Assembly (NCBI RefSeq): GCF_001043975.1
Contig: NZ_LABY01000034.1
Coordinates: 1-42,861 of the forward strand
Source: Methylobacterium variabile
GTDB taxonomy: Bacteria > Pseudomonadota > Alphaproteobacteria > Rhizobiales > Beijerinckiaceae
Length of the DNA: 42,861 nucleotides
Direction of reading: 5' to 3'
Shown here: piece after piece, positions 1-42,861 of the stretch
How positions within the stretch are numbered: position 1 is the first letter of the stretch
How the letters are laid out: every line of letters begins with the position of its first letter
Notes under the pieces: generated by a model
Database searches by the model: none
Told to the model about the DNA's origin: nothing
The model's input: only the letters and a program-made list of their open reading frames with translations
Program-made: the position numbers and the translations under genes

Positions 1-65
1 AACCTAAGCGCGGCGGTATAAAGCGGAACGCATTCCGCTCTGTCCTGCACGCTCAGCGGCTCTTG

Positions 66-99
66 ATCCCGGGCTCTCGCCTTTGGCGAGCCCCGGGAT
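66..99. repeat. REP-like palindrome, copy 1
   Basis: An imperfect inverted repeat begins ATCCCGGG, turns over TTT flanked by TCGCC and GGCGA, and ends CCCGGGAT. The same element in inverted orientation occurs at 12051-12084, so it is a dispersed repeat and not a private terminator. It lies just beyond the 3' end of the minus-strand binding-protein gene and could also act there as a transcript-end hairpin. Confidence 0.7.
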
Positions 100-140
100 G
101 ACCCTGTGGGGTGGAGGTGTTTCCGCCAGGATCTCGACGC

Positions 141-1394
141 TTACTGCGTCAGCGGGCAACCACTCGCCTTGGCCGACAGGAACGCCTTGTCGGCGGGAAT
201 CGTGGCGAGCAGCTTGTAGTAGTCCCACGGCGCCTTCGACTCGGTCGGCGACTTGACCTGGAACAGGTACATGTCGTGGACCATGCGGCCGTTGGCCTGC
301 ACCTTGCCGCCGCGGCCGAAGAAGTCGTCGACCGGCAGCTCGCGCATCTTCGCCGCCACCGCGTCGGTGTCGTCGGTGCCGGCAGCCTTCACGGCCTTCA
401 GGTAGTGCAGCACCGACGAGTAGGTGCCGGCCTGGATCATGTTCGGCATCTTGCCGGTCTTGGCCATGTAGCGCTTGGCGAAACCCCGGGACTGATCGTC
501 GAGGTCCCAGTAGTAGCCTTCCGTCAGCACGATGCCCTGCGCCGCCTTGAGGCCGAGGCCGTGCACCTCGGCGAGCGTGAACAGCAGCGCCGCGAGGCGC
601 TGCCCGCCCTGGACGATGCCGAACTCCGCCGCCTGCTTGATCGCGTTTGAGGTGTCGAGCCCCGCATTGGCGAGCCCGACGATCTTGGCGCCCGAGCCTT
701 GAGCCTGCAGCAGGAACGACGAGAAGTCCTGGGCGCTCAGGGGGTGGCGCACGGCGCCCACCACCTTGCCGCCCTTCTGGGTCACGTACTGGGTGACGTC
801 GGCCTGGAGCGCGGTGCCGAAGGCGTAGTCGGCGGTGAGGAAGAACCAGGTGTCGCCGCCGGTCTCGACCAGCGACCCGCCGGTGCCGACCGCCAGTGCG
901 TGGGTGTCGTAGGCCCAGTGGAAACCGTAGGGCGTGCACTGCTTGCCGGTGAGGTCGGAGGTCGCCGCGCCGTCGACGATCGTGATCTTGCGCTTCTCCT
1001 TCGACAGGCCCTGCACCGCGAGCGCCACCGAGGAGGTGGTGAGCTCCATGATCGCGTCGACCCGGTCGGTGTCGTACCATTGCCGGGCGATGTTCGAGGC
1101 GATGTCCGGCTTGTTCTGGTGGTCGGCATCGACGATCTGCACCGGCACGTCGAGCACCTTGCCCCCGAAATCCTCGACGGCCATCCGGGCCGCCTCGACC
1201 GAGCCGCGGCCGCCGAAATCGGCGTAGACGCCGGACTGGTCGTTGAGGATGCCGATCTTCACCACGCCGTCCGAGGCGCCCTTCTGCGCCGGGGCGGCGG
1301 TCGGGGGACCGCCCTGGGCCTGCGCGGCGAACGCGAGGGCGAGGCCGGCGGCGAGCGCGGTGGTGCGGGCGAGCGCCCGGCTCAAACGTGTCAT
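141..1394 (-). CDS. Liv-type ABC transporter substrate-binding protein
   Basis: This 417-residue periplasmic protein has an N-terminal signal peptide (basic start, hydrophobic stretch, AQAQG cleavage region near residue 27). The mature part opens VVKIGILNDQSGVYADFGG, the first strand of type I periplasmic-binding-protein folds that deliver branched-chain amino acids, amides or aromatic acids to Liv-type permeases. The second lobe carries the usual FFLTADYAFG and NMIQAGTYSSVLHYLKAV segments. No permease or ATPase is adjacent: the next gene, secA, is divergent, so this looks like an orphan binding protein whose partners lie elsewhere or which shares the Liv permease at 15-18 kb. The ATG at 1394 is followed directly by the signal sequence. 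The ligand cannot be told from sequence. Confidence 0.9.
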   Translation of the reverse strand: MTRLSRALARTTALAAGLALAFAAQAQGGPPTAAPAQKGASDGVVKIGILNDQSGVYADFGGRGSVEAARMAVEDFGGKVLDVPVQIVDADHQNKPDIASNIARQWYDTDRVDAIMELTTSSVALAVQGLSKEKRKITIVDGAATSDLTGKQCTPYGFHWAYDTHALAVGTGGSLVETGGDTWFFLTADYAFGTALQADVTQYVTQKGGKVVGAVRHPLSAQDFSSFLLQAQGSGAKIVGLANAGLDTSNAIKQAAEFGIVQGGQRLAALLFTLAEVHGLGLKAAQGIVLTEGYYWDLDDQSRGFAKRYMAKTGKMPNMIQAGTYSSVLHYLKAVKAAGTDDTDAVAAKMRELPVDDFFGRGGKVQANGRMVHDMYLFQVKSPTESKAPWDYYKLLATIPADKAFLSAKASGCPLTQ

Positions 1395-1486
1395 GTCTTC
1401 CTCCCCAGCCGCCTGCCTGACCCTGCGGCGGTTGTCCTGCGCGTGGCGGCAGGGCAGCTAGGGCGTTGCCGGGGCGGGAATCAAGC

Positions 1487-1505
1487 GGCGGGCCTCCGGC
1501 CCGCC
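1487..1505. other. Perfect 8-bp hairpin upstream of secA
   Basis: GGCGGGCC and GGCCCGCC flank a TCC loop in the divergent region between the binding-protein gene and secA. It could be a structured part of the secA leader or an upstream transcript end. AT-rich hexamers (TATATG near 1573, TATAAG near 1583) just downstream are candidate -10 boxes for secA, but no convincing -35 was found. Confidence 0.4.
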
Positions 1506-1636
1506 CCCCGTCTTTCGCAGCACGGCCACGGTTGTGCCGGCGCGCCCGCTGCCTTTTGGGTGCACGGCTCCCTATATGGGCCTATAAGGCGCCCGCGGCG
1601 CGCGCCCAGACTGTTACGATCGATCGCAGGTTCACG

Positions 1637-4507
<2,871 letters not shown>

Positions 4508-4535
4508 TGTCGGCGAGACACGAGGCTCGCGCATG

Positions 4536-4562
4536 AACCCTCCCCCTGTGCGGGGGAGGTTT
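4536..4562. terminator. Bidirectional terminator of secA and the convergent gene
   Basis: CCTCCCCC (4539-4546) pairs with GGGGGAGG (4552-4559) around a TGTGC loop. Two A residues lie on the 5' side and TTT on the 3' side. It sits between two convergent genes, 30 nt after the secA stop codon. Confidence 0.65.
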
Positions 4563-4588
4563 CCGGCGCGGGCAGCGCCCCGTTCGGC

Positions 4589-5035
4589 TCACATCGCCCG
4601 CATCTGCCGGTCGACGAACGCCTGCACGCTTCCGAAGCCCTCGGCCATCCGCTCGTTCACGCACATTTCCACGGTGGTGCCGTAGTACAGCATCCCGTGG
4701 CTCTTCTGCTTGCGGCACTCGGAGAGCGGCTTGGCGTAGAGGCTGCCGACCAGGAGGATGGGCAGGGCCAGCACCTTGGCGACGGTGGCGAGAGCGCCGA
4801 GCCAGTGGCCGGGCCGGCGATCGGGCCGCGGGTAGGCCGGCGCCCAGACGATCTCGACGGTGTGCACCTCGCGGGCACCGAGGCGGACCGGGAGTCGTGG
4901 CTCCGGCTCGACGCGCCGCGGCACGCGGACCGGGGCAGGCTCGACGTCGACTCGTTGGAGGGCCGTGGAAAGCTGACCAGTACCGCGGCGGGTCTCGGCG
5001 ATCATCCTGCGGAAGTCGTCGTTCGTCAGGGCCAT
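4589..5035 (-). CDS. Hypothetical single-pass membrane protein
   Basis: The 148-residue product is not recognised as a named family. Residues 1-60 are charged and soluble (starting MALTNDDFRRMIAETRRG). A single hydrophobic helix (ALATVAKVLALPILLVGSLYA) follows at about 80-100, and the C-terminal 45 residues contain two cysteines (ECRKQ, EMCVNE) and end FVDRQMRAM. If the N-terminus is cytoplasmic, the cysteines face the periplasm and may pair. The frame is open further upstream, but ATG at 5035 starts a plausible protein; the ribosome-binding site is weak, so the start is uncertain. It is convergent with secA. Confidence 0.6.
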   Translation of the reverse strand: MALTNDDFRRMIAETRRGTGQLSTALQRVDVEPAPVRVPRRVEPEPRLPVRLGAREVHTVEIVWAPAYPRPDRRPGHWLGALATVAKVLALPILLVGSLYAKPLSECRKQKSHGMLYYGTTVEMCVNERMAEGFGSVQAFVDRQMRAM

Positions 5036-5220
5036 TGCTGCCGTCTCATCCCGAAGTGAGGCACCCTGTGCCTCGGTTCCCGGGACCTGTGCTTCTGGCG
5101 TGCCAGCGGAAACAGACGGCAACAATGCCGGACCGGGACATGTCCCAGGGTAAGGACGTTGCAGGACGGGGCGCGGGGTCCCGCTCGTTTCCCGATTGTT
5201 TCAGAGTGGCGCAGGCCGCG

Positions 5221-5718
5221 TCACCGGGCGGGCGCCCCCTCCCCGGTCCCGAGCTGCTTCTCGTAGCGCCAGGCGGTCGTGCCGTCCTCGTAGTAGTCCG
5301 CGATCGTCTCGAAGCGCCGGTAGCCGGCGCGCTCGTAGAGGCGGATGCCGGCGCCGTTGTCCTCGCGGACCTCCAGGCGCAGCCGGTCGCAGCCATGGGC
5401 CAGGGCCTCGGACTCGGCGGCCTCGAGCAGCACCCGGCCGAGGCCGGTTCCGGCCCGGCTCGGCGCCACCGCGATCGAGGACAGGCGGGCGCGCCGGCTG
5501 CCGCGCCGGCGCTCGATCGTGGCGGCGCCGACCAAGACCGCCCCATCGAGGGCGACGAGGAGCGAGATCGACGGCGATCCGATGGCGTGGCGGATCGCCC
5601 GCCGCTCCGCCCGGTCGCTGGCGAAGGCCGCGGCCTCGAGGGCCATCAAGGCATCGAGGTCCTCGCTGCGCGCCGGCCGGATGGCGACGGCCGGGCGTCC
5701 GGCGGGGTGGCCGCTCAC
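5221..5718 (-). CDS. RimI-like GNAT N-acetyltransferase
   Basis: This 165-residue acetyl-CoA-dependent transferase has a typical GNAT fold. An N-terminal strand (AIRPARSEDLDALMALE) is followed by the central RLSSIAVAPSRAGTGLGRVLLEAAE, which holds the Q/RxxGxG/A pyrophosphate loop (RAGTGLG), and by LEVREDNGAGIRLYERAGYRR, as in ribosomal-protein-alanine acetyltransferases. The GTG start overlaps the stop codon of the upstream glucan gene (GTGA), so the two are translationally coupled. The family may acetylate protein N-termini or small molecules, and the substrate cannot be told here. Confidence 0.88.
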   Translation of the reverse strand: MSGHPAGRPAVAIRPARSEDLDALMALEAAAFASDRAERRAIRHAIGSPSISLLVALDGAVLVGAATIERRRGSRRARLSSIAVAPSRAGTGLGRVLLEAAESEALAHGCDRLRLEVREDNGAGIRLYERAGYRRFETIADYYEDGTTAWRYEKQLGTGEGAPAR

Positions 5719-7334
5719 GCGGCGGTCCACGGATAGGTCCAGGTCTCGGTCAGGGTCTGGCCGCGGGCGCGCAGGAAGGCCCGCAGGTCCGTCGACTGGC
5801 CGGCCTGGTCGAGCCGCACGTCGATGGCGGCGCGAAACCCCTTCACGTGCAGGTTCGGCACCAGCGAGACCGCGGTGATCTTGCCCTGCGTGGTCGAGGG
5901 CACGATCTCGACCGCCTTCGGGTCGCCGAGCCAGTAGGCGAGGTCGCCACCCGAGAAGTCGACGAGGAAGCGCCGCGTGCGCGGATCGCTGCCCTCGGCC
6001 GAGCCGCCGCTGGCGGTCGTGCGGGCGACGTAGGTGTTCACCACCCGGCCGCCGGGATGCAGGTCGTCGGTCTCGGCGAGCGCCCGCACCGTGTAGGACA
6101 GCTCCACCGCCTCGCCGGGCTTGTAGGGCTCCTTCGGTTGCCAGGAGGCCACGATGTTGTCGTGGGTCTCGTTCTCGGTCGGCAGCTCGACGAGGCGCAC
6201 CGTGCCCTCTCCCCACTCGCCCTGCGGCTCGACCCAGTAGCCCGGGCGGCGGTGGTAGAACGCCTCGAGGTCCTGGTAGTCCTCGAACACCCGGTCGCGC
6301 TGCATCAGCCCGAATCCCTTCGGGTTGCGGTCCTCGAAGGCGGAGATCCAGCGCTCCTTCGGGTTGCGCAGGGGCCGCCAGATCCACTCGCCGCTGCCGG
6401 AATGCATCAGCAGCCCGTCGGAATCGTGCAGCTCGGGCCGGTAATCGTCCGAGTGGTGGCGGTCGTTCTCGCCGATGAAGAACATCGAGGTCAGCGGTGC
6501 GATGCCGATCGCGGCGATCTCCCGCCGCGGGTGCAGCGAGCAGCGCACGTCGACCACGGTCTCGTCGCCCGGATAGACCAGGAACTGGAACGCGCCGGTG
6601 CAGGACGGCCCGTCGAGCAGGCCGTAGATCACCGCCCGGTCGGCGCCCTTCGGCGGCATCTCGATCCAGAACTCGCGGAAGACCGGGAATTCCTCCGGGC
6701 CGCCGACGCCCTCGACGTTGACGGCGAGCCCCCGCGCCGAGAGCCCGTAGAGCTGGTCGCGCCCGAGGAAGCGGTAGTAGCTGGCGCCCAGGAACGAGAT
6801 CAGCTCGTCGAGGAGGCCGGGCTTGTTGAGCGGGTAGTGCAGCCGGAAGCCCGCGAAGCCGAGATTGACCGGAAGCGGCTTGTCGATGGCGGTGCGGCCG
6901 TAATCGAACAGGCCGGGCTGGTAGGGAATCGGCGTCGGCACCCCGTCGCGGACCACGTTCACGGTCACGGGGCGGGTGTAGAGGAAGCCGAGGTGGAAGA
7001 GCTGGAGCCGGAACGGCCCGTCCTGGTCCGCCAGCAGGGCGCGGTCGGGCCTGAAGCGGATGTCGCGCCAGGCGTCGTAGTCGAGCGAGGCGAGCGGCGC
7101 CGGCAGGGCCGGCACGTTGGCCTCGAAGGGCGCGCCGGCGAGCGCCCGCGCCCGCCGCACCACCTCGTCGAAGCGGAAGCGCGGCGGCCCGGACGGGGCC
7201 GGGCTCGGGGCCGGCGGCGGCAGGGCGCTCGGGCCGGGCTGGGTCGGCCCGACCTGGGCGGAGGCCGGCCCGGTCAGGGCGGCGGAGGAGAGCAGGCCGG
7301 CGATGAGCGCGCGGCGGGAGGGTGCGATCGTCAT
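5715..7334 (-). CDS. opgG: Periplasmic glucan biosynthesis protein, OpgG/OpgD (MdoG) family
   Basis: OpgG/OpgD proteins act in the periplasm on the backbone of osmoregulated beta-glucans. The 539-residue product begins with a twin-arginine-like export signal (PSRRALIAGLLSSAAL), which in enterobacteria is typical of OpgD rather than OpgG, so the paralogue assignment is open. A proline-rich linker is followed by the full MdoG domain: RFRFDEVVRRARALA, LDYDAWRDIRFRP, the SFLGASYYRFLG motif, GENDRHHSDDYRPELHDSDGL, and the Ig-like C-terminal part. No opgH glucosyltransferase lies in the window. It overlaps the downstream acetyltransferase by four bases. Its leader contains a 7-bp hairpin (7354-7372). 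Confidence 0.93.
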   Translation of the reverse strand: MTIAPSRRALIAGLLSSAALTGPASAQVGPTQPGPSALPPPAPSPAPSGPPRFRFDEVVRRARALAGAPFEANVPALPAPLASLDYDAWRDIRFRPDRALLADQDGPFRLQLFHLGFLYTRPVTVNVVRDGVPTPIPYQPGLFDYGRTAIDKPLPVNLGFAGFRLHYPLNKPGLLDELISFLGASYYRFLGRDQLYGLSARGLAVNVEGVGGPEEFPVFREFWIEMPPKGADRAVIYGLLDGPSCTGAFQFLVYPGDETVVDVRCSLHPRREIAAIGIAPLTSMFFIGENDRHHSDDYRPELHDSDGLLMHSGSGEWIWRPLRNPKERWISAFEDRNPKGFGLMQRDRVFEDYQDLEAFYHRRPGYWVEPQGEWGEGTVRLVELPTENETHDNIVASWQPKEPYKPGEAVELSYTVRALAETDDLHPGGRVVNTYVARTTASGGSAEGSDPRTRRFLVDFSGGDLAYWLGDPKAVEIVPSTTQGKITAVSLVPNLHVKGFRAAIDVRLDQAGQSTDLRAFLRARGQTLTETWTYPWTAA

Positions 7335-8028
7335 GGTGTCCAGAAGAGTAAGGCGCGCGTGCTGAACGCGCGCGTGCGCGTCGCCGGCTGAATGGCGCGT
7401 CCGGTGCCGCTTGAGAAGGCCCCGCCAGCCGAACGCGTCGCTGCGAGCAGGCTCCGCCGTGTCCGGCGCGCCACGGTGGGGAAATCCGGCGAAATTCTGC
7501 GCGGTGGGGGTTGCGGCGGAGGGGCATGGCCCGTATCTACCGCCTTGCCCAATTTCGCACGTGCCTGTGGCCGCGTGCCGGTTGGTGGGCATCCGGACAA
7601 GAGGCCGGACAGCCGCCAGGGGTCTTAAAGGATCGATGGTCGGGAAGGGTGGATCCCTCCGGCCGGCATCCAGGTGGCGACACCGGACCCCGACAACAAC
7701 CGGCAGCCGGAGGCAAAACCGGCGAACCCCGCTCTCCACGGGGGACGCAGCTTAAAGCAACGACGAACGGGCTTTTTTGGTCTCGTCGGCCCTCCAAAGG
7801 CTGACACCGAAGAGGCTTGTTTCTCCTTGCCCCGAGTGCGGATCGGGTTTCCCCGTTCCAAGCAAAGGCAGCTTCCGGGTGCTCTGCGCCCGCGCCGCAT
7901 GGCGTGTCTCCACAGCACGCAGGCGCCGCGCCGCATCGCCCCCTGACGCCGGACGGCCGACGCGCGCCGTCTCGATCTCGACATCGGGGTCCCGCGGGAG
8001 CCCTCTCGAACCTTTGGTGGGGATGATC
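7335..8028 (+). promoter_or_regulatory. Long divergent region and structured leader of ornithine decarboxylase (candidate speF-type leader)
   Basis: Roughly 690 bases separate opgG from the decarboxylase and hold no convincing gene. Visible elements are a hairpin CGACGA/TCGTCG at 7761-7788 enclosing a T6 run, a possible 15-codon leader ORF at 7899-7946 (starts MACLHSTQ, two adjacent Arg), GC-rich self-complementary tracts, and the GGTGGGG ribosome-binding site at 8016-8022. Alphaproteobacterial ornithine decarboxylase genes are known to be preceded by a conserved RNA element called the speF motif. Position and length fit, but I could not align the consensus, so this assignment is inference. 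Confidence 0.4.
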
Positions 8029-9195
8029 ATGACCGATCGCATCCGCGACTTCCTGCGCGTGCGCCGCGAGCTCGGCCGGGATGAGGGTCCCGTGATGGTC
8101 CTCGACCTCGACGTCGTGCGCGACAACTACACCGCCTTCGCCCGCGCCCTGCCGGACACCCGGGTGTTCTACGCCGTCAAGGCCAACCCGGCCCCCGAGG
8201 TGCTGCGCGCGCTCGCCGAGATGGGCTCCTGCTTCGACACCGCCTCGGTGGTCGAGATCCAGATGGCCCTCTCCGCCGGCGCCACCGCCGACCGGGTCTC
8301 GTTCGGCAACACCATCAAGAAGGAGCGCTGCATCGCCCGCGCCCTCCAGCTCGGCGTGCGACTCTTCGCGGTCGACTGCCAGGCCGAGGTCGACAAGATC
8401 GCCCGGGCGGCGGACGCGGTCAAGGTTGCCCGCGAGGACGTGCAGGTGTTCTGCCGCATCCTCTGCGACGGCGCCGGCGCCGAGTGGCCGCTGTCGCGCA
8501 AGTTCGGCTGCGTGCCGGAGATGGCGGTGGACGTGCTCGAGCACGGCTACCGCGCCGGCCTGCACGCCTACGGCGTGTCGTTCCACGTCGGCTCGCAGCA
8601 GGGCAACACCGAGGCCTGGGACGGGGCGCTGGCCTCCGCCTCGATGATCTTCCGCGAGTGCGGCCTGCGCGGCATCCACCTGTCGATGGTCAACCTCGGC
8701 GGCGGCTTCCCGACCAAGTACCTCAAGGCGGTGCCGGGCGTGGAATCCTACGGCGACGCGATCTTCCGGGCGCTGACCAAGCACTTCGGCAACCAGCTGC
8801 CGGAGACGATCATCGAGCCGGGCCGCGGCATGGTCGGCAACGCGGGCGTCATCGAGGCCGAGGTCGTCCTCGTCTCGCAGAAGTCCGACGCCGCCGACGA
8901 GGTGCGCTGGGTCTACCTCGACATCGGCAAGTTCGGCGGCCTCGCCGAGACGATGGACGAGTCGATCCGCTACCGCATCCGCACCGACCACGACGAGGAC
9001 CGCACGGTCCCCTGCGTGCTCGCCGGCCCGACCTGCGACTCGGCCGACGTGCTCTACGAGAAGACCCCGTATCCGCTGCCGATCTCGCTCGCGATCGGCG
9101 ACAAGGTGCTGATCGAGGGTGCGGGCGCCTACACCACCACCTACGCGGCGGTGGCGTTCAACGGCTTCCCGCCGCTCCAGTCCTACGTGATCTGA
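8029..9195 (+). CDS. Ornithine decarboxylase, PLP-dependent fold type III
   Basis: The enzyme removes CO2 from ornithine (possibly also lysine) to make putrescine in the cytoplasm. The 388-residue protein has the alanine-racemase-like barrel with PLP lysine K51 in FYAVKANP, HVGSQ (186-190), the phosphate-binding EPGRG (263-267), and the catalytic-dimer motif CDSADVLYE with Cys336 and Asp337. It is shorter than eukaryotic ODC, as is usual for the alphaproteobacterial group. The ATG at 8023 touches the ribosome-binding site; the next ATG at 8029 is 6 nt from it and is preferred. Downstream is a hairpin and then a GNAT gene that commonly accompanies this gene in rhizobial relatives. Confidence 0.93.
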   Translation: MTDRIRDFLRVRRELGRDEGPVMVLDLDVVRDNYTAFARALPDTRVFYAVKANPAPEVLRALAEMGSCFDTASVVEIQMALSAGATADRVSFGNTIKKERCIARALQLGVRLFAVDCQAEVDKIARAADAVKVAREDVQVFCRILCDGAGAEWPLSRKFGCVPEMAVDVLEHGYRAGLHAYGVSFHVGSQQGNTEAWDGALASASMIFRECGLRGIHLSMVNLGGGFPTKYLKAVPGVESYGDAIFRALTKHFGNQLPETIIEPGRGMVGNAGVIEAEVVLVSQKSDAADEVRWVYLDIGKFGGLAETMDESIRYRIRTDHDEDRTVPCVLAGPTCDSADVLYEKTPYPLPISLAIGDKVLIEGAGAYTTTYAAVAFNGFPPLQSYVI

Positions 9196-9201
9196 CGAAT
9201 C

Positions 9202-9222
9202 GGCGCCCACCCTGTGGGCGCC
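9202..9222 (+). terminator. Hairpin after ornithine decarboxylase
   Basis: GGCGCCCAC and GTGGGCGCC form a perfect 9-bp stem with a CCT loop, six bases after the stop codon. No T-run follows, so it may attenuate transcription or protect the 3' end more than fully terminate. Confidence 0.5.
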
Positions 9223-9379
9223 GGCCTCGCAAGCGGAACGATGCGCCGGACCCGCCGTTATCGGGGTCGGGCGCGTTCGCGCCATCCTCAGCCATCCGAA
9301 AAGTCCCGGACGGCCCGCCGCGTGCGGCGGGTGCGAGGGCTGTTCTTTCCCCGTTTTCGAGTATCGGGAGGGTACGGCC

Positions 9380-9916
9380 GTGATCCAGATCCGCGACGAG
9401 CGCGCCGCCGACATCGCCGCCCGCGAGCACCTGCTCGACGCGTGCTTCGGCGAGGCCCGCTTCACCAAGACCTGCGAGCGCCTGCGCGAGGGGCGGCTTC
9501 CGGCGGAAGGCCTCGCCCTCGTGGTCGAGATGGACGGCCGCCTGGTCGCCACCGTGCGGCTGTGGGACGTCGAGGCCGGCGGCATGCCCGCCCTGATGCT
9601 CGGGCCGATCGCCGTCGACCCGGCGCTCCACGGGCTCGGCATCGGCAACAAGCTGATGCGCGAGGCGCTCGCCCGCGCCGCTGCCCTCGGCCATCGGGCG
9701 GTGATCCTGGTGGGGGACGCGCCCTACTACGCGCGCTTCGGCTTCACCCAGGAGCGGGTCGGCACCTTGAGCCTGCCGGGCCCCTACGCGCCGGAGCGGT
9801 TCCTCGCGCTCGACCTCGCGCCGGGCGCGCTCGACGGCGCGAGCGGCATGGTGCGGGCGACCGGGCGGGGGGTGCCGAGTGCGCTGCCGGCGGAGGAGTT
9901 CCGCGTCGCGGCGTGA
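9380..9916 (+). CDS. GNAT family N-acetyltransferase
   Basis: The 178-residue product has the GNAT signature MLGPIAVDPALHGLGIGNKLMREAL, with acetyl-CoA loop HGLGIG, followed by VILVGDAPYYARFGFTQ, the pattern of the YhbS-like branch. It starts with GTG at 9380 preceded by GGGAGG at 9366-9371. It lies 184 nt after the ornithine decarboxylase on the same strand, which suggests a role in polyamine acetylation, but this is guilt by association only. It is convergent with the TetR gene across a strong hairpin. Confidence 0.88.
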   Translation: MIQIRDERAADIAAREHLLDACFGEARFTKTCERLREGRLPAEGLALVVEMDGRLVATVRLWDVEAGGMPALMLGPIAVDPALHGLGIGNKLMREALARAAALGHRAVILVGDAPYYARFGFTQERVGTLSLPGPYAPERFLALDLAPGALDGASGMVRATGRGVPSALPAEEFRVAA

Positions 9917-9923
9917 TTGGGCA

Positions 9924-9941
9924 GGGCGGGTTCTCCCGCCC
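9924..9941. terminator. Terminator hairpin between GNAT and TetR genes
   Basis: GGGCGGG (9924-9930) and CCCGCCC (9935-9941) form a perfect 7-bp stem over TTCT. It is located between convergent genes. Confidence 0.55.
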
Positions 9942-9975
9942 CGCGCTGCTTGTAATCTTCAAGCGTTGAGGCTGC

Positions 9976-10617
9976 TCAGCAGCCGCCTATCCCCCCCACC
10001 GCCCTCACTTCCTTCGCCCTCTCCTCCGCGATCCCGCGCGCCCCCTCTGCGATCAGCCGCGTGACGAGGTCCGCGTAATCCGCCCGGCTCAGCCCGGCCG
10101 CCGGCCTGAACCAGAGATAGTGCCAGTTGACCATGCCGAAGAACGACATGGTCACGGGCTTGAGCAGAGCCGTGCCGGCAAGATGGGGAGCGACGCCGGC
10201 GATCGCCTCGGAGAAGAGGCGGACCAGCTCGCGCTCGCTCGCCTTCAGCTCCGCCTGCCGCTCGCCCGAGAGCAGGCCGAGGTGGTTGATCTGCACCTTG
10301 TGCTGGGCGTCGGCGTCCCGGTAGGCCTCAAGCAGCGCGCCGGTGAGGCTGCGCAGGCGCGGCTCCGGGGCGAGGCCCGGGCGGTCGGCGGCCTCGACCG
10401 CTTCCAGCAGCTCCTCGAGGTGCAGCCGGATCACGTCGAACAGGATCTCGTCCTTGTCGCGGTAGTAGTGGTAGAGGTTCGCCTTCGAGACGCCGCAGGC
10501 CTCGGCGATCCGGCTCATCGAGGCGCGGTCGTAGCCGTGGGCGGCAAACAGCTCGGCCGAGCGATCGAGGATCGCCCGGCGCTTGTCGTCGTAGTCGCTG
10601 GCGCGGGTGCGGGCCAT
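9976..10617 (-). CDS. paaR: TetR-family regulator of phenylacetate genes (PaaR-like)
   Basis: This 213-residue DNA-binding repressor has the TetR N-terminal helix-turn-helix at about residues 34-56 (SMSRIAEACGVSKANLYHYYRDKDEI) followed by an all-helical ligand domain with MSFFGMVNWHYLWFRPAAGLS. PaaR-type TetR proteins are released by phenylacetyl-CoA. Here the gene lies 27 nt after paaK on the same strand, so it would be autoregulated with the operon. The likely target is the palindrome at 13533-13552. The name is by family resemblance and context. Confidence 0.8.
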   Translation of the reverse strand: MARTRASDYDDKRRAILDRSAELFAAHGYDRASMSRIAEACGVSKANLYHYYRDKDEILFDVIRLHLEELLEAVEAADRPGLAPEPRLRSLTGALLEAYRDADAQHKVQINHLGLLSGERQAELKASERELVRLFSEAIAGVAPHLAGTALLKPVTMSFFGMVNWHYLWFRPAAGLSRADYADLVTRLIAEGARGIAEERAKEVRAVGGIGGC

Positions 10618-10644
10618 GAGGTCTCGTCGCTACCGGTCTCGTCG

Positions 10645-11979
10645 CTATTCTCGGGGGCGCTGGTCGATGACGCGCCGGGCCTTGCCGAGGGAGCGCTCGA
10701 TGCCTCCCGGCGGCAGCACGTCGACCGTCGCGGTGATGCCGATCGTGTCCTTGACCGCTTGGCAGAGCCGGTCGGCCGCCGCGTCCCGCAGGTCGGCGAT
10801 GTCGGACTCGGGCCTCGCCTCGACCCGGATCGTCATCGCGTCGAGGCGGCCCTCGCGGGTCAGCACCACCTGGTAATGGGCCGAGAGGGCCGGGATGGTG
10901 AGGATCTTCTCCTCGATCTGGCTCGGGAAGACGTTGACCCCGCGCACGATCATCATGTCGTCGGAGCGGCCGGTGATCTTTTCCATCCGCCGCATCGCCC
11001 GCGCGGTGCCGGGCAGGAGCCGGGTCAGGTCGCGGGTGCGGTAGCGGATGACCGGCATCGCCTCCTTGGTGAGCGACGTGAAGACGAGTTCCCCCTCCTC
11101 CCCGTCCGGCAGGACTTCGCCGGTCCGCGGGTCGACCACCTCCGGGTAGAAGTGGTCCTCCCAGATGTGCAGGCCGTCCTTGGTCTCGACGCACTCGCAC
11201 GCGACCCCCGGCCCCATCACCTCGGACAGGCCGTAGATGTCGACGGCGTGGAGGTCGAAGGCCTCCTCGATCTCGCTCCGCATGGCGTTGGTCCAGGGCT
11301 CGGCCCCGAAGATGCCGACCTTGAGCGAGGAGGCCCGCGGGTCGAGCCCCTGGCGGCGGAACTCGTCGAGGATCGCCAGCATGTAGGACGGTGTCACCAT
11401 GATGATGTCGGGCTTGAAGTCCTGGATCAGCTGGACCTGGCGCTCGGTCATGCCGCCCGACATCGGGATCACCGTGCAGCCGAGGCGCTCGGCGCCGTAA
11501 TGGGCGCCCAACCCCCCGGTGAACAGGCCGTAGCCGTAGGCGACGTGGACCAGCATCCCGGGGCGCCCGCCCGCCGCCCGGATCGAGCGCGCCACCACGT
11601 CCGCCCAGGTGTCGATGTCGGCCTTGGTGTAGCCTACCACCGTCGGCTTGCCGGTGGTGCCCGACGACGCGTGGAGGCGCGCCACCTGCTCCCGCGGCAC
11701 CGCGAACAGGCCGAAGGGATAGTTCTCCCGCAGGTCGGCCTTCGCCGTGAACGGGAAGCGGGCGAGGTCGGGCAGGTCCGAGAAATCGCGCGGGTGGACG
11801 CCGGCCCGGTCGAAGGCGGCGCGGTAATGCGGGACGTTGGCGTAGGCGTGGTGCAGGGTCTGGCGCAGCTTCTCCCGCTGCCAGGCGGCGAGCTCCGCCC
11901 GCGGGGCGGTCTCGAACCGGTCGAGCTCGCCCGCCTCCGGCACCATGCGGGCGAGCTTGCGGGGGGCGATCTGGAGCAT
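10645..11979 (-). CDS. paaK: Phenylacetate-CoA ligase
   Basis: PaaK activates phenylacetate to phenylacetyl-CoA with ATP, the entry step of aerobic phenylacetate breakdown. The 444-residue length and the adenylation motifs fit: the P-loop SSGTTGKPTVVGYT (about 105-118), YGLSEVMGPGVACEC, IWEDHFYPEVVDP, and the C-terminal TGRSDDMMIVRGVNVFPSQIEE. It is separated from paaI by about 240 nt holding two palindromic repeats, so it may have extra promoter or processing signals. paaABCDE are not in the window. Confidence 0.96.
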   Translation of the reverse strand: MLQIAPRKLARMVPEAGELDRFETAPRAELAAWQREKLRQTLHHAYANVPHYRAAFDRAGVHPRDFSDLPDLARFPFTAKADLRENYPFGLFAVPREQVARLHASSGTTGKPTVVGYTKADIDTWADVVARSIRAAGGRPGMLVHVAYGYGLFTGGLGAHYGAERLGCTVIPMSGGMTERQVQLIQDFKPDIIMVTPSYMLAILDEFRRQGLDPRASSLKVGIFGAEPWTNAMRSEIEEAFDLHAVDIYGLSEVMGPGVACECVETKDGLHIWEDHFYPEVVDPRTGEVLPDGEEGELVFTSLTKEAMPVIRYRTRDLTRLLPGTARAMRRMEKITGRSDDMMIVRGVNVFPSQIEEKILTIPALSAHYQVVLTREGRLDAMTIRVEARPESDIADLRDAAADRLCQAVKDTIGITATVDVLPPGGIERSLGKARRVIDQRPRE

Positions 11980-12050
11980 GGCGTCTCTCCCTTGGTATTT
12001 TTTATCCGCGTCCGGCTGAGATCTTCGACCGAGCTGACGCCCTGCGCGTC

Positions 12051-12084
12051 ATCCCGGAGCTCGCCGGAGGCGAGAGCCCGGGAT
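12051..12084. repeat. REP-like palindrome, copy 2 (inverted relative to copy 1)
   Basis: Arms ATCCCGGAGCTCGCC and GGCGAGAGCCCGGGAT surround GGA. The reverse complement matches the element at 66-99 almost base for base. It lies between paaI and paaK. Confidence 0.7.
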
Positions 12085-12156
12085 CCACAACCGCAGAGAA
12101 TTCATCAGGAAAACTGTCGGCCTGTCGCTTCATCCTTCAACACCTGCGCTTCTGGC

Positions 12157-12185
12157 TTCCGGGCTCCGCTTTCGCGGTCCCGGAA
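12157..12185. repeat. Second palindromic repeat type in the paaI-paaK gap
   Basis: TTCCGGGCTCCGC and GCGGTCCCGGAA form an imperfect hairpin over TTTC. Its layout resembles the GGCGAG element but the sequence differs. Together the two palindromes could stabilise or terminate the upstream paaG-paaI message. Confidence 0.5.
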
Positions 12186-12222
12186 TGACGCGGCGGGCGT
12201 CACGTCTGTCGAGCAGGGCAGG

Positions 12223-12669
12223 TCACTCCGCCGGACCACCGCCCTCCCTCGCCAGCACCGTCCCCGGCACGGTGCGCGAGTGCCCGCGGAACTCCGCCAC
12301 CACCCGCCCCTCCGCGTCGGTCACCGTCACGTCGTAGATTCCCGAGCGCCCCTCGCGCACCCGCTCCAAGGCCCGCGCCGTCAGCACCTCGCCGCGCCGG
12401 CCCGGCCGCAGGAAGGTGACGGCGCAATGCTGCGCGACGGTCCGCTGGTCGTAGGCGTTGCACGCGAAGGCGAAGGCCGAATCGGCCAGCGCGAAGATGA
12501 AGCCGCCGTGGCAGCTGCCGTGGCCGTTGGTCATGTCGTCGCGCACCCGCATCGACAGCACCGCCTCGCCCGGGCCGACATGGCCGAGGCGCATGCCGAG
12601 CCCCTGGCTCGCCCGGTCCTCGGCCCACATCGCCTCGGCGCAGGCGCGGGCCACCTCCTGCGGGTTCAT
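12223..12669 (-). CDS. paaI: Phenylacetic acid degradation hotdog thioesterase PaaI
   Basis: PaaI hydrolyses dead-end CoA thioesters formed during phenylacetate breakdown, recycling CoA. The 148-residue protein has the hotdog-fold signature NGHGSCHGGFIFALADSAFAFACN (about 48-71), with the catalytic Asp at about 63, and the QHCAVTFLRPGRRGEVLTA strand pair. Its ATG overlaps the paaG stop by four bases (ATGA), indicating coupled translation. The start at 12669 gives the standard PaaI N-terminus (MNPQEVARACAEAMWAED). Confidence 0.95.
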   Translation of the reverse strand: MNPQEVARACAEAMWAEDRASQGLGMRLGHVGPGEAVLSMRVRDDMTNGHGSCHGGFIFALADSAFAFACNAYDQRTVAQHCAVTFLRPGRRGEVLTARALERVREGRSGIYDVTVTDAEGRVVAEFRGHSRTVPGTVLAREGGGPAE

Positions 12670-13469
12670 CGCGCCCGCCCGGTGAAGCGCGGCGGGCGCT
12701 TCTCGAGGAAGGCCGCGACGCCCTCGCGGTAATCCGGCGTGCGCCCGGCCTCGCCCTGGAGGTCGCGCTCGACGTCGAGCTGAGCGTCGAGGCCGTTGGT
12801 CTCCGAGGCGTCGAGGGCGCGGCGGATCAGCGCCAGGCCGTAGGTCGGCTGCAGGGCCAGGTGAGCGGCCAGCCGATGCGCCTCGGCCATCAGGTCCGCG
12901 TCGTCGACCACGCGCCAGATCATGCCCCAGCCTTCCGCCTGCTCGGCGGTGATCGGCTCGGCGAGCAGCGCCATGCCGCGGGCCCGCGCCCGCCCCGCGA
13001 GGCGCGGCAGCTGCCAAGTGCCGCCGGCATCCGGGATCAGCCCGAGCTTGGCGAAGGCCTGCAGGAACTTCGCCGAGCGCGCCGCCAGCACGAGGTCGCC
13101 GTGGAAGGCGAGGCTGGCCCCGGCCCCGGCCGCCACCCCGTTGACGGCGCAGATCAGCGGCATCGGCAGGTCGCGGATCTGCTTGACCAGGGGGTTGTAG
13201 AACGCCTCGAGGGTGCGCGAGAGGTCCGGCTCGACGTCGGGCGCGAAGTTGCGGGCGGAGAGGTCCTGGCCGGCGCAGAAGCCGCGACCGGCTCCGGTGA
13301 GGATCAGTGCCCGGCACTCCGGATCGGCGGCCGCGTCGCTCAGGGCCTCCCGCAGGGCGAGGTGCAGCGGCTCGTTGAAGGCGTTGAGCCGGTCGGGCCG
13401 GTTGAGGACGAGCACGCGGTAGCCCGCGTGGACCTCCGTCAGCACAAGGGTCTCGCTCGTCTCGCTCAT
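12666..13469 (-). CDS. paaG: Enoyl-CoA isomerase/hydratase PaaG
   Basis: PaaG isomerises ring-1,2-epoxyphenylacetyl-CoA to the oxepin, and related crotonase enzymes handle other acyl-CoAs. The 267-residue crotonase has the two oxyanion-hole segments GRGFCAGQDLS (61-71) and NGVAAGAGASLA (110-121) and the PaaG-type LIPDAGGTWQLPRL (about 144-157), with Asp rather than Glu at the position used by hydratases. It is first in the paaG-paaI-paaK-paaR order. Its promoter and operator lie at 13533-13578. Confidence 0.93.
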   Translation of the reverse strand: MSETSETLVLTEVHAGYRVLVLNRPDRLNAFNEPLHLALREALSDAAADPECRALILTGAGRGFCAGQDLSARNFAPDVEPDLSRTLEAFYNPLVKQIRDLPMPLICAVNGVAAGAGASLAFHGDLVLAARSAKFLQAFAKLGLIPDAGGTWQLPRLAGRARARGMALLAEPITAEQAEGWGMIWRVVDDADLMAEAHRLAAHLALQPTYGLALIRRALDASETNGLDAQLDVERDLQGEAGRTPDYREGVAAFLEKRPPRFTGRAR

Positions 13470-13532
13470 CGTGGCGCCCTCCCGTCCCGCCGTGTCGGAT
13501 GCCCGAAACCCGGGCGCCGCCGGCGCGATCTA

Positions 13533-13552
13533 TTGACCAACCGGACGGTAAA
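13533..13552. promoter_or_regulatory. 20-bp palindromic operator, probable PaaR site
   Basis: The sequence reads TTGACC-AA-CCGG-AC-GGTAAA, which is symmetric as TTnACCnnCCGGnnGGTnAA. It begins immediately downstream of the predicted -10 box of paaG and so would cover the start point. Strong dyad symmetry with ACC..GGT arms is what dimeric TetR repressors of phenylacetate genes bind. It also lies about 170 nt upstream of the divergent importer and may control both directions. Confidence 0.7.
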
Positions 13553-13578
13553 TTATAAAGCCGTGAGGGCGAAGTCAA
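13552..13578 (-). promoter_or_regulatory. Sigma-70-type promoter for paaG
   Basis: Reading the minus strand, TTGACT (13573-13578) is followed after 15 bases by a perfect TATAAT (13552-13557). Shifting the -35 to TTTGAC gives a 16-base spacer. It stands out in this GC-rich DNA. The expected start point is near 13545, inside the palindrome. Confidence 0.65.
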
Positions 13579-13719
13579 ACGCACGCGCCGTTAGCCTAAC
13601 GCAAGGGTGGACGGGTGACGCGCGGGCTTGCAAAGCACGAGGTTGCGGGCACACCAGGGCCCGTGACGCCAGCGACCGGGCGAACAACCGGCGCGGCCCG
13701 TAAACGGGAGGATATCGAC

Positions 13720-14877
13720 ATGAGGCGCATCGTCTGGGCGCTCGCCCTTGCCGGCACCGCGCTGGCCGGACCCGTGCTGGCGCAGCCGATCAAGATCGGC
13801 GTGACCATCGCGAAGACCGGCCCGGCGGCCTCCCTCGGCATCCCGCAGGCCAACACCGTGCCCCTGCTGCCGACCGAGGTGGCGGGCCAGAAGGTCGAGT
13901 GGATCGTCCTCGACGACGCCAGCGACACCACCAAGGGCGTCGCCAACACCCGCAAGCTCGCGAGCGACGATCGCGTCGACGCCATCGTGGGCTCGTCGGT
14001 GACGCCGGTCTCGCTCGCGATGATCGAGGTCGCGGCCGAGGCCAAGGTGCCGATGATCAGCCTGGCGGCCTCCGCCAAGATCGTCGCCCCGATTGACGAC
14101 AAGCGCCGCTGGGTGTTCAAGGCGCCGCAGAACGACGGCCTGATGGCCCAGGCGATCGCCGACCACATGACCAAGGCGGGGGTGAAGTCGGTCGGCTTCA
14201 TCGGCTTCAACGACGCCTACGGCGACGGCTGGCTCGCCGAGATCGGTCCCCGGCTCGAGGCCAAGGGCATCAAGCTCGCCGCGACCGAGCGCTACGCCCG
14301 CACCGACACCAGCGTCACCGGCCAGGTGCTCAAGGTGATGGCGGCCAAGCCCGACGCGGTGCTGGTGGCAGGCTCGGGCACCCCCGCCGCCCTGCCGCAG
14401 AAGACCCTCAAGGAGCGCGGCTACGCCGGCAAGTACTACCAGACCCACGGCGTCGCCAACGCGGACTTCCTGCGCGTCGGCGGCAAGGACGTCGAGGGCA
14501 CGGTGCTGCCCGCCGGCCCGCTGCTGGTGGCCGAGCAGCTGCCCGAGGCGAACCCGGTGCGCAAGGTCGCCCTCGACTACACCAAGGCCTACGAGGCGAA
14601 GTACGGCGCCGGCTCCCTCGCCACCTTCGGCGGCCACGCCTACGACGCGCAGGTGCTCCTGGTGAACGCGATCCCGGTGGCCCTCAAGACGGCCAAGCCC
14701 GGCACGCCGGAATTCCGCGCCGCGCTCCGCGACGCGATCGAGGGCCTGAAGGAGGTCGTCTACACCAACGGCGTCGTCACCATGACCCCGACCGACCACG
14801 TCGGCCAGGACGACCGCGCCCGCGTGATGGTGACGATCGAGAACGGCCGCTGGAAGCTCCTCTCGGCGACGAACTGA
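13720..14877 (+). CDS. Liv-type ABC transporter substrate-binding protein
   Basis: The 385-residue periplasmic protein has a cleavable signal peptide (MRRIVWALALAGTALAGPVLA) and a type I binding fold opening PIKIGVTIAKTGPAASLGIPQ. It includes SVGFIGFNDAYGDGWL and ATFGGHAYDAQVLLVNAI, typical of binding proteins for branched-chain amino acids or aromatic acids. GGGAGG lies 9 nt upstream of the ATG at 13720. It is first gene of a complete importer, divergent from paaG, so phenylacetate or a related aromatic acid is a plausible ligand. That substrate is inferred from context only. A strong hairpin separates it from the permease genes. Confidence 0.92.
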   Translation: MRRIVWALALAGTALAGPVLAQPIKIGVTIAKTGPAASLGIPQANTVPLLPTEVAGQKVEWIVLDDASDTTKGVANTRKLASDDRVDAIVGSSVTPVSLAMIEVAAEAKVPMISLAASAKIVAPIDDKRRWVFKAPQNDGLMAQAIADHMTKAGVKSVGFIGFNDAYGDGWLAEIGPRLEAKGIKLAATERYARTDTSVTGQVLKVMAAKPDAVLVAGSGTPAALPQKTLKERGYAGKYYQTHGVANADFLRVGGKDVEGTVLPAGPLLVAEQLPEANPVRKVALDYTKAYEAKYGAGSLATFGGHAYDAQVLLVNAIPVALKTAKPGTPEFRAALRDAIEGLKEVVYTNGVVTMTPTDHVGQDDRARVMVTIENGRWKLLSATN

Positions 14878-14882
14878 GCGCG

Positions 14883-14910
14883 CGCTCCGGGGCCCCGCGG
14901 CCCCGGAGCG
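14883..14910 (+). terminator. 12-bp hairpin between binding protein and permease genes
   Basis: CGCTCCGGGGCC and GGCCCCGGAGCG form a perfect stem with a CCGC loop, six bases after the stop codon. There is no T-run. Such intercistronic hairpins usually stabilise the abundant binding-protein message and lower expression of the downstream membrane genes. Confidence 0.6.
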
Positions 14911-14948
14911 GCCTCCCCCGACGTCCCGCACCGTGCGAGCCCTCTGCT

Positions 14949-15986
14949 GTGGACGCAACGATCCTTCTTCTCCTCCTGCAGGACGGCGTCGTGAACGGCG
15001 CGATCTATGCGCTGATCGCCCTGTCGCTGGTCCTGGTCTTCACCGTCACCCGGGTGATCCTGATCCCGCAGGGCGAGTTCGTCGCCTTCGGGGCGCTGAC
15101 GCTGGCGAGCCTGGAGGCCGGCACCCTGCCGGGTACCGTGCCGCTGCTCCTCGGGCTCGGCGCCCTCGCCTTCCTGGCCGATGTCGCCGAGGCGCGCGCG
15201 ACGCTGACCGGGCGGGTGCTGCTGCGCTTGTGCCTGCGCGACCTCGTCCTGCCGGCCCTCGTCGCGGCTGCGGCCTGGATCCTCGCGCCGCTCAAAGCCG
15301 GCCTCCTGGTCGAGATCCTCGTCACCCTCGCCATCGTGACGCCGATGGGCGGCTTCCTGCACGCGGTGGCGTTCCGGCCCCTGGCCCACGCCTCGGTGCT
15401 GGTGCTGCTGATCGCCTCGGTCGGCGTCCATCTCGCGCTGACGGGCTTGGGGTTGGTCTTCTTCGGCGCCGAGGGCTCGCGCACCCCGGCCCTGTCGGAC
15501 GCCTCCATCCCCGCCGGGCCGCTGACGGTGAGCGGCCAGTCGCTGTGGATGATTGGCCTGACGCTGGCGATCATCGTCGCGCTCTGGCTGTTCTTCTCGC
15601 GGACCTTGCTCGGCAAGGCGCTGGTCGCCACCGCGGTCAACCGCCTCGGCGCCCGGCTGATGGGCATCGCGCCCTCGCTGGCCGGACGGCTCAGCTTCTC
15701 GGTCGCGGCCTTCATCGGGGCGCTGTCGGGCGTGCTGATCGCGCCCCTGACCACCGTCTACTACGACACCGGCTTCCTGATCGGCCTCAAGGGCTTCGTC
15801 GCCGCGATCATCGGCGGGCTCGCGAGCTACCCGGCGGCGGCCGCCGCCGCGATCCTCGTCGGCATCATCGAGTCGGTCGCCTCCTTCGAGGCCAGCGCCT
15901 TCAAGGAGGTGATCGTGTTCATGGCGATCATCCCGGTCCTGCTCTGGCGCTCCCTGCGCTCGGCCCCGGTGGAGGACGAGGAGTAG
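14949..15986 (+). CDS. livH: Liv-type ABC permease LivH
   Basis: The 345-residue inner-membrane protein has about eight hydrophobic segments. The N-terminus QDGVVNGAIYALIALSLVLVF is the hallmark of LivH, and the C-terminal half has KGFVAAIIGGLASYPAAAAAAILVGIIES. It is about 40-50 residues longer than the common LivH owing to an extra hydrophilic-hydrophobic insert near residues 60-105 (LADVAEARATLTGRVLLRLCLRD type), which is frequent in related operons. It starts with GTG at 14949. The next gene begins one base after its stop codon. Confidence 0.92.
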   Translation: MDATILLLLLQDGVVNGAIYALIALSLVLVFTVTRVILIPQGEFVAFGALTLASLEAGTLPGTVPLLLGLGALAFLADVAEARATLTGRVLLRLCLRDLVLPALVAAAAWILAPLKAGLLVEILVTLAIVTPMGGFLHAVAFRPLAHASVLVLLIASVGVHLALTGLGLVFFGAEGSRTPALSDASIPAGPLTVSGQSLWMIGLTLAIIVALWLFFSRTLLGKALVATAVNRLGARLMGIAPSLAGRLSFSVAAFIGALSGVLIAPLTTVYYDTGFLIGLKGFVAAIIGGLASYPAAAAAAILVGIIESVASFEASAFKEVIVFMAIIPVLLWRSLRSAPVEDEE

Positions 15987-15987
15987 C

Positions 15988-17751
15988 ATGCCCACCCGTC
16001 TGCTGGCCGGCCTCGGCGCGCTCCTCGTCGTCGCCCTCCCCTTCCTTCCCGGCGTGCCGCCGTTCTGGCTCACGCTCATGACCTATGCGGGCCTCTCGGC
16101 CATCGTGGTCACGGGCCTCGTCGTGCTCACCGGGGTCGCGGGCATCACCTCGTTCGGGCAGGCGATGTTCGTCGGCATCAGCGCCTACGCCACGGCGCTC
16201 CTCACCCTGCAGGGCGGGCTCTCGCCCTGGCTCTCCCTGCCGCTGGCGCTGCTCCTCGCCGCGGCCAGCGCCTGGGTGATCGGCGCCATCACGCTGCGGC
16301 TCTCCGGGCACTACCTGCCCCTCGGCACCATCGCCTGGAACATCTCGTTCTTCTACGTGCTCGGCAACACCGACGCCCTCGGCCGCTACGACGGCCTCGC
16401 CGGCCTGCCGCCGATCACCCTCTTCGGCCACCCGGTCCTCGGCGGGGCCGAGGCGCTGCTCCTCACCTGGGGCTTCCTGGCCGTGAGCTTGTGGCTGACC
16501 CACCGCCTGCTGCGCTCGCGCACCGGCCGGGCGATCCGCGCCCTCAAGGGCGGGGTCGTGGCGGCGGAATCCTTCGGCGTCGACACGGCGCGGGTGAAGA
16601 TCGTCGCCTTCGTGTACGCGGCGATGCTGGCGGCCCTGTCGGGCTGGCTCTACGCGCACATCCAGCGCGCCATCAACCCGACGCCGTTCGGCATCAATGC
16701 CGGCATCGAGTACCTGCTGATGGCGGTGATCGGCGGGGCCGGCTCGATCTGGGGCGGCGTCTTCGGCGCCGTGCTGGTGACGGTGCTGAAGGACCAGCTC
16801 CAGAACGTGCTGCCCCTGGTGTTCGGTGCCCAGGGCAACTTCGAGGCAATCGTGTTCGGGGTGCTCCTGGTCCTGATGCTCCAGCGCGCCCCTGACGGCC
16901 TGTGGCCGCTGATCGCCCGCCGCTCCGTCGCCCCGCCGCCGGACCGCGGGCCCGCCGCGCAGCCCCTGGCGCCCCGCCCGACGGCTGCCCCCGGCACGGT
17001 GCTGCTCGAGGCCGCCAACCTGCGCAAGACTTTCGGCGGCCTCGTCGCGGTCAACGACATCGGCTTCTCGGTCGCGGCCGGCGAGGTGGTGGCGCTGATC
17101 GGGCCGAACGGGGCCGGCAAGAGCACCACCTTCAACCTCGTCACCGGCGTCGCCCGCCTCACCTCCGGGGCGGTGCGCCTCGCCGGCCGGGACGTCGCCG
17201 GCCTGCCGGCCCGGCGCATCGCCCGGCTCGGCTGCGCCCGCACCTTCCAGCACGTCAAGCTCGTCGCCGGTATGTCGGTGATCGAGAACGTGGCGCTCGG
17301 CGCCCACCTGCGCGGCTCGGCCGGCCCGGTCCGCGGCGCCCTCGGGCTGGACGCCGCCGAGGAAGCGGCGCTCTTCGCCGAGGCCGACCGCCAGCTTGCC
17401 CGGGTGGGCCTGTCGGCCTGCCGCGACCTGCCGGCGGGAAGCCTGGCGCTCGGCCAGCAGCGCATCGTCGAGATCGCCCGGGCCCTCTGCCTCGGCCCGA
17501 CGCTGCTGCTCCTCGACGAGCCGGCCGCCGGCCTGCGCCATCAGGAGAAGCAGGCGCTCGGCGACCTCCTGCGCCGCCTGCGCCAGGAGGGGCTGGGCAT
17601 CCTGCTCGTCGAGCACGACATGGATTTCGTGATGGGGCTCGCCGACCGGCTGGTGGTGATGAATTTCGGCGCCAAGCTGTGCGAGGGCGCACCGGCCACG
17701 GTGCGCCGCGACCCGGCGGTGGTCGAGGCCTATCTGGGGAGCGCCGCATGA
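15988..17751 (+). CDS. Fused Liv-type permease LivM and ATP-binding protein LivG
   Basis: This 587-residue fusion joins the second membrane subunit and one ATPase of the same importer. Residues 1 to about 310 are LivM: repeated hydrophobic segments, VLTGVAGITSFGQAMFVGISAYA, IEYLLMAVIGGAGSIWGGVFGA. A Pro/Ala-rich linker (about 312-335) leads to LivG: LLEAANLRKTFGGLVAVNDI, Walker A GPNGAGKST (372-380), the ABC signature in the variant form LALGQQR, Walker B LLLLDEPAAGL (about 506-516), and EHDMDFVMGLADR. The fusion fixes 1:1 stoichiometry, and LivF supplies the second ATPase. The stop overlaps the livF start (ATGA). Confidence 0.95.
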   Translation: MPTRLLAGLGALLVVALPFLPGVPPFWLTLMTYAGLSAIVVTGLVVLTGVAGITSFGQAMFVGISAYATALLTLQGGLSPWLSLPLALLLAAASAWVIGAITLRLSGHYLPLGTIAWNISFFYVLGNTDALGRYDGLAGLPPITLFGHPVLGGAEALLLTWGFLAVSLWLTHRLLRSRTGRAIRALKGGVVAAESFGVDTARVKIVAFVYAAMLAALSGWLYAHIQRAINPTPFGINAGIEYLLMAVIGGAGSIWGGVFGAVLVTVLKDQLQNVLPLVFGAQGNFEAIVFGVLLVLMLQRAPDGLWPLIARRSVAPPPDRGPAAQPLAPRPTAAPGTVLLEAANLRKTFGGLVAVNDIGFSVAAGEVVALIGPNGAGKSTTFNLVTGVARLTSGAVRLAGRDVAGLPARRIARLGCARTFQHVKLVAGMSVIENVALGAHLRGSAGPVRGALGLDAAEEAALFAEADRQLARVGLSACRDLPAGSLALGQQRIVEIARALCLGPTLLLLDEPAAGLRHQEKQALGDLLRRLRQEGLGILLVEHDMDFVMGLADRLVVMNFGAKLCEGAPATVRRDPAVVEAYLGSAA

Positions 17752-18503
17752 CCGGTCCGATGCTCGAGGCGGAGAGCGTCTCCGTCGCCTACGGCAAGGT
17801 CGAGGCGGTGCGCGGCGTCTCGCTCACGGTCGCGCCGGGCCGCCTCGTCACGGTTCTGGGCGCCAACGGCGCCGGCAAGACGACGCTGCTCAACGCCCTG
17901 ATGGGGGTGCTGCCGGCCCGCGGCGTCATCCGCTTCGAGGGAAGCGACCTGACGCGCCTTCCCGTCGAGGCCCGGGTGGCGCAGGGCCTGAGCCTGATCC
18001 CCGAGCGCCGCGAGCTCTTCTCGACCATGACCGTCGAGGACAACCTCAGGCTCGGCGCCTTCCGGTTCCGCGGCAAGCCCGGAGGCGGCGACATCGACGA
18101 GATGTTCCGCCTCTTCCCCCGCCTCGCCGAGCGCCGGCGCCAGCATGCCGGCACCCTCTCGGGCGGAGAGCGCCAGATGCTCGCCATGGCCCGCGCGCTG
18201 ATGGGCCGCCCGCGCCTCTTGATGCTCGACGAGCCGAGCCTCGGCCTCGCTCCCCTGATCGTCGCCGATGTGATGCGCACCGTGAGCCGCCTGCGCGACG
18301 AGGGCGTGGCGATCCTTCTCGTCGAGCAGAACGCCCGCGCGGCCCTGCAGATCGCCGATTACGGCTACGTCCTCGACGGCGGCACCGTGGTGCTCGAGGG
18401 CGACAGCCGCACCCTCCAGGGCGACGCCCGGGTGGTCGAGACCTATCTCGGCGTGCTGGCCGCCGACACGGACCCGCCGGGCCGCGCAGCCTCTGGACGA
18501 TGA
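17748..18503 (+). CDS. livF: Liv-type ABC transporter ATP-binding protein LivF
   Basis: The 251-residue cytoplasmic ATPase has Walker A GANGAGKTT (38-46), the LivF-typical LIPERRELFSTMTVEDNLRLGA, a canonical ABC signature LSGGERQMLAMARAL, Walker B LLMLDEPSLGLAPL, and VEQNARAALQIADYGYVLDGG. It is the last gene of the importer, overlaps the fused LivM-LivG gene by four bases, and is followed about 30 nt later by a tRNA gene. Confidence 0.95.
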   Translation: MTGPMLEAESVSVAYGKVEAVRGVSLTVAPGRLVTVLGANGAGKTTLLNALMGVLPARGVIRFEGSDLTRLPVEARVAQGLSLIPERRELFSTMTVEDNLRLGAFRFRGKPGGGDIDEMFRLFPRLAERRRQHAGTLSGGERQMLAMARALMGRPRLLMLDEPSLGLAPLIVADVMRTVSRLRDEGVAILLVEQNARAALQIADYGYVLDGGTVVLEGDSRTLQGDARVVETYLGVLAADTDPPGRAASGR

Positions 18504-18533
18504 CCGGGGATTCTCCTAAAGCTCGCGACGCAG

Positions 18534-18609
18534 GGGCCTGTAGCTCAATGGTTAGAGCCGACCGCTCATAACGGTCTGGTTGCAGGTTCGAGTCCTGCCG
18601 GGCCCACCA
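18534..18609 (+). tRNA. tRNA with CAU anticodon, probably tRNA-Ile2 (lysidine type)
   Basis: The cloverleaf is complete: acceptor GGGCCTG / CGGGCCC, D arm GCTC-GAGC, anticodon stem GACCG-CGGTC with loop CTCATAA (anticodon CAT), T arm GCAGG TTCGAGT CCTGC, discriminator A and an encoded CCA. CAU can belong to initiator Met, elongator Met or tRNA-Ile2. The first base pair is G-C, which excludes a typical initiator, and the loop CTCATAA and overall sequence resemble tRNA-Ile2, whose C34 becomes lysidine. Elongator Met is not excluded. Confidence 0.9.
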
Positions 18610-18664
18610 TCCCCTTATCTCCGCACGACGTTGTCCGCCCACGCCCGCCGGAGCGCGACCTCCG

Positions 18665-19450
18665 TCACGCCGGTGCCGGGGATGAGGTCCCGCGGTGGAA
18701 GTGGCTGAGGAAGGTCCGCGTGGCCGCCTCGCGCGGGGCGTCGATGACCTGCCGGGCCGGGCCCTCCTCGACGACGTAGCCGTCGCGCATGAAGATCACC
18801 GTCTCGGCGACGTCGCGGGCGAAGGCGATCTCGTGGGTCACGAGGACCATGGTCATGCCCTCGGCCGCGAGCTGGCGGACGACCGTCAGCACCTCTCCGA
18901 CGAGCTCCGGATCGAGAGCTGACGTCGCCTCGTCGAACAGCATGACCTCCGGATTCATGGCGAGCGCCCGCGCGATCGCCACCCGCTGCTTCTGGCCGCC
19001 CGACAGGCGGTCCGGATAGGCCTCGGCCTTGTCCCGAAGACCGACCTTGTCGAGCAGCCGCAGGGCGTCCTCCCGCGCCTCGTCCCGGCCTCGCCCGAGC
19101 ACAGTCACGGGTCCCTCCATGACGTTCTGCACGACCGACATGTGGGGAAACAGGTTGAAGCTCTGAAACACCATCCCGACCTTGGAGCGGAACGCCGCCA
19201 AGTCCCGGTCCTTCGGCATCCGGTGGCCCTTGCCGAATTCCATGACGTGGGTGCCGATCCGGATCCGGCCCTCGTCCGGGATGGCGAGCAGGTTGAGGCA
19301 GCGCAGCAGGGTCGACTTGCCCGAGCCGCTCGGGCCGATGAGCGAGACCACCCCGCCGCGCGGAACGGTCACGGACATGTCCTTCAGGACGGCCAGCGTC
19401 CCGAAGGACTTCTTGACGTGCCGGACCTCGATCATCGCCGTGTCGGTCAT
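18665..19450 (-). CDS. Polar amino acid ABC transporter ATP-binding protein
   Basis: This 261-residue ATPase of the GlnQ/HisP group has Walker A GPSGSGKST (39-47), FQSFNLFPHMSVVQNV, the ABC signature LSGGQKQR (149-156), Walker B VMLFDEATSALDPE (169-182) and the H-loop THE. A small insertion (about 64-80) lies between Walker A and the Q-loop. It is the distal gene of the minus-strand unit: binding protein, racemase-like enzyme, permease, ATPase. Confidence 0.94.
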   Translation of the reverse strand: MTDTAMIEVRHVKKSFGTLAVLKDMSVTVPRGGVVSLIGPSGSGKSTLLRCLNLLAIPDEGRIRIGTHVMEFGKGHRMPKDRDLAAFRSKVGMVFQSFNLFPHMSVVQNVMEGPVTVLGRGRDEAREDALRLLDKVGLRDKAEAYPDRLSGGQKQRVAIARALAMNPEVMLFDEATSALDPELVGEVLTVVRQLAAEGMTMVLVTHEIAFARDVAETVIFMRDGYVVEEGPARQVIDAPREAATRTFLSHFHRGTSSPAPA

Positions 19451-19493
19451 CGTGGGGGTGCTCCTGGGATCGGCAGGCGGCCGCTCGGCGGCG

Positions 19494-20153
19494 TCAGCGG
19501 GCGAGCTTCTTCTCGAGGCCGTACGCGAGGGTCGTCAGGGGAAACAGGATGATGAAGTAGATGACCGCGATCATCGTGTAGGTCTCGAGCGGCTTGTACG
19601 TCGCCGAGGTGATCAGTTGCCCCTGGTAGAGCAGGTCCGGCACGGCGAGGACCGAGAGCAGGGACGTGTTCTTCAGCTGGAGGACGACCTGGTTGACGAG
19701 GGGCGGGATCATGCGCTTGAGCGCCTGCGGCAGCACGATGCGCCGCATCAAGGCGCCCCGCCGCATGCCGAGCGCGCGGCCGGCATCCCACTGGCCCAGG
19801 TCGATGGAGGTGATGCCGCCCCGGATGATCTCGGCGAAGAACGAGGCGCCGTAGAGCGTCAGGGTGATGAAGGCGGCCGTGCTCGGCGCCAGTTCGACCC
19901 CGGTCAGGATGGGCAGCGCGTAGTAGACCCAGACGAGCTGCACGAGGACCGGGGTGCACCGGAAGACCTCCATGACGGCCATCAGCGGCAGCGCCACCAG
20001 CCTCGTGCCCGACAGCCGTACCATCGCGATCAGGCCGCCGACAGTGAACCCGGAGATCGCGGTGAGGATCGTGAAGCCGATCGTGTAGGCGGCGCCGACG
20101 GCGATCAACCGGCTGTATTGAATGAGGAACGAGAAATCCCACTCGTACGGCAT
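19494..20153 (-). CDS. Polar amino acid ABC transporter permease
   Basis: The 219-residue inner-membrane protein has about five hydrophobic helices. It carries the GlnP/HisM-type EAA motif ALGMRRGALMRRIVLPQALKRMIPPLVNQ (about 124-152), which docks on the ATPase, and the family N-terminal half with EVFRCTPVLVQLVWVYYALP. Only one permease gene is present, so it probably works as a homodimer. The ATG is 13 nt downstream of the racemase-like gene. Confidence 0.93.
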   Translation of the reverse strand: MPYEWDFSFLIQYSRLIAVGAAYTIGFTILTAISGFTVGGLIAMVRLSGTRLVALPLMAVMEVFRCTPVLVQLVWVYYALPILTGVELAPSTAAFITLTLYGASFFAEIIRGGITSIDLGQWDAGRALGMRRGALMRRIVLPQALKRMIPPLVNQVVLQLKNTSLLSVLAVPDLLYQGQLITSATYKPLETYTMIAVIYFIILFPLTTLAYGLEKKLAR

Positions 20154-20166
20154 CGACGGCGTTCCG

Positions 20167-20868
20167 CTATGTCTGCTGAAATGGTGACGGCACGAGGCCC
20201 GCGTAGAGCCAGCGGCCGAGGGTGACGACGTCGTGGACGGGCAAGCCGAACGTCTCGGAGACGGCCTTCGAGAACGGCGGGAGGTTGGTGCATTCCAGCA
20301 CGAGCGCGCCGATGCCGTCCTGCTCGGACAGGAGCCGTCCGGCCGCCGCGAGGACTTCCTGGCGGAGCGCGGCGTGGTCGTACGGCTCGTCGCGCTCGAT
20401 GAGGCCGCGCAGCCGTCCGTCCGCCGGCAGGCCCGCGACGGGGGTCGCGGGATCGGCGCCGACCTCCGAGAAATGGGCGGGCGTCAGGGCCGCGGCGTCG
20501 TAGGTGACGACGCCGGCCCGCCGGCCCTGGGGCAGGCAGCGCTCGATCAGGGGCAGCTGCATCAGGCTCGACGTGGCGATGGGCAGGGACACGCGGTGCG
20601 CGAGCTCCCGCTGGCGGGCGGCGAGGAAGCCGCAGGAGGTGATGAGGCCGACCGCGCCGTCGGCCCGCAGCGCCTCGCCGGCCTCGACGAAGGCGTCGAT
20701 CAGGTCCGCATCCCGCCCGCCGACCACCCGCCGCGCCGTCGCGCCGCGCACCACCGCGTAGCGGACCGGGAAGGGCCAGGTCGCCGGGTGCCCGACATCG
20801 CCGGGCGGCCGCTCGAACCGGGTGTCGAGCATGATGATGCCGAGCGGGGGCGAGCGATCCGGAGGCAT
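20167..20868 (-). CDS. Asp/Glu/hydantoin racemase-like enzyme
   Basis: The 233-residue cytoplasmic protein has the two-cysteine pseudo-symmetric layout of the Asp/Glu racemase superfamily: LITSCGFLA with Cys79 and LVLECTNLPPFSKAV with Cys193, each following a beta-strand. Members include Asp or Glu racemase, hydantoin racemase, maleate isomerase and arylmalonate decarboxylase. GxGGN-type signatures that would fix one of these were not seen. It is inserted between the binding-protein and permease genes of an amino-acid importer, so it probably isomerises or otherwise processes the imported compound. Confidence 0.82.
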   Translation of the reverse strand: MPPDRSPPLGIIMLDTRFERPPGDVGHPATWPFPVRYAVVRGATARRVVGGRDADLIDAFVEAGEALRADGAVGLITSCGFLAARQRELAHRVSLPIATSSLMQLPLIERCLPQGRRAGVVTYDAAALTPAHFSEVGADPATPVAGLPADGRLRGLIERDEPYDHAALRQEVLAAAGRLLSEQDGIGALVLECTNLPPFSKAVSETFGLPVHDVVTLGRWLYAGLVPSPFQQT

Positions 20869-20987
20869 TGGGGAATCCTGAGGTCGGTCCGACCGGGCGC
20901 TCCTGCCGGAGGCGACGGTCGGGGACCTGCGGCCGCGTGGCGGCGCCCGCAGGCGGAGCAAGGCTGGCCCGGCGCGCCGGGCTCCCG

Positions 20988-21839
20988 TCAGAACACGATC
21001 TCGGCCGGGATGTCCTGCGGCTGGATGCCGACGATTTCCAGGCTGGAGGTGATCCAGCTCCGTAGCGACCCGATCCCGCGGTTGTACTCGAGCCAGTTGT
21101 CGACGAAGGTCCGGAACCGGGGATCGGGATCGGGGCGGACGCCGGCGCAGGTCGGCTGGGCGCGCGCCGGGGTCGGCACGGTGATCCTGCCGAGCTTGGG
21201 ATTCTTCTTGACGGTCACCAGCGAGAGCATCGCGACCTGGATGACGCAGTCGGCGCGATTCGACTGCAGGGACAGGAGCGCCTCGTCCGGCGTCTTCAGC
21301 GCGACGAGCGTCGCGTTCGGGAGCACCCGGCGCGCGAAGAGGTCGTGCGACGATCCGATGTCCACCGCGACGCGGACCTCCGGCTTGTTCAGGTCGGCCC
21401 AGGTCTTCGGCTCGAAGTCCGGCTTGGCGATGATCGTGAACGTGTTGTTCATGATCGGCCGCGTGAACTCGACCGTGAGCGCGCGGGACGGGGCCGGCGA
21501 CAGGCCGAACATGATGTCGATCTTGTTCGCCTGAAGGTCGAGCACCGAGTTGCCCCAGGTGGACTCGATGACCTCGAGCTCCGCCTCCATCACCTTGGCG
21601 AGGTCCTGGGCCATGCTGATGCAGAAGCCGGACCACTGACCCGTGGCGATGTCCTTCTTGTAGTAGGGCTCGGTGCCGACGGCGGCGGCGATGCGGAGCT
21701 TCTTGGTGCGCCGGATCCGCTGGAAGGCGTTCTCGCCCGGGGCGGGCGGGGTCTGCGCCTGTGCGGTCCCGATCGGCGCGAGCGCCGCCGCGAGCGCGCC
21801 GCTGCCCAAGAGCGACGCGATGTCCCTGCGTGAAGCCAT
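20988..21839 (-). CDS. Polar amino acid ABC transporter substrate-binding protein
   Basis: The 283-residue periplasmic protein begins with a signal peptide containing adjacent arginines (MASRRDIASLLGSGALAAALAPIGTAQA), compatible with Sec or Tat export. The mature type II fold shows LRIAAAVGTEPYYKKDIATGQWSGFCISMAQDLAKVM, ANKIDIMFGLSPAPSRALTVEFTRPI and LNKPEVRVAVDIGSSHD. A purine-rich stretch (GAGGGGAAAAAGA) precedes the ATG at 21839. It is first gene of the importer unit. A 119-nt gap before the racemase-like gene may hold a processing site. Confidence 0.92.
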   Translation of the reverse strand: MASRRDIASLLGSGALAAALAPIGTAQAQTPPAPGENAFQRIRRTKKLRIAAAVGTEPYYKKDIATGQWSGFCISMAQDLAKVMEAELEVIESTWGNSVLDLQANKIDIMFGLSPAPSRALTVEFTRPIMNNTFTIIAKPDFEPKTWADLNKPEVRVAVDIGSSHDLFARRVLPNATLVALKTPDEALLSLQSNRADCVIQVAMLSLVTVKKNPKLGRITVPTPARAQPTCAGVRPDPDPRFRTFVDNWLEYNRGIGSLRSWITSSLEIVGIQPQDIPAEIVF

Positions 21840-22076
21840 GGTCTTTTTCCCCTCGTAACCCCGGGCGGCAAAGCTCCGAATGGCGGTCCTTATGCGAGCC
21901 GGTCCGGCCGCGCTACGGGTTTCCTGGACAGGGGCGGCCCGTCCGGCGACGGAAGACGTGCAATTCCCCCGCCGCGCGGAATTTTTTCGGGAGATCGCCC
22001 GCGAGGCCCACGAAACCCGGTCTGGCCCGCCCATGGCCCTGGTGTGGGCGGCAATCGCCCGACCGGGAGATGCGAC

Positions 22077-22343
22077 ATGAGAACGATCTCGATCCTCGCC
22101 GTCGTCGGCCTGCTCGGCAGCGCGGCACCGGCCCTCGCGCAGCAGGACGCGGCCGAGGCAGCCGGCCGCCGCGGCAACCAGGAGTTCATCGGCGTCGACC
22201 TCGACAACGGCGGGGTCTACTACAACGGCCGCAATTCCGGGCGGTACTGCCTCTATCGCACCGTGGACGTGTTCAACCGCTACACGGGTTACGTCGAGCA
22301 GCGGCGGGTGCGCCGGTGCGGCCGCGGCCTCTACCTGCCGTGA
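22077..22343 (+). CDS. Small exported protein of unknown function
   Basis: This 88-residue protein has a signal peptide (MRTISILAVVGLLGSAAPALA, cleavage after ALA). The remaining 67 residues are rich in Arg, Tyr and Gly and contain two cysteines (RYCLYRT, RRCGRGLYL) spaced to form one disulfide. It ends RCGRGLYLP. I do not recognise the family. It opens the long co-directional run of exported proteins up to 37.2 kb. Confidence 0.7.
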   Translation: MRTISILAVVGLLGSAAPALAQQDAAEAAGRRGNQEFIGVDLDNGGVYYNGRNSGRYCLYRTVDVFNRYTGYVEQRRVRRCGRGLYLP

Positions 22344-22354
22344 GGAGGCCCGCG

Positions 22355-22423
22355 ATGCTGACCTGCCTCTCGCCGCTCCACCTCGCGATGCTCAGCATCG
22401 TCCTCGCGCTGATCGCCGGATGA
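22355..22423 (+). CDS. Possible 22-residue hydrophobic peptide
   Basis: ATG at 22355 follows a GAGGAGG ribosome-binding site (22342-22348) by 6 nt. The product is a single hydrophobic stretch (starts MLTCLSPLHLAML, ends LALIAG), long enough for one membrane helix. It lies 11 nt after the preceding stop codon. Short length means chance cannot be excluded. Confidence 0.35.
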   Translation: MLTCLSPLHLAMLSIVLALIAG

Positions 22424-22571
22424 CGGAGGATGGACTGTACGCGCCATGCAACGGCCGGGTTTCGTCTTCAGGTTCCCCCCTCGTCCTGGCCGGAGCGCGA
22501 CGCCGCACGGCCCTCGTGGGAGCACCACCCCGGGAGACCGCCTCCCGCCGTTTCGGTCAAGGAGAACGCGC

Positions 22572-24689
22572 ATGACGGCAAAGGCCACGATCCCGGCGAC
22601 GCAGGGGCGCCGCGCCCGCTTCGTGGTCGCCGTCCTGGCACAGCTCGCTCTGGCGCAGCTCGCCGGGCTCCTCGGCCCGCCGGGCCGGGCGCTGGCCGCG
22701 GCGGACGCCCCGGACTTCGCTGACAACGGCGATTCGGTCGCCGTCGTGATCGGCAACCGCAGCTACAAGCAGACGGTGCCGGTCGACTACGCGCACAACG
22801 ACGCCGAGGCGATGCGGTCCTACCTCGTCCAGCGCCTCGGCTACCGCGAGAGCAACGTCTTCGTCCTGAAGGACGCGACGCTCAACGAGTTCAACCAGGT
22901 GTTCGGCACCGAGCGCAATCCGCAATCCGGCCGCCTCTGGCGCAGCGTGCGCGAGGGCCGGTCGAACGTCTTCGTCTACTATTCGGGGCACGGCGTGCCG
23001 GACCTCGCCAGCCGCCAGCCCTTCCTGCTGCCGGAGGACGGCAACCCGAACCAGGGCGAGAGCGGCTACCTGCTGGAGACGCTCTACCGCAACCTCGACC
23101 TCGTGAAGCGCAAGATCGGGTCCGAGCGGCAGCTCGTCGTGATGGTCGATGCCTGCTTCACCGGCGAGACCGGGCGGAAAGGGGAGAGCCTGCTCGCCGT
23201 CTCCGCTCCCGGCTTCGCGCCCGCCCGGCCGAAGACCGAGAGCGGGATCGTGCGGCTGGTAGCCACCTCCGGCGCGACGCCGGCGAACTGGGACGAGGCC
23301 AACCGGCTCGGCCTCCTCACCAGCCGCTTCCTGATGGGCGTCTCGGGGCTCGCCGACGCCAAGGAGCAGCAGGGCGACGGCGACGGGCAGGTCCAGTGGC
23401 CGGAGCTGAAGCGCTACCTGCGCCGGGAGGTCGAGGACGCGGCGCGGCGCGTCTCCGGGCGCGAGCAGGTGCCTGAAATCGACGACGCGCCGATCGTGCT
23501 GAAGGCTTCCCTGCCCGTGGAGGCCGTCGCCAAGGGCGTCGCGGCGGTCCGCGACGAGGCGGCGTGGCGCCGGGCGGAACAGCTCGGGACGCGCGAGGCG
23601 TTCGAGGCGTATGTCGGCACCTGCGGCGAGGTCTGCGCCTACCGGCCCCAGGCGATGGACCGCCTGCTCGCCGGCCGGCGCCGGCATGCGGCGGCGATCG
23701 ACCAGGAGAACTGGACGAAGTTCGGCACCCAGCGGCAGTACCAGGCCTACCTCGATTCCTGCACCGAGGTCTGCGCCTACCGGAGCCTCGCCGAGGGTTA
23801 CCTCGGCGGCGCCGACCCGAACGGCGACCCGCGAGTGAAGACCTGCGACGCGCTCTCCGCCGGCACCGACGATCCCGACCGGCCGAAGGGGGTCGCGGGC
23901 GTGAAGTACGGCCGGATCGAGGCCGCCACCGCGATCGAGGCCTGCCGCGGCGCATCCGCCGCCTACCCGTCCTTGCGCCGCCTCGCCTACCAGCTCGGCC
24001 GCGCCTACGACCGGGCCGACCGGTCGAAGGAGGCCTTCGCGGCCTACGACCGGGCGGCCAAGGCCGGCAGCACGGCCGCGATGAACAACCTCGCGACCCT
24101 CTACGAGAACGGCCAGGGCGTGAAGCGCTCGCAGACGGAGGCGTTCCGTCTCTACAGCCAGGCCGGCGAGGCCGGCAACGTGGTGGCGCTCGCCAACGCC
24201 GCCCGGATGCTCGAATACGGCAACGGCATCCCGAAGAGCGAGGCCCAGGCCGTCGCGCTCTACAAGCGCGCCGTGGAGGGCGGCGACGTCGCCTCGATCA
24301 GCAAGCTCGTGCCGCACTACGCCACCGGCGCCTACGGCTTCCCCAAGGACCTGCGCCAGGGCTTCGGCCTGTTCCGGCAGGCGGCCGAGAAGGGCGACCC
24401 CGTCGCGATGGCCACGATGGCGACCCTGATCGACAACGGCTACGGCCGCTACTTCCCGGGCGTCAGCGCCTCCGACATGGTGATGCGGGCGCTCAAGCGC
24501 GGCGAGATCGGCGCCGCCTCGGTCTCGGCCACCGACACCGCGGCGCAGAAGCTGAAGCCTGAGACGATCCGCACCGTCCAGCGCGCGATCAAGCAGGCCG
24601 ACTACTACCCCGGCGCCGTCGACGGGCGCTTCAACCCGGTCTTCGTGCGCGCCCTCGACCAGTACGCCAAGGCGAACGAGGCGGAATGA
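22572..24689 (+). CDS. Exported caspase-family (C14) protease with Sel1 repeats and peptidoglycan-binding-like C-terminus
   Basis: This 705-residue protein has an N-terminal signal segment (about 15-43). The caspase/metacaspase p20-like domain (about 52-260) carries the catalytic dyad His140 in VYYSGHG and Cys195 in MVDACFTG, and a preceding VAVVIGNRSY strand. An acidic DGDGDGQVQW loop (268-276) may bind calcium. Two short repeats with paired cysteines (about 331-367 and 379-412; TCGEVCAYRPQA and SCTEVCAYRSLA) are followed by Sel1/TPR-like repeats (about 455-640). The tail (VQRAIKQADYYPGAVDGRFNPV) resembles a peptidoglycan-binding domain. AAGGAG at 22559-22564 selects this ATG. Probably a periplasmic protease scaffold. 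Confidence 0.88.
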   Translation: MTAKATIPATQGRRARFVVAVLAQLALAQLAGLLGPPGRALAAADAPDFADNGDSVAVVIGNRSYKQTVPVDYAHNDAEAMRSYLVQRLGYRESNVFVLKDATLNEFNQVFGTERNPQSGRLWRSVREGRSNVFVYYSGHGVPDLASRQPFLLPEDGNPNQGESGYLLETLYRNLDLVKRKIGSERQLVVMVDACFTGETGRKGESLLAVSAPGFAPARPKTESGIVRLVATSGATPANWDEANRLGLLTSRFLMGVSGLADAKEQQGDGDGQVQWPELKRYLRREVEDAARRVSGREQVPEIDDAPIVLKASLPVEAVAKGVAAVRDEAAWRRAEQLGTREAFEAYVGTCGEVCAYRPQAMDRLLAGRRRHAAAIDQENWTKFGTQRQYQAYLDSCTEVCAYRSLAEGYLGGADPNGDPRVKTCDALSAGTDDPDRPKGVAGVKYGRIEAATAIEACRGASAAYPSLRRLAYQLGRAYDRADRSKEAFAAYDRAAKAGSTAAMNNLATLYENGQGVKRSQTEAFRLYSQAGEAGNVVALANAARMLEYGNGIPKSEAQAVALYKRAVEGGDVASISKLVPHYATGAYGFPKDLRQGFGLFRQAAEKGDPVAMATMATLIDNGYGRYFPGVSASDMVMRALKRGEIGAASVSATDTAAQKLKPETIRTVQRAIKQADYYPGAVDGRFNPVFVRALDQYAKANEAE

Positions 24690-26041
24690 GCCGGCTTCTC
24701 GCCGCGGCGTTCGCCGCGACTCTTGCCACGTCCCTCGCCGGCGCCCTTCCGGCCCGGGCCGATCCCGGCACCGACGCCCTCGCGCCCTTCCTCGACGCGG
24801 TGGCGGCCTGCGCCGGCCGGCCGGACCTGACCCTCGCCGTGGTCGGGGTCGAGCCCGGCCAGACCGCCCTGTCCCGCGAGCAGGCCGAGGAGGTGCGCCT
24901 CGCGCTCGAGAGCCGGCTCCAGGCCACCGGCCGGGTGCGCTTCGCGGCGGCGGCGGACGTCGTGCGGGTCAAGGCCCTGCGCGAGGGCACGAGCGGGCTG
25001 TCCGGCCCCGAGGCCGAGGCGCAGATCCGCGCGGCCTTCGCGGGCGACGCCAGCGTCTTCCTGGTCGAGCCCCGCCGGGCCGGCGAGACCGTGGCGCTGC
25101 GCCTGCAGGCGATCACCCGCAGCGCCGCCTGCAAGGCGACGAGCGAGCCCGTGACGGTGTCGATCCGCGTCGGGGCCGGCGTCGCGGACGTCGACGCCGA
25201 GATGGAGCGGGCGGTCAAGGCCTTCGGGCAGGCCGCCCCGAACGTGAGCGCCGTCGAGGTCTGCCCCTTCGTGGCCGAGAGCGGCCACTCGACCTGCGCG
25301 AGCGCGCTCACCGACCGTCTGGTCATCGCCCTCGACGCCGAGGCGCGCTCGGCCAACCGCATCCTCAAGGGCGCGCGGCTGGAGGTGCGCCGCCAGCCGC
25401 GCGGCACCGCCTGCGCCGGCCCGGTCACGGCGCGCGGGCGCTTCCTCACCGACCGCGACCGCCAGTCGTGGATGGAGGTGGAGTTCGGGCGCGACGGCGC
25501 GGTGCTGGCGCCGACCGGGCGGCGGCGCATCGGCATCGAGGGCCTGGGCTGCGATCCGACCCCCCGCCCCTTCCTCGACCACCTGGCGGCGACGGCGCGG
25601 ACGGATGGCGGCCGGCTCGCGGTCTCGGCCACCGCGACGCCCTTCGCGGCTGGGCAGCGGGTCGAGCTGCGCATCGATGCGCGGGCGCGCCAGAGCCTCT
25701 ACTGCTGGGTGGTCGCCCCCGACGAGACCGCCTTCGTGGCCCTGCCGGTGCGCGGCAACCCCGCCTCCCTGGCGCCCCTCGCGGCCGGCGACGTCCGACG
25801 CTACCCGCGCGGCTACGGCCTCGACGAGATCGTCGCCGGCGAGCCGTTCGAGAACCTCTTCGCCTGCTTCGGCGTCGCCGGCGGCCTGCCGCCGGAGCTG
25901 GCGGAGCGCTGGCTGGCGGCAGCGCCCGGCGCCGACGGGGATGCGCGGCTGCTGCAGCCGCCCGAGGTGCTCGACCTCGTGGAGAAGATCCGGGCGACGC
26001 CCGGCGTGACCGAGGCGACGGCCCGGATCGTGGTCCGGTGA
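24686..26041 (+). CDS. Exported protein with DUF4384-like region
   Basis: The 451-residue product has a signal peptide (MSRLLAAAFAATLATSLAGALPARA). The region at about 315-360 (QRVELRIDARARQSLYCWVVAPDETAFVALP) looks like DUF4384, a beta-rich domain often found beside caspase-fold proteins. The first half shows a strand-helix pattern like a nucleotide-free binding fold and several cysteines. The start overlaps the protease stop codon (ATGA), so the two are made together. Function unknown; the DUF4384 assignment is inference. Confidence 0.75.
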   Translation: MSRLLAAAFAATLATSLAGALPARADPGTDALAPFLDAVAACAGRPDLTLAVVGVEPGQTALSREQAEEVRLALESRLQATGRVRFAAAADVVRVKALREGTSGLSGPEAEAQIRAAFAGDASVFLVEPRRAGETVALRLQAITRSAACKATSEPVTVSIRVGAGVADVDAEMERAVKAFGQAAPNVSAVEVCPFVAESGHSTCASALTDRLVIALDAEARSANRILKGARLEVRRQPRGTACAGPVTARGRFLTDRDRQSWMEVEFGRDGAVLAPTGRRRIGIEGLGCDPTPRPFLDHLAATARTDGGRLAVSATATPFAAGQRVELRIDARARQSLYCWVVAPDETAFVALPVRGNPASLAPLAAGDVRRYPRGYGLDEIVAGEPFENLFACFGVAGGLPPELAERWLAAAPGADGDARLLQPPEVLDLVEKIRATPGVTEATARIVVR

Positions 26042-26075
26042 GGCGCGACCGTCGCCACCCGCAGGAGATTGCCCG

Positions 26076-26573
26076 ATGCGCAGCCTGATCGTCGCCCTCC
26101 TCTGCCTCGCGGCCGTGCCCGCACGGGCCGAGGGCTTCGCGATCCGCGACCTCACGGCGGTCGCCGGCGAGGCGAAGGCGGCGCTCGGCGAGGGTTTCGT
26201 CGCCCGGGCCGAGCCGCAGCGGCTTACCCTGATGTGCCCGGGCTGCGAGGGCGCGCCGATGATCGACCTGCTGCTCGGCCGCCAGGCCGACGGGACCGAG
26301 GAGCGCGTCCGCGCGGGCCGGACCTCCCTGGCCCAGCTCGAGGCGATCTGCCGGTCGAGGAGCCCGGATTGCCGGCTGTCCGCGCTGTCGGTGGCCCCGG
26401 CGGTCGGCTGGGTCAGCGCCTACACCGCCGGGTCGGGCGCGGGCGCGACCGCGGTCATCCTGCGCGACGGCGACCTCCTGACGATCCGGGCCCTGGCGGG
26501 CAGCCCCGCGGCAGCGTCCCGCCAGGTCGATGTTCTGGCTCGCGCGGTGGCGCCGCGGATCGTCGGCCGCTGA
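26076..26573 (+). CDS. Small exported protein of unknown function
   Basis: The 165-residue protein has a signal peptide (MRSLIVALLCLAAVPARA). The mature part has a CPGC pair at about 54-57 (LMCPGCEGAPMID) and two further cysteines (AICRS, PDCRLS). CxxC can be redox-active or metal-binding, but no thioredoxin fold is evident. AGGAG lies 9 nt before the ATG. It is followed by a 115-nt gap. Confidence 0.7.
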   Translation: MRSLIVALLCLAAVPARAEGFAIRDLTAVAGEAKAALGEGFVARAEPQRLTLMCPGCEGAPMIDLLLGRQADGTEERVRAGRTSLAQLEAICRSRSPDCRLSALSVAPAVGWVSAYTAGSGAGATAVILRDGDLLTIRALAGSPAAASRQVDVLARAVAPRIVGR

Positions 26574-26688
26574 CGGCGGCAGGGCAGTAGAGCGGCAGGG
26601 GGCGGCGCGCGGCCGCGGCGGAGGGGTGACGGATGTCCGGGCGGGCGGTATCGGTGGGCGACGGCGAGACGCGGGACCAGGCGGGCGC

Positions 26689-28107
26689 ATGACCGGCGGA
26701 TACGACGAGCGCTGCGCGGCCGACCTCGCCAATGTCGGCGAGGGCCGCGACCTCTCCCGCGAGGACCGGGCTTGGCTCGCCCGGGTCGTGACCGGCGCGG
26801 TGCGCCCGAACCGCGACAAGCCCCTGTGGGACCTTGCCCACGCCCTCGCCGCCCTCGCGGCGCTGACCGGTGCCCGGGACGGGCGCGACCTCGTCACCCT
26901 CGCCCTCGATCCGGGGCTGGCCCGGGCCGACCAGGTCGAGACCCGCCTTGCGGGGGCGCAGGCGCGGGGAACCGCTGCCGTCGACGGGCGCGGCCCGACC
27001 CTGCGGGACGGGGCGGAGGGTTGGCGCACGACCTGGGCCGGCCTCGCGCGGCTCCTGGCGCTCGCCGAGTTCGTGCTGACGGCGGAGGACTTGGCGCAGT
27101 TCGCCGCCGTGACGGGCTGGCTCGACGAGCTCGCCGCCGCGCCCGACGCGGAGGGCGCCGCCCAGCTCGGCCGGCGCCTGGCGCGCCACCTCGCCGCCTA
27201 TCGCACCGCGCACCTGCCCCTGGCGCCGCTGGAGCGGCGCTTCCGCGCCATCCTCGGCTTCCTCGACGGGCGCCGCGCCTTCACGGACGACGATATCCTC
27301 GACTTCTGGCGCGCCGCGATGAGCGGCGACGACCGCCCGGGCTTCCGCACGGTCGCCGAGCACTTCGTGACCTTCGAGGCCGCCTCGTCGCTGCTCGGCG
27401 GCCTCGAGGGGCTGGCCGCCCCCGCCTCGCTCGACGCCGCCGAGGGCTGGGAGGAGCGGCTCGACGCCTCGCTCGCCGACCTCGCCGCCGCCGAGCCGTC
27501 CGAGACCCTGGCAGTCCTCCTCGCCGAGCTGCCGGAGGGGCCGAAGATCCTCACCGGCGCCGAGCGCGACGACCTCGCCGACCTCCTGCGCCTCGAGCCG
27601 TTCCACCGCACCCGCCCGCTCACGACGCTGCGGGCGACGAGCTTCGGGCGGGTCCAGTCCGGCCTCGCCAACCGGCTGCGCCGGGGCGGCGGGGGAGCGG
27701 GCATCGCCGAGCGCGTCGCCTGCGCCGAGGCCGAGCCCTACGGAGCCCTCGCCGAGCGGGTCGCGGCCCTGTCGGCGCATCTCGACCGGATGCTGCGGAT
27801 CGCGGCGGCGCTCCGGGTGCCGGCGGACGCCGAGGACCTCGCCCCGGAGGTGCGCAGCACCCTCGCGGCGGCGCTGGCCGACATCCGGCGGGTCCGGCGC
27901 GCCGGCTTCGACGACCCGGACCGTCTCGCGGCCGGTTTCGCCGCCGCGGACGCGGCGCTGCTGCGGCTCGCCGAGGAGGCCGGCCGGCTCGCCCGCGCGA
28001 TCGCCGGCCTCGCCCGGCAGCGCCCGCTGGACTCGGCCTTCGCGGCGGACCGGGACGTCTTCGCCCGCACCTTCGCGGACGCCTACGCGGCGGAGGCGAC
28101 CGCGTGA
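26689..28107 (+). CDS. Large helical cytoplasmic protein of unknown function
   Basis: The 472-residue product has no signal peptide and almost only helical, Ala/Leu/Glu-rich sequence without a known motif. Tracts such as EDLAPEVRSTLAAALADIRR and the last 60 residues may form coiled coils. The start at 26689 overlaps the stop codon of a possible 19-residue ORF (26633-26692) that has a good GGAGGG site, suggesting translational coupling; GTG at 26626 in frame is an alternative start. The next gene overlaps by GTGA. It is unusual as a cytoplasmic protein within a cluster of exported ones. Confidence 0.7.
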   Translation: MTGGYDERCAADLANVGEGRDLSREDRAWLARVVTGAVRPNRDKPLWDLAHALAALAALTGARDGRDLVTLALDPGLARADQVETRLAGAQARGTAAVDGRGPTLRDGAEGWRTTWAGLARLLALAEFVLTAEDLAQFAAVTGWLDELAAAPDAEGAAQLGRRLARHLAAYRTAHLPLAPLERRFRAILGFLDGRRAFTDDDILDFWRAAMSGDDRPGFRTVAEHFVTFEAASSLLGGLEGLAAPASLDAAEGWEERLDASLADLAAAEPSETLAVLLAELPEGPKILTGAERDDLADLLRLEPFHRTRPLTTLRATSFGRVQSGLANRLRRGGGGAGIAERVACAEAEPYGALAERVAALSAHLDRMLRIAAALRVPADAEDLAPEVRSTLAAALADIRRVRRAGFDDPDRLAAGFAAADAALLRLAEEAGRLARAIAGLARQRPLDSAFAADRDVFARTFADAYAAEATA

Positions 28108-28637
28108 GCGACGAGGCGGCGCGCCTGCTCGCGGAGATCCACGCCGCCCGCGCCCTGGTGCGGGCCTCCGCCCCGAGCCACGGGCAGCGGGCGGCGACTC
28201 GCCCGGGCCATGCGGCGCTCTGGGCCCACGCCACCCGCGAGCCGGGCGCGCCCGTCGACCTCGCGGTGGTGCGGGCGATCCGCGACGATTCCGGGACGGC
28301 GCGGCGCTACCGGGCGCTCCTCGCCGGGCAGGCGGTCGCGCACGCCCCGCTCGCGGTCGCGGCCGCCGACGGGCAGGTCGCCTCGCGCCGCGTCGGGGCC
28401 TTCGCCCTCGCGATCCTGGCCGCGACCGAGGACGCGCCCCCGCTCCTGGTGCTCACGGGCGGCGAGGCACGGCCGCCGCGGCTCATCGAGGCGATGCTGG
28501 GCGACGAGACGGTGCGGCTCGGCCTGCCGCCCCCCGTCGACGGCGCGATCCTCGTCGCCCTCGACCCGGCGGTGCCGGAGGCGGTCCGGCTCGGGGCGAT
28601 GCTGGGGGACCCGGCCTGCGCGGTCTTCCTGCTGTGA
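28104..28637 (+). CDS. Cytoplasmic protein of unknown function
   Basis: The 177-residue protein starts at a GTG that overlaps the stop codon of the preceding gene. No signal peptide. A helical N-terminal half (RPGHAALWAHATREPGAPVDLAVVRAI..RYRALLAG) is reminiscent of degenerate anti-sigma-like domains lacking the zinc ligands. The second half is a run of short strands (LLVLTGG, AILVAL, ACAVFLL). No family is recognised. Confidence 0.65.
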   Translation: MSDEAARLLAEIHAARALVRASAPSHGQRAATRPGHAALWAHATREPGAPVDLAVVRAIRDDSGTARRYRALLAGQAVAHAPLAVAAADGQVASRRVGAFALAILAATEDAPPLLVLTGGEARPPRLIEAMLGDETVRLGLPPPVDGAILVALDPAVPEAVRLGAMLGDPACAVFLL

Positions 28638-28676
28638 CGGCCCGGTCAGTCACGCCGCCATGACCGGCATCGCGGC

Positions 28677-29804
28677 ATGAATCCGGCCCTGATCCTGAAT
28701 CCGGCCCTGATCCTGGTCGTGGTGCCGACGACGGGCGGGCCGCTGGTGCTGCGCAGCTTGAAGCCCCGCCCCGGCCTGCCGGCCTCCGCCGCCTTCGCGG
28801 CGGGCGACTACCGGCCCCTGCCCTGGTCGGGCGACTACGCGCGGCTCGCCGCCGCGGGCGGGCCGCTGTCGCGCCTGCCGGGCGGGGTCACGGGGCCCTA
28901 CGAGCTGCGCCTCGGCGGCTCGTTCGACGCCGGGCGCTCGTGGGAGGTGCCGGTCTGCCTCGCCCACGGCCTCGTCGCGCAGGGGCACGGGCTCACCGCC
29001 GAACCGGCCGAGGCCGACCTCGTCCTGTGGGCGACCGGCGCGGTCGACCTCGACCTCGCGATCCTGCCCGGCGACTACGCGCTCCTCGACAAGATCGAGC
29101 GCTCCCGCGCCCTGCTGGCCGCGGCGCCGCAGGCCGACCTCGCTGTCCTCCTGCCGGAGGGGCCCGAGGCGGCGGAGGCCGAGCGGGTCCTGCGCGCGCT
29201 CGGGCGGGCCCGCCTGCCCCGCATCCTGCCGGGCGCCAGCGTACCGGCGGCCCTCGCGGCCCTGGTGCGGCCCGCCCCCGCCCCGCGGCCGCGGCGGGGC
29301 CCGGCGATCCTCGTCGCGGCCCTCTGCGCGGGCCTCGCTGTCGCGGCGGCCGTCGTCGTCGCGCGTCGCCCAGCCCCGGAGCCGGACCGGCCGGTCGTCG
29401 CCGCTGCCGAGCCCCGGCCGGATCCGGCCCCGGCGCCCGCACCGGCGAGCGCCGCCGTGGTGGAGGAGCTCGCCGCCCCGGCGGGCTCGTCCTGCCGCCG
29501 CGTCGTCTTCGGGGCGGATCCGCCCCTGCGCCGCCCGGTCCCCGTCGAGGCGCCGGGCCGGTTGCGCGCGAGCCGCCTCGCGCCGGACCTCTGCGGTCTC
29601 GCGTTCCGCCCGGCGGAGCCAGGCACGCGGGTCGCGGTCGGTCCGGAGCTCGCCGCCGCGGCGCTGCCGCCGGCCCGGCTGCCCGACGGCGCGCAGGCCT
29701 ACTTCCTGCGCGAGAACGCCCGGCGGAACCTCGTCTACACGGTCCAGGCGACAGCGGAGGCGTCCGGCCCTGGCGATCAGCTCACTCACGCGCTGGTCCC
29801 GTGA
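28677..29804 (+). CDS. Membrane protein with Lon/S16-like N-terminal domain
   Basis: The 375-residue protein has a cytoplasmic part (1-205), one membrane helix (208-229) and a Pro/Ala-rich exported tail. Residues about 73-195 follow the order of the Lon (S16) proteolytic domain: a Ser in DAGRSWEVPVCLAHGLVAQG (Ser88), then ATGAVDLD, then ILPGDYALLDKIERSRALL with Lys139, then ADLAVLLPEGPEAA. The Ser-Lys spacing (51) is close to that of Lon (about 43). No AAA module is present. The first codons contain an 18-bp tandem duplication (NPALIL twice). A six-codon ORF at 28660-28680 overlaps the start by ATGA. The S16 assignment is my inference. Confidence 0.7.
   Translation: MNPALILNPALILVVVPTTGGPLVLRSLKPRPGLPASAAFAAGDYRPLPWSGDYARLAAAGGPLSRLPGGVTGPYELRLGGSFDAGRSWEVPVCLAHGLVAQGHGLTAEPAEADLVLWATGAVDLDLAILPGDYALLDKIERSRALLAAAPQADLAVLLPEGPEAAEAERVLRALGRARLPRILPGASVPAALAALVRPAPAPRPRRGPAILVAALCAGLAVAAAVVVARRPAPEPDRPVVAAAEPRPDPAPAPAPASAAVVEELAAPAGSSCRRVVFGADPPLRRPVPVEAPGRLRASRLAPDLCGLAFRPAEPGTRVAVGPELAAAALPPARLPDGAQAYFLRENARRNLVYTVQATAEASGPGDQLTHALVP
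28680..28715 (+). repeat. Perfect 18-bp tandem duplication within the coding start
   Basis: Two adjacent identical copies of AATCCGGCCCTGATCCTG encode NPALIL twice at residues 2-13 of the membrane protein. The length is a multiple of three, so the frame is kept. Confidence 0.95.
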
Positions 29805-29888
29805 GTATTTCGGCGCCGTCCGGGATCGACTTCCTTTGACGCAGCGCCCGACACCCGGCATAAAGCCGCCGCCGAGAGGAGAACAGCG

Positions 29889-30908
29889 ATGGCCACAAGC
29901 CACCGGATACGCCGCTCGACCAAAAGGGGGACCTTGACTGGAACGACGACTTGGGGCGCAGCCGCCCTGCTCTTGACGCTCCTTGCGGCTGGCGCCGCGC
30001 GGGCGCAGAGCGTCGGGTTCGATCCCGCGGATTACGGACGGGCGCAGCTGCCGCTGCGTCAGACGACCGGCGACGCGGCGGCCTATGTCGACCGCAACAA
30101 GGGCGCGTTCGAGCCGATCGCCGAGCTCGATCCCAAGGACGGCCTCGCGGCGCTGGCCCGGCCGGTCGGCCGGGTCGACATCGTGCTCAGGAACGCCCGC
30201 ACCGGCCAGATGGTCGGCGCCTCCTGCACCGGGGCGCTCCTGCCCGGCGACTACGTGCTGACCAACCACCATTGCCTGCCGCAATCGGGTGACCTGACCC
30301 CGGTCAAGGCCTCGATCCTGATGGATTACCTGACCCTCGACGGGCAGGACTCGCGGCGGTTCGACGTCGACCCGAAGCCGGTCGAGTTTGACGCGCGCCT
30401 CGACTACGCGCTGGCCCGCGCCGCCGGCAACCCGACCGCGACCTACGGCACCGCCCGCCTCTCGGGCGAGACTGTTCCGGGCAACCGCTCGATGCTCGTC
30501 ATTCACCACCCGCTCGGCCGGCCGAAGGTGATGAGCCGCTTCCGCTGCTTCGCCCTCAAGGAGCAGGGCGAGGGGCCGGACCTGCGCCACCGCTGCGACA
30601 CGCTCGGCGGCTCCTCCGGCTCGCTGATGTACGACGCCTCGGTCGCGGGCGTCGCGCTCCACAAGGAGGGCGGCCTCGACCCGAAGGACCCGTCGAGCTT
30701 CAACAGCGCGACGCGCCTCGCGGCGATCCTGGGCAAGAGCCGCGTCCTCGCCGAGATCGCCGCGCGCCAGGGCCCGCCGGCCGCCGCGGCCGCGGCATCC
30801 GCGCCACCGGCCCCCGCGCCGAAGCCCGCCGCGGCGCCCGCCGCCGCGCCGCCAGCCGACGGCCCCCTCGATCCGGGCCGGATGAACGCGATCCTGCGCG
30901 GGCGCTGA
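29889..30908 (+). CDS. Exported trypsin-like serine protease (S1 family)
   Basis: The 339-residue protein has a signal segment (about 21-39, cleavage near AARAQ). The double beta-barrel protease domain shows the complete triad: His128 in VLTNHHC, Asp172 in RLDYALAR and Ser243 in GGSSGS, with likely disulfide cysteines 113 and 129 around the His loop. The C-terminal 60 residues are a Pro/Ala-rich tail without PDZ domain. GAGGAG precedes the ATG at 29889. It is the second evident protease of the cluster after the caspase-like protein. Confidence 0.9.
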   Translation: MATSHRIRRSTKRGTLTGTTTWGAAALLLTLLAAGAARAQSVGFDPADYGRAQLPLRQTTGDAAAYVDRNKGAFEPIAELDPKDGLAALARPVGRVDIVLRNARTGQMVGASCTGALLPGDYVLTNHHCLPQSGDLTPVKASILMDYLTLDGQDSRRFDVDPKPVEFDARLDYALARAAGNPTATYGTARLSGETVPGNRSMLVIHHPLGRPKVMSRFRCFALKEQGEGPDLRHRCDTLGGSSGSLMYDASVAGVALHKEGGLDPKDPSSFNSATRLAAILGKSRVLAEIAARQGPPAAAAAASAPPAPAPKPAAAPAAAPPADGPLDPGRMNAILRGR

Positions 30909-31031
30909 TCCCGTCGGCAAGAAGAACCCGCGAAAAAAAGAATCCGGCGGAGCGGCGAAAGTCGCTCTGGAGCGTCCATGGACGGGGTGTGAGGGGCCGG
31001 AGCAAGGCCCGCGAAGCGAGGAGAGCGGATC

Positions 31032-31874
31032 ATGCGGATCGACGACGCGCCCGCGCGGCTGCCGGCTGCCGGTGAGGAGACGGCCCTGCGCCGGACGGTC
31101 AGGCGGCGCCTCGGCCGCTCCTGCCTCGCCCTGGCGCTGGGCCTCGTCGTCGCCCTCGGCGGCGCGGCGCGGGCCAACCCGCTGACCGAGGCGCCGGGCG
31201 TCCGCCCGGCCCAGGATGCAACGGACAGGGCGGCGGGCGAGGCCGGCCGGCAGGCGGAGGCCGACGCGCGCAACCCCTCGGCGACCGCGATCATCCGGTC
31301 CCTCGCGCCCTTCGCCGACGGCAATCCCGGCGTCCCGGCGCGGGCCGTCGCGCCCGACGACGGCGGGCCGGCCCTGCGGGTCGATCCGGCCCGCACGGTC
31401 GATCTCACGGTGTTCTTCGCCTACGACAGCGCCCGCCTGACCCCGGAGGCGCGCATCCAGCTCGAGCCGCTGGGGCAGGCGCTCGCCTCCCGCGACCTCG
31501 CCGGCCACGGCTTCCTCATCGCCGGCCACACCGACGCGGCGGGCTCCCCCGCCCACAACCGGCGCCTGTCCCTCGCCCGGGCCCGGGCGGTGCGGGCGCA
31601 CCTCGTCGAGACCTACGGCATCGCGCCGGAGCGGCTGCGCGTGCACGGCTGGGGCCCGAGCCGGCCGAAGGACCCGGCCGCGCCGCTGTCGCGGGTCAAC
31701 CGCCGGGTCGAGGTGAGCCTGATCGCGCCCGCCCGCCACGGGGCGCTCCGCTTCGTCATGCCAGCGGCCGAGACCGCCTGCGCCGGCCCACCATTCGCCG
31801 ACCCGCGCCTGCGGGTCGCCCTCGACCTCGACGATTTCGCCGCGGCGCCGACGCCGCTCCCCTGCTCCGAGTGA
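31032..31874 (+). CDS. OmpA-family peptidoglycan-associating protein
   Basis: The 280-residue protein has a signal segment (about 28-48) after a long basic N-terminus. The OmpA C-terminal domain (about 122-232) has TVDLTVFFAYDSARLTPEA, IAGHTDAAGSPAHNRRLSLARARAV and LSRVNRRVEVSLI, with the Asp and Arg that grip diaminopimelate. No N-terminal beta-barrel is present, so it is probably periplasmic or lipid-free and anchors a complex to the cell wall. A further 45 residues with two cysteines follow the domain. GAGGAG precedes the ATG. Confidence 0.88.
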   Translation: MRIDDAPARLPAAGEETALRRTVRRRLGRSCLALALGLVVALGGAARANPLTEAPGVRPAQDATDRAAGEAGRQAEADARNPSATAIIRSLAPFADGNPGVPARAVAPDDGGPALRVDPARTVDLTVFFAYDSARLTPEARIQLEPLGQALASRDLAGHGFLIAGHTDAAGSPAHNRRLSLARARAVRAHLVETYGIAPERLRVHGWGPSRPKDPAAPLSRVNRRVEVSLIAPARHGALRFVMPAAETACAGPPFADPRLRVALDLDDFAAAPTPLPCSE

Positions 31875-31897
31875 TCCGATCCCTCAAGGAGACAACG

Positions 31898-32857
31898 ATG
31901 CTGCCCTCTCGTGCCGCCGCGCGCCGCGCCGCCCTCGCCACGCTCTCGCTCGGCCTCGCGCTCCTCGGGAGCGCCGCCCCGGCCCTGGCGCAGCCCAAGC
32001 CCACCATCGTGGTGATGGGCGAGGATTCCGACGAGGATTCGGTGCCCCGCGGCAACCGCATCTTCCAGCGGGTGATCGCCGAACTCTCCGAGACGATGAA
32101 CCTGCGCGGCTACAACGTCTACGACGAGACGGCCGTGGCGATGGGCTTCACCCAGGCCAACCGGGTGCGCCGGCGGGACGCCGAGCTGATCGAGGTCGCC
32201 CGCGCGGTGCAGAACCCGCCCCTCGACGTGGTGGCGGTGTTCCAGATCTACGCCTCGGCCTCCAAGTCGGCCTACTCGGACATCGTGCGGCCGGAGGTGC
32301 GCATCCCGGGCCGGCTCCTCAACGTGCGCACCGGCCAGTCTCTCGGCTCGTTCGAGGTCGCCGGGGTGCAGCTGCCGCCCCTGCCGCAGGCCTGCGACCG
32401 CGAGTGCCTGCTGGAGCGGGTCGGCGCCGAGGCGAAGGTGATCGCCGGCGACGTCGCGGCGGCGCTGACGGCGAAGCTCGACGGGGTCATCGCGCCGCGC
32501 CGCGGCTCCGAGCCCGGCGCGGCGGCCGCCCCCGGCCCCGCGCCGTCGGGTGCGGTCGCGGCGGCGCCCGGGGCCGAGGCCTGCGGCGGGCTGCCGACGG
32601 CCTACGTGGTGCGGCTCAACGGCTTCTCGGCCCAGGAAGTCCAGGCGGCGGAGGAGTACATGGCGGCGTTCCGCTGCTACGAGCACCACCGCCCGGTGCG
32701 CGCCGGCGGCTCCGCCGCCGAGTACTGGTACGAGACCCGCTCCGATTCCGCCCGGCTCGGCCGCAACCTCCGCCTGATGCTCGAGCACATGAGCGCGCCG
32801 GGCCAGGTCCAGTTCTCCGGCAACACCTTCGTGATCAGCCGCGTCGCGACGCGCTGA
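31898..32857 (+). CDS. Exported protein with CsgG/LpoB-like pattern
   Basis: The 319-residue protein has a signal peptide (cleavage near APALAQ). Residues 33-195 show the order IVVMGEDS, RVIAELSETMNLRGYNVYDE, ARAVQNPPLDVVAVFQIYA and RLLNVRTGQSLGSFEV, as in CsgG/LpoB-type folds of envelope proteins. A Pro/Ala linker leads to a second domain (about 228-319) with YVVRLNGFSAQEVQAAEEYM and a WYETRSDSARLGRNL segment. AAGGAG lies 8 nt upstream of the ATG. The fold guess is inference and function is unknown. Confidence 0.7.
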   Translation: MLPSRAAARRAALATLSLGLALLGSAAPALAQPKPTIVVMGEDSDEDSVPRGNRIFQRVIAELSETMNLRGYNVYDETAVAMGFTQANRVRRRDAELIEVARAVQNPPLDVVAVFQIYASASKSAYSDIVRPEVRIPGRLLNVRTGQSLGSFEVAGVQLPPLPQACDRECLLERVGAEAKVIAGDVAAALTAKLDGVIAPRRGSEPGAAAAPGPAPSGAVAAAPGAEACGGLPTAYVVRLNGFSAQEVQAAEEYMAAFRCYEHHRPVRAGGSAAEYWYETRSDSARLGRNLRLMLEHMSAPGQVQFSGNTFVISRVATR

Positions 32858-32903
32858 GCATCCCGGCCGTCCACCCGGCATCATCATCGGAGAGGCAATC
32901 CTC

Positions 32904-33911
32904 ATGACGGATCGCGACCCGCCGTCCGGTCTCCACGCTCGTCTCGCCCGGAGCTGGCCGGTGCTGCGCCGCCTGCTCGCGGGGTTCGTCGCCGCGCCGC
33001 TGGCGCTGCCGGCCCTCGTTTCTGCGGCCTTCCCCGAGCCGGTCTTCCCGCCCGCGAGCGCCCTCGGCCTCGCGCCGCCCGCCGGCATGACGGTGTCGAA
33101 CAGCTTCGCCGGGTTCGAGCACAAGTCCGGCGCCTCGATCCTCCTGGTCGAGATGCCGCCGGAGGCCTGGGACCAGATCAACGGCCGGTTCACCCCCGAG
33201 GCGCTGGCGCCGACCGGCTTTGCCGTGAAGGGCGGCCGCGAGGCGCTCGCGGCGGCGGGCGGCGAGGGCTTCGTCCTGCGCGGCACGCAAGGGGCCAACG
33301 GCCAGACCTACGCCAAGTGGGTCGCGGTGGTGCGGGGCAGCGCCGGCACTGGGCTCGTGACCGTGCAGGTGCCCGAGGCCGCGGCCCGGCAGGTGCCGGC
33401 GCCAGTCGTCGAGGCGGCCCTGCGCAGCATCGCGTTCCGGACCAAGGCGAGCCTCTCCGAGCAGATCGGCGCCCTGCCCTACACGGTCGGCGACATGGCG
33501 GGCTACCGGCTGCTGGCGGTGTTCGCCGGCAATGGGCTGCTCCTGACCGAGGGGCCGAAGGACGTCGATCCCGCGCGCGAGCAGCCGGTGGTGATCGTCG
33601 CGCCCTCCCTCGGGCAGGCGCCGATGCAGGCGGGGACGGAGGTCGCGGTCGCCCGCCGGCTGTTCACGACCCAGAAGGACCTGAGCGACGTCGCGATCAC
33701 CGACGAGGCCCGCACCACCCGCGGCGACGCCGTCGTGGTGCGGCTGCGCGGCACCGGCACCGACACGAGGAACGGCCGCGCCCTGGGCCTGACCCAGACG
33801 ATGGTGTTCGACGGCGCGCGCTACCTGCGGGTGGTCGGCTTCGCCGACGCGACCCGGACCGACGCGCTGGCCCGGGCCGAGCGGGTGGCCGCCTCGGTCG
33901 CGCTGCGCTGA
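32904..33911 (+). CDS. Exported or membrane-anchored protein of unknown function
   Basis: The 335-residue protein has a basic N-terminus and one hydrophobic stretch (about 24-43) that can be a signal or anchor. The mature part is mostly beta-strand: two similar halves each ending in a strand-helix segment (VVEAALRSIAFRTK near 180 and ARAERVAASVALR at the C-terminus), suggesting an internal duplication. This pattern (SILLVEMPPEA, VTVQVPEAAARQV) occurs in alphaproteobacterial proteins of unknown role. AGAGG lies upstream of the ATG. Confidence 0.7.
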   Translation: MTDRDPPSGLHARLARSWPVLRRLLAGFVAAPLALPALVSAAFPEPVFPPASALGLAPPAGMTVSNSFAGFEHKSGASILLVEMPPEAWDQINGRFTPEALAPTGFAVKGGREALAAAGGEGFVLRGTQGANGQTYAKWVAVVRGSAGTGLVTVQVPEAAARQVPAPVVEAALRSIAFRTKASLSEQIGALPYTVGDMAGYRLLAVFAGNGLLLTEGPKDVDPAREQPVVIVAPSLGQAPMQAGTEVAVARRLFTTQKDLSDVAITDEARTTRGDAVVVRLRGTGTDTRNGRALGLTQTMVFDGARYLRVVGFADATRTDALARAERVAASVALR

Positions 33912-33926
33912 GGGCGGAGGCGACCC

Positions 33927-34361
33927 ATGGCCCGTGCAGCCGCCCCGATCGCCGCCGCGCTCCTCGGCCTCGCCGTCGCGGGTGGTCCGGCCTCGGCTGC
34001 GCCGGCCGGGCTCATCGACATCGAGGATCGGGCGCCGCAATGCGCGAAGTCCGGCGACCGGGTCCTGTGCCTGTCCGACCTCTCGGTCCACAGCGCCGCG
34101 CGGGTCCGCGCGGCGCTCAGGAAGGCGCGGGCGGCCCTGGCGGCCAGCCGCACGATCCCCGACGCCGACCGCGCGGCGGCGCTCGACATCCTGACGCGGA
34201 CCCAGAAGGCGTGGCGCGCCTACGTGCGGCTGCGCTGCGAGGGCGAGGTGCCGGTGACCTTCACCGGTGGGACGGGCCGCAACCCGGCCGTCCTGACCTG
34301 CCTGCGCATCCACGACGAGCGGCGGACCGCCGAGCTCCTGGACATCGCGGGGATGAGCTGA
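33927..34361 (+). CDS. Small exported protein with LprI/DUF1311-like pattern
   Basis: The 144-residue protein has a signal peptide (cleavage near PASAAP). Four cysteines are present. The helical tail TRTQKAWRAYVRLRCEGEVPV followed by LTCLRIHDERRTAELLDI matches the lysozyme-inhibitor LprI N-terminal pattern (W..Y....C, then C and R...L). If correct it would be a periplasmic inhibitor or scaffold. It follows the previous gene by 15 nt. Confidence 0.7.
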   Translation: MARAAAPIAAALLGLAVAGGPASAAPAGLIDIEDRAPQCAKSGDRVLCLSDLSVHSAARVRAALRKARAALAASRTIPDADRAAALDILTRTQKAWRAYVRLRCEGEVPVTFTGGTGRNPAVLTCLRIHDERRTAELLDIAGMS

Positions 34362-34452
34362 CCGGCCGGCGGCCGGGATCCGCTCGGGACGAGACGCGCA
34401 GGACCCGCCCGCCGCGACCCGGCCGGGCGGAAGCAAAGCCCGGAGATGCACC

Positions 34453-34734
34453 ATGAGACTGGCCCTCACCCTCGTTTTCGCCGCCACGTCGGCGGCCTGG
34501 GCCGGACCGTCCGGCGAGGCGCCGGGTCTGCTGCGGGACTGGGCCGCCCTCAACAGCGCCTGCCGGGGTGGCCGCGGCGACGACCCGGCCACGCTCGAGG
34601 CCTGCGCCCGGCGCGACGCCCTCGACCGGCGGCTCACCGCGGCGGGGTGGTGCTACGGCCGGCCCGGCGATGCCGGCTACCAGCGGACCTGGCGCTCCTG
34701 CGCCGAGGCCGGGCGGTTGGGAGCCAGGGAATGA
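34453..34734 (+). CDS. Small exported protein of unknown function
   Basis: The 93-residue protein has a short signal peptide (MRLALTLVFAATSAAWA). The mature part has four cysteines (SACRGG, EACARRD, GWCYGRP, RSCAEAG) and the pattern RRDALDRRLTAAGWCYG common in small uncharacterised alphaproteobacterial periplasmic proteins. Its stop overlaps the next start (ATGA). Confidence 0.7.
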   Translation: MRLALTLVFAATSAAWAGPSGEAPGLLRDWAALNSACRGGRGDDPATLEACARRDALDRRLTAAGWCYGRPGDAGYQRTWRSCAEAGRLGARE

Positions 34735-35057
34735 GCCCGTGGATGAGCCCGCGGCGGCCGCGCCCTGCGCCGTGGCGGAGATGGGACAGGCGCATGGTCC
34801 TCCTCGGCCTGCTGATCGTCTGGATGCCGGCGATCCTGCTCGCCCTCTCGCTGATCGTCACCCGCCTGACGGGGTGCCAGGTCAACGAGGCCCGGGCCCA
34901 TCCCTGCCGGATCGCCGGCATCGACATCGGCGGCACGCTCTACACGATGATGGTGATGGGCTGGCTGGTCATCCCGCTGCTGCCGTTCATGGCCCTGTCG
35001 CTGATCGGCGGCGCCGTCGCCGGCGTGCTGGCGCTCTTCGGGGTGCGGCGGCGGTGA
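34731..35057 (+). CDS. Small two-helix inner-membrane protein
   Basis: The 108-residue protein has a basic N-terminus and two long hydrophobic segments (about 22-44 and 72-103). The loop between them holds two cysteines (GCQVNEARAHPCRIAG). Positive-inside rule places the loop in the periplasm, and the C-terminus is basic (GVRRR). It is coupled to both neighbours by ATGA and GTGA overlaps. Function unknown. Confidence 0.72.
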   Translation: MSPWMSPRRPRPAPWRRWDRRMVLLGLLIVWMPAILLALSLIVTRLTGCQVNEARAHPCRIAGIDIGGTLYTMMVMGWLVIPLLPFMALSLIGGAVAGVLALFGVRRR

Positions 35058-35644
35058 GCCGGCTCCTCGCCCCTGCCCTGGCTTTGATGCTCGCCGCGGC
35101 GCCCGTCGCGGGCGGCGCGCGGGCCGCCGGCCTCGTCGCCGAGCGCGCCTTCCCGCCGGCGGGCGCCTGCTACGCGCGCCGCTACGACGCGGCTCATCTC
35201 GCCCGCCACCCGGGCCAGGTCGTGACCGGCCTTCACCTCTGGGGCTCGTCGCGCGACCTGATCGGGCTTCGCGCCGCCTCCGGCCAGGTCGATCCCGAGC
35301 TCACGCTGACGCTGCGCGTCGACTTTTCCGACGGCGCGAGCGCTCAGGGCAAGGTCGGCTGCGCGGAGGTGAAGGGCCGGATCCGCCGCTGCGGGCGCGA
35401 GGCGAGCTGCTCCGGCGGCTTCGCGGTCGAGGCCCTGCCCGACGGCCGCCTCGAGATCGTCAACGACGACGCGGCCTCACGGGAGCCGGGCTCCGTGGCC
35501 GCCCGCCCGGGCTTCAGCCCGGACGCCGCCTGCCCGCCCGCCGGCCGGGCCGGGCGCTTCGTTCCGCCTGACGCGCAGAACCGCGTCTTCCGGCTGGAGC
35601 GGCTGCCGCTCGCGGCCTGCACCGAACCGGGGCCGGGCCGCTGA
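35054..35644 (+). CDS. Exported protein of unknown function
   Basis: The 196-residue protein starts at a GTG overlapping the preceding stop codon. Signal peptide at about 1-24. The mature part is beta-rich with cysteines at GACYARR, VGCAEVKGRIRRCGREASCSGG, DAACPPAG and LAACTEP, suggesting several disulfides. No family recognised. Confidence 0.7.
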   Translation: MSRLLAPALALMLAAAPVAGGARAAGLVAERAFPPAGACYARRYDAAHLARHPGQVVTGLHLWGSSRDLIGLRAASGQVDPELTLTLRVDFSDGASAQGKVGCAEVKGRIRRCGREASCSGGFAVEALPDGRLEIVNDDAASREPGSVAARPGFSPDAACPPAGRAGRFVPPDAQNRVFRLERLPLAACTEPGPGR

Positions 35645-35685
35645 CCGGCCACCCCCTCCCCCGTCTCCCGAGCGCGGAGCGCACC

Positions 35686-37158
35686 ATGACCCGAACGATC
35701 CCCGTCGCCGCTGCCCTCGTCGCGCTGCTGCCCGCCGCGGCGCCGGCCCAGGACGTCGGCGCGGGCATCCTCCAGGGGATGCAGCAGCAGCAATTCCAGA
35801 CCCTCGGCGCGCAGATCGGCGGCCAGTCGGTCGGCGAGACCGCCCGGGCCGGGCGCGGCGACGCGGCGTCGCCTGGCGCCGAGGCGCCGGCCCTGCCCTT
35901 CGCCTCGAGCGCGGAGCTGCGGGCCGCGACGGTCGCCCGCCACGTGCGGGAGCTGCGCGCCACCAACCCGTTGGCCGCGGCCGAGGTCGCCCGGGAGATG
36001 GCCCGGCACGATTACGACGCGATCTTCCGGAGCTTCCTCACCGATACCGACCTGCGGGCGGACGATGCCGGCGACGTGCTCACCGCCTTCATCATCCTGC
36101 AATGGATGGTCGCCAACGACACCAAGGCTGAGCCCAGCGCCGCGGCGCTCCGGGCGGTGCGGCGCCAGATGGTGGCGCCGATGGCCGACAAGCCGCCCCT
36201 GTCGCAGCCGGCCACCCGCGCCGCCTTCGCCGAGCAGGTGAAGCTCCGCACGGTCCTGCACCATGCCGGCTGGCAGGCGGCGCAGCGCCTCGGGATCGTG
36301 CCGAGCTTCGTCGCCACCCTGCCGAAGGACTTCATCCCCCCGGCGAAGCTGCGGGTCGTCGCCCTCACGGATGACGGGCTGGTCGGAAAAGGCGGCCGGA
36401 GGGCGCCCGCGGCCCGGGCCGCGGCGGAGGCGCCGCCATCCGTCGCCGCAGTCGCGCCGCCCGCCGCGGCCGAGCCGCTGGCCGAACCCCGCCACGCCGC
36501 GAACTGGGAGCAGGTCGAGGGCGTCTACTTCCGCTCCACGACGGGCGTCGGTGTCGGCGGCATGGTCGTCATCGAGTTCGAGCCGCTGATCCTGTTTCGC
36601 GACGGCAGCTTCTACGAGATCGACGATGCCGCCCTGGAGGACGTCGACCTCGCCGCCGAGCGGGCCGCCAAGCCGCGCCGCTTCGGCCGCTGGACCCGCT
36701 CCGGCGACGCGTACGTGCTGACCGGCACGGGCGGGAAGCCGGACGAATACCGGCTCCAGGAGGGCTCGTTCTTCAAGGCCTACCCGGCGGAAAGCGGCGA
36801 GCGGACGATCGCCCGCTCCTACCGCCGCATGTCGGGCGGCGGCAACAGCGCGATGGGCGGCGACGTGATGATCGCGGTGTCAAGCCGCTACGACTTCCGC
36901 TCCGACGGCACCTACGGCCGCGGCGGCTCGGTCGGCGCGACGAATTCCGGTGCGACCACCGGGGTCGGGTCCGCGGTGGGTCGGCGGCGTGCGCCGGAGG
37001 GCGGGCGCTACAGCCTCGACCGGCACACGCTCACGCTCACCGGTGCCGACGGGCGCAGCCGCCGCCTGTTCTTCGCCTACGGCTCGGAGAAGAGCCCGCC
37101 GCAGCTGGACCGCGAGATGGCCTTCATCGGTGGCTCTGTGTTCACGAACCCGGATTGA
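35686..37158 (+). CDS. Large exported protein of unknown function
   Basis: The 490-residue protein has a signal peptide (MTRTIPVAAALVALLPAAAPA). A helical first half (about 75-220; DYDAIFRSFLTDTDLRADDAGDVLTAFIILQWMVAN) and an Ala/Pro linker precede a beta-rich second half (about 270-490) with WEQVEGVYFRSTTGVGVGG, LILFRDGSFYEI and RYDFRSDGTYGRGG, which may be a beta-sandwich or barrel-like domain. It is the last full-length gene of the cluster. Confidence 0.72.
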   Translation: MTRTIPVAAALVALLPAAAPAQDVGAGILQGMQQQQFQTLGAQIGGQSVGETARAGRGDAASPGAEAPALPFASSAELRAATVARHVRELRATNPLAAAEVAREMARHDYDAIFRSFLTDTDLRADDAGDVLTAFIILQWMVANDTKAEPSAAALRAVRRQMVAPMADKPPLSQPATRAAFAEQVKLRTVLHHAGWQAAQRLGIVPSFVATLPKDFIPPAKLRVVALTDDGLVGKGGRRAPAARAAAEAPPSVAAVAPPAAAEPLAEPRHAANWEQVEGVYFRSTTGVGVGGMVVIEFEPLILFRDGSFYEIDDAALEDVDLAAERAAKPRRFGRWTRSGDAYVLTGTGGKPDEYRLQEGSFFKAYPAESGERTIARSYRRMSGGGNSAMGGDVMIAVSSRYDFRSDGTYGRGGSVGATNSGATTGVGSAVGRRRAPEGGRYSLDRHTLTLTGADGRSRRLFFAYGSEKSPPQLDREMAFIGGSVFTNPD

Positions 37159-37187
37159 GGGGTGGGCGCTGCGGAGGGAGGCCAGGC

Positions 37188-37437
37188 GTGCAGGTCGTCA
37201 AGGAGCTGGAAGCGGTCGACGTGCCGTCGTTGCTTCATCCCACGCGGCGGATCGTCATCCTGAAGCGCGGCGACGGTCTGTTCACCTTCGCCGAGCAGTA
37301 CGCTGCGGACGCGGGAGACGGGGCCGGCACGACCGCGGGCGCGTGGTGCACGCTCCCGACCGAGGGCATCCAGGCCAGTGCCGACCTCGCGAAGGCCGGC
37401 TGGCCCTCGCGCAGCGCTACCGCCTGCCCGACTGAAT
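37188..37437 (+). pseudogene. Small conserved hypothetical gene, frameshifted near its 3' end
   Basis: Starting at GTG 37188 the frame reads VQVVKELEAVDVPSLLHPTRR, IVILKRGDGLFTFAEQYA and WCTLPTEGIQASADLA, a compact about 80-residue protein. After about 37393 the frame runs into an unrelated tail ending at 37535. In the -1 frame the sequence instead continues EGRLALAQRYRLPD and stops at 37437, a natural family-like end. Restoring one G after CTCGCG joins the two. Either a genuine one-base deletion or a sequencing error. Confidence 0.6.
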
Positions 37438-37562
37438 TCCCCGCACCGGGCGGCGGACGATGCATACGACACCCTCCGCGGCCCCGGAATGACGTCGGAG
37501 AGATGGAGTCTGTCGGTCAGTTCAAACAATGCTGAGAGGATCAAGCAGTCACTGACGACACG

Positions 37563-38141
37563 TCAGCGGACCCGATTCGCCCGCACCCGTGCGATCGCGT
37601 CGAGCACCGCGCTGGTGCCGCCCCGCACGCCTTGCCCGGCGATCCAGTAGCCGCCGCCATACAGGCCGTTGAGGCGCGTGTGCCACCGCCCGCGGCGGGT
37701 CCAGGGCAGATGATCGGCGAGGCCCGGCCGCACCTGCAGCTGCAGGAAGCCCTGCCTGCCGATCGCGACCTCGTCCACGGCCGCGATGGCGTGCCACGGG
37801 ATCCAGTCGGTCGAGAGACGGCGGTCGAACAGGCCTTCCGCCGAAACCGACACCACTGGGCCCCGCCGCAGCAGCTCGCGCAGGACGAGCGGGATGCCGA
37901 GGCCGAACAGGACGAGGCCACAGGCGACGAAGAACTGCTTCAGGCTGCCCGGCACGGCGTATGCGGGGCTGCTAGGCGCGGCGAGGAGCATCCACGCGCA
38001 GGCGGCAGCGAAGCCGCCTGAGGCGAGCAGCAGGCCCGCGAGCCGAAGCCGCGTCGCCGGCAGGTCGATGGTCTCGCCTGGGCCGGGAGCGGCCTTCCCG
38101 GGCATGAGGGACGGGCTTTCATGGCCGGACCGGTTCGGCAT
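37563..38141 (-). CDS. PH-like (STM3941-type) inner-membrane protein
   Basis: The 192-residue protein has two membrane helices (about 31-53 and 65-87) followed by a domain with RRGPVVSVSAEGLFDRRLSTDWIPWHAIAAVDEVAIGRQGFLQLQV, the strand pattern of bacterial PH-like proteins of the STM3941 type. AGGAG lies 8 nt upstream of the ATG at 38141. It is convergent with the 37.2-kb gene. Function in the family is unknown. Confidence 0.72.
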   Translation of the reverse strand: MPNRSGHESPSLMPGKAAPGPGETIDLPATRLRLAGLLLASGGFAAACAWMLLAAPSSPAYAVPGSLKQFFVACGLVLFGLGIPLVLRELLRRGPVVSVSAEGLFDRRLSTDWIPWHAIAAVDEVAIGRQGFLQLQVRPGLADHLPWTRRGRWHTRLNGLYGGGYWIAGQGVRGGTSAVLDAIARVRANRVR

Positions 38142-38274
38142 CGGGTTTCTCCTGGTCTCGTCCCGGGGCGCGCGGGCGCTCCCCGTGGTCGAGGAGGGCA
38201 TGGGCCGGCCAGACGCGGTTTCGCCCGTCGATGGCGTCGGTGATGGCGTGGGTCGGAGCCCGCGCCCCGTCCGC

Positions 38275-38583
38275 TCAAGCCTCGGGTGCGGCGCTCTTCT
38301 GCCGACCGGCGCTTCCCGCGAGGATCATCCCCTCGGGGGCGGGCGCCGGCTTCGCCGCGGGCCGCAGGATGACGCCGTAGCCGTCCTCGGCGTCGCCGAC
38401 GAAGCGGATGCCCTCCCCTTCGAGCGCGGCGCGGATCGCCGCCAGGGTCCGGCTGCGCGGCTGGACCTGCTCGCTCTCGATCATGTTCAGGGTGACGACG
38501 GAGAGAGCGGCGCGGCTCGCCAGAACCCCTTGGGTCCATTTGAGAAGTCCGCGCCCGGCGCGGATCTGGGCAGATGTGATCAT
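38275..38583 (-). CDS. XRE-family helix-turn-helix regulator
   Basis: The 102-residue DNA-binding protein has MITSAQIRAGRGLLKWTQGVLASRAALSVVTLNMIESEQ and TLAAIRAALEGEGIRFV, the Cro/CI helix-turn-helix typical of a short alphaproteobacterial XRE group. The C-terminal 35 residues are unstructured. Start at 38583 is chosen over an upstream ATG because the family starts there. It is divergent from the Y-RNA-like array, with a shared control region, so it is a candidate regulator of the array. Confidence 0.85.
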   Translation of the reverse strand: MITSAQIRAGRGLLKWTQGVLASRAALSVVTLNMIESEQVQPRSRTLAAIRAALEGEGIRFVGDAEDGYGVILRPAAKPAPAPEGMILAGSAGRQKSAAPEA

Positions 38584-38597
38584 GGATCTGGAGATGA

Positions 38598-38626
38598 CCG
38601 AAGCTGAAAGAATTTTCAAGTTTCGG
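38598..38626. promoter_or_regulatory. Candidate operator between XRE gene and Y-RNA array
   Basis: A nested imperfect palindrome has outer arms CCGAA (38598-38602) and TTCGG (38622-38626) and inner arms TGAAA (38605-38609) and TTTCA (38614-38618), almost concentric. It lies 14 nt upstream of the XRE start codon and directly before the -35 box of the array promoter. This is AT-rich for the region. Confidence 0.4.
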
Positions 38627-38627
38627 C

Positions 38628-38656
38628 TTGACGGAGGGAAGGCGGGGCCGTATCCA
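38628..38656 (+). promoter_or_regulatory. Sigma-70-type promoter of the Y-RNA array
   Basis: TTGACG (38628-38633) and TATCCA (38651-38656) are separated by 17 bases. A start about 7 bases later would fall near 38663, a few bases before the basal stem of the first unit at 38667. The perfect spacing and position support it. Confidence 0.55.
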
Positions 38657-38666
38657 CCCGGTCATC

Positions 38667-38775
38667 GGCCTGCCGGGCCGGTGATGCAAGGTTACCGCAC
38701 CATCCTGGACGTCGCGGCAAGCGAGCCTCGGGGCGCAATGCCTAGTCCGCCTTGCTCGTACATGACCGGCAGACC
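38667..38775 (+). ncRNA. Y-RNA-like unit 1 (divergent, no recognisable T arm)
   Basis: Basal stem: GGCCTGCCGGGC (38667-38678) opposite GACCGGCAGACC (38764-38775), 10 of 12 paired. Internal loop CGGT on the 5' side and TCGTACAT on the 3' side. Upper stem AAGG and flanking bases (38686-38691) with CCTTGC (38750-38755). The conserved box is GGTTACC rather than GGTTATC. The 58-base apical region has GGAC/GTCC closing two small GGC/GCC hairpins, but no standard T arm or D arm. It shares the frame of the others, so it is either a degenerate member or one with a different effector module. Confidence 0.5.
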
Positions 38776-38789
38776 GACAGATCTTCACC

Positions 38790-38859
38790 GGCGCGGGCCG
38801 GAGACACTCGGTTATCCCTTCCCTGGATTGCCCCGAGCGTCACACGACACGCCCGCGCC
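38790..38859 (+). ncRNA. Y-RNA-like unit 2, minimal 70-nt form
   Basis: Basal stem GGCGCGGGC (38790-38798) pairs perfectly with GCCCGCGCC (38851-38859). The internal loop is CGGA on the 5' side and ACACGACAC on the 3' side. Upper stem GACACTCGG (38803-38811) pairs with CCGAGCGTC (38833-38841) with one A-C mismatch, followed by the TTATC box. The apical loop is only 21 bases, so the tRNA-like module is absent. It starts 14 nt after unit 1, leaving no room for a separate promoter. Confidence 0.65.
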
Positions 38860-38890
38860 ACCCCGCAGCCCCGTTCGGACGGAGCATGGC

Positions 38891-38989
38891 ATGAAACAGC
38901 ACGACGATCTCTACGTCGCCGCGTTCGCCCGTCCCGGGCTGATGCGGCCGTCACGGCCGCAGCGGGAAGGCGCCGGCCTCAGGGGCTGA
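38891..38989 (+). CDS. Possible 32-residue protein inside the array
   Basis: ATG at 38891 has a GGAG 6 nt upstream and a 33-codon frame (starts MKQHDDLYVAAFARPG, ends GAGLRG). It lies between units 2 and 3 and contains a perfect 9-bp palindrome TGCGGCCGT/ACGGCCGCA. It may be a chance ORF; no family recognised. Confidence 0.25.
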   Translation: MKQHDDLYVAAFARPGLMRPSRPQREGAGLRG

Positions 38990-39049
38990 GAGCGCACCAC
39001 CGGTCGGCGTGATGCCGACATTTTCCCAGATCACGTGAACGCGTCTGAC

Positions 39050-39187
39050 GGCCCTGCGGGCCGGCAGGGGACGGTTATCGGAGAGAGCGCCGCGGGTTCG
39101 CCCGCGGAGGTCGCGGATTCGAGTTCCGCCGGGGCCGCGAGGTCCCAGTAGCTCAGCACCCGTTCCCGACACCATGACCGCAGGACC
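39050..39187 (+). ncRNA. Y-RNA-like unit 3 with permuted tRNA module and UUCG hairpin
   Basis: Basal stem GGCCCTGCGGGC (39050-39061) with GACCGCAGGACC (39176-39187). Internal loop CGGCA / GACACCAT. Upper stem GGGGACGGT (39067-39075) with ACCCGTTCCC (39158-39167), one bulged C. GGTTATC box. Then an independent hairpin CCGCGGG-TTCG-CCCGCGG (39090-39107), a perfect T arm GCGGA-TTCGAGT-TCCGC (39113-39129), acceptor GGGGCC joined by loop GCGA to GGTCCC (39131-39146), and a shortened D-like arm AGCTCAGCA. The anticodon arm of a tRNA is replaced by the Y stem. Confidence 0.8.
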
Positions 39188-39210
39188 GCGACGGCGCGTG
39201 GATCCTCTTC

Positions 39211-39345
39211 GGCCGCGCGGGCCGGAGAGGGACGGTTATCCTTGCCAAGGAGGTGGTCGCGGGTTCGAATCCCGCCGGGCCGGAAGGCCCGTAGCTCAGC
39301 AGGTAGAGCGCCTTTCACCGTCCCTCATACCACGACCGCGAGGCC
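39211..39345 (+). ncRNA. Y-RNA-like unit 4 with permuted tRNA module (clearest copy)
   Basis: Basal stem GGCCGCGCGGGC (39211-39222) with GACCGCGAGGCC (39334-39345), 10 of 12 paired. Internal loop CGGA / ATACCAC. Upper stem GAGGGACGGT (39227-39236) perfectly complementary to ACCGTCCCTC (39317-39326), GGTTATC box. Inside: small hairpin CCTTGCCAAGG, T arm GCGGG-TTCGAAT-CCCGC (39259-39275), acceptor CGGGCC-GGAA-GGCCCG (39276-39291), and a full D arm TAGCTCAGCAGGTAGAGC. Every tRNA core element is present but the 3' half precedes the 5' half. Confidence 0.85.
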
Positions 39346-39476
39346 CGGCCGGGCCGGCAGGTGAAGGTTATCAGGTAATCCGGGGGGTGCGGGTGCAAGT
39401 CCCGCCGGACTGACAACGTCCGTAGCTCAAGGCAGAGCACCGGAAAAGATCCTTCGTCGCCACCATGTCCGGCCGG
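39345..39476 (+). ncRNA. Y-RNA-like unit 5 with permuted tRNA module
   Basis: Basal stem CCGGCCGGGC (39345-39354) with GTCCGGCCGG (39467-39476), 10 bp with one G-U. Internal loop CGGCA / GCCACCAT. Upper stem GGTGAAGGT (39360-39368) with ATCCTTCGTC (39449-39458), one bulge and two G-U pairs, GGTTATC box. Inside: TCCGG/CCGGA in the anticodon-stem position (39379-39383 with 39440-39444), T arm GCGGG-TGCAAGT-CCCGC (39389-39405), acceptor CGGAC/GTCCG closed by TGACAAC, D arm GCTC-AAGGCA-GAGC (39425-39438). It abuts unit 4 with no spacer. Confidence 0.8.
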
Positions 39477-39499
39477 CGATCCCACGCCGTCATGTTCGC

Positions 39500-39531
39500 T
39501 TGACAGTTGATGACATTGGCAGGACGCGACG
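39500..39531 (+). promoter_or_regulatory. Possible promoter of the last Y-RNA unit
   Basis: A consensus TTGACA (39500-39505) lies 33 bases before the basal stem of unit 6 (39538), the right distance for a start there. The expected -10 area (about 39523-39531) is GC-rich with no good TATAAT match. The 61-base gap before unit 6 is large enough for its own promoter, unlike the gap between units 4 and 5. Confidence 0.35.
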
Positions 39532-39537
39532 AGAGCA

Positions 39538-39695
39538 CGGCCGTGCGGGCCGGCCGGGACAGGTTATCTGGTCGACCGAAAGGTGAGGGTTCGAATCCCA
39601 CGGGCCGCGAGGCCCGATGCTCGGGTGGCGGACGAGCTGCCCTTCCGGCGTGAGCCGGGAGCACGACCTGTCCCGAACACATGCCCGCACGGCCG
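39538..39695 (+). ncRNA. Y-RNA-like unit 6 with permuted tRNA module, most stable basal stem
   Basis: Basal stem CGGCCGTGCGGGC (39538-39550) is perfectly complementary over 13 bp to GCCCGCACGGCCG (39683-39695). Internal loop CGGC / AACACAT. Upper stem CGGGACAGGT (39555-39564) pairs perfectly with ACCTGTCCCG (39666-39675), GGTTATC box. Inside: T loop TTCGAAT (39590-39596) on a stem with one mismatch, acceptor GGGCC-GCGA-GGCCC (39602-39615), D arm GCTCG/CGAGC (39619-39637), and an extra hairpin CCGGC-GTGA-GCCGG (39645-39658). It lies 175 nt upstream of the TROVE start codon. Confidence 0.85.
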
Positions 39696-39870
39696 CCCGC
39701 CGGCCGTCCGACACGAGACCACGATTCCGGCCGCGCCACGCGGCGGGGGACGGCGCCGCACGGCGCAAGCTCCCGCACGACGACGCGCGCCGCCAAGAGC
39801 CACCGGTCCGCGACGTCGCAGAGCGACCACGGGGCCGCGATGGAGAGAGGAGAGACGAGAGGAGAGCGCG

Positions 39871-41445
39871 ATGATGAAGTACGCCAAGATGCTGTCGCTC
39901 CGGCGCACCCCGCAGTCGGAGCCGGTTCCCGGCACCGTGCCGAACTCCGCCGGCGGGCACGCCTTCGCGGTCGACGACTGGGCGCGGCTCGACCGCTTCC
40001 TGGTGCTCGGCTCCGAGGGCGGCTCTTACTACGCGAGCCCGCGGGCGCTGACCGCCGGGAACGCGGCCGCCGTGCAACGCTGCATCGCCGAGGACGGCCT
40101 GCGCGCGGTCGCGGCGATCGTGGCGGTGAGCGAGGCCGGACGGGCGCCGAAGCAGGACCCGGCGATCTTCGCCCTCGCGCTCGCCGCCGCCTCGGCGGAC
40201 CTGGCGACGCGGCGCGCCGCGCTCTCCGCCCTGCCGCGGGTCTGCCGCACCGGCACGCACCTGTTCCAGTTCGCCGGCGCCGTCGAGGCGACGCGCGGCT
40301 GGGGCCGGTCCCTGCGCCGCGCGGTCGGCACCTGGTACTGCGCCGCCCCGGTGGAGGCCCTGGCCTTCCAGGCGGTGAAGTACCGGGCGCGCCAGGGCTG
40401 GACCCACCGCGACCTCCTGCGCCTCGCCCATCCGGAGACGGACGAGCCGGCGCGGAAGGCGCTGTTCGACTGGATCTGCCGCGGCCGGATGGCCGAGGCG
40501 GTCCCGGAGATCGTCCACGCCTTCACCAAGGTGCAGGCATCGGACGTCGACGGGGCGGTGGCCGCGGCCCTGATCCGCTCGCACAACCTGCCCTGGGAGG
40601 CGCTGCCGACCGAGCTGATGCGCAGCCGCGCCGTGAACGAGGCCCTGATCGAGCGGATGCCGGTCGGTGCCCTGGTGCGCCAGCTCGGCCGCCTCACGGC
40701 GGCGGGGGCGCTCGCGCCCTTCTCGGAGGGCACCGAGCGCGTCCGGGCGGTACTGTCGGACCGGGAGCGCATCCTCCGGGCGCGGCTCCACCCGATGGCG
40801 CTGCTCCTCGCGCTCAAGACCTACGCCTCCGGGCGCGGTCAGCGCGGGCAGCTCGCCTGGGAGCCCGTGGCGGCCACCGTCGAGGCGCTGAACGCCGCGT
40901 TCTACACCGCGTTCGCGGCGGTCGAGCCGACCGGCAAGCGCCTGGTGCTGGCGCTTGACGTCTCGGGCTCGATGGGGTGCAGCACCGTGGCGGGGTCCGC
41001 GTTGACCGCCCGCGAGGCGGCCGCCGCGATGGCCCTCGTCACCGCGGCGACCGAGGAGCACTGGCAGGTCCTCGGCTTCAGCGGAGGACTGACGCCGCTG
41101 CCGATCGGTCCCTCGATGCGGCTCGATCAGGCGGTGGCGGCGACGGCGAACCTGCCGTTCGACGCCACCGACTGCTCGCTGCCGATGCGCTGGGCGCTGA
41201 AGCAGGAGGTCAAGGCCGACGCGTTCGTGGTCTACACGGACTCGGAGACCTGGGTCGGTCCGCTCCACCCGGTCCAGGCCCTGCGGGAGTACCGGGAGAA
41301 GACCGGGATCCCGGCGAAGCTCGTGGTCGTGGGGCTCGTCTCCAACGGCTTCAGCATCGCCGACCCGGACGATCCCGGCATGCTCGACGTGGTCGGCTTC
41401 GACACGGCAGCGCCGGCGGTGATCGCCGACTTCATCCGGTCCTGA
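39871..41445 (+). CDS. rsr: Ro60-like RNA-binding protein (TROVE and VWA domains)
   Basis: Ro60 proteins form a HEAT-repeat ring that binds Y RNAs on its outer face and misfolded RNA ends in its hole; in bacteria they act with PNPase or other RNases in RNA decay after stress. The 524-residue protein has the TROVE ring (about 25-350; TFYAS-like SYYASPRALTAGN, WGRSLRRAVGTWY, VKYRARQGWTHRDLLRLAHP) and a C-terminal VWA domain with a full MIDAS: Asp363-Ser365-Ser367 (DVSGSMG), Thr433/Asp434 (DATDCS) and Asp457 (YTDSET). A purine-rich leader with repeated GGAGAG (39842-39867) supplies the ribosome-binding site. It lies directly downstream of the Y-RNA-like array. Confidence 0.96.
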   Translation: MMKYAKMLSLRRTPQSEPVPGTVPNSAGGHAFAVDDWARLDRFLVLGSEGGSYYASPRALTAGNAAAVQRCIAEDGLRAVAAIVAVSEAGRAPKQDPAIFALALAAASADLATRRAALSALPRVCRTGTHLFQFAGAVEATRGWGRSLRRAVGTWYCAAPVEALAFQAVKYRARQGWTHRDLLRLAHPETDEPARKALFDWICRGRMAEAVPEIVHAFTKVQASDVDGAVAAALIRSHNLPWEALPTELMRSRAVNEALIERMPVGALVRQLGRLTAAGALAPFSEGTERVRAVLSDRERILRARLHPMALLLALKTYASGRGQRGQLAWEPVAATVEALNAAFYTAFAAVEPTGKRLVLALDVSGSMGCSTVAGSALTAREAAAAMALVTAATEEHWQVLGFSGGLTPLPIGPSMRLDQAVAATANLPFDATDCSLPMRWALKQEVKADAFVVYTDSETWVGPLHPVQALREYREKTGIPAKLVVVGLVSNGFSIADPDDPGMLDVVGFDTAAPAVIADFIRS

Positions 41446-41452
41446 TCGAGGA

Positions 41453-41476
41453 GGGGCGGCCCTGCGGGGTCGCCCC
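41453..41476 (+). terminator. Terminator of rsr
   Basis: GGGGCGGCCC and GGGTCGCCCC form a 10-bp stem (one G-U) over the tetraloop TGCG, eight bases after the rsr stop codon, followed by TTCG. Confidence 0.6.
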
Positions 41477-41636
41477 TTCGCGTCTCCGGCAGGCAGAGCG
41501 TGCTCGCAGCCACGCCGGAGCATCGTCCGACGAACCGGAAATCAATGCACTCAGCAGATCGATCCAGTCTTCTCAACGGCATGCGACGTCGGTGGGTGAT
41601 CGGTGTCGCAAAGCGGATCGCCTATCGCAGGCCTCC

Positions 41637-41658
41637 CCCGTTCCGGGACCGGAACGGG
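41637..41658. other. Perfect 10-bp palindrome
   Basis: CCCGTTCCGG and CCGGAACGGG are separated by GA. As DNA it is a dyad that could bind a regulator; as RNA it would fold with a 6-base loop. No flanking T-run or gene end explains it. Confidence 0.5.
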
Positions 41659-42138
41659 CCTGCACGACTGGCGCGTCAGCGGAAGGAAATCCTGAAGCCA
41701 GCACAAGAACTCGCGAAGCGACCGCTGGTTTGCAACGTTGCCATGGGCAGAGCCGCTTCGCGGCAAGTCTTACGGCTGGTTCCCGGATCTCCTTCCACTC
41801 CGTTTCAGTCGTCCGGGAAAGGGTGTGGGCGTTTGGAATAGGGTTGTGGGCCCGCTCATCAGTCTCGTGCAACGCCCGGACAACACCGTCCGGTCAGCGG
41901 GATCATGACACAACGGGACGCCGTCCTGAGACGTGCACAAGACGATCGCCGGCTCCGAATGCGCATGCCTTAGCCGGCAATCGACGCGGCGCCGGACCTC
42001 CAAGATCACCCTTGGAATTGATGTAAAGTGCAGCGACCAATGACCTTGGGTTTCTGGCCAAGCTTGCCTGGGACATCATTTCGTGCAGACTGCGCATCAC
42101 GCCAGACACGTTGCACGGACAGCCGACCGACCCGCCGC

Positions 42139-42861
42139 ATGAGCCTGACGACTGCGCAAATTCTCGATCTCGCCCCCGACGCGTCGAGCCGCAAGGCCGG
42201 GCAGGACCAGGCGAAACCGCAGAAATGGAGCGGCCTCGGCCGGACCGGATCGGTGATCTGGGGCGAGATCAAGGGCAGCGGCGCGAGCCCCTATCGCGCC
42301 GTCGCGGATCTCGCCGGGCCGGTCTCGAAATGCACCTGCCCGAGCCGCAAGTTCCCCTGCAAGCACGGCCTCGGCCTGATGCTGGTCGATGCGGCCTCCC
42401 CTCTGGCCGAGGCCGAGCCGCCGGACTGGGTCGCCGCCTGGACGAAGGGGCGCGAGAGCCGCGCCGCCGCGGCCGAGACCCGGGCGAAGGAGCCGGCCAA
42501 GCCCGTCGACGAGAAGGCGCAGGCCAGGCGCCGCCAGGCCCGCGAGGACAAGGTCGGCGCCGCCCTCGACGAGCTCGACCTCTGGCTGCGCGACCTGATG
42601 CGGCGCGGCCTCGCCAGCGCCCGCACCGAGCCCTACGCCTTCTGGGACCGCATGGCCGCGCGTCTGGTCGACGGGCAGGCCGCCGGCCTCGCCCGCCGGG
42701 TGCGCGCCCTGCCGGGGCTGATCGCGGCGGCGCCACAAGCCGGCGCGCCCCGGCCCGAGGCGGCCCTGGCCCTCGGCCTCGGGCGGATTGCCCTCCTGGT
42801 CCGGGCGGCCCGCCGCCTCGAGGCGCTCTCGCCCGAGCAGGCGGCCTCGGTGCGCGCCGCC
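42139..42861 (+). CDS. SWIM zinc-finger protein (partial, runs off the window)
   Basis: The first 241 residues are visible. The SWIM motif is CTCPSRKFPCKHGLGL with Cys65, Cys67, Cys74 and His76 (CxC...CxH), followed by a WVAAWTKGRESR segment, a Lys/Ala-rich linker, and helices with LWLRDLMRRGLASARTEPYAFWDRMAARLVDGQAAGLARRVR. SWIM proteins of this layout commonly sit in operons with a MoxR AAA ATPase and VWA-domain proteins. Here the upstream gene, rsr, also ends in a VWA domain, but 0.7 kb separates them. The rest of the operon lies outside the window. Confidence 0.88.
   Translation, partial: MSLTTAQILDLAPDASSRKAGQDQAKPQKWSGLGRTGSVIWGEIKGSGASPYRAVADLAGPVSKCTCPSRKFPCKHGLGLMLVDAASPLAEAEPPDWVAAWTKGRESRAAAAETRAKEPAKPVDEKAQARRRQAREDKVGAALDELDLWLRDLMRRGLASARTEPYAFWDRMAARLVDGQAAGLARRVRALPGLIAAAPQAGAPRPEAALALGLGRIALLVRAARRLEALSPEQAASVRAA

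Follow-up and report, generated by a model that had tools for sequence, protein, structure and literature searches.

Six predicted Y-RNA-like genes in tandem upstream of rsr

What is encoded by the row of similar segments in front of the Ro60 gene of Methylobacterium variabile, and what would a single Ro60 protein do with so many of them? Discussions of bacterial Y RNAs usually deal with one or two such RNAs per genome. In the stretch of DNA analyzed here (42,861 nucleotides, in the following referred to as the window), six predicted Y-RNA-like genes are arranged in tandem upstream of rsr; they have one stem-loop handle in common and differ in their inserts. The array, which had been proposed from the letters of the DNA (the sequence-only reading), extends from position 38666 to 39695 and lies on the same strand as rsr (39871-41445, plus strand). 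The assignment of the latter as a Ro60 orthologue was confirmed by the TROVE (123.8 bits) and vWA_Ro60 (224.8 bits) domains, both above cut-off, and by a match to the RO60 entry 9nen at 9e-121: The bit scores were 407 for 9nen, 402 for the Ro entry 1yvp and 385 for the bacterial Rsr entry 2nvo (which we take to be the human, Xenopus and Deinococcus proteins, respectively). Compared with 17 named Methylobacterium/Methylorubrum records, the window Rsr showed 78-88% protein identity.

The basal 5' arms of the units begin at 38666, 38790, 39049, 39211, 39345 and 39538, and the final 3' arm ends at 39695. Each unit follows the same order: a basal stem ending with GGGC, a CGGN loop, an upper stem, a GGTTAYC box and the insert, succeeded on the 3' side by the upper-stem arm, a loop ending with CAY (six of six) and a basal arm starting with GNCCG. 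The box reads GGTTACC in unit 1 and GGTTATC in units 2-6, as had been noted before; the CGGN loop reported in the sequence-only reading is present in all six window units, but is mostly CGRN in the relatives. The long stems described for two units were likewise recovered (unit 4: upper stem of 10 pairs; unit 6: basal stem of 13 pairs and upper stem of 11 pairs, i.e. 10 Watson-Crick pairs and one G-T).

All units are located on the plus strand. Unit 1 (38666-38776; class A, for classes see below) is without tRNA arms and the weakest of the six; unit 2 (38790-38859; class B) is a minimal handle without tRNA body; unit 3 (39049-39188; class D) likely contains a tRNA body opened in the D-loop. Unit 4 (39211-39345; class E) holds a tRNA body in YrlA order and unit 5 (39345-39476; class F) a tRNA-like body in that order, the two units abutting at 39345 without spacer, and unit 6 (39538-39695; class G) comprises a T-arm, an acceptor-like hairpin and a D-arm plus an additional hairpin. 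These tRNA-like inserts of units 3-6 had been overlooked in the sequence-only reading, whose six-unit array otherwise stands. Those features by which a Y RNA is recognized, a bulged end stem, a conserved internal loop and a variable insert, were found in the units (least clearly in class A), as was the linkage to the Ro60 gene.

When each 5' motif was held fixed and the downstream sequence was dinucleotide-shuffled, an equally good 3' partner arose in 2, 1, 2, 0, 2 and 0 of 300 shuffles for units 1-6, respectively. In this region, which is rich in G+C, the two-stem geometry without the sequence boxes scored as high as about 45 on either strand, which is not above chance, and was for that reason dropped as evidence when taken alone; the case is carried by the fixed sequence boxes and by cross-species covariation. 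On free folding, units 2-6 formed the basal stem together with the greater part of the upper one (z of -4.21, -2.83, -3.05, -2.14 and -3.67; unit 6 folded over 39540-39689), but unit 1 no more than the basal stem (z of -1.10).

Recurrence in the genus and linkage to rsr

With a fixed descriptor (GGCCGR, gap and GGTTAYC with at most two mismatches, and two stems), 149 units were detected in front of rsr when 29 genus loci, belonging to 27 relatives, the window and locus L058, were scanned, each locus containing 4-7 of them; the control, consisting of the opposite strand and of both strands of the rsr coding region, yielded 2 matches in 121.8 kb. A looser first pass had given 160 units. The vWA_Ro60 domain was present in 28 of 111 same-genus genomes, and at least three exact 5' motifs on the same strand were found in 27 of these 28 compared with 2 of the 83 genomes without the domain. 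The sole vWA_Ro60 genome below three exact motifs (G100, locus L057) possesses units with drifted boxes. As to the two genomes with motifs and no vWA_Ro60 match, the motifs are scattered over three contigs in G059; in G044 (locus L058) they form one cluster, in which seven units are kept next to a truncated rsr. The first 81 rsr codons of L058 continue in frame into RtcB-like sequence, which, judged from the sequence, looks like the result of an internal deletion.

Unit classes and covariation

Clustering of the 160 units placed class B in 28, D in 27, E in 26, C in 14 and G in 14 of the 29 loci; class I was found in 12 loci and F, A and A2 in 10 each, and the remainder consisted of two minor classes (3 and 2 units) and four singletons. 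Judged by this clustering, the units belong to recurring orthologous classes, six of which (A, B, D, E, F and G) are represented in the window.

Alignments were made of 128 of the 160 units; the 12 class I units, the 10 A2 units, the five units of the minor classes, the four singletons and the class D copy of L057, whose 3' end was misplaced, were left out, the class B copy of L051 was extended by 13 nt and a clipped class G copy of L055 was kept. Consensus folding covered classes A, B, C, D, E and G. Without the model being supplied, the basal and upper stems were recovered in classes B, C, D and E; class G gave the basal stem and a partly different upper stem, and class A the basal stem with a local hairpin preferred over the upper stem. 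Covariation in related genomes, the absence of which had been set beforehand as a refuting observation, was present, with compensatory change in classes B, D and E. In class E, 98.1% of the cells were paired compared with 36-50% for slid structures, a comparison that favors the counted structures as these came from the same alignments; 9 of 33 pairs changed on both sides, corresponding to 45 cells versus 13.2 in shuffles (0 of 500 as high). The class D alignment contained 17 cells changed on both sides versus 3.6 in shuffles (0 of 500 as high). Less clear were the further pair types of class E (57 of 500 shuffles as high) and the number of class D pairs changed on both sides (25 of 500). The D-stem of class D is invariant and, therefore, provides no covariation support.

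These data bear on the proposal that a single YrlA-type gene was duplicated into redundant or decaying units, with meaningless differences between their inserts. Some observations would fit this: Drifted boxes occur (GGTGATC, GGTTCTC), L044 and L054 each have one unit that is poorly paired at the base, and the first unit of five loci is too diverged to be called. That drift would keep separate classes is not to be expected, and the retention of B, D and E in nearly all loci of the genus together with compensatory change thus makes the duplicate explanation very unlikely.

tRNA-like inserts

The inserts of classes E and F show the module order of YrlA, i.e. T-arm, acceptor hairpin and D-arm (in F by alignment only). 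For unit 4, whose insert spans 39259-39309 on the plus strand, sequence and consensus fold place the T-arm at 39259-39275, an acceptor-like hairpin at 39276-39291 and the D-arm at 39294-39309. After rotation of the class E inserts through all cut points, ARAGORN called a tRNA in 21 of 26 copies, compared with none of 26 in native order and none of 130 shuffles; the tRNA body of class E is permuted and follows the order of YrlA.

The tRNA-like stretches might also be regarded as remnants of a degraded tRNA array, with the handle being a coincidence. ARAGORN calls a tRNA-Gly at 39209-39284, where the Rfam tRNA model scores 28.3, just below its cut-off of 29; this call runs across the handle, class E inserts were called exclusively in rotated form, and the tract tracks rsr across genomes. 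Since it is already contradicted by the permuted order and by the handle covariation, the probability of this origin is close to negligible. The inserts tested were those above a length filter, which removed all of class B and 9 of 10 of A2; they gave no native-order calls, and arms arranged as in a tRNA, together with a full acceptor stem, were not found; a tRNA gene or remnant was rejected because the class E arms are permuted.

The class D insert deviates in its succession of modules: The 3' half of the D-arm (mostly GGTAGAGC) is followed by an anticodon-like hairpin, the T-arm, the acceptor hairpin and the 5' half of the D-arm (mostly GTAGCTC), and in the consensus fold GAGC pairs with GCTC around the remainder. 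De-permuted, 1 of 27 class D copies was called by ARAGORN, namely the window copy (unit 3). In view of this single call and of the invariant D-stem, the reading that class D represents the tRNA body of class E, opened in the D-loop instead, is rated as no more than likely. The class G insert contains T-arm, acceptor and D-arm plus a further hairpin according to its consensus fold, and class I seems, by eye, to consist of T-arm and acceptor alone; ARAGORN called no tRNA after de-permutation in F (0/10), G (0/14) and I (0/12). Inspection of classes A, B and C revealed no tRNA arms.

Distribution beyond the genus

The fixed descriptor identified 42 units in 15 of 18 rsr loci of other lineages (control: 1 match in 74.2 kb). 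Four units precede rsr in a metagenome-assembled genome of the Acetobacteraceae, 2 and 6 in two further alphaproteobacterial genomes, 1 in Labedaea, 3 in Nonomuraea, and 3, 4, 1, 3 and 2 in five further genomes of the order of Labedaea. Five phages of Gordonia, Mycobacterium and Microbacterium (examined out of 340 phage records with an Rsr relative) contained 2, 2, 3, 3 and 3 units upstream of a Ro-like gene. These 15 loci, phages included, have the same handle, recognizable by the CGRN loop, the GGTTAYC box and a 3' loop that ends with CAY. The view of the sequence-only reading that an array of this kind is unusual was half right: Each of the 28 genus loci with intact rsr has 4-7 units, and 2-6 were present in 13 of the 15 unit-bearing loci of other lineages.

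In the Labedaea genome, three additional units lie apart from rsr, two of them on a second contig and one on a third. The rsr-bearing Bosea, Rhizobium and Picosynechococcus plasmid loci were devoid of units as defined by the fixed descriptor; Rsr does, therefore, not always need them. A loose box-pattern scan of 20 rsr-like loci from the order of the host (L087-L106) gave no accepted unit; two of them, L091 and L094, harbor an ordinary YrlA downstream of rsr (one copy scoring 92.5 bits), and the L094 Rsr is of a second type that is distant from RO60 (40 bits to 9nen).

Comparison with known Y RNA systems

The Rfam search recommended in the sequence-only reading gave a divided answer. The YrlA model (RF02553) matched unit 4 with 52.3 bits (E 1.4e-10) and unit 5 with 34.8 bits, but both values are below the gathering score of 69, the best among the nine relatives scanned being 55.4; unit 3 scored at chance level (16.1 bits). 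For none of the Rfam families of Y RNAs was the gathering score attained by a window unit. The array resembles YrlA (structure of the Salmonella RNA: PDB entry 6CU1, as given in parts of PMC8394870 and PMC11472068) in the handle stem, in the order of the tRNA-like modules (class E; class F by alignment) and in the place beside rsr. It differs in that the YrlA consensus reads differently where the array handle has GGTTAYC, in having 4-7 units, in the seemingly different opening of class D, and in the absence of a tRNA body from A, B and C. Rfam matches to group II intron, twister-sister, plastid UTR, snoRNA and microRNA families were taken as chance.

A second resemblance concerns the stem-bulge RNAs (sbRNAs) of nematodes. 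The sbRNA model RF01656 (gathering score 38) matched locus L152 with 38.2 bits, L151 with 37.4, window unit 2 with 32.6 (E 1.7e-4), L033 with 32.0 and the Gordonia phage locus L146 with 31.8; the gathering score was reached by L152 only and not in the window. All nine matches fell on predicted units, three of them being weak with E > 0.5. Most unit-bearing loci scanned gave no match to this model: Matches were obtained in 2 of 9, 3 of 9 and 0 of 3 scanned loci, the last count applying to E up to 0.5. In the RF01656 alignments, the matched units and the nematode sbRNAs have handle letters in common on both strands (CGG-CCGGAG...GGUUAYC and CAC-AAC-UG-CCG); the array differs from sbRNAs and vertebrate Y RNAs by the tRNA-like inserts in several units, and the vertebrate Y_RNA model RF00019 had no match up to E 10 in the window. 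The likeness of the handle to sbRNAs could reflect common descent or shaping by the same protein.

In PMC4726728 and PMC4450293, UUAUC at the matching sbRNA position is described as needed for initiation of replication in vitro and as present in vertebrate Y RNAs. Passages of the review PMC4726728 also state that bacterial Y RNAs are not homologous to vertebrate ones, that in replication assays the Deinococcus Y RNA cannot replace vertebrate Y RNAs, and that CeY was the only sbRNA found in nematode Ro60 immunoprecipitates, although CeN72 was bound by this protein in a gel shift. The matches to the nematode RNA model question the view of bacterial and animal Y RNAs as unrelated.

The Salmonella rsr-yrlBA-rtcBA RNA repair operon, described in PMC7790460, is similar in combining a Ro60 gene with more than one Y RNA, and an rtcB neighbor occurs likewise in two Methylorubrum strains; the window differs from it by six diverse upstream units, an XRE-type gene and the lack of rtcB beside rsr. 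Y RNAs of phages are already reported in sections of PMC12282133 and PMC7765460, the former including Ro60/Y RNA sets of mycobacteriophages; the handle of these sets is the same, the units per locus are fewer, and they are phage-borne. Titles and abstracts returned by literature searches contained no Methylobacterium array and no second permutation of the tRNA body, with earlier mention in primary Y RNA papers being possible.

Control region and proposed function

A divergent open reading frame for an XRE-type regulator is located at 38275-38619 on the minus strand (HTH_3 match of 22.4 bits, slightly below the cut-off of 23) and is a candidate controller of the array. The palindrome CCGAAGCTGAAAGAATTTTCAAGTTTCGG at 38598-38626 is a candidate operator; its 15-base core is exact in 18 of 29 loci and contains 1-2 mismatches in the other 11. 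The core precedes the 5' motif of the first detected unit by 71-73 nt in 24 of the 29 loci and by 169-191 nt in the other five, in which the true first unit was not called. Adjoining the palindrome, the conserved boxes TTGACG-17-TATCCA (38628-38656, plus strand) constitute a candidate promoter: Among the 18 loci with exact palindrome core, TTGACG is present in 18 and TAnnCA 17 nt further in 16. A generic sigma-70 scan called no promoter, this candidate included.

This layout would also suit an array that acts mainly in cis, as a leader of the rsr mRNA whose elements are bound by Rsr to limit its own synthesis, with no need for separate trans-acting Y RNAs. Array and rsr are on the same strand, and the one promoter-like site that is conserved lies at the end remote from rsr; 175 nt separate the last unit from rsr in the window, the start of class I is about 150 nt away from the gene in 12 relatives, and a scan for plus-strand terminators inside the array found none. 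The many distinct orthologous inserts, including a conserved tRNA body, exceed the needs of a leader, and the Labedaea units on contigs other than that of rsr as well as YrlA downstream of rsr in L091 and L094 likewise speak against it. A predominantly cis-acting role is, on balance, unlikely.

Probably, the array represents six predicted Y RNA genes in tandem, from which Rsr would be supplied with interchangeable adaptors having a common, likely Ro60-binding handle and different inserts; transcription, Ro60 binding and adaptor function of the units are what we infer from the features described above. In the model that we propose, the array would be transcribed from the one conserved promoter beside the palindrome, to which the divergent XRE-type protein may bind, and a common precursor would be cut into single RNAs (compare the abutting units 4 and 5). 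Each Y-like RNA would then be bound to Rsr through the handle. In the known bacterial Y RNAs, the stem holds Rsr and the insert tethers PNPase or mimics tRNA; the Rsr-Y RNA-PNPase complex RYPER, described in parts of PMC4726728 and PMC8394870, is the source of the analogy. By this analogy, the inserts might serve for docking or gating of different partners, most likely of PNPase or tRNA-handling enzymes, and six or seven adaptors could provide one Rsr with several partners or substrates.

A more far-reaching interpretation, to which we give somewhat less than even credence, regards the single operon as an adaptor kit for Ro60 that presents one tRNA body in at least two circular permutations; the handle, together with its GGUUAYC box, would in this view be a homologue of the one found in animal Y RNAs and sbRNAs. 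The handle would replace the anticodon arm in E, sit in the D-loop in D and perhaps in the variable region in G. If the homology holds, the box ascribed to animal DNA replication would have belonged to the Ro60 handle from ancient times. In culturable bacteria, a conserved set with as many as seven units and distinct inserts would permit a direct test of whether Ro60 changes its partner with the Y RNA, and the common handle would offer a simple bacterial system for the function of the UUAUC box of animal Y RNAs.

The genes downstream of rsr vary: rtcB is located directly 3' of rsr in M. aminovorans and M. rhodinum, a SWIM gene lies downstream in the window and in M. tarhaniae (in the latter with a DUF5691 gene next), and four other downstream frames had no Pfam match. 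A small open reading frame was at first suspected to be another RNA.

Features overlapping the array

A tRNA-Gly was called by ARAGORN at 39209-39284 (+), a segment that belongs to unit 4 (39211-39345) of the six-unit Y-RNA-like array and runs into its handle, the two-stem base common to the units; a false tRNA may be present at 39209-39284 in automatic annotation. Between units 2 and 3, a small ORF at 38891-38989 (+) has a GGAG site and a length of 32 aa (MKQHDDLYVAAFARPG...), and frames of 24-37 aa resembling it were found in 24 of the 29 rsr loci of the genus, rsr being the Ro60 orthologue gene downstream of the array. In the columns of the small ORF, the third codon position was variable in 4 of 8, the other two positions in 2 and 2; this somewhat higher third-position variation weakly suggests that the candidate frame is a coding sequence. 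Elsewhere in the window, the sRNA ar45 and a speF leader were matched at the Rfam gathering level, side by side at 7547-7916 (+).

Units and Ro genes in other genomes

In one locus of the genus (L058, genome G044), rsr codons 1-81 are joined in frame to RtcB-like sequence; seven Y-like units are retained there. The more distant, second Rsr type of the order Rhizobiales (L091 and L094) has the known bacterial Y RNA YrlA downstream of rsr; two matches, of 92.5 and 69.6 bits, reach the YrlA gathering score of 69, and several others scored lower.

Relatives of the window Rsr are encoded in 340 phage records. Five phages of Gordonia, Mycobacterium and Microbacterium (L146-L150) carry 2 or 3 units each, directly upstream of the Ro-like gene, and Y RNA annotation was absent among the features of the phage stretches read. 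Three units of the Labedaea genome (G402), two of them in tandem, lie on contigs other than that of rsr (L153 and L154).
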